IMG/VR virus record: IMGVR_UViG_3300044954_000249
Span: 1 to 55,910 of that record
Strand: one strand, 5' to 3'
Length of the DNA: 55,910 bases
Source: a virus
Shown here in pieces: positions 1-55,910 of the stretch. The translations under genes and the position numbers were made by a program. The notes beneath the pieces are model-generated. The model searched no databases and was not told the origin of the DNA. It saw only the letters and a list, made by a program, of their open reading frames with translations. Within the stretch, counting starts at the first letter, position 1; each line of letters starts with the position of its first letter.

Positions 1-54
1 CTCGATGACGAGCTTGGACTCGATGACGAGCTTGGACTCGATGACGAGCTCGAG
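1..54 (-). repeat. 18-bp tandem repeat in polyserine linker
   Basis: Three consecutive 18-bp units (1-18, 19-36, 37-54) that differ only in the last one; on the minus strand they encode serine runs punctuated by proline. The array touches the window edge and may continue outside it. Confidence 0.85.
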
Positions 55-2594
55 CTACAAGCGACATTAACGCAATTGTAATAATTTCCTACACTTACTC
101 CATATGTAGGGGTATATATATAAAAGCAACCATTTTCATTTTGGACTTGAAAAGATCTTTTGCATCCATTAGCTGTATATGTTCCATTAAAATCATAAGA
201 AGTTAATGGGCTTGATTGTTGTGAAAATAAAAGAGGATATCCGGCATTTGATGGATCACATTGATCGAGAGTGTAACAGCCACAAGTCAATGAAAGAGTT
301 GAAATTAATTGTGTATAATCTGGATCAGCATAAAGTCTGAACTCCCCAGATTCTACCTTTACATAATAAGTTGTACAACTAGATAAACTACTAGAGGAAC
401 TGCTAGATGAGCTAGAAACAACAGAAGAGCTCGAACTGCTAGAGACACTGGAACAAATTGAGGGCTCCGAGCAACAACCGTCATATTGTCTAAATTGAAT
501 ATGTAATCCAATGCTATTTGTTCCTGTTTGACTTGTCGCTTCACATACTTTATATTGACCATCTTTATTGAAAACAGAGAATGCTCTTAAAGTTATAGTG
601 TGGCTATTAACAAAAACATTTGTTTGCTGTAAAACGTTAAAATTAAGAAGCCTGCTATCTGTAGGAATCGGCATTGTATTCCTATCGAAAAGAATACTTC
701 CTCTAAGCGTGCCAAGTCCCTGCTCTGTAGCAAAACAACTAAAAACGGCGTCGGGGACTGCCGCACTAGTCTTCAATATCCAATATTCATTTTGATTATT
801 AGTTGTTGTTACTGAAGTTATTGATACCGGCGGTTGAGATAGGTCATTTAGTTGGGTATTTACATCAAACGTGTCTACGGGTCCAGCCCCTATAGAAGCA
901 ATGACGACATACTCTCTATTTGATTGACCATCTGGGTCCGAAACAGACAAGGTAAACGGCAAAAAAACTATACACCCATTGATATTCGTTACTTTAAATG
1001 TAAGGTAATAATCGCCAATTTCTCTTGGGGTTATCGAGGAACTACTGAGGTTTACGGTGAACGCATTAACGGGCGAAGTCAAGTATGATACAGTTAACCA
1101 GCTCGGAGCATTATATACTTCTACGTTCGTTGCTGAAAATATATCAGAAACAACAACGTCTTGATTAAGGGGTTTGCAAATATCAACAGTTAAACTGGAA
1201 ATGGAGAGCGACGGACTTGTTGAACAAGGACAATTCCCAGAAGTCACGCCTACTGGTAATAATATATCTTCAGCACATCCCAAAGAGTTAATTATTGTGA
1301 AGAGGATCGAATGACTTCCATCATCTAAATAAGTTATAGCTGATGGATCTACCCCTACGGTTATAGATGTGTCTCCCGGGAAGAAGGACCCACTTAGACT
1401 CAAATTTGCCAGAGAAGAAAAGAACGAAATCTCAGCTATACCATCTGGATCACTTATAGTAAAAGTACTCGCTATTGGGGCGCAAGAATTTATAGCTAAA
1501 GAACTTATAGATAAAGTAGCATTTGTAGTACTACAAGAAGAAACGGAGCTTAATGACGAGCTAGAATCCGACGAGCTAGAACTAGACGAGCTAGATGAAC
1601 TACTGACACATGAAGAATTTGGGTTTATTTTACATGCTTTTATTTTTATGGAGTATCCACAAGTGCTAGAAGGAACACTCGATTGAGAGAAATCAGAGCA
1701 AAGAGACTGGTCTTGAACACTGAAATAGTCTTGACCACATTCAACACAGTCGCTATAAGTCTTGGCAAAAACACGCCTACGTGCCTGTGAGATAAGTGGG
1801 GTGGGATCCCCATCAATAGGAACGCTTGGAGATAAAATTTCGAATTTATGACAAAAACTCCATCCACAAAACTTTAAGAATTCTCCGGCCTGAACTGGGG
1901 AGGTAGTAAATATGTAATAATCATACGCCCCCCGTAAAAAAAGTATCCTATACCTCAAGGAGCAATCACGCGAACTCCTCCAACGTTGAAGCTCCGTCCT
2001 AATTTTAGTCCTATAATAAACAGGTCCGGCGTAAGATGAAGATGACGAAGATGATGACGAAGAACAATCTCCGTCCCCAATTACATTTACTTCTTCACCG
2101 GCAATTATAGAATATCCACGAGAAGAATATACGCTAGAGAAAAGGCTTAGGGCATCATTTCTTGCTTCCGCCTCCGTATCACCACTCCCCACTATTGTTA
2201 TTACGCTATTCGATAAACAACAATCATCGGCAGCAGGATCTTCAGTAGCAAAAGTAACTCCATTTATCCCAGTGGCGGCTGCTCCAAGACCGAAAGGCCC
2301 CGCGCCATAATTCCAACCAGAAACATATGTTATCGCACTACTGAAAAAATTCACTCCATTTACAAGGGGTATCCATGCGGATTGAGCATTGTATGTGGGA
2401 TAGTATTGGCTTTGGTAATCAACCTCCTCCTGAGTCGCGCCTCTGAAAGAAACCGTTATGGCCGTATTAGGATCTGGAAGCGTATACCTATAGCAAAAGC
2501 TACGCCCATCGAAACCCTCAGCGCAAATTATAATCGAAGTAATATTAGAATTCGCTGACCTTGTAATCGTCGATGATTTGTTAGTTATAGGCAT
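1..2594 (-). CDS. Ser/Cys-rich multidomain structural protein, 3' end cut by window edge
   Basis: An uninterrupted minus-strand frame runs from ATG at 2594 to base 1 without a stop, about 864 codons. The protein starts MPITNKSSTITRSANSN. Polyserine linkers lie near nt 2041-2066, 1551-1605, 385-450 and 1-50, separating globular blocks rich in paired cysteines. Two consecutive blocks (about nt 1540-930) begin with similar ISSLxI/VxxC phrases and end in beta-rich segments, resembling Ig-like or cadherin-like repeats of surface proteins. Serine codons in the tracts are mixed, so the tracts are conserved as protein. A GTGTAA-type late promoter lies just upstream. Role as virion appendage or adhesin is inferred from composition and promoter class; no family is recognised. 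Confidence 0.75.
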   Translation of the reverse strand, partial: MPITNKSSTITRSANSNITSIIICAEGFDGRSFCYRYTLPDPNTAITVSFRGATQEEVDYQSQYYPTYNAQSAWIPLVNGVNFFSSAITYVSGWNYGAGPFGLGAAATGINGVTFATEDPAADDCCLSNSVITIVGSGDTEAEARNDALSLFSSVYSSRGYSIIAGEEVNVIGDGDCSSSSSSSSSSYAGPVYYRTKIRTELQRWRSSRDCSLRYRILFLRGAYDYYIFTTSPVQAGEFLKFCGWSFCHKFEILSPSVPIDGDPTPLISQARRRVFAKTYSDCVECGQDYFSVQDQSLCSDFSQSSVPSSTCGYSIKIKACKINPNSSCVSSSSSSSSSSSSDSSSSLSSVSSCSTTNATLSISSLAINSCAPIASTFTISDPDGIAEISFFSSLANLSLSGSFFPGDTSITVGVDPSAITYLDDGSHSILFTIINSLGCAEDILLPVGVTSGNCPCSTSPSLSISSLTVDICKPLNQDVVVSDIFSATNVEVYNAPSWLTVSYLTSPVNAFTVNLSSSSITPREIGDYYLTFKVTNINGCIVFLPFTLSVSDPDGQSNREYVVIASIGAGPVDTFDVNTQLNDLSQPPVSITSVTTTNNQNEYWILKTSAAVPDAVFSCFATEQGLGTLRGSILFDRNTMPIPTDSRLLNFNVLQQTNVFVNSHTITLRAFSVFNKDGQYKVCEATSQTGTNSIGLHIQFRQYDGCCSEPSICSSVSSSSSSSVVSSSSSSSSSSLSSCTTYYVKVESGEFRLYADPDYTQLISTLSLTCGCYTLDQCDPSNAGYPLLFSQQSSPLTSYDFNGTYTANGCKRSFQVQNENGCFYIYTPTYGVSVGNYYNCVNVACSSSSSSSPSSSSSPSSSS

Positions 2595-2606
2595 TCTTAT
2601 CCTATT

Positions 2607-2621
2607 ATCTTACACTAAAAG
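2607..2621 (-). promoter_or_regulatory. Candidate late promoter (GTGTAA motif, site A)
   Basis: On the minus strand CTTTTAGTGTAAGATAATAG lies 15 bases upstream of the ATG at 2594, with GTGTAA at 2615-2610. No TTGACN -35 box lies at the usual distance. The same TTTTA-GTGTAA core recurs before 3107, and GTGTAA recurs before other structural genes. Confidence 0.55.
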
Positions 2622-2632
2622 ACTATTTTTAA

Positions 2633-2662
2633 ATAAAAAAACCCCCTATTGGAGGGGGGGGT
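2633..2662 (-). terminator. Rho-independent terminator after the 69-aa gene
   Basis: A C5T/AG5 stem (2642-2647 with 2653-2658) is followed on the minus strand by a run of seven T. It lies between the stop of the 2688-2897 gene and the promoter of the large minus-strand gene, so the two are separate transcription units. Confidence 0.7.
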
Positions 2663-2687
2663 TACTCTTTTCTTTATATTAATTCCC

Positions 2688-2897
2688 TTAGTAAAGGGTA
2701 AATTCATCACTTTTTATATCGTCCCACTGAATCTTGCCTTCGCTCTCTTTAGCTTTTTCCTCCCTCTTAAAGATAGAAAGACAAATAGCTACTCTTTGTT
2801 TGTCATTTTTAAATTCGCTCTTCATGCCCTCATCAGACATGCATCTTGAGATAAATTTATCCTTTTCTTCTTTATTATGTGGTTTAGGTAATGGCAT
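2688..2897 (-). CDS. Small basic/acidic phage protein, 69 aa
   Basis: The product begins MPLPKPHNKEEKDKF and contains an ISRCMSD...FKNDKQRVAIC pattern. From memory, small phage proteins of the type MPxPKP...FISRCM...EF...QRxAVC occur alone or beside head-maturation genes; the exact role is unknown. There is one Cys in each half and no membrane segment. It lies 3 bases after the 2901-3107 gene, almost certainly in the same transcript, and is followed by a strong terminator. I assign no function beyond probable late phage protein. Confidence 0.7.
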   Translation of the reverse strand: MPLPKPHNKEEKDKFISRCMSDEGMKSEFKNDKQRVAICLSIFKREEKAKESEGKIQWDDIKSDEFTLY

Positions 2898-2900
2898 AAA

Positions 2901-3107
2901 TTAGTTCAACCAATTATTATAAATATGCTCTAATAGGGCGGCCATAGCTTCTTTAGGCGAGACTTTTGCCGAATTCTCTCCGCCAAGTAAATAAAGAGCC
3001 TCGGCTACCCCATCTTCGTAAAATCTTATAGCATTATATTGATATACATTTACCACTAAACTACAAAATAAGACGGCTGGCATTATATGTTTTCTAAGTA
3101 ATTCCAT
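2901..3107 (-). CDS. Small membrane protein, 68 aa
   Basis: One hydrophobic segment near the N-terminus (about residues 9-24, PAVLFCSLVVNVYQYN) after a basic start (MELLRKH) fits a single N-in membrane anchor, with a soluble helical C-terminal half. It is first in a two-gene unit with the 69-aa gene, under a GTGTAA-type promoter whose predicted start point is close to the ATG. The size would fit a small lysis or accessory membrane protein, but no motif supports a specific role. Confidence 0.6.
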   Translation of the reverse strand: MELLRKHIMPAVLFCSLVVNVYQYNAIRFYEDGVAEALYLLGGENSAKVSPKEAMAALLEHIYNNWLN

Positions 3108-3108
3108 C

Positions 3109-3130
3109 CCATATAGATTACACTAAAAAT
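3109..3130 (-). promoter_or_regulatory. Candidate late promoter (GTGTAA motif, site B)
   Basis: Minus strand TTTTTAGTGTAATCTATATG, with GTGTAA at 3123-3118, ten bases before the ATG at 3107 and just downstream of the tRNA gene. It shares TTTTAGTGTAA with site A; no -35 box is visible. Confidence 0.5.
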
Positions 3131-3138
3131 AGAAGGAA

Positions 3139-3212
3139 TGGTACGTACAGAAGGGGTCAAACCTCCGACTTGCTCGGTATAAACGAGCCGCTCTACCACT
3201 GAGCTTGCACGC
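3139..3212 (-). tRNA. tRNA-Ile, anticodon UAU, CCA encoded
   Basis: The minus strand folds into a full cloverleaf: acceptor GCGTGCA/TGTACGT (all paired, two G-U), D-arm GCTC-AGTGGTA-GAGC, anticodon stem GCTCG/CGAGC with loop TTTATAC, T-arm GGAGG-TTTGACC-CCTTC, then discriminator A and an encoded CCA at 3141-3139. The loop puts TAT at positions 34-36, reading the Ile codon AUA, which this AT-rich genome uses often. Its 5' base overlaps the stop codon of the upstream gene, so it is probably processed from that transcript. Position 8 is A rather than the usual T. Confidence 0.88.
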
Positions 3213-3490
3213 TAGAATGAGCAAAAAACTGCGCCGCCTTCACATATATCAACTGATTCTACGTTAAAATGAGTCTTTATCTCGCTTTTATCTGAATCAG
3301 TTAATATATTGCACACAGATCTAAATCCATTTATTGCTGAAATTTCTCTAGCTTTCCTATTACATCCACATCCACCAGATAGACCATTTATGAGGTTAAA
3401 AAGGGCTAATAGTCTCATGTTTTGAGTAGAAAACTTGACCGCTACAATTTCTTTACCGAATTCTAAATGACCGTTAATGATTTTTTTCAT
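3212..3490 (-). CDS. Hypothetical protein, 92 aa, Cys-rich
   Basis: Unrecognised soluble protein with a GGCGCN cysteine cluster near the middle and further cysteines at the C-terminus (ICEGGAVFC). It overlaps the end of the upstream membrane-protein gene by 17 bases, so the two are translationally coupled and share the promoter at 3835-3863. The stop codon abuts the tRNA-Ile gene, implying one precursor transcript carries both. No function can be given. Confidence 0.6.
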   Translation of the reverse strand: MKKIINGHLEFGKEIVAVKFSTQNMRLLALFNLINGLSGGCGCNRKAREISAINGFRSVCNILTDSDKSEIKTHFNVESVDICEGGAVFCSF

Positions 3491-3827
3491 ATATCCTCTT
3501 AATAGAAAAGTAAATTAGTATCGTAATTAAATATGTCCCAGCAATATTTGTTAGTGAATTACCCCAACAAAAAATAAAACCAATCCAAAATCCAAAGCAA
3601 AAAGGACAAGATATCAATCTTGTAACGAAATTGTCCACCTTAATATTTAAAAAAATAGGATAATTGAGGAAAATATTAGACTGTTTAGTCTGAAGGTATT
3701 CTTCAAATAGGGTAATCTTCTTAAGGCCTAAAAGGTTTAGATACTCGGGTAAAGCGTCGGTTTCAAACCATACAGTAAGTAGAAACGCGGCCCAAATTGC
3801 GTTCTCTAAGCACGTAGATAATTCCAT
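3474..3827 (-). CDS. Membrane protein with CPFCFGFW motif, 117 aa
   Basis: The N-terminal hydrophobic stretch (AIWAAFLLTVWFETDALPEY) and C-terminal hydrophobic segments flank a LISCPFCFGFWIGF motif. From memory this W-E-x-D-x-x-PEY plus CP(F/I)C(F/L)xFW layout occurs in small membrane proteins of many phages (DUF1360-like); function unknown. The ATG sits 8 bases from the last base of a strong -10 box, so the mRNA is predicted to be essentially leaderless. It is first in a unit with the 92-aa gene and the tRNA. Confidence 0.65.
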   Translation of the reverse strand: MELSTCLENAIWAAFLLTVWFETDALPEYLNLLGLKKITLFEEYLQTKQSNIFLNYPIFLNIKVDNFVTRLISCPFCFGFWIGFIFCWGNSLTNIAGTYLITILIYFSIKRIYEKNH

Positions 3828-3834
3828 ATGCTTT

Positions 3835-3863
3835 ATAATATCAAGATCTTACCCGTAAGTCAA
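3835..3863 (-). promoter_or_regulatory. Sigma70-type promoter, leaderless (P1)
   Basis: Minus strand TTGACT (3863-3858), 17-bp spacer, TATTAT (3840-3835), then 7 bases to the ATG at 3827. The expected start point is 1 base before the ATG. Confidence 0.8.
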
Positions 3864-3882
3864 TTCTTCGTATAACCTAATG

Positions 3883-4255
3883 TGTTAACTTTTCTTTAGG
3901 AAGTAAAGCATAATATCCCCTAGAAAAATCTAGGAGATATTATGTGTGCCTACTTTCTTTGAGGCCCTGTTTTAGCAATGCGGATGGGACATACCGCGCA
4001 CACCATAATTAGCTTAACGCTAAAAGTGACTACCATTTTATAATGGCGAGAGAGACCGTACCACAAAGAACTCTGCTTACGTCACCTTACCCTGCTTACG
4101 CAAACGCTGGGATCGGCTCTAGTAATTAACTAGATGTCTTTTCTTCCTGTATGGACAGGAATAGTCATCCCTTGATCGGAAATAGACCAGTTTCCACCCT
4201 ACTTTACTTCGGTTATCTTGGGAAAACTTCACCGATTTCTCTCGGCAAGCTTAAA
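3883..4255. ncRNA. Candidate structured non-coding RNA, about 370 nt, family not recognised
   Basis: This is the only long gene-free stretch (3828-4270). It is visibly richer in G and C than its surroundings and packed with perfect hairpins: CTTTA/TAAAG 3894-3908; a long CATAATATC...GATATTATG hairpin 3909-3944; GCCT/AGGC 3948-3965; GCGG/CCGC 3980-3997; TTAGC/GCTAA 4009-4023; CCATT/AATGG 4033-4046; TCTAGT/ACTAGA about 4118-4134; TTCCTGT/ACAGGAA 4144-4161; GGAAA/TTTCC 4178-4195; CCGA/TCGG 4232-4245. GGGAT (about 4109-4113) pairs with ATCCC (about 4167-4171) around two hairpins, forming a three-way junction. A possible plus promoter (TATAAC at 3871-3876) and a terminator-like hairpin at 4253-4276 would fit a plus-strand transcript; minus-strand read-through from dUTPase is equally possible. 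It lacks tmRNA, RNase P or SRP signatures that I know. Confidence 0.6.
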
Positions 4256-4276
4256 AAGGATTTCCTTTTTTTAAAG
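4253..4276. terminator. Bidirectional terminator-like hairpin
   Basis: AAAAAGG/CCTTTTT stem with a short AT loop, overlapping the dUTPase stop. On the plus strand it is continued by further T residues, so it could end a plus-strand RNA from 3883 as well as the minus-strand dUTPase mRNA. The stem is GC-poor, hence modest confidence. Confidence 0.45.
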
Positions 4277-4750
4277 ACCAGTACTTCCAAAACCATTTTG
4301 ACCTCTATCAGAAATATTTAATTCATTCTTTTCTTCCCACTCAATGTCATAATATTTTTCTATTATGAGCTGGGCAATCCTATCCCCCTTAGAGATAGAA
4401 AATGAATTGGAAGAACCAAATAAATTTTTATAAGCTGTTGCTGATGGAGATTTACTCTCTATTATTTGATTGAGATTGATGAGAACTACTCCAATTTCAT
4501 CTCTATATCCAGAATCAACTACTCCAGCAAGCACATCTATGCCTTTCTTTACTGCTAATCCGCTTCTTGGGGCGATTCTTCCGTAGTAGCCTTCTGGGAT
4601 TTCTATTGCTATACCAATAGGAATTACTCTTCTTTCGAGTGGCGGAATAATTGCTGATTCACAAGCAAATAAATCATAACCAGCGTCTCCGACCCTAGAC
4701 CTTGTCGGCAAAATGGCTTGTGGTTTTAGTTTTACTATTCCGACTTTCAT
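4271..4750 (-). CDS. dut: dUTP diphosphatase (trimeric dUTPase)
   Basis: Hydrolyses dUTP to dUMP and pyrophosphate, keeping uracil out of phage DNA and supplying dTMP precursor. The conserved dUTPase motifs are present in order: AGYDLFA (motif 1), APRSGLAVKKG (motif 2), GVVDSGYRDEIGVVL (motif 3, with the catalytic Asp), GDRIAQLII (motif 4) and the C-terminal arm RGQNGFGSTGL (motif 5). At 159 aa it is the usual size; residues about 95-112 hold a short Ser-rich insertion between motifs 3 and 4. Transcribed alone from promoter P2, with the ATG almost at the predicted start point. Confidence 0.95.
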   Translation of the reverse strand: MKVGIVKLKPQAILPTRSRVGDAGYDLFACESAIIPPLERRVIPIGIAIEIPEGYYGRIAPRSGLAVKKGIDVLAGVVDSGYRDEIGVVLINLNQIIESKSPSATAYKNLFGSSNSFSISKGDRIAQLIIEKYYDIEWEEKNELNISDRGQNGFGSTGL

Positions 4751-4757
4751 CTAAAAG

Positions 4758-4786
4758 ATAGTAGTGTTTTTCTTTAAATCTGTCAA
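4758..4786 (-). promoter_or_regulatory. Sigma70-type promoter, leaderless (P2, dut)
   Basis: Minus strand TTGACA (4786-4781), 17-bp spacer, TACTAT (4763-4758), 7 bases, ATG at 4750. The -35 matches consensus exactly. Confidence 0.8.
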
Positions 4787-4792
4787 TTGAAA

Positions 4793-5239
4793 ATGGCGTC
4801 GAAGCCAAGTATGACAATTTTGGATGCATCAAATAAATTATTTCTTTGGTTTTCAGAAAGGGAAAGTTTTAACATAAACGAGCATTCCGATAAAGAAGAT
4901 TTCTTCGAAAGTAAAAAGTTCAGCAAAACTGACTTAGCGGCATTGATCGGCGCTCTAGATGAATTCGAAAAAATGGAAGTAATTAAAAAGATCGAAGTAG
5001 ACGGGCAAGCAATCTATATTCTAAAAAAGTCATTTGAATCATTTGAGCAGACTATAAAGTTCTCCCCAGAAACGTGCAGATCAATTTCTGAATTTATTAA
5101 TGGGTTTTGTGATATGATAAAGAATGAAACAGATAGATGTGACGTTAAAAACGTGACGGAGAAAGACGTGAAAAACCTCTTAATGATTGCAACTAACTTA
5201 CTTAAACTCGAAGCATCAAAAGAAAAGGGGAGCGAATAA
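4793..5239 (+). CDS. Hypothetical protein, about 148 aa
   Basis: Unrecognised, charged and largely helical protein with an ATG at 4793 (MASKPSMTILD); a TTG two codons upstream is possible but unnecessary. The middle (TDLAALIGALDEFEKMEVIKKIEVDG) has the look of a winged-helix-like segment (helix then beta-wing IEVDGQAIYIL), which might mean DNA or nucleotide regulation, but that is weak. It abuts the dNMP kinase gene, whose ribosome-binding site GGGGAG lies in its last codons, so the two are co-translated. Confidence 0.65.
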   Translation: MASKPSMTILDASNKLFLWFSERESFNINEHSDKEDFFESKKFSKTDLAALIGALDEFEKMEVIKKIEVDGQAIYILKKSFESFEQTIKFSPETCRSISEFINGFCDMIKNETDRCDVKNVTEKDVKNLLMIATNLLKLEASKEKGSE

Positions 5240-5866
5240 ATGTATATAGGAATAAGCGGATTAGCGGGCGTTGGCAAAGATCTTTTCCTAAAGCTCTTTT
5301 CTGAAGAGATTTCTAAATTGCATCTTACATGCAAAAGATTTGCTTTAGCTGATGAACTCAAAAACGAAATAAATCCAATCCTTCTATCTAAGCATGGTAT
5401 TAATATATTCTCTTGTTCGCGAGAGCAGAAAGAAACAGTAAGACACCTACTTGTTTCTCATGCAAAAATCAAGAGAGAACAAACAAGCGGTCGATATTGG
5501 ATAAATAAGCTCGAAGAAAAAATTGAAAGAGAACAAAAGCCCATAGATTTCGTTTGTATTACTGACATTAGATACGATGAATATGAAAACGATGAAGTAT
5601 CTTGGCTTAAAAATGAAAAGAATGGAATTCTAGTTCATATCTCCAAATACAAAGAGGTTAATGGAAAAAAAATGTTCCAAAATCCACCGAATGACGAGGA
5701 GGCCAGAAATGATCCTAAGTTAAAAAGTCAAGCTGATTACAAAATTTGTTGGCCTCACATGGGTGAAAATAGTTTTAATCCCTTAATTAGAAAAGAGATA
5801 TTGAATTTCTCGAAATGGATTTCTATTAAACATGAGCGGAAACAAACCACATTGGAAAACCATTAA
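5240..5866 (+). CDS. Deoxynucleoside monophosphate kinase-like protein
   Basis: The N-terminal P-loop is GLAGVGKD (residues 7-14), followed by a helical domain and the phrase VCITDIRYDEYEND, as in phage dNMP kinases of the T4 gp1 type, which phosphorylate dNMPs to dNDPs for DNA synthesis. Length (208 aa) fits. Strong Shine-Dalgarno GGGGAG before the ATG. Context agrees: dUTPase on one side and ribonucleotide reductase in the next unit form a dNTP supply set. The exact nucleotide specificity cannot be read from sequence. Confidence 0.8.
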   Translation: MYIGISGLAGVGKDLFLKLFSEEISKLHLTCKRFALADELKNEINPILLSKHGINIFSCSREQKETVRHLLVSHAKIKREQTSGRYWINKLEEKIEREQKPIDFVCITDIRYDEYENDEVSWLKNEKNGILVHISKYKEVNGKKMFQNPPNDEEARNDPKLKSQADYKICWPHMGENSFNPLIRKEILNFSKWISIKHERKQTTLENH

Positions 5867-6293
5867 GGAACTCTTTAGCAGCCTAAAGAAGCAGAATATC
5901 CAAAAAGACCTGAAAATTGCTCCGGTCTTAGCGGTTTATTCTTCTGAGCCGGTTAAGTTAAGGGCCGAAGCTGGTAATATATTCAATATAGATACTAAAG
6001 GAAGTGAATATGTTTATCTTTTAAATGTCTTTAAATTTAAAGAGATTAAAACTTATTATCGGTGTTGCTTAGAGGTGGAGATTATCGGGCGAGACGAAGA
6101 TGAGAATGCTAATGAAGAAAAAATATATGGGCAAGACGAGCTAGACCAAGTAGCAGCTTTTATTACAATCCCTAATCGGTTATTTAACATAACCAATAAA
6201 AAGAAAAAGGTAATAACATTTAAAGATATTGAACTAGACTTTAAAGAATATATCAGATTTATTAATATATGGAAAAAAGAAAAGATGACATAA
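5832..6293 (+). CDS. Hypothetical protein, 153 aa
   Basis: Starts within the last 35 bases of the kinase gene and overlaps the sigma-factor gene by 25 bases, so it sits in a tight overlapping operon. The basic N-terminus (KPHWKTIKELFSSLKKQ) is followed by a beta-rich core and an acidic stretch EDENANEE (about residues 93-100). Ends KKEKMT. No family recognised. Its position directly before a sigma factor makes a transcription-related role conceivable but unproven. Confidence 0.6.
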   Translation: MSGNKPHWKTIKELFSSLKKQNIQKDLKIAPVLAVYSSEPVKLRAEAGNIFNIDTKGSEYVYLLNVFKFKEIKTYYRCCLEVEIIGRDEDENANEEKIYGQDELDQVAAFITIPNRLFNITNKKKKVITFKDIELDFKEYIRFINIWKKEKMT

Positions 6294-6877
6294 TTTTAAT
6301 TAATAAAATTAAAAAAAGAAACTGCGAGAAAAGCCTAAAAGATCTGATAGATAAACATTCGGCTTTATGTATTGATGTATATCGTAAATATGCAGCCCCG
6401 ATGATAAAATCAGGCGTTTGCATAGACCTTTCTTTTAAAGATAAGGATTTGCTTATTTATAAAGCCGCTCTGTCATTCAAAAGCAATAAGAAAACAAAGT
6501 TCTCGACGTGGCTTGGAAATCAAATCAGATATTTTTGTCTAAACTCCATAAATAAAAACGACTTGATTCCGACCGAAGAAGAAATCATCAACCACCACTT
6601 AAATAAAGAAAACTATATAACAGAGTCTAATAATAAGAGCGTGAAGGAGAATGTCGAATACGTTTTCAATATCCTCGACCAAATTAAGGATAAGAGGGTA
6701 GAAAGGGTTTTCTCCCAAAGATATTTTATAAATCCAAATAAAAAGTCTTCTTGGGCTTCTATAGCTAAAAACTTGGGGGTCACTACTCAAACCGTCATTA
6801 ATCTCCACAATAAGGGAATGAAGATCCTCAGAAAAAAAATGAACTCAAAAGATGAATTTGTCATTGACATAATTTAA
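6269..6877 (+). CDS. Phage sigma-70 family RNA polymerase sigma factor
   Basis: 202 aa with two recognisable parts. Residues about 20-95 resemble sigma region 2, ending FSTWLGNQIRYFCLNSINK, the typical region 2.3/2.4 phrase (F-S-T-W-x-x-x-x-I-R). Residues about 140-195 resemble region 4 with the helix-turn-helix SWASIAKNLGVTTQTVINLHNKGMKILRK. Regions 1 and 3 are absent or very short, as in compact phage or ECF-like sigma factors. It would redirect host RNA polymerase core to phage promoters; the GTGTAA motif before structural genes is the obvious candidate target (inference). Promoter P3 begins within its last codons. Confidence 0.82.
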   Translation: MEKRKDDIILINKIKKRNCEKSLKDLIDKHSALCIDVYRKYAAPMIKSGVCIDLSFKDKDLLIYKAALSFKSNKKTKFSTWLGNQIRYFCLNSINKNDLIPTEEEIINHHLNKENYITESNNKSVKENVEYVFNILDQIKDKRVERVFSQRYFINPNKKSSWASIAKNLGVTTQTVINLHNKGMKILRKKMNSKDEFVIDII

Positions 6878-6892
6878 AACTAATGTTATCTT
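6864..6892 (+). promoter_or_regulatory. Sigma70-type promoter (P3)
   Basis: TTGACA (6864-6869), 17-bp spacer, TATCTT (6887-6892), then 9 bases to the ATG at 6902, giving a predicted leader of about 3 bases. The -35 lies inside the 3' end of the sigma-factor gene. Confidence 0.8.
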
Positions 6893-6901
6893 AATAAAAG
6901 C

Positions 6902-7219
6902 ATGAGCACAAATGCAACAACAACTAAATCAGATGGTGTATCTGACATGAAGCGCCGCGAGGTGGGTGCTTTGTGGAAGAAGGAAAGCAAGAGCACCGGT
7001 CAGAAGTTTTTGACTGGCCACGTTAAGTTCAATGAGTTTGGCGAGGAAAAGCTCGTCAAGATCATCGTCTTTTCCAACAAGAATAAGAAAGACAATGCGA
7101 AGGCTCCAGCCTTCATTATCTATCTTTCAAGAGAGGATGGCCAAACTTCGGCGGCTCCACGAGCCGCAGAGAGTAAGGACGCTCCTCCGCCAGAAAGCAC
7201 TGAAGAGAGCGTGCTCTGA
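6902..7219 (+). CDS. Small phage protein, 105 aa, possibly nucleic-acid binding
   Basis: The first 80 residues are basic and beta-rich (EVGALWKKES...KFLTGHVKFN...EKLVKIIVFSN.KNK), followed by a low-complexity Ala/Pro/Glu tail ending ESVL. The layout W-K-K-E..FLTG.V....L.I..F.N recalls small phage DUF proteins with a single-stranded-DNA-binding-like fold, but I cannot assign a family. It has its own consensus promoter and its own terminator, so it is a monocistronic and probably highly expressed gene. Codon use looks more G/C-rich than its neighbours. Confidence 0.7.
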   Translation: MSTNATTTKSDGVSDMKRREVGALWKKESKSTGQKFLTGHVKFNEFGEEKLVKIIVFSNKNKKDNAKAPAFIIYLSREDGQTSAAPRAAESKDAPPPESTEESVL

Positions 7220-7228
7220 TAACGTCAA

Positions 7229-7255
7229 CCCCTCAGTAAAATGAGGGGCTTTTAA
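7229..7255 (+). terminator. Rho-independent terminator
   Basis: Perfect 7-bp stem CCCCTCA/TGAGGGG (7229-7235, 7242-7248) with loop GTAAAA, followed by CTTTTAATTT. It closes the monocistronic unit begun by P3. Confidence 0.9.
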
Positions 7256-7261
7256 TTTATT

Positions 7262-8344
7262 ATGATTAGCTTAAATTTGCCAATTAACGGGGTAAGTTTC
7301 GGACAAGTTTCAACTGGCTTTTTAAGAGAGCTCCATAGAAGAGAAGAAGAATCCATTCTATCTTTAATAGCCAATAACGCTGACCTATCCTCCCAAAAGG
7401 AAGATTCTAATTTTAATGAATGGATAAGAAGCGCCGTTTTTAATTTTCTTCCCTTCCATAATAGGAAGAATAAGATCTTTAAGCTTTGGCATATTAATGG
7501 TTCAATGGAGTCTTTCAGTGAAAAGCAGGTTTTACTCTCTTTTTATGAACTTGATAATCCAACCAGACACGAAGTTAATATTGTAAAGAACAATTACAAA
7601 GTCCTTTTCTCGGCTCAGGAGTCCGTAGACATTTTTAGAAATTTAGGGTGTGATAACGTTGAGTATATTCCTCTTTACTTTGACTCAGATAATTTTAAGA
7701 TTACCAATAAACAGTACTTTGAGGATGGCAGAATTGTTTTCAATGTAGCGGGTAAGCTCGAGAGAAGGAAGCATCATGTTAAGACAATAAGGGCTTGGGC
7801 TCGTAAGTATGGGAATAATCCAAAGTATTCTTTGCAATGCGCCATTTATAATAATTTCCTTACCCCGGAACAGAATCAAACCTTAGTAAATCAAATAACA
7901 GAGGGCAAAAAGTACTTCAATATTAATTTCTTGGGTTTCATGGGTAAGAATGAAATTTATAATGACTATTTAAATTCGGCAGATATTATTATTTCTATGT
8001 CTGGAGGCGAAGGATGGGGGCTCCCCGAATTCCAGTCTGTTGCAATGGGCAAACATTCAGTTACTCTTGATGCGTCCGGCTATAAGGGTTGGGCAAATAA
8101 AAAAAATTCAGTTCTAGTAAAGCCTTCTGGGAAGATCACTTCTGTCGATAATATATTCTTTAGAAATGGAGACTTATTTAATCAGGGCGACATCTACGAC
8201 TTTACAGAAGATAGTTTTATAGATGGATGTGAAGAGGCCATTAAAAGATTTGAGAAGTCCAAAGTCAATGGGGAGGGGCTAAAGCTCCAACAAGAATTTT
8301 CTGTGCAAAAATTTACTGACAAAATATTAAATTATTTAAAATAA
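7262..8344 (+). CDS. Glycosyltransferase, GT4-like
   Basis: 360 aa with two Rossmann-like halves. The C-terminal half carries the retaining GT-B signature: VFNVAGKLERRKHHVKTIRA (the start of the donor-binding domain), then SADIIISMSGGEGWGLPEFQSVAMGK, equivalent to the E-x7-E donor-binding motif of GT4 enzymes, with Glu in GEGWGLPEF. It transfers a sugar from a nucleotide donor; acceptor unknown, perhaps host surface glycan or virion protein. The ATG follows the terminator by 7 bases and has no clear promoter or Shine-Dalgarno, so it may depend on read-through. Confidence 0.85.
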   Translation: MISLNLPINGVSFGQVSTGFLRELHRREEESILSLIANNADLSSQKEDSNFNEWIRSAVFNFLPFHNRKNKIFKLWHINGSMESFSEKQVLLSFYELDNPTRHEVNIVKNNYKVLFSAQESVDIFRNLGCDNVEYIPLYFDSDNFKITNKQYFEDGRIVFNVAGKLERRKHHVKTIRAWARKYGNNPKYSLQCAIYNNFLTPEQNQTLVNQITEGKKYFNINFLGFMGKNEIYNDYLNSADIIISMSGGEGWGLPEFQSVAMGKHSVTLDASGYKGWANKKNSVLVKPSGKITSVDNIFFRNGDLFNQGDIYDFTEDSFIDGCEEAIKRFEKSKVNGEGLKLQQEFSVQKFTDKILNYLK

Positions 8345-8345
8345 C

Positions 8346-8687
8346 ATGCCGATTTATATTTTTCAGAGCCCTAAGACTGGAGAAGTAAAGGAGATACTTC
8401 AAAATATAAATGATGATCATTCTTATTCTGAGGGAGGAGTAGTTTGGCAAAGGATTTTTACTGTCCCCAATGCGGCAATAGATACAAAAAATGACATTTT
8501 CGATTCAAAGGGGTTCGCTGCTAAAACAATGAATAAGAAGGGTAGTGTTGGAGATTTGTTTGATGCCGCAAAAGAAGCCAGTGAAAAAAGAGAAAAAATT
8601 ACTGGCAAAGACCCGATAAAGCAAGATTATTTTAAAAAATGGAGCGCCAAGAGAAAAGGTAAAAAGCATCCATTAGATAGGGGTTGA
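8346..8687 (+). CDS. FmdB-like small phage protein lacking zinc-ribbon cysteines
   Basis: The start MPIYIFQSPKTGEVKEI resembles the MPxYxFxxxxTGEVxE opening of FmdB-family/zinc-ribbon proteins common in phages; here the CxxC pairs are missing altogether. The rest is basic (ending KRKGKKHPLDRG). It lies 1 base after the glycosyltransferase gene in the same transcript. Role unknown. Confidence 0.6.
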   Translation: MPIYIFQSPKTGEVKEILQNINDDHSYSEGGVVWQRIFTVPNAAIDTKNDIFDSKGFAAKTMNKKGSVGDLFDAAKEASEKREKITGKDPIKQDYFKKWSAKRKGKKHPLDRG

Positions 8688-8756
8688 TACACTCTTTCCC
8701 GTTCAGTAAAAAAAAAATTCTTCTGTTAGTAGTTTTTTCTTTCTTTTTCCTCCCAC

Positions 8757-8781
8757 TTGTTGTAAAGTATATAACTGAATT
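8757..8781 (+). promoter_or_regulatory. Possible nrd promoter region
   Basis: TATAAC at 8770-8775 sits 7 bases before the nrdA ATG at 8782, the leaderless spacing seen elsewhere, but no TTGACN box is 17 bp upstream; instead there is a T-rich tract. A TGTAAAGT string just upstream (8761-8768) resembles the GTGTAA late motif. Which element is used cannot be decided by eye. Confidence 0.4.
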
Positions 8782-10419
8782 ATGAGTAAAGTCCTTCATG
8801 TCAAAAAGCGGAACGGTCGCCTCGAAAACCTCAATATTAATAAAATAAATTTATGCGTAGAAAGAGCCTGCTCTGGATTAGAAAACGTTTCTGTTAGTGA
8901 GATCATCCTTGACGCTCATGTTCAGCTTTATGATAAGATTCCGACCGCTGAGATAGATAAGGCGCTCATCATGTCTGCGCGGACTAAGATTGAAAAGGAG
9001 CCCAATTATGCCCACGCCGCTTCTCGTCTTCTATTAGCCACTATTCTTAAGGAGGTTTTCGGAGAAAATTGCGATAGGGACGCTTTTGAGCATCAATATA
9101 AATCTTCTTTTATTAAAAGCATTAAGATGCTCGTTAAGGAAGAGGTTATTAATCCGAAACTTCTTGAATTTGATCTTAAGAAAATATCAGATGCAATTAA
9201 GCCAGACCGAGATTTAAAATTTAAATATCTTGGTTTGCAGATTGTATATGATCGTTATCTGCTTCATTTGAAGGGCCGTAGGCTTGAAACCCCGCAGGGA
9301 TTCTGGATGCGCGTAGCAATGGGTCTAGCTCTAAACGAGCAGAATAAAGAAGAAAAGGCAATCCAATTTTATGATGCCTTTTCTCAGTTTTTACTTTGCC
9401 CAAGTACTCCGACTCTTTTTAATAGCGGGACTATGCACAGCCAACTTAGTTCTTGCTATCTAAATACCTTCGATGATTCTATTGACGGAATTTTTGAAGG
9501 CTTGTGGCAGGAGGCTCGCAAATCTAAATTCGCTGGCGGTTTGGGCTTCGACGTGACTAATTTCCGTGCCGCAAATGCCTACGTTAAAGGGACCAACGGC
9601 AAATCCTCCGGCTTGATTCCGTGGCTTAAGATTTACAATGATACACTAATCGCAGTTGATCAGGGAGGTAAGAGGCCCGGGGCGGGATGCGCTTATCTTG
9701 AGACGTGGCATTTGGACCTAGAGGATTTTCTCGACTTAAAGAAGAATACCGGTGATGAGCGTCGCCGCTGTCACGATATGAATACAGCGAACTGGATTCC
9801 CGATCTTTTCATGCGTAGAATCCAAGAGGATGGAGACTGGTATCTTTTTTCTCCAAGCGACGTTAGAGATTTGCATGAGACCTATGGGGAAGATTTCGAT
9901 AATAGATATTTAGGTTATTGTAAGAAGGCTGAAGCTGGAGAGCTTCTCAATTTCAGGAAAGTCAAGGCGAAGGAGTTGTGGAAGAAAATGCTCCGCGTAC
10001 TATTTGAAACTGGGCATCCGTGGATAACTTTTAAAGATAACGCCAATTTAAGATATTCAAATTCCCACGAAGGAACGGTTCATAGTTCAAACCTGTGTCT
10101 AACTGGTGATACTCAAATATATGCCTTAGTTGATAAAATGCCAACCCACATAAGCCTAAGAGAGCTAAACGACCTATTCTCACTTAGCAAAGACATGAAA
10201 GTGTTGAGCTATAATGAAAAAGAGCAAGCTTATGAATACAAGAGTATATTAGCTTCGGCCCTGACCAAGAAAAATGCAGATTTGATTAAAATTACCGATT
10301 CTCAGACCGGTAAATCCATTAAGTGTACGCCCGAACATAAAGTTTTTACAAAAAATAGAGGCTACATCCAAGCTAAAGATCTAGCTCCTATGGATGAGCT
10401 AGAAATTCTGGATAACTGA
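8782..10419 (+). CDS. nrdA: Ribonucleotide reductase large subunit, N-terminal half, with N-half of a split intein
   Basis: 545 aa. Residues 1-90 are an ATP-cone (KRNGRLENLNINKI...ARTKIEKEPNYAHAASRLL), followed by the class I R1 barrel with SSCYLNTFDDSIDGIF (redox Cys), KFAGGLGFD and PWLKIYNDTLIAVDQGGKRPGAG. The N-extein stops after SSNL at residue 438; residue 439 onwards is intein (CLTGD...). The other half is the 10506-11726 gene. Splicing would rebuild an 811-aa R1 whose first C-extein residue is the catalytic thiyl-radical Cys of the N-L-C-x-E-I motif, so no active enzyme forms without trans-splicing. Co-operonic with nrdB. Confidence 0.93.
   Translation: MSKVLHVKKRNGRLENLNINKINLCVERACSGLENVSVSEIILDAHVQLYDKIPTAEIDKALIMSARTKIEKEPNYAHAASRLLLATILKEVFGENCDRDAFEHQYKSSFIKSIKMLVKEEVINPKLLEFDLKKISDAIKPDRDLKFKYLGLQIVYDRYLLHLKGRRLETPQGFWMRVAMGLALNEQNKEEKAIQFYDAFSQFLLCPSTPTLFNSGTMHSQLSSCYLNTFDDSIDGIFEGLWQEARKSKFAGGLGFDVTNFRAANAYVKGTNGKSSGLIPWLKIYNDTLIAVDQGGKRPGAGCAYLETWHLDLEDFLDLKKNTGDERRRCHDMNTANWIPDLFMRRIQEDGDWYLFSPSDVRDLHETYGEDFDNRYLGYCKKAEAGELLNFRKVKAKELWKKMLRVLFETGHPWITFKDNANLRYSNSHEGTVHSSNLCLTGDTQIYALVDKMPTHISLRELNDLFSLSKDMKVLSYNEKEQAYEYKSILASALTKKNADLIKITDSQTGKSIKCTPEHKVFTKNRGYIQAKDLAPMDELEILDN
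10096..10416 (+). other. N-terminal half of NrdA split intein, 107 aa
   Basis: Starts with block A (CLTGDTQIYALVD) and contains block B (KCTPEHKVF, with the T-x-x-H motif). The reading frame stops shortly after block B, the usual break point of split inteins. It strongly resembles, as I remember them, the NrdA-2 split inteins found in environmental phage sequences (N-half CLTGDAKID..., TPDHKVYTLNRGYVSAKDL). There is no endonuclease domain. Confidence 0.92.
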
Positions 10420-10505
10420 CGGAACAATGACGGACATAAGAATTTCATCTTATCTAAAGACGACAAAAGAATTAAATAAAATAAACTTAAAGTAGGAAAA
10501 ATATC
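10420..10505 (+). other. Gap between NrdA intein halves with in-frame remnant
   Basis: 86 bases separate the halves. Directly after the TGA the same frame stays open for 19 more codons (RNNDGHKNFILSKDDKRIK) to a TAA, which looks like genuine coding text. A TAGGAA element 7-8 bases before the ATG at 10506 can serve as ribosome-binding site. No promoter is evident. Confidence 0.5.
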
Positions 10506-10604
10506 ATGCTGACAATTGAAAAGGTAAATTATCAAGAAGACGTGTTCGATATAACTGTGGAAGATAACCACAATTTTTTTGCAAATGATATATTGGTTCA
10601 TAAT
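10506..10604 (+). other. C-terminal half of NrdA split intein, 33 aa
   Basis: Contains block F (VFDITVEDNHNFFAND) and block G (ILVHN followed by Cys), with penultimate His and terminal Asn, all residues needed for splicing. Closely similar to the C-half of known NrdA-2 split inteins as recalled (VFDITVKDNSNFFANNILVHN). Confidence 0.92.
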
Positions 10605-11726
10605 TGCACGGAGATCTTTTTACATACTAAGCCTTCTAAATACGAAGAGGGAGAAAAAAAGGAAGTCGGAGAAGCGGCCGTTTGCAATCTCTCTTCGGTT
10701 AATCTTAAAGAACACCTCAAGAACGGGAAGCTGGATTATCCTCTGCTAGCTAAAACTATCGCTACTCAAATTAGGGCTCTTGATAGCGTAATAGATTTAA
10801 ATTTTTATCCGACAAAAGAAGCCGCAAATTCTAATCTAAAGCACCGCCCAGTCGGGGCTGGTTCAATGGGGTGGGCTGACGTTTTTCATGCCTACAAGAT
10901 AGATTTTTCTTCTGAAGAGGCCATTCAATTCTCTGACGAACTACAGGAATTTATTTCTTATCATTGTATTCTGAATTCCTGCGCTTTAGCTAAGGAAAAG
11001 GGAAAATACTCCACTTACAATAATTCTCTTTGGTCTAAGGGGGTCTTACCAATTGATACTTATAAGTCCTTGATGAATTATCTCAAGCAAGATCCAATAG
11101 AATTTAAATCAAATAAATTCTCTCCTAAAGTCGATTGGGACACGCTTCGCGCCTCTATCAAAGAGCATGGGGTTCGCAACAGCAACACGATGGCTATTGC
11201 CCCTACGGCTACCATCTCTTATATTCAGGGGTGCTCTCCATGTATAGAGCCAGACTTCTCTACTCTATTCGTTTACGAAAATAAGAGCGGCAATTTAATG
11301 ATTACAAATGAATGGTTCGTAAATGAATGTAAAGAATTGGGGATCTGGAACAAGTCATTAATTGAAATGATTAAATCTGTTGATGGAGACTTATCTCAAT
11401 TAAACGGTTATATACCGGACGACTTGAAGAAGCGTTACTGTACCGCTTTTGACAGAGACCAATTCAAACTCGTCGATGCTGCCGCAGCCAGACAAAAGTG
11501 GATTGATATGGGGCAAAGTTTGAATTTATTCAACTCTAACACGTCTCTTAAGTTTCTAAATGATTTGTATATTCACGCTCGTAATAGAGGATTGAAAGCT
11601 ACTTATTATCTGCGTAATAAATCAGCGAGCAAAATCGAAAAGTCGGTGACCAAAACGCCAGAAACAAACAATAGCGAACCAAAAGCGTGCAGCATCTTAA
11701 ATCCGGGCTGTGAATCTTGTCAATAA
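10506..11726 (+). CDS. nrdA: Ribonucleotide reductase large subunit, C-terminal half, with C-half of split intein
   Basis: 406 aa: residues 1-33 are the C-intein, then the C-extein begins with Cys34 (CTEIFLHTKP). The rest is the second half of class I R1: AAVCNLSSVNL (second active-site Cys), HRPVGAGSMGWAD, HGVRNSNTMAIAPTATISYI (phosphate-binding loop) and ARNRGLKATYYLRNK. It ends in a flexible tail with CESCQ, the redox Cys pair reduced by thioredoxin or glutaredoxin. It supplies dNDPs with NrdB. Expression of this half must match the N half for stoichiometric trans-splicing. Confidence 0.93.
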   Translation: MLTIEKVNYQEDVFDITVEDNHNFFANDILVHNCTEIFLHTKPSKYEEGEKKEVGEAAVCNLSSVNLKEHLKNGKLDYPLLAKTIATQIRALDSVIDLNFYPTKEAANSNLKHRPVGAGSMGWADVFHAYKIDFSSEEAIQFSDELQEFISYHCILNSCALAKEKGKYSTYNNSLWSKGVLPIDTYKSLMNYLKQDPIEFKSNKFSPKVDWDTLRASIKEHGVRNSNTMAIAPTATISYIQGCSPCIEPDFSTLFVYENKSGNLMITNEWFVNECKELGIWNKSLIEMIKSVDGDLSQLNGYIPDDLKKRYCTAFDRDQFKLVDAAAARQKWIDMGQSLNLFNSNTSLKFLNDLYIHARNRGLKATYYLRNKSASKIEKSVTKTPETNNSEPKACSILNPGCESCQ

Positions 11727-11731
11727 TTAAT

Positions 11732-12745
11732 ATGAGTAATAAAACCGGAGCATTAATGGGAGAAGATGTAGCTGGGGTAAATCAAATTTTACCGCATAAG
11801 CATCATTTTGCATGGGATCTATTTTTAAAAGGGGTTGCTAACTCTTGGAGCCCAGCAGAAGTTAATATGTCCACTGACGTTAGACAGTGGAAAGACGGAA
11901 CACTAACTGGAGACGAGAAGCTGCTTGTTAAGCGTTGTTTGGGTTTTTTTGCTGGAAGTGAATCTCTTGTAGGGAATAATCTTCTTCTAACGGTTTTTAG
12001 ATGGATTACGGACGCCGAGTGTCGTCAGTACGTTTTAAGACAAGCGTACGAAGAGTCTCTACATAACTGGACAGTTGTCACTTCTTGCGACTCCTTCTCA
12101 CTGAAAATTAATGAAGTATATGAGGCATATTTAAATATTCCAAGTATCAAGGCTAAGGATGATTTTCTATTATCTATTACAAGTGACGTAAATAGACCAG
12201 ACTTTAGTACTAAAACCATCGAAGGGAAAAGAGAGCTTCTCCGTAATTTAATTACTTATTATATTGTCTGCGAAGGAACCTTCTTCTTCTCTGGCTTTGC
12301 CATGCTTCTCGCTCTTGGCCGTCAGAATAAGCTACCCGGCCTTTCCGATCAAATCCGCTATACGTTAAGGGATGAAAGCTTGCATATCAAGTTCGGAACC
12401 TATTTAATTAATTCTATAAAAGAGCAGTATCCGTCCGTTTGGAATAAAAAGTTCGAGGAGGAGACCCTAGAACATATTAAAAAGGCCGTGGAGCTTGAAA
12501 TAACGTACGCACATGACGTTTTACCGAGGGGTATCCTCGGCCTAAACGCCGAAATGTTTGTTGATTATATGAAGTATATTGGTAATAGGCGCCTTGAATC
12601 AATTGGGATAGACTTTAGATTCGATAGCGATAAAAATCCGTTCCCGTGGCTCTCAGAGGTCATCGATATGGGCGCAATGACTAATTTTTTTGAGCGGAAA
12701 GTTAAGGATTATCAAAATTCAGGAGCTTTAGAGGACGATTTCTAA
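11732..12745 (+). CDS. nrdB: Ribonucleotide reductase small subunit, class Ic-like (Val in place of radical Tyr)
   Basis: 338 aa from ATG 11732 (a TTG at 11717 is less likely). All six dimetal ligands are visible: Glu77 (GSESLVGNN), Glu108 and His111 (YEESLHNW), Glu181 (VCEGTFFF), Glu215 and His218 (RDESLHIKFG). The position that carries the radical Tyr, four residues after the first His, is Val115; in Chlamydia class Ic R2 it is Phe. This implies a metal-centred oxidant (Mn/Fe type in class Ic) rather than a tyrosyl radical. The acidic C-terminus (SGALEDDF) is the R1-docking tail. 5 bases after nrdA. Confidence 0.93.
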   Translation: MSNKTGALMGEDVAGVNQILPHKHHFAWDLFLKGVANSWSPAEVNMSTDVRQWKDGTLTGDEKLLVKRCLGFFAGSESLVGNNLLLTVFRWITDAECRQYVLRQAYEESLHNWTVVTSCDSFSLKINEVYEAYLNIPSIKAKDDFLLSITSDVNRPDFSTKTIEGKRELLRNLITYYIVCEGTFFFSGFAMLLALGRQNKLPGLSDQIRYTLRDESLHIKFGTYLINSIKEQYPSVWNKKFEEETLEHIKKAVELEITYAHDVLPRGILGLNAEMFVDYMKYIGNRRLESIGIDFRFDSDKNPFPWLSEVIDMGAMTNFFERKVKDYQNSGALEDDF

Positions 12746-12747
12746 TA

Positions 12748-12762
12748 AAATTGTGTAATTTA
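12748..12762 (+). promoter_or_regulatory. Candidate late promoter (GTGTAA motif, site E)
   Basis: ATTGTGTAATTTATAACAG with GTGTAA at 12753-12758, 11 bases before the ATG at 12770. Near-identical to site F at 23854 (ATTGTGTAAATTATGAAC). A TATAAC at 12761-12766 is too near the ATG to be the -10. Confidence 0.5.
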
Positions 12763-12769
12763 TAACAGA

Positions 12770-13069
12770 ATGGAAGAGCTAGACTGGCAGATAATTATTA
12801 ATTTCTTTTTTGGCATAATTACCTTTCTTGGGGGGTGGATGCTAAAATTGATTTTCGGTCTAATGTCAAAAATGCAAGAGGACTATAAGGATCTTAATCA
12901 TTATTCTAGAGTGCAGCATGATAAACTAATAGACGACTTAACCGCCCTAGCCCTTAGTATCCCAGAAAAATACGTTTCAAAAGATGATTTCAATCAGTTA
13001 GTAAAGGCCGTCCACCATAGATTTGACAGGCTTGAAGAGAAGATTGATTCCCTAAAAAATCACGAATAG
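12770..13069 (+). CDS. Membrane-anchored coiled-coil protein, 99 aa
   Basis: Residues about 6-30 (IIINFFFGIITFLGGWMLKLIF) form one transmembrane segment after an acidic N-terminus; the remainder is a charged helix with heptad-like spacing ending FDRLEEKIDSLKNHE. Single-TM plus coiled coil is a layout shared by phage holin-like (e.g. XhlA-type) and spanin-like proteins, and the candidate late promoter fits a late role, but neither is proven. Predicted leader is only 0-4 bases. Confidence 0.7.
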   Translation: MEELDWQIIINFFFGIITFLGGWMLKLIFGLMSKMQEDYKDLNHYSRVQHDKLIDDLTALALSIPEKYVSKDDFNQLVKAVHHRFDRLEEKIDSLKNHE

Positions 13070-13077
13070 CGCCTTTC

Positions 13078-13097
13078 CCTGACCTGTCTAAGTCGGG
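13078..13097 (+). promoter_or_regulatory. Hairpin abutting a GTG start
   Basis: CCTGAC (13078-13083) pairs with GTCGGG (13092-13097) around an 8-base loop; the last G of the stem is the first base of the GTG start at 13097. It could hold the start site closed, or be a weak attenuator (no T-run follows). Confidence 0.35.
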
Positions 13098-13840
13098 TGA
13101 ATTTTAAATTTGGTATAATCGGTTGCTTTTATAATTGCGCTGACTACCTCCCCGAAGTTCTTCCCCCTTGGTTTAAACTCAAAAAGGAATTTAATCTGGA
13201 GATGACTGCCGTAAATTGTCTTTTTACGGAATACGCCGCAATGGGAATGAAGAATGAAGATTCCAAGACGCGAGATATAATTAAATCTTTCCCATTCGAT
13301 TATACATTTATATCCCCTATACCGCAGCACGATTCAATTGTCAGAAATTCTGTTTTATCTTATCTTCTCTATAAAGAAGTTGATTTCGTATGGCTTTTGG
13401 ACGGAGACGAATTCTATACTGAAGAAGAAATAAGAAACATTATCTCTTTCGTAATTGAAAATAAGGATAAGTATTGGTTCTCTCTTAATTTCAAGAACTA
13501 CATTTTCGACGGCAAGACTTGGGTCGATGGATTCAGACCCCCAAGAATCTTTAATAACACCTTAAATAAAAAGATTGACAGGTTCTATTGGGAAAATGAT
13601 ATTGTTTATTCTGATGGAACAGATTATAAAAAATTAAGTAACATCGAAATTCCTATTGAGAAAGCCAGAGTAAGGCATATGACTTGGTTAAACAAAAATG
13701 GCAAAAGTAAAGTCGAGTATCAAATAAAACATTACGGTCACTGTTCTTACAAATGGAATGAAATCAAACAAGAATTAGAGTTCGATTTAGACTATTATAA
13801 GAAATTTGGGGTTCCGCTTCCTAATTTGATTAAAGATTAA
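13097..13840 (+). CDS. Glycosyltransferase, GT2-like
   Basis: 247 aa starting at GTG (the next ATG would remove the conserved-looking opening FKFGIIGCFYNCADYLPE). A DxD-type metal/donor site is seen in VDFVWLLDGDEFYTEEEI (about residues 95-112), typical of GT-A fold enzymes. The first of five consecutive GT-A-like genes with tiny or overlapping gaps. Acceptor and donor unknown. Confidence 0.72.
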   Translation: MNFKFGIIGCFYNCADYLPEVLPPWFKLKKEFNLEMTAVNCLFTEYAAMGMKNEDSKTRDIIKSFPFDYTFISPIPQHDSIVRNSVLSYLLYKEVDFVWLLDGDEFYTEEEIRNIISFVIENKDKYWFSLNFKNYIFDGKTWVDGFRPPRIFNNTLNKKIDRFYWENDIVYSDGTDYKKLSNIEIPIEKARVRHMTWLNKNGKSKVEYQIKHYGHCSYKWNEIKQELEFDLDYYKKFGVPLPNLIKD

Positions 13841-13843
13841 AAT

Positions 13844-14644
13844 ATGTCTCAATCCCATTATAATATTCTAGTCTTAGATTATAATCGCCCAAAAGAGAGC
13901 GAGCTATGCTTGGAGAGCATTGAGAAGTTTGCCAAGTTCAATTATAAGGTTATATATCTGTCTAACGGCGGAGAGCAAGATTACGCTATAGATTTCTATA
14001 AAAGAGGTTTAATAGACAAACTCATTTTAAGAAAAAGTAATTCTGGGTGCGGACTTGGAACTAGAGAACTTTTCAATGATTTTGATTTAGATTCAGATTT
14101 TGTATTTTATGTTCAATGTGACCAATTTATGGTCAGAGATTTATCCCAAGAAGAGATAGATTTCTATATTTCAAAAATTAAAGATAATGTCGCTTACGTT
14201 GACTTGGCTGGAAATCAAGGGCGAGGCATTTATTCCGAGCGAGCTCATTTCATAAGTAAGAGTTTCTATAATAAAATTCCAAATACCATTGGAGGTCCGG
14301 GGCCATATGCAAATCAAAAATGGACAGAGCAATCTCTCCAAGAATACTTAAAAGAAAACGGCTTGAAATTCGCGACAATAAATCCATTAGTTTTTGCTGA
14401 CAATGGAAAATGTTCTCTAAGAGAATATCCATGTGGAGGGCAACTTCTAATGTATGCTGACACCAAGCAGGTTTTTGTTTTAAAACCCATAACGAAAAGA
14501 GTCGATTTTATAAACATTCATTTAACTGATTCTGAGTGGGAAGCCATATTAAGTAATAAGTGGCAGAACGGCACCATACCAGAGCAACACAGGGATTATA
14601 GCTTTAAGGTGTGGGAGAAGCCATACGATAAAGAGATTTTATAA
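13844..14644 (+). CDS. Glycosyltransferase, GT2-like
   Basis: 266 aa. The opening HYNILVLDYNRPKESELCLESIEKF matches the GT2 start (strand, then N-R-P/S and a Leu-rich helix), and SDFVFYVQCDQFMVRDL occupies the DxD position, where the acidic pair is reduced to a single Asp (C-D-Q). That weakened motif makes the activity less certain. Immediately after the previous gene in the same operon. Confidence 0.68.
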   Translation: MSQSHYNILVLDYNRPKESELCLESIEKFAKFNYKVIYLSNGGEQDYAIDFYKRGLIDKLILRKSNSGCGLGTRELFNDFDLDSDFVFYVQCDQFMVRDLSQEEIDFYISKIKDNVAYVDLAGNQGRGIYSERAHFISKSFYNKIPNTIGGPGPYANQKWTEQSLQEYLKENGLKFATINPLVFADNGKCSLREYPCGGQLLMYADTKQVFVLKPITKRVDFINIHLTDSEWEAILSNKWQNGTIPEQHRDYSFKVWEKPYDKEIL

Positions 14645-14645
14645 C

Positions 14646-15497
14646 ATGAAAATATACCTTGGATTAACTACTCAAAATCAAGCCCATAATATAGATGAGC
14701 TAACAAAAGGATGCTTTGAATATTTTGACGGGATCATCAGTGTCGATGGTGGGTCTAACGATGGTACCATTGAGATATTAGAGTCTAGAAAAAAGGAGGG
14801 ATGCGTTATCCATAGAAAATGGACAAACGACCACGACTTTCAAAACAACGAGATACTAAGGCAAGGGCCAGCTAGAATAGGAGATTGGATTTTCTTAAGA
14901 GATTCAATGGAAAGATTCAATCTTGATTTCGTTAAGAATATCAGGCAATTCGTAGGATTTTGCAAGGTTAATGACGTAAGGTATACTCATTGTCATGGTA
15001 AGGGTTTCGGGTTTGAATATTATGACGACTTATTCTTTCTCGGAAGTCCACATTGGGGGCTAAAAGGAGTGCGGCCTAAATTTTTAAATATGTTTGATCT
15101 TTATCCAATCGAAAAAGATTTTGCGTATAGAATTCATGATGGGGAGCCCGGCGGAAGACCAAAGCATAATTTCATAGATCATTTCTTAAAATACTATTAC
15201 GTTTATGGAAGAACAAACCATTTACTACTTGGTAGAGAGGGGAAACAAGAAGAATTTAATAAGCACGAAATGAATCGCCAAAAATTCAGAATTCATTGTA
15301 TGAATCTCGGCTTAGATTTTACTATTGATTCCCTTAAGAATTATCTGGCGAAAGATGATTGGAAAAAAGACAAAGAGTTTGTTGAGATGTTCAATATGGA
15401 AGAAATATTAAAAACCTTTTATAGATGGCATATCTTAAAGCACGATTTAGAAACAATTCAAAAAGATAGAGAGACTTGGAATTTGGAAATCCAATGA
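14646..15497 (+). CDS. Glycosyltransferase, GT2-like
   Basis: 283 aa. Begins MKIYLGLTTQNQAHNIDE and has ISVDGGSNDGTIEIL, the classic GT2 nucleotide-binding phrase (D-G-x-S-x-D-G-T). A later IGDWIFLRDSMERF replaces the canonical DxDE motif with R-D-S. The C-terminal 120 residues are charged and helical. Its stop overlaps the next start (ATGA), so translation is coupled. Confidence 0.75.
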   Translation: MKIYLGLTTQNQAHNIDELTKGCFEYFDGIISVDGGSNDGTIEILESRKKEGCVIHRKWTNDHDFQNNEILRQGPARIGDWIFLRDSMERFNLDFVKNIRQFVGFCKVNDVRYTHCHGKGFGFEYYDDLFFLGSPHWGLKGVRPKFLNMFDLYPIEKDFAYRIHDGEPGGRPKHNFIDHFLKYYYVYGRTNHLLLGREGKQEEFNKHEMNRQKFRIHCMNLGLDFTIDSLKNYLAKDDWKKDKEFVEMFNMEEILKTFYRWHILKHDLETIQKDRETWNLEIQ

Positions 15498-16252
15498 AAC
15501 TGCCTTTAAATCTAGCCGTTTTTACTACTTCCGTCGGACACTATGGTAGGAAGGACATATATAAATCCACCGTAAATAATCTTTTTTCTAAAGTAGACAA
15601 GAATATATTTTCTGGCCTTATTACCCATATAAAAGTCCGATCCGGAGAAGAAGATGTAGCTAATGAAGCCGAATTGTTCTTTAATGAATTAGGCTTTAAT
15701 GTTTTAAGAACTGACAGCAACTTCAAGCGTAGTGATCATTTAAGGCATGGTCAAGAATACATAAATGACATATATAAAACTTTTTCTAGCGCCGAAATCC
15801 AGAGAAACCAATATACTCTTTGGTTAGAAGATGACTGGATTATCGATGTTAAAGAGAAGGATTTATATTACTATCTTGAAAAGGCCTGCAATCTTCTCTC
15901 CGAAAATAGAGATTTAATGACATTAAGAATAAACTCAAAAAGTACGCAAGACTTTAATGAGGGACAAGTAATAAGAAAGAGGGATTATATTCTTCAAAAT
16001 GTTAATTTTACTCAATACGGTCCTTGTTTTACATTTCAACCCAATATCTCGAGGTCAAGAGATTTATGGTTAGGTTGGAGGACTATTCTTGCTAATAATG
16101 ACAGGGTAGGACATTTACATATAGAATTGAAGTCCGGGATGGGCATGAAGGCATTATGCGACTCCCAAACTCCTTTTGGATTTTTCGATTTTAATTCAAT
16201 AAAATCAATACATATAGGCGAACCCCCATTTGAAAAGCTGGCAGATTTATGA
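15494..16252 (+). CDS. Glycosyltransferase-like protein
   Basis: 253 aa from ATG 15494, which overlaps the upstream stop as ATGA; a start at 15476 is possible but would extend the overlap. Contains YTLWLEDDWIIDV, an acidic E-D-D site at the position expected for a GT-A DxD motif, followed by a helical segment and a GPCFTFQPNISRSRDLW stretch. No close family recognised, but its place between GT2 genes and the acidic motif support a sugar-transfer role. Overlaps the following gene by ATGA. Confidence 0.6.
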   Translation: MKLPLNLAVFTTSVGHYGRKDIYKSTVNNLFSKVDKNIFSGLITHIKVRSGEEDVANEAELFFNELGFNVLRTDSNFKRSDHLRHGQEYINDIYKTFSSAEIQRNQYTLWLEDDWIIDVKEKDLYYYLEKACNLLSENRDLMTLRINSKSTQDFNEGQVIRKRDYILQNVNFTQYGPCFTFQPNISRSRDLWLGWRTILANNDRVGHLHIELKSGMGMKALCDSQTPFGFFDFNSIKSIHIGEPPFEKLADL

Positions 16253-17043
16253 AGATTAGCATATACTCAACCGCATTTAACATTGTAAAGAACAACTTCG
16301 ATTACGAAGACGCATTAAGAAATTTTCTTTATTATGCCGACGAGGTTTGTCTTGCGATAAATAAAAGTGAAGATGATACTCTAAATGTAGTATCTAAGTA
16401 TGTCGCCGACAATAAGTTAAATGTCAAAATAATAGCAACGGAATTTGAATATGATGATCCATTCTGTTATGGAAAAATAGTTAATGCTGGCCTACAAGGA
16501 TGCACTGGCAATATCTGCATTTTGCAAGACTTGGATGAGCGGTTTGGCGGCAAGAAAGAATACCTAACGAAAGTGTGCGAGCAATTTTTAGTTCTCAATG
16601 AAACTAAGGCTCTTTTCGTTCCGGTTATGGATCTTTACGGAGACTTCGAGCATTATAAGGCCATAAATTTTAAATGGTATATTCATAAAAGCGGCTTGTA
16701 CAGAGGCGCAGTTAACTTTGGCATAAAAGAAGATGGCAGGCCAGACTATCATAAAACAAGTACGGACGAATTAATAGACAAAGATGGAAATCTAGTTCCT
16801 ACTATTAATATGGTTAATTCTTTGGGTCTACAAGATCCATATGAATATATAAAAAGAGGATATCCATTTGTCTACCATCTTGGATATACCGATCTTCATA
16901 AACGAGTTTTAAGAAATCACTTTTGGAAAGCCTATTGGGAAAAGGCTACTGGGGGCGATAAGAATAACCATTCACTCGACATAAACGACTTACTCGGCAA
17001 AGAATATCCGAGGCATAATCTGCCACTTTGGAATAAGATTTAA
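16249..17043 (+). CDS. Glycosyltransferase, GT2-like
   Basis: 264 aa. The N-terminus MKISIYSTAFNIVKNNFDYEDALRNFLYYADEVCLAINKSEDDTL follows the GT2 pattern (strand, loop, helix, strand ending in S-x-D-x-T), and GNICILQDLDERFGG holds a D-x-D-E metal site, the canonical GT-A catalytic motif. ATGA-coupled to the preceding gene. Substrates not readable. Confidence 0.75.
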   Translation: MKISIYSTAFNIVKNNFDYEDALRNFLYYADEVCLAINKSEDDTLNVVSKYVADNKLNVKIIATEFEYDDPFCYGKIVNAGLQGCTGNICILQDLDERFGGKKEYLTKVCEQFLVLNETKALFVPVMDLYGDFEHYKAINFKWYIHKSGLYRGAVNFGIKEDGRPDYHKTSTDELIDKDGNLVPTINMVNSLGLQDPYEYIKRGYPFVYHLGYTDLHKRVLRNHFWKAYWEKATGGDKNNHSLDINDLLGKEYPRHNLPLWNKI

Positions 17044-17044
17044 T

Positions 17045-17722
17045 ATGAAATTAGATACTACGCAAAAGGTGGAAAAGATCTTTGAAATTGAAAATTCAAT
17101 CTTATTAGCTCAATTTAATAAATCCGGTATTGACCCGAAGATAATTGAAAAAGAGGGAGCCTCTGGTACGTTCGGTAGACATTTACATAATAATCTTGGA
17201 AGAATTTTTGGTAAAGATCTTTCTTACTTAGAGATTGGAACTCAAAGGGGGTTGTCATTCTGCACGGCGCTCATTAATAATGAATATTCTTACGCTTGCG
17301 TTATTGACAATTGGTGTCAGGGCGAATTCCGTAAAGAGTTCAACGAAAACGTAGAGCAATTCTTAAAAGATAAGAAGTTTGATTTATACGACCAAGACTG
17401 CTGGGCTATAGATCTTAAAGAACAAATAAAGCAAAAAATAAATTTCTATTTTTATGACGGATGCCACGAACAACCGTCTCACGAAAAAGCTTTTACTTAT
17501 TATAATGAGGCGTTGGATGACACTTTCTTATGCATGATAGACGACTGGAACTGTGAACGAGTAAGGGCGGGTACTAGAGGCGCGTTTGCAAAATTGAATT
17601 ATAAGATATTGCATGAGCGTAGCCTTTTTACTGAAAATTATGACAGCAGAATGGGGTGGGGGGTGGGTGATCCCAGAACTTGGTGGAATGGTTTATTTGT
17701 CGCATTAATAGAGAAGAATTGA
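17045..17722 (+). CDS. Class I SAM-dependent methyltransferase-like protein
   Basis: 225 aa. LSYLEIGTQRGLSFCTAL (about residues 58-75) is the glycine-rich SAM-binding motif I (E-x-G-x-x-x-G) as in Methyltransf_24-like enzymes; INFYFYDGCHEQPSHEKAF resembles the F-x-D-x-x-H motif that follows it in sugar and rhamnosyl O-methyltransferases of that group. Located at the end of the glycosyltransferase run, so sugar O-methylation is a reasonable inference. Promoter P4 starts at its stop codon. Confidence 0.72.
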   Translation: MKLDTTQKVEKIFEIENSILLAQFNKSGIDPKIIEKEGASGTFGRHLHNNLGRIFGKDLSYLEIGTQRGLSFCTALINNEYSYACVIDNWCQGEFRKEFNENVEQFLKDKKFDLYDQDCWAIDLKEQIKQKINFYFYDGCHEQPSHEKAFTYYNEALDDTFLCMIDDWNCERVRAGTRGAFAKLNYKILHERSLFTENYDSRMGWGVGDPRTWWNGLFVALIEKN

Positions 17723-17728
17723 TATAAT
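17720..17728 (+). promoter_or_regulatory. Extended -10 promoter, leaderless (P4)
   Basis: TGATATAAT (17720-17728) is a perfect extended -10 (TGN plus TATAAT), with no good -35. The ATG at 17735 is exactly at the predicted start point. Confidence 0.7.
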
Positions 17729-17734
17729 AGATAT

Positions 17735-18631
17735 ATGAAATCTCTTGTAACAGGTGGTGCGGGCTTCATAGGGAGCCATATCGTAGATAAACTCATAAAC
17801 TTGGGTCATGAAGTTCGGGTAATTGATGACGAGTCCGCCGAATGTAATGAGACATTCTATAAAAATCCTAAAGCGCAACATCATAAAATAGATATATGCG
17901 ATTTCGATGGAATTCTACCTATATTTAGCGGTATAGATTACGTATTTCATTTAGCGGCGGAATCAAGAATCCAACCCACCTTAGCTAGACCACAACGCGC
18001 ATGTCAAGTTAATGTAACGGGTACATGTAACGTCCTTCAGGCCGCAAGAATTAACAATGCAAAGAAGGTCGTTTATTCTTCTACCTCTTCCGCATATGGC
18101 TTAAAGAATGTCCCTCCCCTCAAAGAGGATATGAGTAGGGATTGCTTAAATCCATATTCTGTCACTAAGGTTGCTGCGGAAGATTTATGCAAAATGTATT
18201 ATAGTCTTTTTAATTTACCTACTGTTATCTTTAGATATTTTAATGTATATGGGGAGCGTCAGCCACTCAAGGGGCAATATGCCCCAGTTATTGGAATATT
18301 TTTAAGACAAAAAGCCGCCGGAGAATCAATGACGGTAGTGGGGGATGGATTACAAAGGAGAGACTTTACGCACGTAAGTGACGTTGTAGACGCGAACATA
18401 AACGCGGCTTTTGATACAAACCCAGAAAATCTAGGTCAAATTTTTAATATTGGTACCGGAAGAAACCATAATATGTTGGAGCTATGCGAGATGATTGGTG
18501 GCAAATATAAGTTCATCGCGCCCAGACTTGGTGAAGCGAGGATTACATTGGCAGATATATCGAAGGCAGAAAAGTCACTAAACTATTATCCCAAAGTCAC
18601 TCTAGAAAAATGGATCCAAGAAAACAGATAG
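17735..18631 (+). CDS. NAD-dependent sugar-nucleotide epimerase/dehydratase (extended SDR)
   Basis: 298 aa. N-terminal Rossmann motif TGGAGFIGSHIVDKL (GxxGxxG), HLAAESRIQPTL, the catalytic Ser/Thr region YSSTSSAYG and the active-site YSVTK (Tyr-x-x-x-Lys), then FRYFNVYGERQ and VVGDGLQRRDFTHVSDVV. This is the UDP-glucose 4-epimerase/related SDR pattern; the precise nucleotide sugar is not readable. Provides an activated sugar for the surrounding transferases. Predicted leaderless from P4. Confidence 0.9.
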   Translation: MKSLVTGGAGFIGSHIVDKLINLGHEVRVIDDESAECNETFYKNPKAQHHKIDICDFDGILPIFSGIDYVFHLAAESRIQPTLARPQRACQVNVTGTCNVLQAARINNAKKVVYSSTSSAYGLKNVPPLKEDMSRDCLNPYSVTKVAAEDLCKMYYSLFNLPTVIFRYFNVYGERQPLKGQYAPVIGIFLRQKAAGESMTVVGDGLQRRDFTHVSDVVDANINAAFDTNPENLGQIFNIGTGRNHNMLELCEMIGGKYKFIAPRLGEARITLADISKAEKSLNYYPKVTLEKWIQENR

Positions 18632-18637
18632 TTCAAA

Positions 18638-19777
18638 ATGGACCTGCTTTTCAGAAATTTTCATTTGGAAAATGTTTCTTCCTTCCGCGAAGCGTTAAAA
18701 CTTAAAGGGGAGAGGGTCCTCATCTATTTCCCTCATGGGCTTGGAGACTGGGTTATGTTCAATAACATAATTCAATTCTTAGATAATTCAAATGATTTTT
18801 TTATTACAAAATTGGGGGATGACTATACGAGCATACAAGAGGGATCAATAATAAAACCGGTATATTGTGGCATAAATAACCTACAAAATTTAAATAATAC
18901 AGAAATTAATAATCTGAATTTTAAACATAAGACTAATCTTAGATTAACTGGGGCGTTAGAGTCTTTATGTAAAAAACATAATATAAAATATCTTTATTAT
19001 GAACCTTTTCCAGAAGGGAGAACTTCATGGCCATATAATTCAAAACCCAGAAGCCTAGTCGGAGGATCGTGTGACCAAATTAGTGAAGAAAAAAAGAAAC
19101 TTTTGACATCAGTCCTAAAAAATTCAATTTCAATAGAAGATAATCAATTCATTTCAAATTTCGTTTTTTCTAGATTAAGTTCTTATACAAATTTTACATA
19201 TGGATCTAAATTAGTACTTATCGGTAGACATGGAGCGTCTCAAGCTGGTAAAAACTGGGGACATCTTTTTAGAAACGAAAAATATAAGGAGGAGGGAGAC
19301 GAGGCGCGGGAGTTCATAGATTTGTGTTTGAAGAAAAATAAAGATACCTTTTTTATATCTTTAGAACATAGTGGTCTCAAAGGAAAAGATTCTTTAACAG
19401 ATCACAGTAAAAATACCTATACTTACGACGAGCTTTTCGGTCTCGCGGAAAGCCATAAGTCTTTACCGTTTGCGGTAGTCCTAAAGTCGCTCTGTAATTT
19501 TGCCTCCGTCTTTGTCGGTGTTCCATCCGGTCCGATGGGGGTTGCTTCTCTATATGAAAATTTATTTTCTATCAATCTTTGGATCGGGCTTTTTCCATGT
19601 TGGTATTTTGAACCCAAGAAAAATGAAATAAATTTAATATCTAGTAACGTACAAGTGCAAAAAGACCAAATGACCTTCGATTCAATGGGGGACATAAAAT
19701 ATAATAATCATTATCTTAACGAGCGCTATATAGGCGGACAAACAGTTTTTAATTTTGCGGAGGGGTTATTGTGCTAA
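18638..19777 (+). CDS. Glycosyltransferase family 9 (heptosyltransferase-like)
   Basis: 379 aa. ILIYFPHGLGDWVMFNNIIQFL-type opening (residues about 28-49; G-L-G-D-x-V) is the GT9 start as in LPS heptosyltransferases, and FVGVPSGPMGVASL (C-terminal domain) matches the D/G-S-G-x-x-H/M-x-A donor-site phrase, though the usual His is Met here. Donor probably an ADP-heptose or similar; this suits the nucleotidyltransferase encoded two genes later. Ends within the start of the following methyltransferase (overlap 7 bases). Confidence 0.75.
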   Translation: MDLLFRNFHLENVSSFREALKLKGERVLIYFPHGLGDWVMFNNIIQFLDNSNDFFITKLGDDYTSIQEGSIIKPVYCGINNLQNLNNTEINNLNFKHKTNLRLTGALESLCKKHNIKYLYYEPFPEGRTSWPYNSKPRSLVGGSCDQISEEKKKLLTSVLKNSISIEDNQFISNFVFSRLSSYTNFTYGSKLVLIGRHGASQAGKNWGHLFRNEKYKEEGDEAREFIDLCLKKNKDTFFISLEHSGLKGKDSLTDHSKNTYTYDELFGLAESHKSLPFAVVLKSLCNFASVFVGVPSGPMGVASLYENLFSINLWIGLFPCWYFEPKKNEINLISSNVQVQKDQMTFDSMGDIKYNNHYLNERYIGGQTVFNFAEGLLC

Positions 19778-20388
19778 AGAATTATATAAAGCTCGCAAAT
19801 GGATTAATTAAGCAGGAGTATTATGAAAAAATCCAATATGGATATGACTACTCTCAAAAAAGAAACTACGGTATAGATGGAGTTAAAATATCATATCTAA
19901 GATTAGGATTTATTATTGGAGTAATAAAAAAGACCCCATCTGACATATTAGATGTCGGATATGGAAGTGGAGAATTTTTGTCTGCGGCGAAAGTGATTGT
20001 TCCGAATTGTTACGGATTTGATATATCGAGTTACCCTGTTCCTGACGGAGTTGAAAAATTAAATCAAATTTCCAATTTCGATGGAGAAGTGATCACTATG
20101 TTCGATGTGTTAGAGCATTTTGGCGACATCTATGTCATTAAGGATTTCAAGTGCAAATATTTAATTGTCTCTTTACCTAATTGTCATTACTTCTCTGATG
20201 AATGGTTTGAAAATTGGAAACATAGAAGGCCGAATGAACATTTGTGGCATTTCAATGAAAAATCATTAATAAACTTCATGGAAGAGGCGGGCTATAAATT
20301 TATATCTTCATGCAACTTAGAAGATTCCGTGAGGCTTTCTCAAGGTCCATACCCAAACATTTTGACAGCGGCATTTAAGAAAGTCTGA
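19771..20388 (+). CDS. SAM-dependent methyltransferase
   Basis: 205 aa from GTG 19771, preceded at 5 bases by the strong Shine-Dalgarno GGAGGGG (19759-19765). SDILDVGYGSGEFLSAA is SAM motif I (D-x-G-x-G-x-G), with VITMFDVLEHFGD as the D-V-L-E-H motif of Methyltransf_23-type enzymes, and LIVSLPNCHYFSDEWFENWKH later. A sugar or small-molecule methyltransferase by context. Confidence 0.85.
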   Translation: MLKNYIKLANGLIKQEYYEKIQYGYDYSQKRNYGIDGVKISYLRLGFIIGVIKKTPSDILDVGYGSGEFLSAAKVIVPNCYGFDISSYPVPDGVEKLNQISNFDGEVITMFDVLEHFGDIYVIKDFKCKYLIVSLPNCHYFSDEWFENWKHRRPNEHLWHFNEKSLINFMEEAGYKFISSCNLEDSVRLSQGPYPNILTAAFKKV

Positions 20389-20389
20389 A

Positions 20390-20839
20390 ATGATAATAGA
20401 AGATTTAAAACTCTGGCGAGGCTCACTTACTGATAAAAGATTAGTAGTTACGAATGGATGCTTCGATATTTTACATGCGGGCCATGTCCATTACTTAAGC
20501 GAAGCAAAGTCTTTTGGAGACTACCTTTTGGTGGGCATAAATTCAGATTCAAGCATTAAGAAATTAAAGGGCAAAAGTCGGCCGATTAACCCACAATCCC
20601 ATCGTGCATATGTATTAGATAATTTAAAATGCGTAGATTTTGTATACGTGTTTAATGAGTTGAGATGCACGGATTTTTTAAAAATCTCTCAGCCCGACAT
20701 ATATGTAAAAGGGGGGGATTATGCCCTTGACACCCTAAATAATGAAGAAAAGCAAATTTTAATAGAAAATAAGTCTGATATCAAATTCATAAAATTTAAA
20801 TTTGACATATCAACTACAAATATACTAAGTAAGATTTGA
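20390..20839 (+). CDS. Cytidylyltransferase-fold nucleotidyltransferase (HldE C-terminal/RfaE2-like)
   Basis: 149 aa. VVTNGCFDILHAGHVHYLSEAK contains the H-x-G-H nucleotide-binding motif; INPQSHRAYVLDNLKCVDFV and KGGDYAL and the C-terminal STTNILSKI match the R-A-x-x-L, G-x-D-Y and S-T-T-x-L-I pattern of heptose-1-phosphate adenylyltransferase (HldE C domain). Glycerol-3-P cytidylyltransferase is the main alternative. Makes an activated heptose, matching the two GT9-type transferases in the window. Confidence 0.85.
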   Translation: MIIEDLKLWRGSLTDKRLVVTNGCFDILHAGHVHYLSEAKSFGDYLLVGINSDSSIKKLKGKSRPINPQSHRAYVLDNLKCVDFVYVFNELRCTDFLKISQPDIYVKGGDYALDTLNNEEKQILIENKSDIKFIKFKFDISTTNILSKI

Positions 20840-20860
20840 ATTTCCCCCAAATCAAGAATA

Positions 20861-20889
20861 TTAACTCTAACCCCACTGTCAAATAGATA
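20861..20889 (+). promoter_or_regulatory. Sigma70-type promoter, leaderless (P5)
   Basis: TTAACT (20861-20866), 17-bp spacer, TAGATA (20884-20889), ATG at 20895. Weaker boxes than the others but identical geometry. Confidence 0.55.
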
Positions 20890-20894
20890 CTTAA

Positions 20895-21944
20895 ATGAAA
20901 AAGATTTTAATAACTGGAATACTCGGGCAAGACGGTGCTAATATGGCGGAATTTCTACTTAAAAATACCAGCAATGAAATCTATGGCATGATGCGCCGCT
21001 CATCAAATCCTAATTTCATTAATATTGAAAACTTCAAGAATAACCCCCGATTCAAACTGGTTTTCGGCGATCTTGTGGATGAAGTAAGCTTAAATAATTT
21101 AGTAAAAGAAATCCAGCCTGATTATTTTGTGAATTTCGCCGCCAACTCTTTTGTCGGGATAAGTTGGGACATGCCAATTCAAGTATTCGAAGCGAATACT
21201 TTAGGAGTAATTAGAAGTTTAGAGGCCATCCGCAAGTTTAAACCAGATTGTCGTTTCTATAGCGCAGGAAGCAGCGAGGAGTGGGGAAACGTCGATTATT
21301 CTCCCCAAGACATAAGCCACCCTATCAAGCCAAGAAGCCCATATGGAGCTTCTAAAGCTGCTGCTCGGCATATAGTAAAAGTTTATAGAGAATCTTACAA
21401 TATGTATGCAGTACATGGTATTTTGCTAAATCATGAAGGCGTCAAGCGCGGGCAAGAATTTGTAACGAGAAAAATAAGCAAGGGAGTATCCAGAATTTAT
21501 CATTCTTTGAAAGCCGGTAACTTAAGCTTTGAACCAATTAAGTTAGGCAATGTATTCTCGAAGAGGGATTGGAGTGACAGTGAAGATTTCGTGGAAGGGG
21601 TTTGGCTAATGCTAAATCAGGATAAACCGAAAGACTATGTCCTTTCTTCTGGAGAAACACATAGTATAAAAGAGTTTGTAGAAAGAGCTTTCCATACGGC
21701 TAAAATTATTGGATGTTGGCTTAAAGAAAATGAGCCAGATAAAATGATTTACGCTATGCCAGTACTGGATGATTTAGAGCATGTTCCATTAGTCATTATA
21801 GATCCCAAATTCTATCGTCCGGCAGAAGTAGATTTACTATTAGGAGATTCTACCCCGATAAGGAAAGAGTTAGGGTGGGCCCCGAAAGTTACCTTTAGTG
21901 ATCTAGTCGAAAAAATGGTAAAATATGACATAAATAACCCTTGA
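20895..21944 (+). CDS. gmd: GDP-mannose 4,6-dehydratase
   Basis: 349 aa extended SDR. ILITGILGQDGANMAEFL (the G-x-x-G-Q-D-G typical of Gmd), NFAANSFVGISWDMP, YSAGSSEEWG (catalytic Ser and Glu) and SPYGASKAAARHI (Y-x-x-x-K), then LLNHEGVKRGQEFVTRKIS, all characteristic of GDP-mannose dehydratase. Converts GDP-mannose to GDP-4-keto-6-deoxymannose, precursor of fucose, rhamnose or perosamine-type sugars. No downstream GDP-sugar reductase is obvious in the window. Confidence 0.9.
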   Translation: MKKILITGILGQDGANMAEFLLKNTSNEIYGMMRRSSNPNFINIENFKNNPRFKLVFGDLVDEVSLNNLVKEIQPDYFVNFAANSFVGISWDMPIQVFEANTLGVIRSLEAIRKFKPDCRFYSAGSSEEWGNVDYSPQDISHPIKPRSPYGASKAAARHIVKVYRESYNMYAVHGILLNHEGVKRGQEFVTRKISKGVSRIYHSLKAGNLSFEPIKLGNVFSKRDWSDSEDFVEGVWLMLNQDKPKDYVLSSGETHSIKEFVERAFHTAKIIGCWLKENEPDKMIYAMPVLDDLEHVPLVIIDPKFYRPAEVDLLLGDSTPIRKELGWAPKVTFSDLVEKMVKYDINNP

Positions 21945-21969
21945 CTTGTTCTAATAATTGAATTATCAT
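21941..21969 (+). promoter_or_regulatory. Sigma70-type promoter, leaderless (P6)
   Basis: TTGACT (21941-21946, containing the gmd stop TGA), 17-bp spacer, TATCAT (21964-21969). The ATG at 21976 is exactly at the predicted start point; an ATG at 21973 lies inside the promoter and is unlikely to be used. Confidence 0.78.
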
Positions 21970-21975
21970 CTAATG

Positions 21976-22314
21976 ATGGTAAAAGAGCCCAGCGATCATA
22001 AATTTTGCCTTTTTCTAATTAAAAAGTTCATTTCTTCTCCTAAAATAAATTGGGGGAAAGAGATCAAAATAGCGAAAAATATTTTAAAACGCTATGACGA
22101 CAAACGTTTTTGGTCAGAAATCTCCATAGACTTTAAAATATGTTCGTTGGCATGGTTCCTAACAAATGAAGGAAAATTTTTTGTTTCTGCGCTCCAAAGC
22201 AAATGGACCCTTGCAAATTCTCAGAAAAAGACATACCTTATACAAGAACATAAAATTGGAGAAGACGTTGAAGTAAGTAGGAAGAACAAAACAATTAAAG
22301 ATTTTTTAAAATAA
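21976..22314 (+). CDS. Hypothetical protein, about 112 aa
   Basis: Small basic, mostly helical protein (MVKEPSDHKFCLFLIKKF...) ending IKDFLK, with no recognised motif. Start chosen at ATG 21976 because of the promoter geometry. It is the first gene of the recombination/replication unit, 4 bases before the RecA-like gene, so an accessory role in replication or recombination is plausible, not shown. Confidence 0.65.
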   Translation: MVKEPSDHKFCLFLIKKFISSPKINWGKEIKIAKNILKRYDDKRFWSEISIDFKICSLAWFLTNEGKFFVSALQSKWTLANSQKKTYLIQEHKIGEDVEVSRKNKTIKDFLK

Positions 22315-22318
22315 AAAT

Positions 22319-23443
22319 ATGGCTAGACCAAAGAAAGATCAAGAAGATACCCCGCAAGGAGTATCTACGGTTTCTCAAATTCAGTCTTATTTAAAGACTA
22401 ATAAGGAAGATCATTATAATTTTGAAGAGCCCCAATTATATACTGTGTCTAGCGGAAGTTTAATTTTGGATATGGAGATGGGCGGCGGGATTAGGCCCGG
22501 CATTCTTAGATTTTCTGGCGTTTCTGAGGGGGGTAAAACTTCAGCGGCCCTTTCTTTTGCTAGAAACTTTCAAAAGAGTATAGATAATTCCTTCGTAATA
22601 TATATTAAATCAGAGGGAAGACTTTCTAAAGAAGTTCTTGAAAGGTCTGGGGTTGATTTATCAGAAAGCAAATGGTTTGAATATAAATCAAATGTATATG
22701 AGTCCGTTATCTCCCTGATGAGACAACTTGTTAAGAGTAACCCAGACGGCAAAAAGTATCTTTTTATTATTGACTCGATGGACGCCCTTGTTCCACGAGC
22801 TGACTTGGAGAGACCATTTGAAGAGGCAAATAAAGTTGCTGGTGGCTCTTTATTAAGTTCTGACTTCTTAAGAAAGATGGCCCTTGGTCTTTCCTCCAAG
22901 GGACACACTTGCATAATGATTAGTCAGGTGAGAAGCGCAGTTACTATTAACCCTTATGCTAAAACTGATCCAAAAATTACAAATGCTTCGGGCGGCAACG
23001 CTCTTCTTCATTATAGCGATTGGATTCTAGAGTTCCAGCAAAGACATAAGGCCGATTTAATTTTCGGAGAATCTTCTGGTCCTAAAATTAATAAAAATAA
23101 AGAAGATATTTTAGGTCATTATTGTAAAATCGTTTTTAGGAAATCTATTAACGAAAAGACAAACAAGGAAGTAAGATATCCTATTAAATATGGTCGTAAA
23201 AACGGCCAAAGTGTATGGGTAGAGCAGGAGATAAAAGATGTATTGTTGATGTGGAATCTGGTTAAAGCGAGCGGCGCTTGGATTACTATCTCTGATGATT
23301 TAATCAAGGAACTCTCTAGTAAAAATATTGAAGTTGAAAAGCAGCATCAGGGGGAGGATAATTTCGTCAACTATCTTGAAAAGAATACCAAAATGACAGA
23401 GTATCTTTTTGATAAGTTCAGAAAGATTTTTGAGAATCAATGA
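22319..23443 (+). CDS. RecA/UvsX-like recombinase
   Basis: 374 aa. Walker A GVSEGGKTS (residues 67-75), Walker B YLFIIDSMDAL (Asp152), MISQVRSAV (the sensor Q region, after HTCI) and SGGNALLHYSDWILEF, in the order of RecA. The N-terminal oligomerisation helix is short and the Walker A departs from the bacterial GPESSGKT, as in phage recombinases. Catalyses ATP-dependent strand exchange for recombination-dependent replication and repair. Overlaps the nuclease gene by ATGA. Confidence 0.9.
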   Translation: MARPKKDQEDTPQGVSTVSQIQSYLKTNKEDHYNFEEPQLYTVSSGSLILDMEMGGGIRPGILRFSGVSEGGKTSAALSFARNFQKSIDNSFVIYIKSEGRLSKEVLERSGVDLSESKWFEYKSNVYESVISLMRQLVKSNPDGKKYLFIIDSMDALVPRADLERPFEEANKVAGGSLLSSDFLRKMALGLSSKGHTCIMISQVRSAVTINPYAKTDPKITNASGGNALLHYSDWILEFQQRHKADLIFGESSGPKINKNKEDILGHYCKIVFRKSINEKTNKEVRYPIKYGRKNGQSVWVEQEIKDVLLMWNLVKASGAWITISDDLIKELSSKNIEVEKQHQGEDNFVNYLEKNTKMTEYLFDKFRKIFENQ

Positions 23444-23859
23444 GACTCTATAATATAAACGGAAAGCTTTCAAATAAGAATGTCTCAAAATATTTAATAA
23501 ATTGGGATAAAAAATCTAAGTCTTTCCCTCAATTTAAAACTAAGCAATTTTTAAAACCCTATTGGTTTGGACATATCGTTTATGAAGAGTTTCCTGTCTA
23601 TGGCAGCTTATTAAAGGTAGATTTCTTAAATGCTACTAAAAAAATAGCAATAGAAGTAAATGGGCCCCAGCATGACTCTTTCAATCCGTTCTTCCATAAT
23701 AATTCCAGAATGGACTATCTGAAGAGCATAAAAAGAGACTATACTAAAAGCCAATGGCTTGAAAAAAATGAGTTTTTATTGCTGCAAATAAACACTGACG
23801 AGATAAATAAGCTATCAGTCTCTTTCTTTAAAAATACATTTAATGTAGATATTGTGTAA
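23440..23859 (+). CDS. Vsr/DUF559-like nuclease
   Basis: 139 aa. KVDFLNATKKIAIEVNGPQHDSFNPFF carries D-...-E-V-x-G-x-Q-H, and downstream SIKRDYTKSQWLEKNEFLLLQINTDEI gives the R-D-x-x-K...W...L-x-x-I finish; this is the pattern of PD-(D/E)xK/Vsr-like endonucleases, including the type of free-standing homing nuclease described with split inteins (EDxHD family). Its coupling (ATGA) to the RecA-like gene argues for a recombination or repair role instead. Its last codons form the GTGTAA motif of site F. Confidence 0.72.
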   Translation: MRLYNINGKLSNKNVSKYLINWDKKSKSFPQFKTKQFLKPYWFGHIVYEEFPVYGSLLKVDFLNATKKIAIEVNGPQHDSFNPFFHNNSRMDYLKSIKRDYTKSQWLEKNEFLLLQINTDEINKLSVSFFKNTFNVDIV

Positions 23860-23864
23860 ATTAT
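23851..23864 (+). promoter_or_regulatory. Candidate GTGTAA promoter (site F)
   Basis: GTGTAA at 23854-23859 (the last Val codon plus the TAA stop of the nuclease gene) in ATTGTGTAAATTATGAAC, very like site E. If TAAATT acts as the -10, the second ATG (23869) is at the start point. Confidence 0.4.
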
Positions 23865-23868
23865 GAAC

Positions 23869-24144
23869 ATGAGCAAAAAGAAATTCGTTTTCCCCAAGCA
23901 ATTACTACGTCAGATTAATGAGTGCTCTAATGGGGGTTTTGTCCTTTTCAGACTTAATAATGAAGGAATACCGGAGATATTTAGTAATTTCGATGATTAT
24001 CCTTCCGCTATGGCTTTAAATTACTACATTTCTAATTGGGCTAAAGCGATAGAGGCTTATAACATAGAAAAAACTATTGAGAGCATTTCTCGCAATGAGA
24101 ATAAAGACAAAGACTCTTCGGACAAAGACGACGAAGACCCTTGA
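23869..24144 (+). CDS. Small protein with acidic tail, 91 aa
   Basis: Basic start (MSKKKFVFPKQLLRQINECSNGGFVLFRLNNEG) followed by a helical part and a strongly acidic low-complexity tail NENKDKDSSDKDDEDP. A start two codons earlier (23863) is also possible. Unrecognised. The tail is reminiscent of proteins that dock on replication partners, but no motif supports it. Promoter P7 starts in its stop codon. Confidence 0.68.
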   Translation: MSKKKFVFPKQLLRQINECSNGGFVLFRLNNEGIPEIFSNFDDYPSAMALNYYISNWAKAIEAYNIEKTIESISRNENKDKDSSDKDDEDP

Positions 24145-24169
24145 CTTCTATTAAAAAGAGACTTAATAT
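24141..24169 (+). promoter_or_regulatory. Sigma70-type promoter (P7, helicase operon)
   Basis: TTGACT (24141-24146, overlapping the previous stop), 17-bp spacer, TAATAT (24164-24169), 8 bases to ATG 24178; predicted leader 2 bases. Confidence 0.82.
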
Positions 24170-24177
24170 AAGAAAAT

Positions 24178-25662
24178 ATGATTTATTCTCTTCAGGTCGA
24201 GAGGCACGCCCTCAGCGGCCTCTTAAAGTTCCCAGAGATTTTTGTAGAAGTAGACGGCTTCGTGACGGAAACAGATTTTTATAACGAAGTCCACAGTACC
24301 ATCTTCCTCGTAATCAAATCTACCATATACAAAAATGAAAAAGTAGATAGAGTCATCATAGCCTCCAAAATCAAAGACCTTGGAATTTCTTTTAAAGATG
24401 ACATTAATATTTTTGACTATATTGAGACTCTTTACTTAAGTCAAATTAACAAGGAGGCCGTAGTCAAGTCGTTCAAGGAACTAATCAAATACAGGGTCCG
24501 TAGAGAAATAGCTTCCACGGGAAGCAAGCTCATAGAAGAAGTCAAAAACATTGGCGAAAAATCTCTAGAAGAAATTGTTTCGTCTTGTGATTCAATTTAT
24601 AATAAGAAAATTTCCGTTTATTCAAATACGGAAATGCCGGAAAAAATTACCGACGAAATATCCGACCTCATAGAGGAGAGAGGCAATTCGCCCGAATCAG
24701 AATCCGGCTTACTCAGTCCCTATTCAGAATTTAATAGAATGTATGGCGGCTTCAGAGCTGGTCACGTTTATGCTATTGCTTCTCGTCCGGGCGAAGGCAA
24801 AACATCTTGGATCAATGATGTATGTTTTAAGTCTGCTTCTCAGAATAAAGTGAAGGCTTTAATTCTCGACACCGAGATGCAGACTAAAGAAATAAAATTC
24901 AGAATGGCAGCCGCTTTAACTGGCGTTCCAGTGTGGTATCTTGAAACTGGTAATTGGCGTAAAAATCCAGAAATGTTTAAAAAAGTTAGAGAATGTAGCC
25001 TTCTCAAAGAAGATAAAGATTATTATCATTATCACGTAAGTAATAAAAGCATTGATGAGATTTGCTCCATCATTAAGAGATGGTATTACAATAAGGTCGG
25101 TCGCGGTAATCCATGTATTGTCGCTTATGACTATGTTAAGTTAACGGGGGAAAAAGTTTCCGCCAACTGGGCCGAACATCAAGCCATTGGCGAGAAGATC
25201 AATAAGCTGAAAGAAATTTCTGTTGAAGTAAACGCCCCACTAATTACTGCAATGCAGCTAAATAGGTCTGGAGAAAATAGAAATAAAGCTTCATCAAATC
25301 TTATAGATGACGCCTCTGCTATCTCTTTGTCTGACAGATTGCAATGGTACGCGGCTTTCACTGCTATTTTTAGAAGAAAGACTTTAGATGAGATAGAGCT
25401 TGACGGGCAAGACTTTGGTACGCACAAAATGATTCCATTAAAATCCCGCTTTCAAGGCAAAGATGCAATGGGCCACCAAGATTATATAAGGAGAAGATTC
25501 CCTGATGGCTCTGAGAAGTATGTTATGAACTATCTAAATTTTGAAGTAAATAACTTCAACATTATAGAAAAGGGCTCTTTACGACACGTTTGTGAGAGAG
25601 CTAAAGAGATGTATTCACTGAAAGAGAATGGCGGGAAGGAAGACGATGGATCACTCGAATAA
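24178..25662 (+). CDS. Replicative DNA helicase, DnaB family
   Basis: 494 aa. The N-terminal DnaB-type domain (VERHALSGLLKFPEIF, then TETDFYNEVHSTIF and SKIKDLG) is followed by a RecA-type ATPase core: Walker A ASRPGEGKTSW (Lys208), ILDTEMQTKEIKFRM (motif 1a), a Walker B-like CIVAYDYVKL, and LITAMQLNRSGENR (motif H3 with Gln). Hexameric 5'-3' helicase unwinding the phage fork. Its 3' end overlaps the primase gene, pairing helicase and primase. Confidence 0.92.
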   Translation: MIYSLQVERHALSGLLKFPEIFVEVDGFVTETDFYNEVHSTIFLVIKSTIYKNEKVDRVIIASKIKDLGISFKDDINIFDYIETLYLSQINKEAVVKSFKELIKYRVRREIASTGSKLIEEVKNIGEKSLEEIVSSCDSIYNKKISVYSNTEMPEKITDEISDLIEERGNSPESESGLLSPYSEFNRMYGGFRAGHVYAIASRPGEGKTSWINDVCFKSASQNKVKALILDTEMQTKEIKFRMAAALTGVPVWYLETGNWRKNPEMFKKVRECSLLKEDKDYYHYHVSNKSIDEICSIIKRWYYNKVGRGNPCIVAYDYVKLTGEKVSANWAEHQAIGEKINKLKEISVEVNAPLITAMQLNRSGENRNKASSNLIDDASAISLSDRLQWYAAFTAIFRRKTLDEIELDGQDFGTHKMIPLKSRFQGKDAMGHQDYIRRRFPDGSEKYVMNYLNFEVNNFNIIEKGSLRHVCERAKEMYSLKENGGKEDDGSLE

Positions 25663-26569
25663 TTATAAAGAAATCCTAATAAATTTAGGATATACTAATA
25701 TTACAGAAAACGCTAAGGAATTCCGAACTAAGCCCATCTACAGAGATTCGGATAACGATACGGTACTCCGTGTTAGAAAAGACAACGGATGTTTTGTAGA
25801 TTTCGCTCGAAATATTAGTGGCTCATTTGAGGAGTTAGTTAGACTTTCATTAAATTTGACTAATATTGATGATGCAAAGAAATGGATACTTGGCAAGTAC
25901 CAAAACTTTAATACAGAAAAGAGGCTCGTAAAACCAGAAATTAAAATGGTAAGAACTTTTGATAAAGAAAATCTCTTAAAACTAGTCCACGACCACTCTT
26001 ATTGGATAAATAGGGGGATCTCAGAAGAAACAATCAGGACATTCAAAGGCGGCGTCATTACAAGCGGGAAAATGAAAGACAGATATGTTTTTCCTATCTT
26101 TAATCATAAAGAAGATTTAATAGGCGTTTCTGGCAGAGATTTAATAAATACTAAAGATGGCACCAGACCCAAATGGAAGCATGTAGGTGATAAGACTGAG
26201 TGGAAATTTCCATGCTATATAAATCACTCAGAAATAAAAGAAGAAAAGAAAGTAATTGTAGTTGAAAGCATAGGCGACATGCTTGCGCTATGGGATTGCA
26301 ATATTAAAAATGTAGTCGTATCATTTGGTCTCGATATAAGCGTTCCATTGATAAATATGTTTCTTAGATTTGATTTGTCTAAAATCTATTTGTCTTTTAA
26401 TAACGATTCAGAGAATAACTCCGCTGGGAATATCGCCTCAGAGAAAAATAAAAATAAGTTATTAAGATATTTTGATCAAAACCAAGTTGATATTGTGCTC
26501 CCCAGCAAAAAAGACTTTGGCGAAATGACGAAGGAAGAAATTTATCAATGGAAAACCCAGATAAAGTAA
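25646..26569 (+). CDS. DNA primase, TOPRIM family
   Basis: 307 aa from ATG 25646, chosen because GGGAAGGAAG lies 6-7 bases upstream; ATG 25628 is an alternative. The region DNDTVLRVRKDNGCFVDFARNISGSFEEL corresponds to the zinc-binding/DnaG N domain but has lost the zinc cysteines. RYVFPIFNHKEDLIGVSGRDL and KWKHVG match the primase catalytic region, and VIVVESIGDMLALW is TOPRIM motif 1 (Glu), followed by YLSFNNDSENNSAGN at the D-x-D position (one Asp replaced by Asn). Overlaps helicase and nuclease genes. Confidence 0.85.
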   Translation: MDHSNNYKEILINLGYTNITENAKEFRTKPIYRDSDNDTVLRVRKDNGCFVDFARNISGSFEELVRLSLNLTNIDDAKKWILGKYQNFNTEKRLVKPEIKMVRTFDKENLLKLVHDHSYWINRGISEETIRTFKGGVITSGKMKDRYVFPIFNHKEDLIGVSGRDLINTKDGTRPKWKHVGDKTEWKFPCYINHSEIKEEKKVIVVESIGDMLALWDCNIKNVVVSFGLDISVPLINMFLRFDLSKIYLSFNNDSENNSAGNIASEKNKNKLLRYFDQNQVDIVLPSKKDFGEMTKEEIYQWKTQIK

Positions 26570-27507
26570 AGAGATTTTTATCAGCGTCAAGAATTAAACA
26601 GTTAGAGACCTGTTCTTGGCAGTATTGGGCCAAGTATCATCTTAGTGTGCCAGATAAATCTAACGCTGGTGCCCTCAGAGGAACATGCTGTCATTTAATT
26701 TTCGAGCTCTTACTGAATAAGAGACATAAGCACCATTTTGACAAGATATTATCTAAAAACTCTATTACGGGGAGCCCCGCGATAAATAGACTAGTGATAA
26801 AAAACCTCATAAATGCCGGTATATATGATGAGGAAAATTATCAAATGGTTGATGAGATGATAATCGTTGGGCTTAAAAATGATTTTTATGGCGAGCCGGG
26901 CGCCAAAATAGATGGCCCAGAGCAGGAATTTGAGATAGTAAATGAGAAACCGGAATACAGAATTAAAGGCTTTATTGATAAGCCCATTCAATACCCAAAA
27001 GACAAAACGGTAAGAATAGTTGATTACAAGTCCAGTAAAGCCAAGTTTAAGGGAGACGATTTAACGGCAAACACTCAAGGGATGATGTATTCCTTAGCGG
27101 CACGGAAACTTTGGCCTAAGCAAAAAAGATATATTGTCGATTTTCTTTTCTTAAGGTTCCCGAAGCAGCCCGTCCAGTCGCTAGAGTTCACTAAAGATCA
27201 ATTATTGGGCTTTGAGTTATATCTTGAGCACGTAAATAAGATTGTAGATGAATTTAATGAAGAAAAAGCTAAATCAAATTATGCCGCCGATAAGGAAAAA
27301 AGTAAATGGTTATGTTCGGCTGGCAAATGGGTTTGCCCGGTAAAGAATCCCTTTTCTTACTTTGGTTTATACAACGATAAGAATGAATTAGTAAAAACAT
27401 CTCTTACAAATAATTTTTCCCCGAAAGAAGGAGAGAAAGTAAAAGAAATTCATTACTCTGGATGCCCAAAATTCTCTCAATCTCAGGATAATTTGTTTGA
27501 CTTTTAA
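26548..27507 (+). CDS. PD-(D/E)xK nuclease, RecB/Cas4-like
   Basis: 319 aa. SASRIKQLETCSWQYWAKYHL and GALRGTCCHLIFELLL form the N-terminal part of the PDDEXK_1 fold (the G-x-x-x-H motif), and IKGFIDKPIQY...VRIVDYKSSK (I-D then D-Y-K) supply metal-binding residues, followed by NTQGMMYSLAARKLWP (Q-x-x-x-Y). Four cysteines (C10-type at the front, CSAGKWVCPV and SGCP at the end) could bind an Fe-S cluster as in Cas4/AddB. Probably an exonuclease acting with the RecA-like protein. Strong Shine-Dalgarno AAGGAAG. Confidence 0.85.
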   Translation: MENPDKVKRFLSASRIKQLETCSWQYWAKYHLSVPDKSNAGALRGTCCHLIFELLLNKRHKHHFDKILSKNSITGSPAINRLVIKNLINAGIYDEENYQMVDEMIIVGLKNDFYGEPGAKIDGPEQEFEIVNEKPEYRIKGFIDKPIQYPKDKTVRIVDYKSSKAKFKGDDLTANTQGMMYSLAARKLWPKQKRYIVDFLFLRFPKQPVQSLEFTKDQLLGFELYLEHVNKIVDEFNEEKAKSNYAADKEKSKWLCSAGKWVCPVKNPFSYFGLYNDKNELVKTSLTNNFSPKEGEKVKEIHYSGCPKFSQSQDNLFDF

Positions 27508-27525
27508 AAGTAATTATAGTAGATT
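27497..27525 (+). promoter_or_regulatory. Sigma70-type promoter, leaderless GTG (P8)
   Basis: TTGACT (27497-27502), 17-bp spacer, TAGATT (27520-27525), and the GTG at 27532 exactly at the predicted start point. The -35 lies in the last codons of the nuclease gene. Confidence 0.75.
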
Positions 27526-27531
27526 AAGACT

Positions 27532-28287
27532 GTGGTTATTCCGCTATTTAAATCTCACTATTCAATTGGCAGAAGCATTCTTACTCTAGAGAAGGCTGGT
27601 TCCTCGGACGCAGAATCGCCCGCTTCAATTATTGATATTTGTACTGAATCAAAGATTAAGAATCTGTATCTTGTCGAAGATAACATGAGCGGATTTCTTG
27701 AGGCGTACTTAAATTCAAAAAGCTCCGACATTTCTCTCCGCTTCGGCTTGCGGCTAACTGTTTGCCCTAATCATCTGACCCAAGACGAAGACTCACTCTA
27801 TAGGCAAAGTAAATACATCATATTCGCAAATAATAAAGAGGGATATAGGCGATTGATTAAAATTTATAGCTTTTCAGCGAAGAACGGCTTCTATTATGAG
27901 CCAAGAATTGACTTTGATACATTGAAGACTCTATGGGACGATAAAGACTTATCCTTAGCTGTCCCATTCTATGATTCGTTTTTACATAAGAATTCTCTTT
28001 ATGGTTCAATCTGCTTGCCGGATTTTAGTTTTAGTAAGCCTACTTTCTTCGTAGAAGATAACGATTTACCGTTTGATCCAATACTCACTAAACTGGTAAA
28101 TGATTACGCTAACAAAAAATATGAGATCGTAAGGACGAAAAGCATTTTCTATAAAAACAGAAAAGACTTTAAATCGTATCTAACTTTTAAGTGCATTAAC
28201 AAAAGAACGACCTTAGATAAGCCAGAAATAGAGCATATGTGCAGCAACGAATTTTCTTTCGAGGGGTGGAAGGAGCAAAACGTTTAA
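27532..28287 (+). CDS. DNA polymerase III alpha, detached PHP domain
   Basis: 251 aa starting at GTG. LFKSHYSIGRSILTL (H-x-H-like PHP motif with one His left), IKNLYLVEDNMSGFLEAYL (equivalent of LTDHGNMFG) and FGLRLTV, then YIIFANNKEGYRRLIKIYS, are the order of the PHP domain at the N-terminus of DnaE. Several metal-binding histidines are replaced (D-N instead of D-H), suggesting a structural rather than phosphatase/proofreading role. The catalytic domain is encoded separately at 29164, so the alpha subunit is a non-covalent assembly. Confidence 0.82.
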   Translation: MVIPLFKSHYSIGRSILTLEKAGSSDAESPASIIDICTESKIKNLYLVEDNMSGFLEAYLNSKSSDISLRFGLRLTVCPNHLTQDEDSLYRQSKYIIFANNKEGYRRLIKIYSFSAKNGFYYEPRIDFDTLKTLWDDKDLSLAVPFYDSFLHKNSLYGSICLPDFSFSKPTFFVEDNDLPFDPILTKLVNDYANKKYEIVRTKSIFYKNRKDFKSYLTFKCINKRTTLDKPEIEHMCSNEFSFEGWKEQNV

Positions 28288-28288
28288 T

Positions 28289-28927
28289 ATGGACGAGCAT
28301 TTATTAAGATTCAATAAAGATAAAACCCTTGTCTTTTTTGATGCAGAAACGTTGAATTTGTGCTTAAATTCTTGCCATAATTTGCCTTGGCAGATTGGTA
28401 TGATTAAAGTGGCTGGAGATAAAAAAATAGATGAAAAGAATTTTTTTATTAAATGGAATACGGACTTAAAGATAAGTGAGGACGCCGCTAGAATTACCAA
28501 ATACGACCAAAAGAAGATAGACAGAGTTGGGGTGTCTCCCGAAGAAATATTCCCCACTGTTGAAGAGTGGTTAGATAAAGCTGATTATATCGTTGGCCAC
28601 AACGTCATAGCCTTTGACATTTATTTAATTCGTGATTTCTATAAATACATGAAAAAATCGGCTAAACATCTTTATAAAAAATTTATAGACACAAATGCAA
28701 TTGCCAAAGGGGTGAAGCTTGGTTTCCCTTTCAAAAATGGAGATGATTTACAAGAGTATCAATACAGAGCATATCACAGAAAGCAAAAGGGAATTAGAAC
28801 TAACCTTACGGCGTTAGGTAAGGAAATGTCCATCGATCATGATTATGATAATCTACATGATGCACTCGTTGATTTAGAGCTCAACTTAAAGGTTTGGAAT
28901 AAATTAAAATATCAAATCGAAATATAA
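28289..28927 (+). CDS. DnaQ-like 3'-5' exonuclease (DEDDh)
   Basis: 212 aa. Exo I motif VFFDAETLNL (Asp18, Glu20), Exo II VGHNVIAFDIYLI (Asp), and Exo III DNLHDALVDLELN (H-x4-D) give the DEDDh proofreading exonuclease. Encoded between the PHP and palm genes of the polymerase, one base after the PHP stop. Removes mismatched 3' ends for the phage replicase. Confidence 0.9.
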   Translation: MDEHLLRFNKDKTLVFFDAETLNLCLNSCHNLPWQIGMIKVAGDKKIDEKNFFIKWNTDLKISEDAARITKYDQKKIDRVGVSPEEIFPTVEEWLDKADYIVGHNVIAFDIYLIRDFYKYMKKSAKHLYKKFIDTNAIAKGVKLGFPFKNGDDLQEYQYRAYHRKQKGIRTNLTALGKEMSIDHDYDNLHDALVDLELNLKVWNKLKYQIEI

Positions 28928-28930
28928 TTT

Positions 28931-29167
28931 ATGGCTTCTCTTGACTTTGTAATAGATCTGCTGGAAAAAATAGAGTCTCAAAAAATGGGATATTATCTTC
29001 TAATCTCTCAAAGAGAAAAAAAGGGATATAAGTTTGATGCCTTTTATTCCCTTGATAGTGATTATGAAGTGGAAAATTTTGTGAAGGTGAACGACAAGGT
29101 GGTTAAAGATTTAAAAAAGAAGTACGGAATACGGGACACCAAGAAAAAAGGAAACAGAAAGAAATGA
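28931..29167 (+). CDS. Hypothetical protein, 78 aa
   Basis: Small basic protein (MASLDFVIDLLEKIESQK...) with an aromatic-rich middle and the Lys/Arg-rich end KKKGNRKK. Its stop overlaps the ATG of the polymerase palm gene (ATGA), so it is translated with it. No family; a replicase accessory role is only suggested by place. Confidence 0.65.
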   Translation: MASLDFVIDLLEKIESQKMGYYLLISQREKKGYKFDAFYSLDSDYEVENFVKVNDKVVKDLKKKYGIRDTKKKGNRKK

Positions 29168-30942
29168 ACTTTGTAGAAAAATTTTCCGATTATAAATTAG
29201 AAATCCACGGAGTTAGACTCCCCTCATTCGAGATCGAGAAGAAATATAAGCGAGCGATTGGTGTCAGTGAGGACGTTGACAACTACGAATTTCTTCGCGC
29301 CCTTTGCCTTAATGGGTTTAAGTCTCTAAATCTTGCTAAAGATACTCCTGAGTATAAAAAGTATGCCGAAAGAGTTAAATACGAATTAGAAATCATTAAA
29401 GAATTAGGCTTTATTGATTACATTCTCTTAGTATGGGATGTCATCAATTTTTGTAAAGAAAATGATATTCCAACTGGGTTTGGCAGAGGTAGTGCGGCGG
29501 GGAGCCTTATCCTTTTTCTTGTGGGCGTAACGAAAATCGATCCTATAAAATATGATTTGTATTTTGAAAGATTCATCTCTAAAAGTCGCGCCAAAAAACA
29601 AGTTGTAGATGGAGTAACTTACCTTGATGGATCGTTAATGTGCGATGTCGATTTAGATATATGCTATTATAGTCGCTACAAAGTTATTGAGTATCTCGAG
29701 CAGAAGTTTAAAGGAAGAACTGCCAAAGTCTTGACCCTCAATACATTAAGCGGTAAACTCTTAATGAAAGAGTGTGGCAAGATAATATCAAATAAACCAG
29801 AGTCAGAGATGAATGAAGTGTCAGCCCTAATCCCTAAAACATTCGGGCAAGTAAAAGACATTAAAGACGCCTACAAAGACGAAGGGAAGTTCAAAAGCTG
29901 GTGCGATAATAATAAAGAAATTTATAATATAGCACTCGGTCTCCGTGGTTTGATTAAGAATAAGGGCGTACACCCTTCTGCCGTGTTATTATCTTATGAT
30001 TTAATGGAAGATTCTTGTCCAACCGAATTAACATCAAGTAAGGACAGCGAAGTCTCTTCTTATGATATGAATTGGACAAGTGTATTCAATGTGAAATTGG
30101 ACTTACTTGGTCTTAGAAGCGTTTCAGTTGTTGATGACACATGTAAAAATATTGGCATAAAAATGTCGGATATCGATTTTAACGAACCATCGATATACCA
30201 AAACCTACAGGAACTCAAAAGTCCCCACGGTCTTTTCCAAATTGAAGCGGATACCAACTTTAAAGTATGCAATAAAGTAAAACCTAAGAATCTCGACGAA
30301 TTAAGCGCGGTTTTGGCGCTAGCGCGTCCCGGCGCGTTAGATTATGTTGATCAATACGCTCTATTCTCTAATACAAATACAATTCAGTCAATCCATCCAT
30401 TCTTTGACGATATTCTAAATAAGACTGGGGGAGTCGCTCTTTATCAGGAGCAAATGATGAAAATGGCCAATAAAATAGGGTTTACTCTTGATGAGGCGGA
30501 GATATTAAGAAGAATTGTAGGTAAGAAAAAGATTGAAGAAGTCAAGGCATGGAAAGAGAAAATCTCTCTCAAAATTAAAGAGAATAAATTACAACCAGAA
30601 ATAGGTGATATTCTTTGGAAAGTACTGGAGGATTCTGCAAATTACAGTTTCAACAGGTGTCTCTCGGAAGATACCGTTGTAGAAACGGATCATGGGAATA
30701 AAATGCTTTCTGAGGTGAAGAAGGGGGATAAAGTGTTAGCCTATTCTGTAAAAGACGAAAAAGATCATTACGTAGAAGTCCTTGATATTCATAAAAACCT
30801 TAAGGAACTATTCGAAGTAGAACTAGAAGACGGCAGGAAAATCAAATGCTCTATGGAGCATAAATTTTTATGTGAGGATAAGAAAATGAGGCCCCTCAAA
30901 GATATCATTTCTCAAAACCATAGCATTGTATGCAATTATTAA
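29164..30942 (+). CDS. dnaE: DNA polymerase III alpha catalytic (palm) half with N-half of split intein
   Basis: 592 aa. After a short linker (YAERVKYELEIIKELGFIDYILLVWDVI) come GFGRGSAAGSL (residues 106-114), the catalytic CDVDLDI (Asp163, Asp165), VLTLNTLSGK, KGVHPSAVLLS and LARPGALDYVDQYA, then YQEQMMKMANKIGF and LRRIVGKKK, i.e. the C-family palm, thumb and start of fingers. The N-extein ends NYSFNR at residue 498; an intein (CLSEDT...) follows. Function needs trans-splicing to the 30970 gene, giving an 858-aa core without PHP. Expressed after PHP and exonuclease. Confidence 0.92.
   Translation: MNFVEKFSDYKLEIHGVRLPSFEIEKKYKRAIGVSEDVDNYEFLRALCLNGFKSLNLAKDTPEYKKYAERVKYELEIIKELGFIDYILLVWDVINFCKENDIPTGFGRGSAAGSLILFLVGVTKIDPIKYDLYFERFISKSRAKKQVVDGVTYLDGSLMCDVDLDICYYSRYKVIEYLEQKFKGRTAKVLTLNTLSGKLLMKECGKIISNKPESEMNEVSALIPKTFGQVKDIKDAYKDEGKFKSWCDNNKEIYNIALGLRGLIKNKGVHPSAVLLSYDLMEDSCPTELTSSKDSEVSSYDMNWTSVFNVKLDLLGLRSVSVVDDTCKNIGIKMSDIDFNEPSIYQNLQELKSPHGLFQIEADTNFKVCNKVKPKNLDELSAVLALARPGALDYVDQYALFSNTNTIQSIHPFFDDILNKTGGVALYQEQMMKMANKIGFTLDEAEILRRIVGKKKIEEVKAWKEKISLKIKENKLQPEIGDILWKVLEDSANYSFNRCLSEDTVVETDHGNKMLSEVKKGDKVLAYSVKDEKDHYVEVLDIHKNLKELFEVELEDGRKIKCSMEHKFLCEDKKMRPLKDIISQNHSIVCNY
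30658..30939 (+). other. N-half of DnaE split intein, 94 aa
   Basis: Block A CLSEDTVVETDHGNKM and block B KIKCSMEHKFL (S-x-x-H), with the frame stopping about 24 residues after block B as in natural split inteins. Insertion lies between NYSFNR and SHSVAYS, three residues downstream of the classic cyanobacterial DnaE split site. Confidence 0.9.
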
Positions 30943-30969
30943 TGATGGAATATTTAAATAAGATTTAAA

Positions 30970-31083
30970 ATGCAAACTCTTAAAATTAAATCTATTACTC
31001 CAATAGGCATTAAGCCGACTTTGGATTTGGAGGTTAACCATCCAGATCATAATTTTTACGCTGAAGGAATCGTCACTTCTAAT
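30970..31083 (+). other. C-half of DnaE split intein, 38 aa
   Basis: Block F TLDLEVNHPDHNFYAEG and block G GIVTSN followed by Ser+1. The penultimate residue is Ser (not His), as in the cyanobacterial DnaE inteins (ASN-C). Terminal Asn and +1 Ser nucleophile are present, so splicing is chemically possible. Confidence 0.9.
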
Positions 31084-32166
31084 TCCCATAGCGTTGCTTA
31101 TTCAGCTTTGGCGGCCGCTACAATTTATCTTAAATTTAAACATCCTCAAAATTTCTTTTTATCTTTATTGAAAATGACGAGGCATGAGCCTGATCCGACC
31201 TCCGAAATATCTAAAATCCATAAAGAGATGGATTTGTTCTCTATTAAGTTGCTGCCTCCCCATTTGACTAAATCGAAAATAGATTTCTCCGCAGAGAATG
31301 AGAATATAAGATTTGGTCTCTTATCAATTAAGGGAATTTCAGAAAAGTCTATAGAAAAGATTAACAACTTCAGGAATGACTTCTCTAACAAATTTGAAAT
31401 ATTTAAAGCGGCAGAAGAAGCTGGTTTAAATATTGGCATTCTCTGTGCTCTAATTCAAGCTGGTACGCTAGAAGGATTTAAGCAGACTAGAAGCAGGGTT
31501 GTGCTAGAGGCTCAATTATGGCATGTCCTTTCTGAAAGAGAAAGAAAGCACGCAATGATGTTCGCCGAGCAAAAGGATTTCGATTTAGTTGAGATAATTA
31601 AATTCTTAAGGACCTTCAAGGACGAGAAGGGCAAGCCTATAATTAGAGACTCTCGTTATGAAACTATAAAGAAAAATTATCAGCCGTATCTTGAAATTTA
31701 CAATAAGAATAAAAGCTCAGAGAATTTCGCAAACTGGTATTACGAAAAAATGTTACTCGGATATACTTATAATAAAACATTAAAAGATATCTTTTCTGAG
31801 AAACGACCAGACTTATTATCTGTAAGAGAGATAAATCAACGCGCAAAAGGTGAAGAGGTAGTGTTCGTCGGGAGAGTCGAAGATTGCTATGAGGGCACGT
31901 CCAAAGAAAAGAAAACTAAATATTATAAGACTATCGCTTCTGATGAGACCGGCTCTATCAAGGTGATGATCTTCGGAGACAGAAAAGAAGAATGCAGCAA
32001 AATGAATAATGGCCTCCCAGAAGAAGGGAATATTGTGATAGTTAGAGGACGCAAGATGGATGAGGTAGTTTTTGCCGATATTATTGGAATTCAAGACAAT
32101 AAAGTCTATACAAAGTTGTCTGAAATTAAAAGAACCATAGAAAAAGAGAAAAATTTACAAAAATAA
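30970..32166 (+). CDS. dnaE: DNA polymerase III alpha C-terminal half (fingers, OB fold) with C-half of split intein
   Basis: 398 aa. Residues 1-38 are C-intein; the C-extein starts SHSVAYSALAAATIYLKFKHP, the conserved fingers motif of DnaE. The centre includes FGLLSIKGISEKSIEKI (helix-hairpin-helix), and EVVFVGRVEDCYEGTSKEKK...IKVMIFGDR is the C-terminal OB fold (ssDNA binding), with a tail NLQK. No beta-clamp motif is clear. Only 27 bases separate it from the N half; no promoter between them is visible, so translation coupling or re-initiation is assumed. Confidence 0.92.
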   Translation: MQTLKIKSITPIGIKPTLDLEVNHPDHNFYAEGIVTSNSHSVAYSALAAATIYLKFKHPQNFFLSLLKMTRHEPDPTSEISKIHKEMDLFSIKLLPPHLTKSKIDFSAENENIRFGLLSIKGISEKSIEKINNFRNDFSNKFEIFKAAEEAGLNIGILCALIQAGTLEGFKQTRSRVVLEAQLWHVLSERERKHAMMFAEQKDFDLVEIIKFLRTFKDEKGKPIIRDSRYETIKKNYQPYLEIYNKNKSSENFANWYYEKMLLGYTYNKTLKDIFSEKRPDLLSVREINQRAKGEEVVFVGRVEDCYEGTSKEKKTKYYKTIASDETGSIKVMIFGDRKEECSKMNNGLPEEGNIVIVRGRKMDEVVFADIIGIQDNKVYTKLSEIKRTIEKEKNLQK

Positions 32167-32167
32167 A

Positions 32168-32195
32168 TTGACTTTTCCCCCAAAAAGAGCATCAT
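32168..32195 (+). promoter_or_regulatory. Sigma70-type promoter, leaderless (P9)
   Basis: TTGACT (32168-32173) and a weak -10 (CATCAT, 32190-32195; 16-bp spacer), ATG at 32202 at the predicted start point. Weakest of the set. Confidence 0.5.
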
Positions 32196-32201
32196 TTAAA
32201 C

Positions 32202-32765
32202 ATGATACAATTTTATAAACCCAATCCCAAAGTCACAGGAAGCGCTTGTTCGTTCTGGAAGAACAGAGACGGGTCGATAATGACCTCTTTTATTAAGCAG
32301 GACTCTTGGAATGACGCTAAGAAGACTGGCAGTTTTTCTAAAAACAAGGATAACCCAAGAGCTAGAGTTATCGTTAAGTTAAACAGAATTGAAGTCGCCG
32401 GTCTTATCGACTCAATTGAATCTAACCGCGATTTCTCAGTCTACCATACCAGCGAGAAGCAAACGCTTCAAATTAAGTTCTGCGCCTATCTAGACAAGTC
32501 GACTAATTCCCAAAAAGGCTTTTCTTTCTCTGTTAATAAGCAGGATAAGGAAGATTCTACTAATAAGCTCGGATTCATAATTGGATTCACCTTTCCAGAG
32601 GCTAGACTCTTAAAAAATGATTTAACCCTCATGCTCAATGAAACGTATAATCTAAGAGCTGAGAAACCAGAGGAGAAGGAGCCAGAAACTACCCAGCAAG
32701 AGATAGCTAAGGCTAAAGCTCCTCCCCAGCCAGCCGCCAAAAACGAAGAAGACGATGTCTGGTAA
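32202..32765 (+). CDS. Candidate single-stranded DNA-binding protein
   Basis: 187 aa. Beta-rich N-terminal 135 residues with aromatic and basic residues (FYKPNPK..GSACSFWKNRDGSIMTSFIKQ), then a disordered Glu/Pro/Ala linker and an acidic tail ending EEDDVW. An OB-like body plus acidic tail with a terminal aromatic is the organisation of SSB proteins (bacterial SSB ends DDDIPF; T7 gp2.5 ends in acidic-Phe). Position after the polymerase and before the next unit fits. Direct family evidence is lacking, so this is an inference from layout. Confidence 0.55.
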   Translation: MIQFYKPNPKVTGSACSFWKNRDGSIMTSFIKQDSWNDAKKTGSFSKNKDNPRARVIVKLNRIEVAGLIDSIESNRDFSVYHTSEKQTLQIKFCAYLDKSTNSQKGFSFSVNKQDKEDSTNKLGFIIGFTFPEARLLKNDLTLMLNETYNLRAEKPEEKEPETTQQEIAKAKAPPQPAAKNEEDDVW

Positions 32766-32768
32766 GTG

Positions 32769-34685
32769 ATGAAAAAAAAGAAAATCCTTTTCCAAAGCGA
32801 TTTTGCATTGGCAAAAACTGGGTTTGGTCGTCACGCAAGAACCCTGCTTTCATATTTATACAGGACTGGTAAATATGACTTAGTGCAGTATTCCTGCGGG
32901 ATGAACTATTCAAACTCGCTTTTTTCCAAAACCCCTTGGAAAACAATAGGCTCTTTGCCCGATAACCAGCAAGAGCTACAGGAATTAAATAAAGATCCTC
33001 ATAACGCAAGATTAGCGTCTTACGGGGCCTATTATATAGATAAGGTCATTAAGGAGGAAAAGCCAGACATCTATATTGCAGTCCAAGATATATGGGGCAT
33101 AGATTTTGCCATAAATAAGCCTTGGTTTAATAAAATAAATTCTATTCTTTGGACTACGCTAGATTCCTTACCTATATTGCCTTCGGCAGTAGATGCAGCT
33201 AAAAAATGCCCCCATTTTTGGATTTGGAGTAGCTTTGCAACAAAAGCAATGCACGAAATGGGTATTACTAACGTGAAAACAGTTCACGGCGCAGTAGATG
33301 ACTCCAGCTTCTTTAAATTGCCCCAAGATCATCGCAATAAATTAAGATTAAATTTTGGGATTTTACCAGAAGACTTTGTCATTGGATTTGTTTTTAGAAA
33401 TCAACTTAGAAAAAGTGTTCCAAATCTTTTAGAGGGGTATAAAATTTGGAAGCAAAAAGGTGGAAACGGCAAAAAGTCAAAATTATTACTCCATACTCAC
33501 TTTGGGGAGGGTTGGAATATCCATAAATTAGCTGATGAATATAGCATTGATAAAAACGATATTCTAACTACGTATCTTTGTAAAAATTGCAGGAACTACG
33601 AGGTTAAGCCTTTTGCTGGATCAGATTTAACTTGTAAATTTTGCAACTCAGAGAAAGCTCAGGGAACGACCAACGTATCCTTCGGAGTGACGGAAGACCA
33701 ACTCAATGAAGTTTATAATTTAATGGATGTATATGTCCACCCATTTACAAGTGGCGGACAAGAAATACCTATCCAAGAAGCTAAGTTTGTTGAGTTAATA
33801 ACTTTAGTAACTAATTATAGTTGTGGGGAAGAAATGTGCAAAGAGGGTGCAGCTTCTCTACCATTAGCTTGGACCGAATATAGAGAACACCAAACCGAGT
33901 TCAGAAAAGCCTCTACATCTCCAGAATCTATTGCCGAACAGTTAGATAAAGTATATAAAATGCCCGCGTCGGAGAGAGAGGAGATGGGGCGTATGGCAAG
34001 AAAATGGGTTATAGAAAATTACTCTATAAACAATGTGGGTAGATCTATCGAATCCATGCTCGACGCTCTTCCTGATATCGATTATTCTTTTAATATCTCT
34101 GCTCAAGAAAAAGATCCGTATTGTCAAATAGAAAATACAAAAGACGATAAGGAATGGGTTCTTTCTCTATACAAGAATATCCTGAAAATGGATATGCAAG
34201 AAAATGATGATGGGCTTAAATACTGGTTGGGAGAAATATCTAAGGGCGCTAAGAGGGAAGATATAGAGAGGTATTTCCGTAATGAAGCCCTTAAAGAAAA
34301 TCAAAAAAACAAAAAAATTGATTTCTCCGAACTCCTCGATAAAGATGATCAAAAGAGATTGCTAGTTATATTGCCCGAAAGTATTGGGGATATTTTCTTG
34401 GCGACCTCTTTATTCGAGTCGATAAGAGATAGATATCCAAGGCCAGAGTGGAAATTCTATTTCAGTTGTAAGCAAGAATACTTTGAGATACTTGAAGGGA
34501 ATCCTCACATAGATAAGCTTTTAAATTATGTTCCCCAAATGGATAATCTGGTTTGGCTCGAGGGTATTGGTGATAATAAAGGATATTTTGACGTAGTATA
34601 CCCCATACATTTTCCCACGCAAAGACTCTTATCTTACCTTCATAATGGAATTGATAAAATAGATTTAGAATTAAAATGCACCTAA
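32769..34685 (+). CDS. GT4 glycosyltransferase fused to DUF4214 and the N-half of a GT9 domain
   Basis: 638 aa from ATG 32769 (a GTG at 32766 is possible). Residues about 1-440: GT4 (KTGFGRHARTLL start; VYVHPFTSGGQEIPIQEAKF donor motif; a Cys cluster CKNCRNYE...CKFC, likely a zinc site). Residues about 455-510: DUF4214-like repeat (YKNILKMDMQENDDGLKYWLGEI..GAKREDIERYF). Residues about 525-638: GT9 N-terminal Rossmann half (ILPESIGDIFLATSLFESIRDRYP). The frame stops inside the GT9 fold and the rest continues in the overlapping 34676 gene. Confidence 0.82.
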   Translation: MKKKKILFQSDFALAKTGFGRHARTLLSYLYRTGKYDLVQYSCGMNYSNSLFSKTPWKTIGSLPDNQQELQELNKDPHNARLASYGAYYIDKVIKEEKPDIYIAVQDIWGIDFAINKPWFNKINSILWTTLDSLPILPSAVDAAKKCPHFWIWSSFATKAMHEMGITNVKTVHGAVDDSSFFKLPQDHRNKLRLNFGILPEDFVIGFVFRNQLRKSVPNLLEGYKIWKQKGGNGKKSKLLLHTHFGEGWNIHKLADEYSIDKNDILTTYLCKNCRNYEVKPFAGSDLTCKFCNSEKAQGTTNVSFGVTEDQLNEVYNLMDVYVHPFTSGGQEIPIQEAKFVELITLVTNYSCGEEMCKEGAASLPLAWTEYREHQTEFRKASTSPESIAEQLDKVYKMPASEREEMGRMARKWVIENYSINNVGRSIESMLDALPDIDYSFNISAQEKDPYCQIENTKDDKEWVLSLYKNILKMDMQENDDGLKYWLGEISKGAKREDIERYFRNEALKENQKNKKIDFSELLDKDDQKRLLVILPESIGDIFLATSLFESIRDRYPRPEWKFYFSCKQEYFEILEGNPHIDKLLNYVPQMDNLVWLEGIGDNKGYFDVVYPIHFPTQRLLSYLHNGIDKIDLELKCT

Positions 34686-35857
34686 TAGAAACATATGCCC
34701 TTTCTTCCGGTTCTAAGATAGGAAAACCTTATATCTACGAGAAGTTTTTTCCTCTTTCTGTCGATAAATATATAACGATTCATCCAGTCAGCAAATATGA
34801 TTCGAAAAGCTATAGCTATTGGCAAGAGGTCATTGGCCTTTTGAAACCCTCTCTCTCTAAGAGGAATATTAATATTATTCAAATAGGCACCAAAGAAGAC
34901 AGAAAACTTAAAGGCTGCATTAATTTAAATGGACTTACTAATATAAATCAAATAGCATATATTTTAAGCAAAGCGGAGCTCCATTTAGGAGTAGATAGTT
35001 TCCCTACCCATGTAGCTTCGAGCTATAATAAAAAAATTGTCTGTCTATATTCTAATAATTACATAAACGTAGTCAGACCGTATTGGGGGAACTCCTCAAA
35101 CCATGTGTTGTTACAAGAATTAGCCGGTAAAAAGCCGTCTTTTTCAGCGAGCGAATCCCCTAAATCAATTGATAATATAAAACCCGAAGATATTGCGGGC
35201 AGCGTATTCTCTCTTTTGGGAATTGAGGACGGAGCCAAATACAAAACCGCCATAAGAGGAACGAGTTATTTTCACCGCAGGGTTGAATCTGTTCCTGATG
35301 GGGTAATTAATAATCTCGCTGATATTGGTCTTGATACAATCATCATGAGAATGGATTTACTTTTTAATGAAGAAATTCTAGCCCAGCAGTTGTCCGTTTC
35401 TAATTGCTGTATTATTACAAAATTACCAATTAATATTGACCTATTGAAACATTTCGCCCCGAAAATAAAGCAGTTCATTTATATTCTAGATGAAAATCAT
35501 AATCCGGCCTTTGTTCAAGAGCTTCAAAATCTAGGGATCTCATATCATCTTCAATCCGAAATGACAGAAGACGAGCTCAATTCTATCAAACTTTATTATC
35601 TGGATTCAGGAATAATTGAAAGAAAGTTAAAAATAGACCCAAAATTAGTAAATTCTATTAAGAGTGAGGGATTGGATAAATTATTCTACAGATCAAATAA
35701 ATTTTTAATATCTAAGGGAAGCATCTATCAAAGCATTTCTGCCTATGAAAAAGGCATTCCGTGTCATAATTTTGATCCAGAATTCTCTCCAGTCATAGAC
35801 AGCGACTCCTTTTGGAATGAGTTGGATTTCTTTTTCATAATGAAAAAGCTTGACTAA
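34676..35857 (+). CDS. C-half of GT9 glycosyltransferase plus extra domain
   Basis: 393 aa beginning inside the previous gene (10-base overlap, ATG 34676). Starts with the second GT9 Rossmann half: DKYITIHPVSKYDSKSYSY...LLKPSL and NIIQIGTKEDRKL, then SKAELHLGVDSFPTHVASSYNKKIVCLYS (D-S-x-x-x-H-x-A donor site). The last 200 residues (from about GTSYFHRRVESVPDGV) are an additional unrecognised domain. Without the upstream half it lacks an acceptor domain, so it is either a split two-chain enzyme or a frame-interrupted single gene. Confidence 0.78.
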   Translation: MHLIETYALSSGSKIGKPYIYEKFFPLSVDKYITIHPVSKYDSKSYSYWQEVIGLLKPSLSKRNINIIQIGTKEDRKLKGCINLNGLTNINQIAYILSKAELHLGVDSFPTHVASSYNKKIVCLYSNNYINVVRPYWGNSSNHVLLQELAGKKPSFSASESPKSIDNIKPEDIAGSVFSLLGIEDGAKYKTAIRGTSYFHRRVESVPDGVINNLADIGLDTIIMRMDLLFNEEILAQQLSVSNCCIITKLPINIDLLKHFAPKIKQFIYILDENHNPAFVQELQNLGISYHLQSEMTEDELNSIKLYYLDSGIIERKLKIDPKLVNSIKSEGLDKLFYRSNKFLISKGSIYQSISAYEKGIPCHNFDPEFSPVIDSDSFWNELDFFFIMKKLD

Positions 35858-35878
35858 AAAAGGTAATTGTAGTAAAGT
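35850..35878 (+). promoter_or_regulatory. Sigma70-type promoter, leaderless (P10)
   Basis: TTGACT (35850-35855, in the last codons of the upstream gene), 17-bp spacer, TAAAGT (35873-35878), ATG at 35884. Confidence 0.7.
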
Positions 35879-35883
35879 TAGGT

Positions 35884-36591
35884 ATGTCGAATATTAAGCC
35901 GCCAAAGATTGTCTCCAGAAATGAATATGGTCTAATTGATGAACTAGATTATGTCTTCAATGAAGACGGATTCATTGACTGGCGCAAAATGATAAAGCAG
36001 AAGTTCTTAGTCCCGAATAGAGATAAGACGGGCGAATCCGACGTTACCAAGTTAAAGGACTCCGACCTTCTAATCCTTATTAGCGGCATCAAGGAGCTCG
36101 CCCAAATTAGAGGCTTTACTGAGGTTAATTATAATTTAGTTAGTCCTTCCCCAGACTATGTCGCTGCTATTTGCCAAATAAAATGGATCCCAAATTATGA
36201 AACAGAAAATAAGGAAGTAGTATTTTCTGGTATAGGCGACGCAAATCTGTCAAATACAGATAACTTTGCTCGGAATTTCTTGGCTGCAATAGCTGAGAAT
36301 AGAGCCTTTGTCCGCTGCGTAAGAAACTTCTTAAAAATTAATATTGTTGGCAAGGAAGAAATGGGACCAAATGATAAAAACATTAGACAAGCCGCCGTTG
36401 CATCGGATAATTTTGCAGACCCAAGAAATTTCCTGCAAATTCTGATGAATGAAAAGAAGATCTCCTTTGAAGAACTGAAAAAGAAACTGACAAAGGAAGG
36501 GGTCGAGGGGGCAAATGAATTTGTCTCCATTGTTGATGTTCCTATCATTAAAGTCTTGGAGCTTATAGAGAGAATTAAAAAGATTAAATAA
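35884..36591 (+). CDS. Phage protein of unknown function, 235 aa, possibly recombination-related
   Basis: The middle holds VFSGIGDANLSNTDNFARNFLAAIAENRAFVRCVRNFLKINIVGKEE, a pattern I remember from uncharacterised marine-phage proteins that superficially recall single-strand annealing (Rad52-like) proteins (S-N-T...A..E.RA..R). The last 60 residues are basic and helical. It is preceded by its own early-type promoter and followed by a small gene. I give no firm function. Confidence 0.7.
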   Translation: MSNIKPPKIVSRNEYGLIDELDYVFNEDGFIDWRKMIKQKFLVPNRDKTGESDVTKLKDSDLLILISGIKELAQIRGFTEVNYNLVSPSPDYVAAICQIKWIPNYETENKEVVFSGIGDANLSNTDNFARNFLAAIAENRAFVRCVRNFLKINIVGKEEMGPNDKNIRQAAVASDNFADPRNFLQILMNEKKISFEELKKKLTKEGVEGANEFVSIVDVPIIKVLELIERIKKIK

Positions 36592-36592
36592 T

Positions 36593-36928
36593 ATGAATAT
36601 TCATAAAATTTTAGAATTAAACTATCAAAATCAACAATGGGCCGTTGGAGAAGATTATGATAGTTTGACGTGGGATGAGGGAAACTCTATTCTAAAGCCC
36701 TCCAGAGAGGAGTTGGAGACCATATGGAATTCATTAGAGTTTAAATCAAAAATGCAAAACGATGACGCAAATTTTCATCGTAAAATAGAGATCTTGAGTA
36801 AATGGCCTATTCATAAGCAGTTTGAGGCCATAACCGAATTTCACATGAATAGAACTGAAAAAATGAATGAGCTTATCTCATTCATAAATGAGACTAAGCA
36901 GAAGTATCCTAAGACGCAAACTCTGTAA
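36593..36928 (+). CDS. Hypothetical protein, 111 aa
   Basis: Acidic, aromatic-rich N-terminal half (NYQNQQWAVGEDYDSLTWDEGNS), helical C-terminal half (WPIHKQFEAITEFHMNRTEKMNELISFINETKQKYP). One base after the preceding stop, so co-transcribed. Its last 20 bases overlap the 3' end of the minus-strand tail gene, a convergent overlap. Function unknown. Confidence 0.65.
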   Translation: MNIHKILELNYQNQQWAVGEDYDSLTWDEGNSILKPSREELETIWNSLEFKSKMQNDDANFHRKIEILSKWPIHKQFEAITEFHMNRTEKMNELISFINETKQKYPKTQTL

Positions 36929-37682
36929 TATTTATATTAGAAGCGGCCCCCGCACCATATATAGTTGAATATGTTACGCTTCTATTTAAGTGTATGTTGG
37001 CTATATAGTCTGGCGTTCTTCCTAATCTGACCCTCCACGTTTGTGGGGCTACTGCCGCGCCAGACGTAATATAGCTGAATTTGAAAACGGTCCCGACACT
37101 TGAATCATATAAGAGTTGGTTCCAAACTCTTCTAGGGGTAGTTTCTGCGTCCTTGTAGAGAGCGACTACCGCGCCCGCAAAAGAAGAAGAATAAAGATTT
37201 AATTCGCACTCGATCTTAAGCGTGCTTTCTGCTCTTGACGGGGTGAATGTTATATTTTTAATCTCAAAACCCTGAGTATTATTAGTTCCAGTGGGCTGTA
37301 TTACTGAATTTAAAAATATTCTGTCTGTAAAAGACCTAGAGTGTAGTTTAACGCCTTCCGCCAGCCCGCCGCTCATTGGCATATAGAAGCAGCATTTAGA
37401 AGCAGAACCGGCTTCGTTTTCGACCATCACTTCATAAAATCCACGAGAAGGATGTAAATTTGGAATTATACCAGAAATAGCATAAGAAGAGGAAGCGGCG
37501 TCATAATAAGCCGAAAAACTTGTACTCGTTTTCTTTTCAAATGGATCAAGGAAATGTAGGCCCGTAGCATCCAATAAATTGGCGCCACTAATTAGTATAT
37601 ATTGACCCGCTGCGCCAGACTGGGGAGTAAAACCAGATAACGCCATCGGCCTTAGTATTTGTAATAAATTGCTCATGCCCAA
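36909..37682 (-). CDS. Structural protein with IPT/TIG-like domain, 257 aa
   Basis: Last gene of the minus-strand structural cascade; starts 10 bases before the stop of the 611-aa gene (overlap). The N-terminal part SGFTPQSGAAGQYILISGANLLDATGLHFLDP follows the IPT/TIG pattern (P..G..G..I.I.G..L......F), then GFYEVMVENEAGSA; the C-terminal half (GFEIKNITFTPSRAESTLKIECELNLYSS) is a different beta-rich domain, possibly a jelly-roll tip. Virion fibre or receptor-binding part by context. Confidence 0.75.
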   Translation of the reverse strand: MGMSNLLQILRPMALSGFTPQSGAAGQYILISGANLLDATGLHFLDPFEKKTSTSFSAYYDAASSSYAISGIIPNLHPSRGFYEVMVENEAGSASKCCFYMPMSGGLAEGVKLHSRSFTDRIFLNSVIQPTGTNNTQGFEIKNITFTPSRAESTLKIECELNLYSSSFAGAVVALYKDAETTPRRVWNQLLYDSSVGTVFKFSYITSGAAVAPQTWRVRLGRTPDYIANIHLNRSVTYSTIYGAGAASNINITEFAS

Positions 37683-39508
37683 GTATAATAAGGGATACCT
37701 AATAAGAAACTTCCGCTCTTACCAAGGTAATTGAATTTTTCTATATCCACTGTAATTGTATGGCTTTTTTCGTAAGAATTTAATTCTAATCCAGTTCTTG
37801 TAGTCTCTATTTTTAAATCTGAAGGGTAGGGATTTATTTCAGCAATTGGGATTTGGCTATCAAAATACCCGTCCGTAAATCTTATACCCGTTATGCCAAA
37901 GAAGTAATTTCCAGTAATAAATAGTGTTCCAGTGGGACCAGTTCTCTCCAAATTTAGCGCCCTCACAAATGGCCTTTTGCCACTTATCTCTACCTGCCTA
38001 GAGACTTCGTCTAATCTTTCCTTGCCGAACGGAAATGCTAAATTAAAATCATCTAATAAGGATATGTAATGTAAATGAGAGACCGGACTATCAATAGAGG
38101 AAATTTCGTTCTTAGAAACTAAGAACGCTTTACCGAGTCCAAAATAATTAGAGTTTATTATCCCGGTCATTTTCATGTTCCCGGTAGTCAAACTTTGCGG
38201 ATAGCTCGCTAAAAGCTCAGAAAAATCAAAACCAATATCTCCAAAATATTTTTGTTGTTTGTTTGGATCTTGCCCGCGAACAATTTGAATTGGTATATTC
38301 TCAGTATTTCTATTAGCGATTATATGATTTGCTTCTGTTGAGAAACCAGACACAAAAAGGGCTGGGAATGATTCTGCAATGTTTATTCCACTTAAACTAA
38401 ACAATGTACCGATTTGAAGGTTCTGATTTTCAAAACCGACGATAGAAGGAAGTGGCGTAAATGAACTTAACGAATGCGTTAAAGATATACCGCTAACATA
38501 AATGGCCCCTTTGACAATGTTTTTAGGAACAATGAGTTCTGCTTTATTATTATTAATAATATTAGTGGATATTGGGGATATGTAGTTTCTATCTCCAGTA
38601 TTAAACCCCTCAAAGAAAAAAGAGGCATGATTAAATCCATTTCCACTTATTGTAATTATATCTCCATATAAGCCATCTTGTGGTGAGATATTATTTATAT
38701 ATTCATTTAGTATAATTAAGTCTTGAGATGAGTAAGCAGTTTCAGCAATCAATGGATTGAAGAAGCCGCCAGTTGTTAAATCTTGCGCATATTGGACAGA
38801 AACTTTTTTGTTTGTAATAGACCCCGTGGGAATTTTTACATATACACCAGTAGTATTTACCGTAGTGAAGTCCATAACGGTAAGATTGTTTTCAATTCCA
38901 GAAAATGTCACTTGGCTAACATTATCTAAAGATGTACCAGAAATTAGTATAGTATCTCCATATTTTCCAGAGATGGGGGAAATTTTTAAAATGTTAAGAC
39001 TTGGCTTTTTAACGGTTAAAATCGGATAATCTCCACTTGAGATTGTCGATCCACCAGTCGCAGTTAATGAAATTTTATTAGATTTCGATTCATCTGGGAT
39101 AACAAAAGAAAGCAAATTCTCATTTGAAACACTATATTCTTTTACTTCTGTTCCTCCTATAAATATACTTTTAACTCTTACAAAATTTTCACCAGATAGG
39201 ATAATGGTATCTCTCCAAAAACCAGTTGAAGGGGTTATGGTTTTTATACTCGGTTCGCCTATAAAAACAAAATTAACATTATCTAATAGGCCAGAATCAG
39301 CCGTGTTATAATAATAAATAGTATTATTTTTAGGCAAAGAAGAGGGCACTTCAAATTTAAAAAGGCTGTTTCCAGAGAAAGAGCCCAATATCGGCCTTAC
39401 CCTCCCCGAGTCATTAATAGCATTGAAATAAATAGCTGACTCTGGGGTATTATACAAATTTGACCCAGTTATTGTTACTATGTCTCCCCTTGTTCCAGTA
39501 ATGTCCAT
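37673..39508 (-). CDS. IPT/TIG-repeat structural protein, 611 aa
   Basis: A string of IPT/TIG-like beta domains: the phrase GxxGDxxxIxGxxLxxxxxIxF appears repeatedly (GDIVTITGSNLYNTPESAIYF at the start, then GFWRDTIILSGENFVRVKSIFIGG, GKYGDTILISGTSLDNVSQVTFSG, GLYGDIITISGNGFNHASFFFEG), each about 85-90 residues apart. Ends with GITGIRFTD and a short C-terminal region. IPT/TIG folds build rod-like virion fibres. Lies 3 bases after the 298-aa gene. Confidence 0.82.
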   Translation of the reverse strand: MDITGTRGDIVTITGSNLYNTPESAIYFNAINDSGRVRPILGSFSGNSLFKFEVPSSLPKNNTIYYYNTADSGLLDNVNFVFIGEPSIKTITPSTGFWRDTIILSGENFVRVKSIFIGGTEVKEYSVSNENLLSFVIPDESKSNKISLTATGGSTISSGDYPILTVKKPSLNILKISPISGKYGDTILISGTSLDNVSQVTFSGIENNLTVMDFTTVNTTGVYVKIPTGSITNKKVSVQYAQDLTTGGFFNPLIAETAYSSQDLIILNEYINNISPQDGLYGDIITISGNGFNHASFFFEGFNTGDRNYISPISTNIINNNKAELIVPKNIVKGAIYVSGISLTHSLSSFTPLPSIVGFENQNLQIGTLFSLSGINIAESFPALFVSGFSTEANHIIANRNTENIPIQIVRGQDPNKQQKYFGDIGFDFSELLASYPQSLTTGNMKMTGIINSNYFGLGKAFLVSKNEISSIDSPVSHLHYISLLDDFNLAFPFGKERLDEVSRQVEISGKRPFVRALNLERTGPTGTLFITGNYFFGITGIRFTDGYFDSQIPIAEINPYPSDLKIETTRTGLELNSYEKSHTITVDIEKFNYLGKSGSFLLGIPYYTWA

Positions 39509-39511
39509 TTT

Positions 39512-40408
39512 TTATACTTTATTGAGGGTTAATTGACAAGACCCCCCAACCGTATATACGGGGAGGCTATTGTAAGAATAATTACCAGCGGTAAGTTGAT
39601 TGTTCGCGACTATATTTACTTGATTTGAATTAAAGTCTGTTTGCGTTGCTGTCCCATAGAAATAGAGCACTTGGTGGAAATATGTCATATCATAAACAGC
39701 CACGGTCCATTCTGTGCCGTTTTGAGTTACTTCTGCCCGCACTTCTCTGTATGAATCGTCTGTGTTCGTATTCGAGCATGGATCCCAAAATTGGAAATGG
39801 CCAGCTTGATAATTTTCGCTTATTCCCGCCGATATAGCCCTCGTGTTATTTAAGCTAATTAAATCCGGGAAATAATGGAATCCATAGGAGAACGGAGAAC
39901 ATATTCCATCAAAATTTGTTTGAGACTGTATGTTCGAGAAGACGCCTTGGGCGACTTCATAAGTGGAGGGTTCTTCTGAGCTCGAAGAAGATGACGAGCT
40001 GGAGCTGGAAGAAGACGTAGGTTGAGCTTCGATCTTAGAGAAAAACACCTTCGGTTTTTGAAGGGTCACCAACGCATTATTTAAGGTAGATTCTCCATAC
40101 TGATTTACTACCTTTAAATGGTATGTACCAGTTACCGCTTTTGGCGCGGTGAACATTAAACTTGTATTAGAATAAGAAATCCCGCCTCTGGAAACTCCGA
40201 AGTCTCCCGTTCCTAGACTTAATAAATCAACAAAGTCCAATGGGTTTCCTGAGTTAATAAGGTGAACTTCTGAAAGGTTAAAGAAATTTATACCAGAGTA
40301 ATAATGCTCGGTTGGTCCATTCAAAGTAAAAATGTTTTTTCCGCTCTGGAAGGGATTTCCATAAATCTGCGGCGGGTTTTTCTGAATATTTAAAAGCGCT
40401 TTTGACAT
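39512..40408 (-). CDS. Structural protein with TIG-like N domain and polyserine linker, 298 aa
   Basis: Residues about 1-125 are TIG-like (FQSGKNIFTLNGPTEHYYSGINFFNLSEVHLI; GTYHLKVVNQYGESTLNNALV). A run of 13 serines lies at about residues 133-147, then a separate beta-rich domain with paired cysteines (GICSPFSY, DPCSNTN, GSCQLTL). The polyserine linker resembles that in the large protein at 1-2594. Likely a fibre or decoration protein. Gap of one base to the preceding gene. Confidence 0.75.
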   Translation of the reverse strand: MSKALLNIQKNPPQIYGNPFQSGKNIFTLNGPTEHYYSGINFFNLSEVHLINSGNPLDFVDLLSLGTGDFGVSRGGISYSNTSLMFTAPKAVTGTYHLKVVNQYGESTLNNALVTLQKPKVFFSKIEAQPTSSSSSSSSSSSSSEEPSTYEVAQGVFSNIQSQTNFDGICSPFSYGFHYFPDLISLNNTRAISAGISENYQAGHFQFWDPCSNTNTDDSYREVRAEVTQNGTEWTVAVYDMTYFHQVLYFYGTATQTDFNSNQVNIVANNQLTAGNYSYNSLPVYTVGGSCQLTLNKV

Positions 40409-40409
40409 A

Positions 40410-41102
40410 TTATAGTATTACCTTTACTTCTCCAGATATTGCGCCAGTTGGGATTATACCAGTTAATAAAAAATATTGGACTATACCAAATAAACCCGTC
40501 GCATTTTCTCCATTGAATTGTACTGGAAAATACCCAGTATGACCACTTAAAGAAAGATCATTTAAAAAATATTTTCCAGAAATCCTTAACTCTTCTCCCG
40601 TTCTGGGGTTAGTCGGATAAAAGCCAGTAATTTCAACAACAGGAATAAAATTAAAATTAGATTCAGTAATTAATTCATTTTGCCCTATAACCTTTAACTT
40701 ACCACGAACATTCCCAGAAGGAACGTCAAATGTTAAATTGTTATTATCTACAGAAGAAAAGGAGCACGCCAAATCATTAAGAAATACGCCTGAGACTTGG
40801 GTCAAAGCATCTCCATATAAGTTAATTGTCTTTTGAAAATAGCCCGTATAATAATCCAAGTAATTAATAACAGGATATGGTGAAAAAAAATCGGTAGTCT
40901 CTCCGCTTACAGGTGGTTCGGAGAGTCTTGATACCAATGTAATTTTACCATAAGCCGCCCCGGCTGGAACCCTTATGCTTAACGAACTATCATCTATAGT
41001 TTCAAATGTAGCCCGCTGGTTTTGAAAAAATACATCTGTTACGATGCTCAAGCTTGAGCCAGTAATACTAATTAATTCTCCTATTTTTCCTGTAATTGGC
41101 AT
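40410..41102 (-). CDS. IPT/TIG-repeat structural protein, 230 aa
   Basis: Nearly entirely TIG-like repeats: GKIGELISITGSSLSIVTDVFFQ, YTGYFQKTINLYGDALTQVSGVFLN and FYPTNPRTGEELRISGKYF, with RVPAGAAYGKITLVS and FDVPSGNVRGKLKVIG as the paired second strands. Three tandem units with a short end. The gene begins 1 base after the stop of the 331-aa gene (TAATATG junction), so translation is coupled. Confidence 0.8.
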   Translation of the reverse strand: MPITGKIGELISITGSSLSIVTDVFFQNQRATFETIDDSSLSIRVPAGAAYGKITLVSRLSEPPVSGETTDFFSPYPVINYLDYYTGYFQKTINLYGDALTQVSGVFLNDLACSFSSVDNNNLTFDVPSGNVRGKLKVIGQNELITESNFNFIPVVEITGFYPTNPRTGEELRISGKYFLNDLSLSGHTGYFPVQFNGENATGLFGIVQYFLLTGIIPTGAISGEVKVIL

Positions 41103-41103
41103 A

Positions 41104-42099
41104 TTAGGCTATTATAGAGCTTGATATTGATATTGACGAAGTAGTCCTTGTTTCTCCGCCTAAATTTATTACTGTAATCGGCCCAGAAATAGACCCCATA
41201 GGTAATTCTGCCCGTATTTGAGAATCGCCATCGATGATAACCTTGGGGCTTTTCACATTTGGGTGAAATAGGACTGAGGTCGTTGTCGAAAGGTTTTGGC
41301 CTTGTATAGTCACAAGATTTCCATATATATGTGGCGAAGTAAAAGAAGATATTATAGGAACTGACCCCAAAAGATTTTGTTTAAATGACAGTTCTGTCGT
41401 CATTTTCTGTCCTAAATCGAAATTGAGTTTCTTGGTGTCAAATACCCCATTGAATCCATAACTCTGCCCGCCCATTATAATATTAAATGAAGCAGCGGCG
41501 CCAGAATAAAAGAGGCCCCCACCAACAGAATAAGTCTTCAAATTTAAAGTTGTTTGTTTTTCTGTAAATCTGATATCGGAGGGGGTAATCTGGCCAGCCA
41601 AAATTTTTGGATCTAAATTAGAAGAATAAGAATAAGATATGCCCAAAATATTATCTGAAATATTAACTCCCGTATGGTAAAAAGACACGTCGCTAGAAGT
41701 TAAAATGCCGGTAATATTTTCTTGATTTTTTGAGCTAGAGAATGAGCCGTTTATATCGCCCCAAAAATCTATATTAGCAGTTATTCTAATGGGTTGAAAC
41801 TGCTCCAAATCAAAGCTATAAGAAGATAAATATCCTTTATCTATTTTTAGGCCGCCAACATCTATTGAAAATGACTTCTCCGATGAGATGAAATTAGATA
41901 GGTAATCTTTACCCGTAATTGGATACGAAATTTGAATAGACCCCTTCAGAGATTCCTCAGTTACATAATTGAAACTGGACTTTCTATTAAGTAGGTAATT
42001 CGGAGAAAGGGAGGCGGAATGGTCAATAGAAACCGACTCAGCTAAGAAAGACGCGGAATCGATCTTCACATTAACATTGTTGTAATTCGTATAAGACAT
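41104..42099 (-). CDS. Tail tube-like protein with C-terminal IPT/TIG domain, 331 aa
   Basis: First gene of the minus-strand cascade. Residues about 1-245 are a beta-rich domain (VKIDSASFLAESVSIDHSASLSP start, internal repeats such as TGKDYLSNFISSEKSFSIDVGGLKIDKGYLSSYSFD) that fits a tail tube/major tail protein; the last 85 residues are a TIG domain (IYGNLVTIQGQNLSTTTSVLFHP), comparable in layout to lambda gpV with its C-terminal Ig domain. Tube identity is inferred. A candidate late promoter and a purine-rich AAAAGGAAAAAGG ribosome-binding region precede the ATG. Confidence 0.65.
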   Translation of the reverse strand: MSYTNYNNVNVKIDSASFLAESVSIDHSASLSPNYLLNRKSSFNYVTEESLKGSIQISYPITGKDYLSNFISSEKSFSIDVGGLKIDKGYLSSYSFDLEQFQPIRITANIDFWGDINGSFSSSKNQENITGILTSSDVSFYHTGVNISDNILGISYSYSSNLDPKILAGQITPSDIRFTEKQTTLNLKTYSVGGGLFYSGAAASFNIIMGGQSYGFNGVFDTKKLNFDLGQKMTTELSFKQNLLGSVPIISSFTSPHIYGNLVTIQGQNLSTTTSVLFHPNVKSPKVIIDGDSQIRAELPMGSISGPITVINLGGETRTTSSISISSSIIA

Positions 42100-42121
42100 T
42101 ACCTTTTTCCTTTTGCCATAC

Positions 42122-42142
42122 TATTATTACACTTTTAAGGTC
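42122..42142 (-). promoter_or_regulatory. Candidate late promoter (GTGTAA motif, site C)
   Basis: Minus strand TTAAAAGTGTAATAATAGTA with GTGTAA at 42132-42127, 27 bases upstream of the ATG at 42099; the leader contains AAAAGGAAAAAGG. Confidence 0.5.
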
Positions 42143-42163
42143 TTTTTTAAGAAAAAAAGCGCG

Positions 42164-42184
42164 TTTTTGTGTAAAATATTTAGG
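42164..42184 (+). promoter_or_regulatory. Candidate late promoter (GTGTAA motif, site D)
   Basis: GTTTTTGTGTAAAATATTTA with GTGTAA at 42169-42174, 26 bases before the ATG at 42201; leader AAAAGGGAAAAGG. Mirror image in layout of site C across the divergent region, including the purine-rich ribosome-binding region. Confidence 0.55.
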
Positions 42185-42200
42185 TAAAAGGGAAAAGGCT

Positions 42201-42713
42201 ATGCCATCTATATATAATATTCCTACTTGGAATTCTTCTGTTACTTATAGAAAGAACGAGGCGGTAATATATTTTAATAAATTCTTCTATAGTTTAATAG
42301 ATAATAATCTCAATGAGCCACCTGCTTTTAATTCAATTTATTGGGGGGGGGTGGTCTCGTATAACGGTAAAGAGCGCCCCAATTTCTTTTGGACGCCATC
42401 ATATAACGCCGCAGTAAACCAAGAACCAATTGTAAAAACCATCAAATTTGGAGATGGATACGAGCAAAGAATACCGGATGGAATCCATAATAATTTAATA
42501 AAGATAGATTTAAGTTTTGATAAAAGAGAGACCTACGAAACGGCAGCCATAATCCACTTTCTTACCCTTAGAAAGGGTTCAGAAGCTTTCGTCTTTTCGC
42601 TTCCAGAACCATATACTTCCTCTAGATTAGTCATTTGTAGAAACTGGTCTAACAACTACAATTTCAGTAATAACTATAATATAAAAGCGACGTTTGAGGA
42701 GGTAGTAAATTAA
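42201..42713 (+). CDS. Minor tail protein gpM homologue with N-terminal carbohydrate-binding-like module
   Basis: 170 aa. The C-terminal 105 residues match lambda gpM: IKFGDGYEQRIPDGIHNNLIKIDLSFDKRETYETAAIIHFLTLRKGSEAFVF and WSNNYNFSNNYNIKATFEEV. The first 50 residues (W...VTYRKNEAVIYFNKFFYSLIDNNLNEPPAFNSIYWG) resemble CBM5/12-type modules (W-x-Y-x-x-G-x-x-V..Y..Y...N..P...YW), absent from lambda gpM. First gene of the tail-tip operon. Confidence 0.85.
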   Translation: MPSIYNIPTWNSSVTYRKNEAVIYFNKFFYSLIDNNLNEPPAFNSIYWGGVVSYNGKERPNFFWTPSYNAAVNQEPIVKTIKFGDGYEQRIPDGIHNNLIKIDLSFDKRETYETAAIIHFLTLRKGSEAFVFSLPEPYTSSRLVICRNWSNNYNFSNNYNIKATFEEVVN

Positions 42714-43840
42714 TGAACACAAATCAGGCCCAAATTTCAATAAAGAAGATAAATACTGAGGTGGTAAAATTAAACCCTTCAGCGATAGTCACTTTATTCG
42801 AAATAGACTTAACCGATATAGCAACAGCGGAGCAGCTTTCAATAAATACTTTTTTTAATCAAGGGACCCAACTAAACTCTAATAAAATATTCAGATTCCA
42901 TAATAATTTAAAGCTGATTAGAAGTTCTATATATTTTGGCGGCAAAGAATTTACAGCCCTTCCCATTCAAGCCGAAGGATTTGAAACCACATCTAAAGGA
43001 ACGGCTGCGTCGCCGAAGCTTTCCATGACTTCTTCTGGCGAGGGCCTCGAAGGGGAATCGTTCGGGCTCTTTAAAAGATACCTCAAAGACTTGGGGGATT
43101 TAGTCGGTTCGAAGGTGGTAAGAATAAAAACGTTTGCGAAGCATTTAGATAGAATAAACTTTTATAAATCAAGCAACCCATCTGATTCAAATTATAATGT
43201 TTTATGGTCTTCCTTTGCGCCCGCCCCAGACGATTTTGACCCAGATCCAAATGCCCACTTTCCTCCGGATATTTATTTTATAGACAGAAAATCCGTCGAG
43301 ACTAAGACGACTTTAGAATTTGAACTTAGTTCTATTTTTGATATGCAGGAAGTGAAGCTGCCTAGCAGAGTTCTATTCCAAAAAAATTGTACTTGGCAGT
43401 ATCGCGGAGAAGGGTGTTGCTATGAATCTTCTTCAAATAAAATTAATGCAACTCATGGTAATGCTACTCTTTTAAATTCTGCCCCACCTGTAGCTGATGA
43501 AAAAGACGTAAACATACTCCAATCTATAAGACTAATAAGTCCAAGTGCTGTATTAACATATAAAGGGAGATGGGAGACTCAGAAAGCTTATGTAATCGGC
43601 GATTATGTATTTATTACTGTAAATAATTTAAACTACTATTTTGCTTGTAAAAAGGATACATCTTCAAATTCTCCGCCTAATTTAACCTATTGGATTCAAG
43701 ATCAATGCTCGAAAAGCCTTGCAGGATGTAAATTAAGATGGGGAGCGAGCAGCCCAGCTCAAAATACATCTATTAATGGATCTAATCCTCAAAATGGCAA
43801 TTTACCATTCGGAGGTTTCCCCGGATTATCTAAAGAATAA
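42713..43840 (+). CDS. Minor tail protein gpL homologue, with Fe-S cysteines and an inserted binding-like module
   Basis: 375 aa. N-terminal tail-tip domains, then Cys226, Cys235/236, and after a spacer Cys332 and Cys339, the cysteines that in lambda gpL bind a [4Fe-4S] cluster. Between the cysteine pairs lies an insertion (about residues 287-328: WETQKAYVIGDYVFITVNNL...YYFACKKD...PPNLTYWI) resembling the CBM-like module of the gpM homologue. Stop and start overlap with neighbours by one base. Part of the tail-tip complex under the baseplate. Confidence 0.83.
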   Translation: MNTNQAQISIKKINTEVVKLNPSAIVTLFEIDLTDIATAEQLSINTFFNQGTQLNSNKIFRFHNNLKLIRSSIYFGGKEFTALPIQAEGFETTSKGTAASPKLSMTSSGEGLEGESFGLFKRYLKDLGDLVGSKVVRIKTFAKHLDRINFYKSSNPSDSNYNVLWSSFAPAPDDFDPDPNAHFPPDIYFIDRKSVETKTTLEFELSSIFDMQEVKLPSRVLFQKNCTWQYRGEGCCYESSSNKINATHGNATLLNSAPPVADEKDVNILQSIRLISPSAVLTYKGRWETQKAYVIGDYVFITVNNLNYYFACKKDTSSNSPPNLTYWIQDQCSKSLAGCKLRWGASSPAQNTSINGSNPQNGNLPFGGFPGLSKE

Positions 43841-44562
43841 TGAATTTAACGAGAGAAATTAAGGCTAAAATAATTAAGCATTCTATTAGGGAGTCTCCGA
43901 GAGAATGCTGCGGATTTCTCATGGAAAAAGACGGCAACAGCTTCACGCTAGAATGCCTAAATAGTTCCCGAGATCCAGAAAATTTTTTCCAAATATCTCC
44001 CCAAGATTATCTTCGTAGTGAAAATCATGGCCGTATAAAGGCAGTTTATCACTCTCATATAAAAGAGCACTCTTTCTCCGAATATGATAAGTTCGTAAGT
44101 ATAAGTCATAAAATGCCCTTTATTCTTTATTGTTTGGCTAATAATTCCTTTCAATTTTTTGACCCAGAGATGTCCAACCTAGGAAAATACTTGGGTAGAA
44201 AATTTGATTATAGTAAAAATAATTGCAGTACATTGATTAGGGATTTTTATACTGAAGAGCTTGACAAAAAACTTGGTAATTACATTTCGAGCCCATCTCG
44301 ATTTGATGAAGACGTAAGAGGTATAGAAAAGACCCTCGAAGCTGAAAATTTTCAACAAGTTCCAGCAAATGAACCATATAAGAAATATGACATTCTGGCA
44401 ATGAAAAAAAGAAATCAAAATTTTATTTCGCACTTGGCTTTATATATGGGGAAGGATTTAATTCTCCACCAACCGATGAACGCCGCCTCTAAAATAGAAA
44501 GCTATTCTGAATTCTATAAAAAATTAACCTTAAAAACTTTTAGGCACAAATCTTTGTTATGA
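43840..44562 (+). CDS. Tail-tip protein gpK homologue (JAB/MPN protease plus NlpC/P60 peptidase)
   Basis: 240 aa, two domains. JAB/MPN metalloprotease: Glu22 in PRECCGFL and VYHSHIKEHSFSEYD (His71, His73, Ser80, Asp83). NlpC/P60: catalytic NNCSTLIRDFY (Cys129) and ISHLALYMGKDLILHQP (His198, His210). This is the gpK pair, thought to act in tail assembly and peptidoglycan opening during injection. Overlaps gpL and gpI genes. Confidence 0.9.
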   Translation: MNLTREIKAKIIKHSIRESPRECCGFLMEKDGNSFTLECLNSSRDPENFFQISPQDYLRSENHGRIKAVYHSHIKEHSFSEYDKFVSISHKMPFILYCLANNSFQFFDPEMSNLGKYLGRKFDYSKNNCSTLIRDFYTEELDKKLGNYISSPSRFDEDVRGIEKTLEAENFQQVPANEPYKKYDILAMKKRNQNFISHLALYMGKDLILHQPMNAASKIESYSEFYKKLTLKTFRHKSLL

Positions 44563-45170
44563 GCAATCTATCAAAAGTCAGATTACATGGATATCTTGGG
44601 GAAAAATTTGGGCATGAATGGGAGTTGGATATTAAAAATGTAGCCGAGGCATTAAGGGCTATTGACGTAAATAGGGGAGATTTTTTGAAAACCCTCATGG
44701 AAAATGATTGTAAGGGCATAAGATATAAATTAATTATTAATAGCACTTCTTTCTATGATGAATCTTACGAGCAAAGTAAAAATCTTAATCGATTGAAGGA
44801 TACTGAGTTGTTCATTAATAAAAGAATTGAAACCTTAGATATAGTCCCTTGCTTAGAGGGCGCTGGAGGATTCGCGTCGATTTTCTTCGGCGCCACCTTA
44901 AGTTATGTAGGATATTCTTTTAGCTCCTCCTTCTTACTAACGGCGGGATTAGGTTTAGTGTTTCAAGGCGTGTCAAACCTACTAGCGACACCACCAAAAT
45001 TTGAAGAATTTAGAGAGATACAACAAATAAATAAAAGACAATCCTATTTATTCAATGGCCCTCAAAATTCAGTAAGTGAAGGCGGCCCAATACCAATAGG
45101 ATATGGAAGATTAATAATAGGTTCTCAATTAGTAAGCTATAATACTACAACTTTCGATAAGGCTTTTTAA
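44559..45170 (+). CDS. Tail assembly protein gpI homologue
   Basis: 203 aa. Ubiquitin-like start (KVRLHGYLGEKFGHEWELDIKNVAEALRAID), a Gly/Ala/Phe-rich hydrophobic middle (GGFASIFFGATLSYVGYSF) and FNGPQNSVSEGGPIPIGYGRLIIGSQLVS at the end, in the order of lambda gpI. ATGA overlap with the gpK gene. Not part of the mature virion in lambda, needed for tip assembly. Confidence 0.88.
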   Translation: MSNLSKVRLHGYLGEKFGHEWELDIKNVAEALRAIDVNRGDFLKTLMENDCKGIRYKLIINSTSFYDESYEQSKNLNRLKDTELFINKRIETLDIVPCLEGAGGFASIFFGATLSYVGYSFSSSFLLTAGLGLVFQGVSNLLATPPKFEEFREIQQINKRQSYLFNGPQNSVSEGGPIPIGYGRLIIGSQLVSYNTTTFDKAF

Positions 45171-45173
45171 TTT

Positions 45174-48100
45174 ATGTCTACGGAATTCATACTGATGAAT
45201 AATGGCGCAAGCGGCTTCGCTGTTTCAAGCGGCGTAATAACCGATTTGCTTTGCGAGGGTGAAATAGAAGGGGTCGTGAATTATGAATATACAGACCTCA
45301 AAGGGACACGCGGTTCTGTCGGCTTCGATTCTGTAGTTACTACCAATATCGATTACTTAAGATCAATTTATTTTAACGAAGAGCCAATCAAGGATAAACA
45401 AGGACTTTTTAATTTTCAACAAGTAGATATCCGGACAACCAAGGGCACCCCGAACGGAGATACTTCTTCTCCATCTTCAGTATTAAAGCCGGACATTTCT
45501 TATACGAGAAGTATAAACGAAAGATTAAGGGGCCGCACAAATGGTAATTCGTCAGAAGATACTTTTGCTAAATATTATTCCATCATTAACAAGAACGTCT
45601 CCAAAATAAAAGTAAACTTAAAAGTCTTATCTTTGTCTTCAGTTACGGGCACTGGCGATGTCGGGAGTACGTCTGTTTCTATTAACACCTATTGCCGCCC
45701 AATTTATATTGACGCCACGTCCCAAGGGTTTAGCGAGGCTGGCAATCCATATACTTTAATAACCGGCATCTCGTCTTCCCCCTATATAAGATCAATTACC
45801 TTAGATTTAGCCAGTTTGATTACTCGATTAGATTTAAAATCCAATAAGAATTTCGTGGGATGGGAGGTAAAAGTATATCGTACCACTTTGGAGCCCACGG
45901 ACACTAAGATAAGAAACCAGACTTATGTTGACAGCATAACTGAAATATATGAAACGCAATTAAGTTATCCCAATACATCGGTCGTTTACGCTGGCTTTAA
46001 CGCGGAATACTTCTCCGAGATTCCAGATAGATATTATGACGTAAGAATGCTTAAAGTAAGCGTGCCTAATAACTATGATGTAGTACGTAGAAAGTATAAT
46101 GGAGATTGGAATGGCGCGTTTGCCATGACGAAGCAGTGGACGGATAATCCAGCTTGGTGTTTTTACGATTTAATATCAAATCCTAGATACGGATTAGGTA
46201 AATATCTTACTTCAGATTTAATAGACAAATGGTCTTTATATAAAATAGCTCAATATTGCGATCAGCTCGTAGATGATGGATACGGGGGGTTGGAGCCAAG
46301 ATTTACTTGTAACCTACTCATCCAAAGCAGAGAGGAAGCTTTCAAAGTAATAAATGATATGGCCAGCGTTTTCAGGGCTATTAATTATTATTGCGCTGGA
46401 AATATTTATACAGTTCAAGATGCTCCCAAATCTCCGATATATCAATTCGCTAATGCGAACGTAAATAATGGGGAATTTTCTTATTCAAACTCAAGCAGAA
46501 AAGTCAGACATACCGTAGCTGTAATAAGATATAACGATAAAAACAATTTCTATAAGCCCGCTGTTGAATACGTAGAAGATATTGATGGAATTAGAAAATA
46601 TGGATACAGAGAAATAGAAGCTACGGCATTCGGTTGTACCAGTAGAGGGCAAGCTATTCGCTTCGGCAGATGGACTCTTCTAACCGAAACATTAGAAACA
46701 GAAAGCGTTAACTTTAAAACTGGACCAGAGGGTGGACTCTTAAGGCCCGGAGATGTAATCGACATCATAGATTCAAATAGAAAAATAAGCCAAAGAAGTG
46801 GGCGTACTTTCTTAATTGAAAATAACGTAGCTGGTCAAACCTTAAATGTAACTCTAGATAGAGAATTAAAAGGGTTAGATTCAAATGTGTTTTATAATTT
46901 AAGTTTATCGACGCCTACATTTAATTACGATTCAATATCTGGAGCGGTAATAAGCTCTAGTCAAACACAAGACATAAGAAAAAATCAGATTTTAAATTTT
47001 TCTTTTTCTCCCGCGAATATTACCTCTATTCCAATACGAACTGGGGAAGAGGGCCCCGTTTATGCTTCGAGAATCAATTTCTCAAATAAGTATATAGATA
47101 CAAATGTTTATAATATAATACAAGATACTGTCTGGGGGGTTTTTACTACTGGCATCTCATCTAATCCTAATGTCTCCTTTGAAGAAGGAGTACTCCAAGA
47201 AGAGAAATATAGAGTAATTAACATTAACGAAGACGCAGATAATAATTTTTCAATATCTGCAATTGAATATAACGAATTAAAATATTCAGCAATAGAGTCT
47301 GGCATAGCATTTGATACATTGGGGGCTCAAAATATTTCGCAATTCCCTAAGCCTCCAGCGATACAAGATTTTTCCATATCTCACAGCTCTCTAACTCAAA
47401 ATACTTTTAAATTTAATATTAGTATAATACCCCCCAAGAAAGCAAATGGGGAAACTAATGATGATAATATATCTTATTATGTAATTTACGCTAGGCAATC
47501 TGATGGAAGCTCCAGCCCATTTACAAGCTCTATCCCATCCGATCCACTCACATTAGCCGCCTCAGTTACAAAAGGCGCGAATCCAGTCGGAATTTTAATA
47601 CCAAATAAAGGTGGCAAGTGGTGGTTCAGAGTATATTCTGTAAATCCGCTAGGAGAACGATCTGATCCATCTCCTCAAGATAAAAACTATCAAATCCCAG
47701 AGATTTATCCGATAAAAGACGTACAAGTTAAATCCTTAAGACTGGCAGAGGATATTTTGATTTCTAATGCCCCCGGTTCAAATGACGCATCGCTCAAAAT
47801 TTTTACGACTAACCAACCCAACTTCGCGTGGGAGTCAGTAAATCCAAATAATTTAGGAGACATAAAATACGCAATCAAAATAAAGAAAGACGACGGGACT
47901 TATTCTTTAATAATAGATGAGTGGGAAGATTCCGATTTCACATTTGATGCTCTTTCTAATTTAAGACTGGCTACTAGGGGGGGGAAAACTTACATCAACG
48001 AATATAAAAGAAATTTCTCTTTATATGTAGAAGCGCACGATATAAATAAAAACAGCTCAAAAGGAGACACGGTTTCTAGCAATATTTTTACTTCTCCTAA

Positions 48101-49451
48101 TAATGGATATGATTTTGTTATAGTCCAAAATCCGGAATTGGATATTAGTAAATTCTCTTCATTCGGGGCTAGTCTTGGAGTTGATGGATTAGTTAGTATA
48201 TATAACTTGCCTAAAGATACAGACGCGGAAGGATTTTATGTTCTATATAGCTTGAATGACTTCTCTTATTCAAGTGATTTAAAAAATAATCCAGTTTCCG
48301 CTTTAATAAATAAAAAAGTTTTTATCAAAAAGTTCCAAGGCGTAAATGACGTATCTTTTAGTTTGCATAGTAATTCTGATCTGAGCGTATTGGGCGGCTT
48401 CCCAAGTGTAGCAGCTGACACAATATATGTTGCTATTGCTCCATTTGATGCTATAGATAAACTCAAAGATTCAATTTTCGCTCAATACGTTGGAAAAGAA
48501 TCTACAATTGGCCTTTCCCCGTTTGAGCCTTCAAGTTGGATAGAAGTAACAGCCTTGAACGGCACCTCGTCTAAACAAATAAAAAGAAACTCGACAGGAG
48601 TATCTAATTCTGTTGGGCAGGGCTTCAAAGCGTGGATAAGAATAAAAGATGATGGTACTTGGGTCGGTAAGGGCATTAAAATGGTTAAGAGGATAAATAG
48701 CTCTACTGTTTATCCAAACTATAAAGGATACTCTCCATTTAATTGTTCTCCAACGAAACGAACATCAACTTTCGCAGAGGTAGGATTTTACGGAGGGATA
48801 GACGCTGAAGGTTTTGATATCGTTGACTGGAAAAATATAAATATAACTGACACCGACCATTATTGCGGTTGGGCTTCAAATCCTTGGAACAGTAGTACCT
48901 ATTTAAATGATTCAAATTCAGAGGCATTCAGGAGCACCCTCCTATTCGACTATAAAGCAAACAAAGAATATAGCGATCAATTTAACTCTGAATCAAGCAA
49001 AGACGGCTTCAGAAGATATAGAATCTATTTTAATGATGATTCTCTACCAAAAGACGCGGCTTACGCAGTTATAGGCATGAACGCTTATAACGGAAACTAT
49101 CTTCCTTTCCCAAAAATTGTAGAAAAATACAAACTTAATCAATATGTTAATGCAGATATAACTGGCAAATTTAAAGACGTAGAAAGTCTGGGGCTCGCTG
49201 TGGCTGGCGGGAACACCTCAATCAAACCAATCTATGATAATGAAATTTTTTCTGATTCCCCTTGGTGGAAGAATCATCCAGCGGGATTCGGTCAAGGATG
49301 GGGCGGATTAAATAAAACTCAACAATTTTTTGACGTACATATGGGTCATTTAGTTGATTTCTCTTATCTCCAAGAAGGGTTCTTTGCTGTCGTGAGCCAA
49401 GATGATGTTGGCAATACATTTAACGCCGTAAGTGCTGGTAACGTAACATAA
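45174..49451 (+). CDS. Tip attachment protein gpJ homologue (host specificity)
   Basis: 1425 aa. The N-terminal part VITDLLCEGEIEGV and IYFNEEPIKDKQGLFNFQQVDIRTTKGTPNGD correspond to the gpJ opening; WNGAFAMTKQWTDNPAWCFYDLISNPRYGLG and EAFKVINDMASVFRAI follow as in gpJ, then several fibronectin-type-III-like stretches (about residues 740-1120). The C-terminal third (about 1120-1425) is unlike lambda and is presumably the variable receptor-binding tip. Largest gene in the plus tail cassette. Confidence 0.92.
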   Translation: MSTEFILMNNGASGFAVSSGVITDLLCEGEIEGVVNYEYTDLKGTRGSVGFDSVVTTNIDYLRSIYFNEEPIKDKQGLFNFQQVDIRTTKGTPNGDTSSPSSVLKPDISYTRSINERLRGRTNGNSSEDTFAKYYSIINKNVSKIKVNLKVLSLSSVTGTGDVGSTSVSINTYCRPIYIDATSQGFSEAGNPYTLITGISSSPYIRSITLDLASLITRLDLKSNKNFVGWEVKVYRTTLEPTDTKIRNQTYVDSITEIYETQLSYPNTSVVYAGFNAEYFSEIPDRYYDVRMLKVSVPNNYDVVRRKYNGDWNGAFAMTKQWTDNPAWCFYDLISNPRYGLGKYLTSDLIDKWSLYKIAQYCDQLVDDGYGGLEPRFTCNLLIQSREEAFKVINDMASVFRAINYYCAGNIYTVQDAPKSPIYQFANANVNNGEFSYSNSSRKVRHTVAVIRYNDKNNFYKPAVEYVEDIDGIRKYGYREIEATAFGCTSRGQAIRFGRWTLLTETLETESVNFKTGPEGGLLRPGDVIDIIDSNRKISQRSGRTFLIENNVAGQTLNVTLDRELKGLDSNVFYNLSLSTPTFNYDSISGAVISSSQTQDIRKNQILNFSFSPANITSIPIRTGEEGPVYASRINFSNKYIDTNVYNIIQDTVWGVFTTGISSNPNVSFEEGVLQEEKYRVININEDADNNFSISAIEYNELKYSAIESGIAFDTLGAQNISQFPKPPAIQDFSISHSSLTQNTFKFNISIIPPKKANGETNDDNISYYVIYARQSDGSSSPFTSSIPSDPLTLAASVTKGANPVGILIPNKGGKWWFRVYSVNPLGERSDPSPQDKNYQIPEIYPIKDVQVKSLRLAEDILISNAPGSNDASLKIFTTNQPNFAWESVNPNNLGDIKYAIKIKKDDGTYSLIIDEWEDSDFTFDALSNLRLATRGGKTYINEYKRNFSLYVEAHDINKNSSKGDTVSSNIFTSPNNGYDFVIVQNPELDISKFSSFGASLGVDGLVSIYNLPKDTDAEGFYVLYSLNDFSYSSDLKNNPVSALINKKVFIKKFQGVNDVSFSLHSNSDLSVLGGFPSVAADTIYVAIAPFDAIDKLKDSIFAQYVGKESTIGLSPFEPSSWIEVTALNGTSSKQIKRNSTGVSNSVGQGFKAWIRIKDDGTWVGKGIKMVKRINSSTVYPNYKGYSPFNCSPTKRTSTFAEVGFYGGIDAEGFDIVDWKNINITDTDHYCGWASNPWNSSTYLNDSNSEAFRSTLLFDYKANKEYSDQFNSESSKDGFRRYRIYFNDDSLPKDAAYAVIGMNAYNGNYLPFPKIVEKYKLNQYVNADITGKFKDVESLGLAVAGGNTSIKPIYDNEIFSDSPWWKNHPAGFGQGWGGLNKTQQFFDVHMGHLVDFSYLQEGFFAVVSQDDVGNTFNAVSAGNVT

Positions 49452-50161
49452 TGAATAACATTTTAATAATATCATTTAAAGACCGAGAAAATGAATATTA
49501 TAGTTTTCCATTAGATACTAGTGAAGAGAGCGCCTTGAAGATGGCGTTGAGTAACGGGGAAGAGGGGCAATTTTTATCCCATCAATATATTAGAAACTCC
49601 GCTCATTCACTAGATCATTATAAAAATGGGTCCCCCAAAGACAAGTTAGATGAAAAAAAGCTGGCCGCCCAGAAGAGAATAGGAAGAATAAAAGAATACC
49701 GCAACGCTTTCCTTCAATTATTAGATGTCGAGTTTTTAAAATCTTTAGAGCTTGATGACCCGGCCCTCAAAAATCATATTATAAAACTTAAATCTCATTT
49801 ACGAGATTTGCCCCAATTCCTCAAATTTAACAGAATAGAAAAAATAGAAGATATTTTTAGATATAATCCATTTAATAATATTACTGGAATAATTTTGTTG
49901 GCTACGGGTGAGAACTATACAAGTCCGCCGACTATTAAAATAGAAAGCCCTTCTGGTAAGTATTATGGGTTTTCCCCCAAGGCTACCTGCTTCATAAAAG
50001 ATGGGCGCGTAGTTAAAATTGAAGTCACTGAGTTCGGGTGTGGATATGATAAAATACCCAAAATAGAAATAGAGCCCCCGAAAGATAAAGATGGGAATAT
50101 AGTGAGCGGCCCCACTGCTATAGCTGTTTGTGCCCCGATTGAATTACCTATAGATTTTTAG
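49451..50161 (+). CDS. Tail protein with YTSPP-type repeat, 236 aa
   Basis: Overlaps the gpJ stop by one base. N-terminal helical half, then ITGIILLATGENYTSPPTIKIESPSGKYYGFSPKATCFIK and VVKIEVTEFGCGYDKIPKIEIEPP, two copies of the G-x-x-Y-x-x-x-P-x-I-x-I unit found in many phage tail/fibre proteins. Probably a tip or fibre accessory. Its stop overlaps the tape measure stop on the other strand (4-base TTAG overlap). Confidence 0.75.
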   Translation: MNNILIISFKDRENEYYSFPLDTSEESALKMALSNGEEGQFLSHQYIRNSAHSLDHYKNGSPKDKLDEKKLAAQKRIGRIKEYRNAFLQLLDVEFLKSLELDDPALKNHIIKLKSHLRDLPQFLKFNRIEKIEDIFRYNPFNNITGIILLATGENYTSPPTIKIESPSGKYYGFSPKATCFIKDGRVVKIEVTEFGCGYDKIPKIEIEPPKDKDGNIVSGPTAIAVCAPIELPIDF

Positions 50162-53100
50162 CTTCCTTGATAGAGGAGACCGCCCGGCTTCTTTTGTTGT
50201 ATAATCGTGCTTAATACTGAGGAGTTAATTCTGTCGGCTAAGAGTCTTCCGTCTTGGTCAGATAATCCTCCAGCATTAGTAGAGCTAGATGTTACATTGC
50301 CGCCGTTGTCGATATTGACGACGATATTGATATTGTTGCTGGCGCCAAATTCGGAGGCTTTCTCTCCGCCCATGGCTCCGGCACCGCCGACTAATCCTCC
50401 CTCGGCATACCCCCTTAAAGAGCCGTTGTTTAGTCTGTTAAAGAAGCTTAATCCATATTTATCTACGGCGTCTTTTCTTATGACGTATTCGCCGCCAGTT
50501 AGGAGAGCGGGGACGTTATCTTGATAAATAGTGCCTCCAGAGGCCCTCTTAATTGCTTTTGATAATCCGTACGTTCCCAATCCAATGGCCGTTTGGAGAA
50601 CCGCGCCTAAAGAAGATCTCCTTCGCTGCGCTTTGAATGCTTGCATCGCTTCGGCTTTATATTTTTCATATTCAGCTTTTTCTTTTAGATATTGATCAAG
50701 GTCATCCGCGTATTGGAATTTCAATATGTTTTGAGGATTTGTTTCTGTGGTGAGGGCATATGCCGATAAAAGTTTATCTACATCATATTCGCCGCGAGTT
50801 GGACGCTTAAGATCGTCGTAAAGATAAGAGTTTCTTAAAGAGAACCGGGCGTAGTCTTCTTTAATATCTGAATATGATTCTTGTAATTTACTTCTATCGA
50901 TTTGCTTTGCATCAGCCGCTTGAGCTTGAGTTAATACAGCCTTCTCGACTTCCGGTTCTAGAAGACCGCCGACCTGCCTCGTGGCGACTGTTTGGTTGTT
51001 GAGCGCGGATAAGAAATCTAATCCATACTTATTAACAGAAGATTTTCTTAGGACGAATTCACCCTTTGAGAGATAAGCTGGAACGTCGTCTCTGATCCCA
51101 GAGCCGCCAGTCACTGAGCCTCCAGAACTAAACCCTTTGACTTGTCCGCCAGAGTTAAATTTAAGCGACGAACCAAATACTCCCCCCTGTCCTAATAAAC
51201 TGCTAAGTAAAGAGTTTACGCCGATTTGGAGTACTCTATTTTGGATCATGGTCGCGATGTCTCCAAAGACATCAGAGAAAGCCTGCTTAAGAGACTTCGT
51301 GCCTTTTATACCTTCGGCGAAAGCGCTAGATATCCCGCTTCTAAACGAGGAGGTAAATTCCTTACCTGTTGCGTCGATGTCATTTAAGGCATTCTTCGTA
51401 TTATACGTGAACCCGGAAGATAAAGTGTCAAAGAAATCAGAAGGGGAATAGTCTCCCTTTTGAATTCTTAGGGCGGCTCCTTTTTGTACGACCGCCTGAA
51501 GCTCTTCGGTGGACGCCACGCCCTTCTCAAATAGCTTTGCTATGTTTTTCACTTCTTCATCAGCAATTGCAAGGCTCGATTTTAGAGCCTCTGTTCTCGC
51601 TTTAGCCGTAAACTCAATAGCTTTTTCTCTCGTTAACGTCCCGTCCTTTACCGCATTTTCGAATTGTTTTCTAATTTTATCTGTCGAAGTAATTAGGCCA
51701 TTTTTAATTTTCTTGTTCTTGGGAAGAAATTGCGTAAAATCAATTCCAGATAATCTATCTGCTAATTGCTGACTATTTACGCCCATTTTTAAAGCGTCTT
51801 CGGCTATTTTTTCTAATTGCCCAGAGACTTCGATTTTAGCTGACTCTGTGTGATTTTTGCGAATTGACTCTCGTAGCTTTGATACTGTTTCATCATTTTT
51901 CAATAATTCTTTATTACTTTTTGCATTTTCTATTGCGGCTTTTAATTGTGTGTATAAGTTTTCTTCTTCTTTCTGCCGATCGGCTTTGTGTCTTTCTCTA
52001 GATTCTTCGGTTATTTCTTTGGTCGTCTTGCCTCCGAATACTCCAGCGGGGCTAGGGGCTGCAATCGGGCCAGCGAAAGGAAGACTCCCCGCTGGCGGCG
52101 TTACTAAAGGTTTAGCTAATAAGTTCTCAAGTTGATTGATAAATCTATTTAATGGAGTCGTTAATTCTTTATGGGTATCTCCAAATCTCGGTATTACCCC
52201 TTTTAGATCTACTAAATTAAATCCGACATCTTTCCCTTCGGATATACCCTTAACTATCGCGTCTACTAATTTTTGCGCCTCTAAGCTTTTTGTTTTCAAG
52301 TAGTCGGCTGTTATATCCTCTGAGAATATATCACTCAACGTTTTTATATGAATTTTTTGCAAGTTTTTGAATGACTGAAGAGACGCTCTCTTCTCCTCCC
52401 CCGACCCCCTAACGAAGTCATTATACGCCTCGGACATGTCTTTTCTAACTTTTTCTTCCTTCTGAACGAGTTCTTTTTTTCTTGTTGAACTAGGAGATAA
52501 GGCGGCGCCTAATATTTCTGATGCGGTTTTCTTCAACTCAGTTTCTCCAGCTATTTTAGCTTGAAGTCTGACAATTTCATCCAATGGCTTTAATAAATTA
52601 TTAATACTGCTAGTTATATTATTAGATAAAATTTGATCGTTGTTTTGTATGCTTTGGCTTAATCCTCCAATAGCAGTAAATAAAGGACCCTGAAAAGCTT
52701 CCTTATTCGCGCTAGCTATATTATTTTGAAAGTGGCCCGCCAGATCATTGGCGACTTTAGCCTCGACTAATAAATCACTTACATCTTTAGGAAGATGTTC
52801 TAATTTAAGTTGGGCGGCTATTTGTTTTAAAGCTATATCTTCTGCGTTTATATCAGGGACTTTGGCGTCTGGATTTAATATTTTGAAAAGCTCAGTAAAC
52901 TCACGAGTTTGATTTCTGATATCCTCGGTGCGCCCTTGTATACCAGCAGCAATTAAAGGCGATAAGGCACCGATGTTTTCCTTAGATCTATCTAAATTTA
53001 AATTACTAAGAGCAAAATCAGCAAACTGAGTTGAAGCCCTGCCAAGCTCAATTTTCCCTCTCGAACCTGAAATTGATAAACCCCTCAAAATTCCTTCGCT

Positions 53101-55910
53101 TATTGTTACTAGCTTATCTAGATTTTGGGAAGAACCGAACTTGCCTTCGCCAGAAAGGAAATCTTGAATACCGCCGAAAGAAGATACTTGCTTTTGGAGT
53201 TGTAAGGCTTTTTCTTGATAGGAGGTTTGGATTCTTTGGAGTTGTAAGGCGTATTCTTCATTTCTTTTTATTGCGACTAATTCTGCGGCTGTTTTATCTT
53301 TTAATGCTACTATCTCATTCGTCATTTGTTGCGCGACTGCTCTGGCCCTTTCTTGACCTACGCCTTGATTATTAAGTGCTTTCGTAATTTCGTTCAGGAC
53401 ATTTTCCTGAGTTATATTTCCAGCGCCAAACGCTTCAAAAGCCTTTAAAGTTACCCCTTTCAAAGCATCTCTAATAGCGGTATTTTGTGCGAAGTCTGCT
53501 TTGGCTTGAGCATTATCCCCTTCTCCGCCCAAGGTCGTTAAGGCTTCAGTGGTATTTGTAACTGATTTTTCAAATTGTTTAGTAAAAATATCTAAAGCAG
53601 ACCTTTGGGAATTAGATATCGCTTGGTTTATATCGTTAATTGATTTTTGCTTGATTTCGAACTCCGAAAGTCCGGATTGCAATCTTAAACTAGACTCCTC
53701 CGATAAGAACGGTCTTGCCGCCTCAACTCCACCCCTCGCCCTAGCTCCAGCCACAGCCAAATCTTGAGATACTCTGGCGTTTCTCGCTTCTTGTATGGCA
53801 AATAAACCAACCTTTGTTCTTTCGAAGGCGGTTGATAAAGAGATGGTTGCGTCATCTAGTCCGCGCTTTAATTCTCTAATACTTAAATTAAATCTCTTAT
53901 TAGAGTCAGTAACTCTTTTTATTATCTCAGCAGATTTTTTGCTTTGGGCGGCCGCTTCTCTGGTTTCTTTAGTAAACTCTTCTAAGAAGTCAACTAAAAA
54001 TTTTACGTTATCTACGGAAGGTGGTACGGTCTCTAAATGTTTTATAGTCTCAGCCGGGAAGAAATTTTTAGCTTTATCTATTAACTCTTTTTTAGTTTTT
54101 GCGGAGAAGGCGTTTTCTGGAAGTACTTTGTCTAGATTTCCTTCTTCTATTGCTTTGGCTATTTTAGTCTTATCGAAAGTTCCTTTTAATAGTGAAGTAA
54201 AAGCGATTTGGGCTTTTACGGCTTCTGTTTTAGTTGTAAAAAGGGCGTCTTTGTCAAATAAACTTTCATTGCTTTCAGACCTAAGGGAGTGCCGTCCTTC
54301 TTTAACTGCCGTTAGCGCGGCGGTACCCAGTTCTATTGCGAGCCTTTGTCTTTCAAGATTCGACGAGATTTCATTAAACGTATCTCTAATTTTCTGTACG
54401 TCCCCGCCCGCCTCTCTTATTTTATCTCTAAATTCGCTTGGAACTTGTAAGAGCGATTCAGAAATTTGTTTTCTAATTCTGGTTAAATCCCCTTCTTTAA
54501 TTGAATCAGATTCTAAAGTAGATTTTAAATTTTCCAATCCAGAAATATAGCCCTGCATACCAGAAGAGAATGAAGATAATTTTTCATTTGCTTGTTGGCC
54601 TGCGAGACTTAATTCTTCTATTCTTTGATCTAATTCTGCATTTGCAAATTTCTTAGCCCCCTCTGCTGCGCCTAGTAGTGCTCCGGCGGCAGCACCGATG
54701 GCGGCTCCATAAGGGCCGCCAATTGAGGCGCCTATTCCAGCAAATGTCGTTGCGGTGCTTAATGCTCCCGTAGCAGCCTCAACCCCAGCGGCCCCCTGCT
54801 TTCCGCCGACGGAACTAGTTGGAATAAATTGTTGAGCTATACTTCCTACCTGTTGAATCCCGAAGCCAGCTGTAAAAGCGGCGCTGCTTCCAAGGAATTT
54901 TACTGCCCTACCTCCTTTACCAAGAAATTTGGACAGTGGGGCGCTTAGGCTTGAAATTTCAGTCTCAGATTTTTTGATCTCTGCTAATTTTTCGTTGCGC
55001 TCTTTATTTAATACTTGTATTTCTTTATCTATTTTAGCTTGTTTGCTTTTAACCCCCTTCGTTTCTGCTACTTTTAATTTATCTTCTCCTTTTTCAGTTA
55101 TTAGCCCCTCGATTTTTTTGATCTCTGCTAATTTTTTGTCGCGCCCTTTATTTAATGCTTGTATTTCTTTATCTATTTCAGCTTGTTTGCTTTTAGCCCC
55201 CTTCGTTCCTGCTACTTTTAATTTATCTTTTCCTTTTTCAGTTATTAGCCCCTCGATTTTTTTGATCTCTGCTAATTTTTTGTCGCGCCCTTTATTTAAT
55301 GCTTGTATTTCTTTATCTATTTCAGCCCCCTTCGTTTCTGCTACTTTTAATTTATCTTTTCCTTTTTCAGTTATTAGCCCCTCGATTACCCTGCTTCTCT
55401 CTTCTGCTTCCCTTTTTATTACCTCAAGCTCCTTAAGCCTTGTTTTAGTTTCTTCAGACACTACGCCCCTCAAGTCATCAATTGTCTTTTTGAAGCCGCC
55501 AGCTGAACCAGCCAAACTAGAAATTAAAAGAGTGATACTTGCTATATCAATCGTATCAAGCCCACCTTCAGCAAAATTAGGCACGAATCCACTCGCGGCG
55601 CCTTTTGTTTTTGGATTTATTCCAGCTTCGCGTGCAAATTTTATTCCTTGTTTTAAATTTCTTTCTTGAAGAGTATTGAAGACTCCAAGACCTAATGGAT
55701 TTCGGGGGCCCATTAAGGATTTATCTCTTCCAATTTTTATATTGCTTAAGGGAATTCCGGCGGCACTTTCTCTCGCTATGGCGTCTTGAATCGGGTCTTG
55801 TCTATAAGGGAACTTTCTATTAGCAGCTTCAAAAACTTTTTTCGTTAATTCTGGGGGGGCGAAATTAGGAATAAAGCCGTCAAAGCTTCTTCTCTTGGGG
55901 GCTCTTTGTA
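50158..55910 (-). CDS. Tape measure protein, N-terminus beyond the window
   Basis: At least 1916 residues on the minus strand; the frame is open through 55910, with an internal Met at 55713. Near the N side GF(I/V)PNFA occurs twice (at about nt 55868-55848 and 55590-55570), a short repeat common in tape measure proteins. Long helical, Gln/Lys/Glu-rich stretches, a hydrophobic AGIGASIGGPYGAAIGAAAGALLGAAEGA segment, and near the end two GG..xxDxVPAxLxxGEYVxRKxxVxKYGL units. It sets tail length and may form the DNA channel. Encoded opposite to gpJ, unusual for siphophages. Confidence 0.88.
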   Translation of the reverse strand, partial: QRAPKRRSFDGFIPNFAPPELTKKVFEAANRKFPYRQDPIQDAIARESAAGIPLSNIKIGRDKSLMGPRNPLGLGVFNTLQERNLKQGIKFAREAGINPKTKGAASGFVPNFAEGGLDTIDIASITLLISSLAGSAGGFKKTIDDLRGVVSEETKTRLKELEVIKREAEERSRVIEGLITEKGKDKLKVAETKGAEIDKEIQALNKGRDKKLAEIKKIEGLITEKGKDKLKVAGTKGAKSKQAEIDKEIQALNKGRDKKLAEIKKIEGLITEKGEDKLKVAETKGVKSKQAKIDKEIQVLNKERNEKLAEIKKSETEISSLSAPLSKFLGKGGRAVKFLGSSAAFTAGFGIQQVGSIAQQFIPTSSVGGKQGAAGVEAATGALSTATTFAGIGASIGGPYGAAIGAAAGALLGAAEGAKKFANAELDQRIEELSLAGQQANEKLSSFSSGMQGYISGLENLKSTLESDSIKEGDLTRIRKQISESLLQVPSEFRDKIREAGGDVQKIRDTFNEISSNLERQRLAIELGTAALTAVKEGRHSLRSESNESLFDKDALFTTKTEAVKAQIAFTSLLKGTFDKTKIAKAIEEGNLDKVLPENAFSAKTKKELIDKAKNFFPAETIKHLETVPPSVDNVKFLVDFLEEFTKETREAAAQSKKSAEIIKRVTDSNKRFNLSIRELKRGLDDATISLSTAFERTKVGLFAIQEARNARVSQDLAVAGARARGGVEAARPFLSEESSLRLQSGLSEFEIKQKSINDINQAISNSQRSALDIFTKQFEKSVTNTTEALTTLGGEGDNAQAKADFAQNTAIRDALKGVTLKAFEAFGAGNITQENVLNEITKALNNQGVGQERARAVAQQMTNEIVALKDKTAAELVAIKRNEEYALQLQRIQTSYQEKALQLQKQVSSFGGIQDFLSGEGKFGSSQNLDKLVTISEGILRGLSISGSRGKIELGRASTQFADFALSNLNLDRSKENIGALSPLIAAGIQGRTEDIRNQTREFTELFKILNPDAKVPDINAEDIALKQIAAQLKLEHLPKDVSDLLVEAKVANDLAGHFQNNIASANKEAFQGPLFTAIGGLSQSIQNNDQILSNNITSSINNLLKPLDEIVRLQAKIAGETELKKTASEILGAALSPSSTRKKELVQKEEKVRKDMSEAYNDFVRGSGEEKRASLQSFKNLQKIHIKTLSDIFSEDITADYLKTKSLEAQKLVDAIVKGISEGKDVGFNLVDLKGVIPRFGDTHKELTTPLNRFINQLENLLAKPLVTPPAGSLPFAGPIAAPSPAGVFGGKTTKEITEESRERHKADRQKEEENLYTQLKAAIENAKSNKELLKNDETVSKLRESIRKNHTESAKIEVSGQLEKIAEDALKMGVNSQQLADRLSGIDFTQFLPKNKKIKNGLITSTDKIRKQFENAVKDGTLTREKAIEFTAKARTEALKSSLAIADEEVKNIAKLFEKGVASTEELQAVVQKGAALRIQKGDYSPSDFFDTLSSGFTYNTKNALNDIDATGKEFTSSFRSGISSAFAEGIKGTKSLKQAFSDVFGDIATMIQNRVLQIGVNSLLSSLLGQGGVFGSSLKFNSGGQVKGFSSGGSVTGGSGIRDDVPAYLSKGEFVLRKSSVNKYGLDFLSALNNQTVATRQVGGLLEPEVEKAVLTQAQAADAKQIDRSKLQESYSDIKEDYARFSLRNSYLYDDLKRPTRGEYDVDKLLSAYALTTETNPQNILKFQYADDLDQYLKEKAEYEKYKAEAMQAFKAQRRRSSLGAVLQTAIGLGTYGLSKAIKRASGGTIYQDNVPALLTGGEYVIRKDAVDKYGLSFFNRLNNGSLRGYAEGGLVGGAGAMGGEKASEFGASNNINIVVNIDNGGNVTSSSTNAGGLSDQDGRLLADRINSSVLSTIIQQKKPGGLLYQGS
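54970..55387 (-). repeat. Coiled-coil repeat, 144-bp period
   Basis: Three consecutive units within the tape measure gene: GATCTCTGCTAATTTTT-type starts at 54976, 55120 and 55264, i.e. 144 bp (48 aa) apart; the third unit is 15 bp shorter (five codons, KSKQA, missing). Each encodes KKIEGLITEKG..KLKV..TKG.....EIDKEIQALNKGRDKKLAEI-like helices. Confidence 0.88.

What the first reader, a model, noticed from the sequence alone, without database searches (positions are those of the whole stretch)
29164..32166. Split intein in DNA polymerase III alpha at the SHS motif
The polymerase is encoded as two ORFs that end and begin in intein halves (94 and 38 residues) with blocks A, B, F and G intact, 27 bases apart. 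The extein junction NYSFNR|SHSVAYS places the intein three residues from the site of the cyanobacterial DnaE split intein and uses Ser+1 with a penultimate Ser. To my knowledge this is not the standard DnaE site; whether it is already described I cannot check.
Basis: partly seen in the sequence, partly recalled or inferred. Interest (0 to 1): 0.85.

Follow-up and report, generated by a model that had tools for sequence, protein, structure and literature searches.

The report
Split intein in phage DNA polymerase
A virus of bacteria makes its DNA-copying enzyme as two separate pieces that very probably weld themselves together through a split intein, and the 27 bases between the pieces still carry the tail end of the mobile DNA-cutting gene that once sat there, a fossil of how such split genes arise.

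Summary
In a 55.9-kb tailed-phage contig, DnaE (DNA polymerase III alpha) is encoded as 498 aa + 94-aa IntN (29164-30942) and 38-aa IntC + 360 aa (30970-32166), with three in-frame stops between the halves. All splicing residues are present. The halves read as one chain fold as a HINT domain (pLDDT 91.5), and selection on both is purifying. Ligation predicts 858 aa, exactly the length of the uninterrupted polymerase of the closest intein-less relative. The site (FNK|SHS) is four residues, not three, downstream of the cyanobacterial DnaE site. It is not unique: about 30 distinct phage loci carry an intein there, including contiguous ones in cultured Rhodococcus phages. The new insight is the origin. 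Relatives carry homing endonucleases of several families exactly between the halves ('fractured genes'); one 97%-identical pair differs by deletion of that gene. The window's 27-base gap, read in the +1 frame, still encodes the C-terminus of a Vsr-like endonuclease (INDGxFK*DLKCKLLKLN against INDGSFKEDLKCKLLELN). The split intein is therefore most likely a fractured gene that lost its endonuclease, kept because the polymerase depends on trans-splicing. New member of a known kind, with unusually complete evolutionary evidence. Splicing itself is inferred, not tested.

The parts
29164..30657 (+). N-extein of DnaE: palm (NTPase) and fingers, 498 aa, ends NYSFNR
   Evidence: Pfam DNA_pol3_alpha 2e-57 and DNA_pol3_finger 4e-32; 80% identical to uninterrupted DnaE of L001
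30658..30942 (+). IntN, 94 aa (Cys1; SMEH as block B), plus TAA stop
   Evidence: TIGR01445 over cut-off; 83% aa identity to L060, dN 0.08 / dS 1.76
30943..30969 (+). 27-base gap with two further in-frame stops (TGA, TAA)
   Evidence: sequence
30938..31006 (+). remnant of the 3' end of a Vsr-like homing-endonuclease gene in the +1 frame: INDGIFK*DLKCKLLKLNLLLQ*, overlapping the IntC start
   Evidence: matches the C-terminus of the free-standing endonuclease of L092 (INDGSFKEDLKCKLLELNII); the gap part alone beats all of 5000 dinucleotide shuffles
30970..31083 (+). IntC, 38 aa, with block F (DHNFY) and C-terminal Ser-Asn
   Evidence: 97% aa identity to L060, dN 0.011 / dS 0.58; HINT fold when read with IntN
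31084..32166 (+). C-extein of DnaE, 360 aa, starts SHSVAYS (+1 Ser), includes helix-hairpin-helix
   Evidence: Pfam HHH_6 4e-15; 79% identical to L001
27532..28287 (+). PHP domain of the replicase as a separate gene
   Evidence: Pfam PHP 6e-10 and DnaE N-terminal models; separate in relatives of the clade with enough upstream sequence
28289..28927 (+). DnaQ-like proofreading exonuclease gene
   Evidence: Pfam RNase_T 5e-13; conserved in relatives
28931..29167 (+). small ORF (78 aa) overlapping the dnaE start, function unknown
   Evidence: homologues at the same place in several relatives

Best explanation
This is a natural trans-splicing class-1 intein in a phage replicative DNA polymerase. 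The two ORFs are translated separately, probably from one message. IntN (94 aa) and IntC (38 aa) associate and fold into a HINT domain. Cys1 makes an N-S acyl shift, the Ser+1 of the C-extein attacks, Asn cyclises and the exteins are joined as ...NYSFNR-SHSVAYS..., giving an 858-residue DnaE that works with the separate PHP and exonuclease subunits. The split arose because a free-standing Vsr-like homing-endonuclease gene sat between the two intein halves. That gene was later lost by an internal deletion that left its last codons in the gap, while the intein halves were kept because an active polymerase needs them. Shown: anatomy, purifying selection, predicted fold, endonuclease remnant, and relatives in every intermediate state. 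Inferred: the splicing reaction itself, and the order of gain and loss in this lineage.
For: Sequence anatomy and domains. Read as one chain, with an alignment to contiguous inteins of the same site (63% and 59% identity), AlphaFold2 gives pLDDT 91.5, with confidence under 50 only at residues 96-102, the gap. Foldseek best hits are the inteins gp41-1, NpuDnaB, NrdJ-1 and NpuDnaE, E about 1e-9 to 1e-8. IntN and IntC are under purifying selection. The predicted product of 498+360 = 858 aa equals the 858-aa uninterrupted DnaE of L001. Same-site states in relatives: empty (L001, L003 and most); contiguous (L037/L061, L062); split with a Vsr-like endonuclease (L064, L065, L066, L070, L071, L092), with LAGLIDADG (L077), GIY-YIG on the other strand (L073), or HNH joined to IntN (L074, L090); split with the endonuclease deleted (L067, L081, L060, window). 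L066 and L067 are 97% identical on both sides of a deletion of about 670 bases that removes the endonuclease. Endonuclease remnant in the window gap: 0 of 5000 shuffles as good. Exteins of window and L060 nest among empty-site phages, while their inteins group with those of another subclade (AU p 0.04), consistent with horizontal arrival.
Against: No splicing was tested. The penultimate His is replaced by Ser (seen in other active inteins, from my own knowledge). IntN and IntC of the window lack the strong opposite charges that many natural split inteins have (-4 and -1). The tree incongruence is only marginally significant.
Confidence: 0.9

Rival explanations
1. A contiguous intein whose ORF was broken by sequencing or assembly error, so that splicing is really in cis.
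For: Both ORFs are in the same frame; contiguous inteins exist at the same site (L061, L062).
Against: Three in-frame stops, and an independently assembled relative (L060) with the same architecture, its IntN stop being TAG instead of TAA; many further split relatives with whole genes in the gap.
Confidence: 0.02
2. The split intein is a decaying remnant that no longer splices, and the polymerase works as two non-covalently joined pieces.
For: Phage replicases of this clade already tolerate separate PHP and exonuclease genes; L095 and L106 have DnaE broken at a second place without a recognisable intein.
Against: dN/dS of about 0.05 and 0.02 on the intein halves, nucleophiles intact in window and close relatives; decay would show first in the intein, which instead is better conserved than the C-extein.
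Confidence: 0.06
3. The split arose by direct fission of a contiguous intein gene (point mutations making a stop and a start) with no endonuclease stage, and the +1-frame similarity to endonuclease tails is a by-product of the conserved IntC start.
For: IntC residues are conserved, so the part of the remnant that overlaps IntC is not independent evidence.
Against: The gap part alone, which codes nothing else, matches (DGIFK*DLK; L060 DGTFKEDLK) and beats 5000 of 5000 shuffles; a matching tail occurs in L081 and a 233-base one in L067.
Confidence: 0.05

Closest known systems
Cyanobacterial DnaE split intein (Ssp/Npu DnaE)
   Same: Host gene, natural split at the canonical endonuclease position (about 100 + 36 aa), Cys1, HINT fold
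   Different: Inserted four residues upstream (Y|CFN); +1 residue Cys; halves far apart in the chromosome (own knowledge) rather than 27 bases apart; about 19-27% identical
'Fractured genes' with split inteins and Vsr-like homing endonucleases (Dassa et al. 2009, doi 10.1093/nar/gkp095; text not held, content known to me from memory)
   Same: Phage DNA-metabolism gene broken by a split intein with a free-standing Vsr-like endonuclease between the halves: what L064, L066, L070, L071 and L092 show
   Different: In the window the endonuclease has been deleted, leaving only its last codons; host gene is DnaE at FNK|SHS (I could not check whether this gene and site are in that paper)
Contiguous inteins in DnaE of Rhodococcus phages (Grayson, Francesca; by similarity also Peregrin, Weasels2, Trina, NiceHouse, Dorin)
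   Same: Identical insertion site YSFNK|SHS
   Different: Contiguous (cis) arrangement, extra residues in the N-terminal part, penultimate His; the records name them only as DnaE, not as inteins
gp41-1 split intein
   Same: Best structural match (E 1e-9); phage metagenomic origin and Ser+1 (own knowledge)
   Different: Different host gene (helicase), shorter, 29% identity

Membership tests
Class-1 intein (HINT) | Cys/Ser at position 1, block B T/SxxH, block F, C-terminal Asn, +1 Cys/Ser/Thr | tested here: met
   C1, SMEH, DHNFY, N, S+1
Class-1 intein (HINT) | HINT fold | tested here: met
   AlphaFold2 pLDDT 91.5; Foldseek to solved inteins, probability 1.00
Natural split intein | two separately translated ORFs, split at the canonical endonuclease position, each fused to one extein | tested here: met
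   94/38 aa split, stops between, same in relatives
Natural split intein | trans-splicing activity | not testable with these tools
   needs co-expression
Cyanobacterial DnaE split intein allele | insertion between Tyr and Cys of YCFNKSHS | tested here: not met
   inserted before SHS, four residues downstream
Fractured gene (split intein + free-standing endonuclease) | intact endonuclease ORF between the halves | tested here: not met
   only a C-terminal remnant in the window; intact in relatives L064, L066, L070, L092

The most novel reading that the evidence does not exclude
The DnaE FNK|SHS site in phages is a natural laboratory for how split inteins originate. Unrelated endonuclease families (Vsr-like, LAGLIDADG, GIY-YIG, HNH) have entered the same seam of the same intein, broken the gene and sometimes vanished, leaving stably split inteins such as the window's. 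Split inteins of this kind would then be locked-in fossils of endonuclease invasion rather than products of simple gene fission.
Probability: 0.65. Interest if true: 0.65.

Novelty: new member of a known kind. Interest (0 to 1): 0.52.

Why it matters
Where natural split inteins come from is mostly argued from isolated cases. Here one site shows empty, contiguous, endonuclease-carrying, endonuclease-deleted and remnant-bearing states in related phages, including a near-identical pair before and after deletion and, in the window, a readable footprint of the lost gene. It also adds a set of uncharacterised natural split inteins (94/38 aa, Cys1/Ser+1) with native junction FNR|SHS that could serve as ligation tools.

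Tried and rejected
Sequencing error or cis read-through: rejected (three stops; L060). Identity with the cyanobacterial site: rejected (four residues apart). Uniqueness of the site: rejected (about 30 loci). A cellular origin: one scan of bacterial genome contigs found only one intein-bearing hit, L081, in a Verrucomicrobiales bin, with the phage-type PHP-exonuclease-polymerase gene set and so probably a phage contig. The plasmid collection gave no DNA match. Charge asymmetry as support for a fast split intein: not found in the window. Literature: ten searches found no description of a split intein at this site, but the key paper (Dassa 2009) is not held, so prior description cannot be excluded.

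Full report
The observation. Window ORF 29164-30942 encodes the palm and fingers of DnaE followed by a 94-aa IntN; ORF 30970-32166 starts with a 38-aa IntC followed by the rest of DnaE. The two are in the same frame and separated by TAA TGA ... TAA. The junctions are NYSFNR|CLSEDT and GIVTSN|SHSVAYS. By alignment to E. coli DnaE the site lies between residues 758 and 759; the cyanobacterial intein lies between 754 and 755, so the offset is four residues, not three.

It is a working-type intein by every sequence test available. The splicing residues are intact. The nearest relative, L060, has the same 94/38 split and 27-base gap, with strong purifying selection on both halves (IntN dN 0.08, dS 1.76; IntC dN 0.011, dS 0.58). 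The read-through chain is 63% and 59% identical to contiguous inteins of the same site in L061 and L062 and is predicted as a HINT domain with pLDDT 91.5, the only stretch under 50 being the gap. Its best structural matches are gp41-1, NpuDnaB, NrdJ-1 and NpuDnaE. The ligated product would be 498 + 360 = 858 aa; the closest intein-less relative, L001, has an uninterrupted 858-aa DnaE at about 80% identity.

The site is a hot spot. A search with the polymerase found 56 viral loci, most with an empty site. Searches with the intein halves raised the number of distinct occupied loci to about 30. Contiguous forms: L061, L062, L080, L096, L104, L106, L118, and cultured Rhodococcus phages Grayson and Francesca. 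Split forms with a gene in the gap: Vsr-like endonucleases in L064, L065, L066, L070, L071, L091, L092, L095; LAGLIDADG in L077; GIY-YIG on the opposite strand in L073; NUMOD4-HNH joined to the IntN ORF in L074 and L090. The Vsr-like label rests on sub-threshold Pfam matches to Vsr and MTES_1575 (L095, L066), NUMOD3 motifs (L066, L092) and mutual similarity. Split forms without an intact gene in the gap: window, L060, L067, L069, L081 and L099.

The endonuclease was lost in the window. L066 and L067 are 97% identical on both sides of the place where the endonuclease of L066 has been deleted from L067, which keeps about 233 bases of its 3' part. In these loci the endonuclease ends a few codons inside the IntC gene, in the +1 frame. 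The same frame in L060 reads SDGTFKEDLKCKLLKLN and in the window INDGIFK*DLKCKLLKLN, against INDGSFKEDLKCKLLELN at the C-terminus of the L092 endonuclease. The gap-only part scored higher than all 5000 dinucleotide shuffles. The window's copy has since gained a stop. The window's split intein is therefore best read as a fractured gene that lost its endonuclease in an ancestor shared with L060.

Movement. In the extein tree window and L060 sit beside empty-site phages (L001, L003; supports 100/98 and 99/90), and L071 (occupied, with endonuclease) sits beside L101 (empty; 100/99). In the intein tree the window groups with L061, L062 and L065, and L069 with another group. Forcing the inteins of the mostly empty clade together is rejected only marginally (p 0.04). 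Horizontal arrival is likely, not proven.

Mechanism. Inferred from established intein chemistry: association of halves, N-S acyl shift at Cys1, transesterification to Ser+1, Asn cyclisation. Once the endonuclease has broken the gene, loss of either half would kill the replicase, which explains retention after the endonuclease is gone.

Novelty. The chemistry, split inteins and the fractured-gene organisation are known. A split intein at this DnaE site was not found in the papers held, but the central 2009 paper could not be read. The finding is best filed as a new member of a known kind with unusually complete evolutionary context.

Noticed in passing
window 8782-10419 and 10506-11726: A second split intein in the same phage, in ribonucleotide reductase NrdA (site SSNL|C, +1 Cys), with an 86-base gap between the halves.
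   Followed up: partly
L103:3831, L097:3861 (same contigs as L113, L116): Two DnaE split inteins at the same site appear to start with Thr (codon ACT), their relative L114 with Ser and L099 with Cys. I know of no characterised intein with Thr at position 1 (own knowledge).
   Followed up: partly
window 27532-32166 and relatives: The phage replicase is encoded as separate PHP, exonuclease and polymerase genes in that order across the clade; the order recalls PolC, where the exonuclease is inserted in the PHP domain (PMC3919608).
   Followed up: partly
L095:1008-4114, L106:3425-5138: An exonuclease gene sits between palm and fingers fragments of DnaE (L095), or just before the fingers fragment (L106), breaking the polymerase at a second place without a recognisable intein.
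   Followed up: no
Bacillus phage vB_BauM_KLEB27-3, L111:448-4818: DnaE is split after LFQIE by an HNH endonuclease ORF; no intein residues seen at the break, so a self-splicing intron or plain gene fission are possible.
   Followed up: no
Rhodococcus phages Grayson and Francesca (L107, L112): The DnaE annotation in the records does not mention an intein, although a contiguous intein is present at FNK|SHS.
   Followed up: yes
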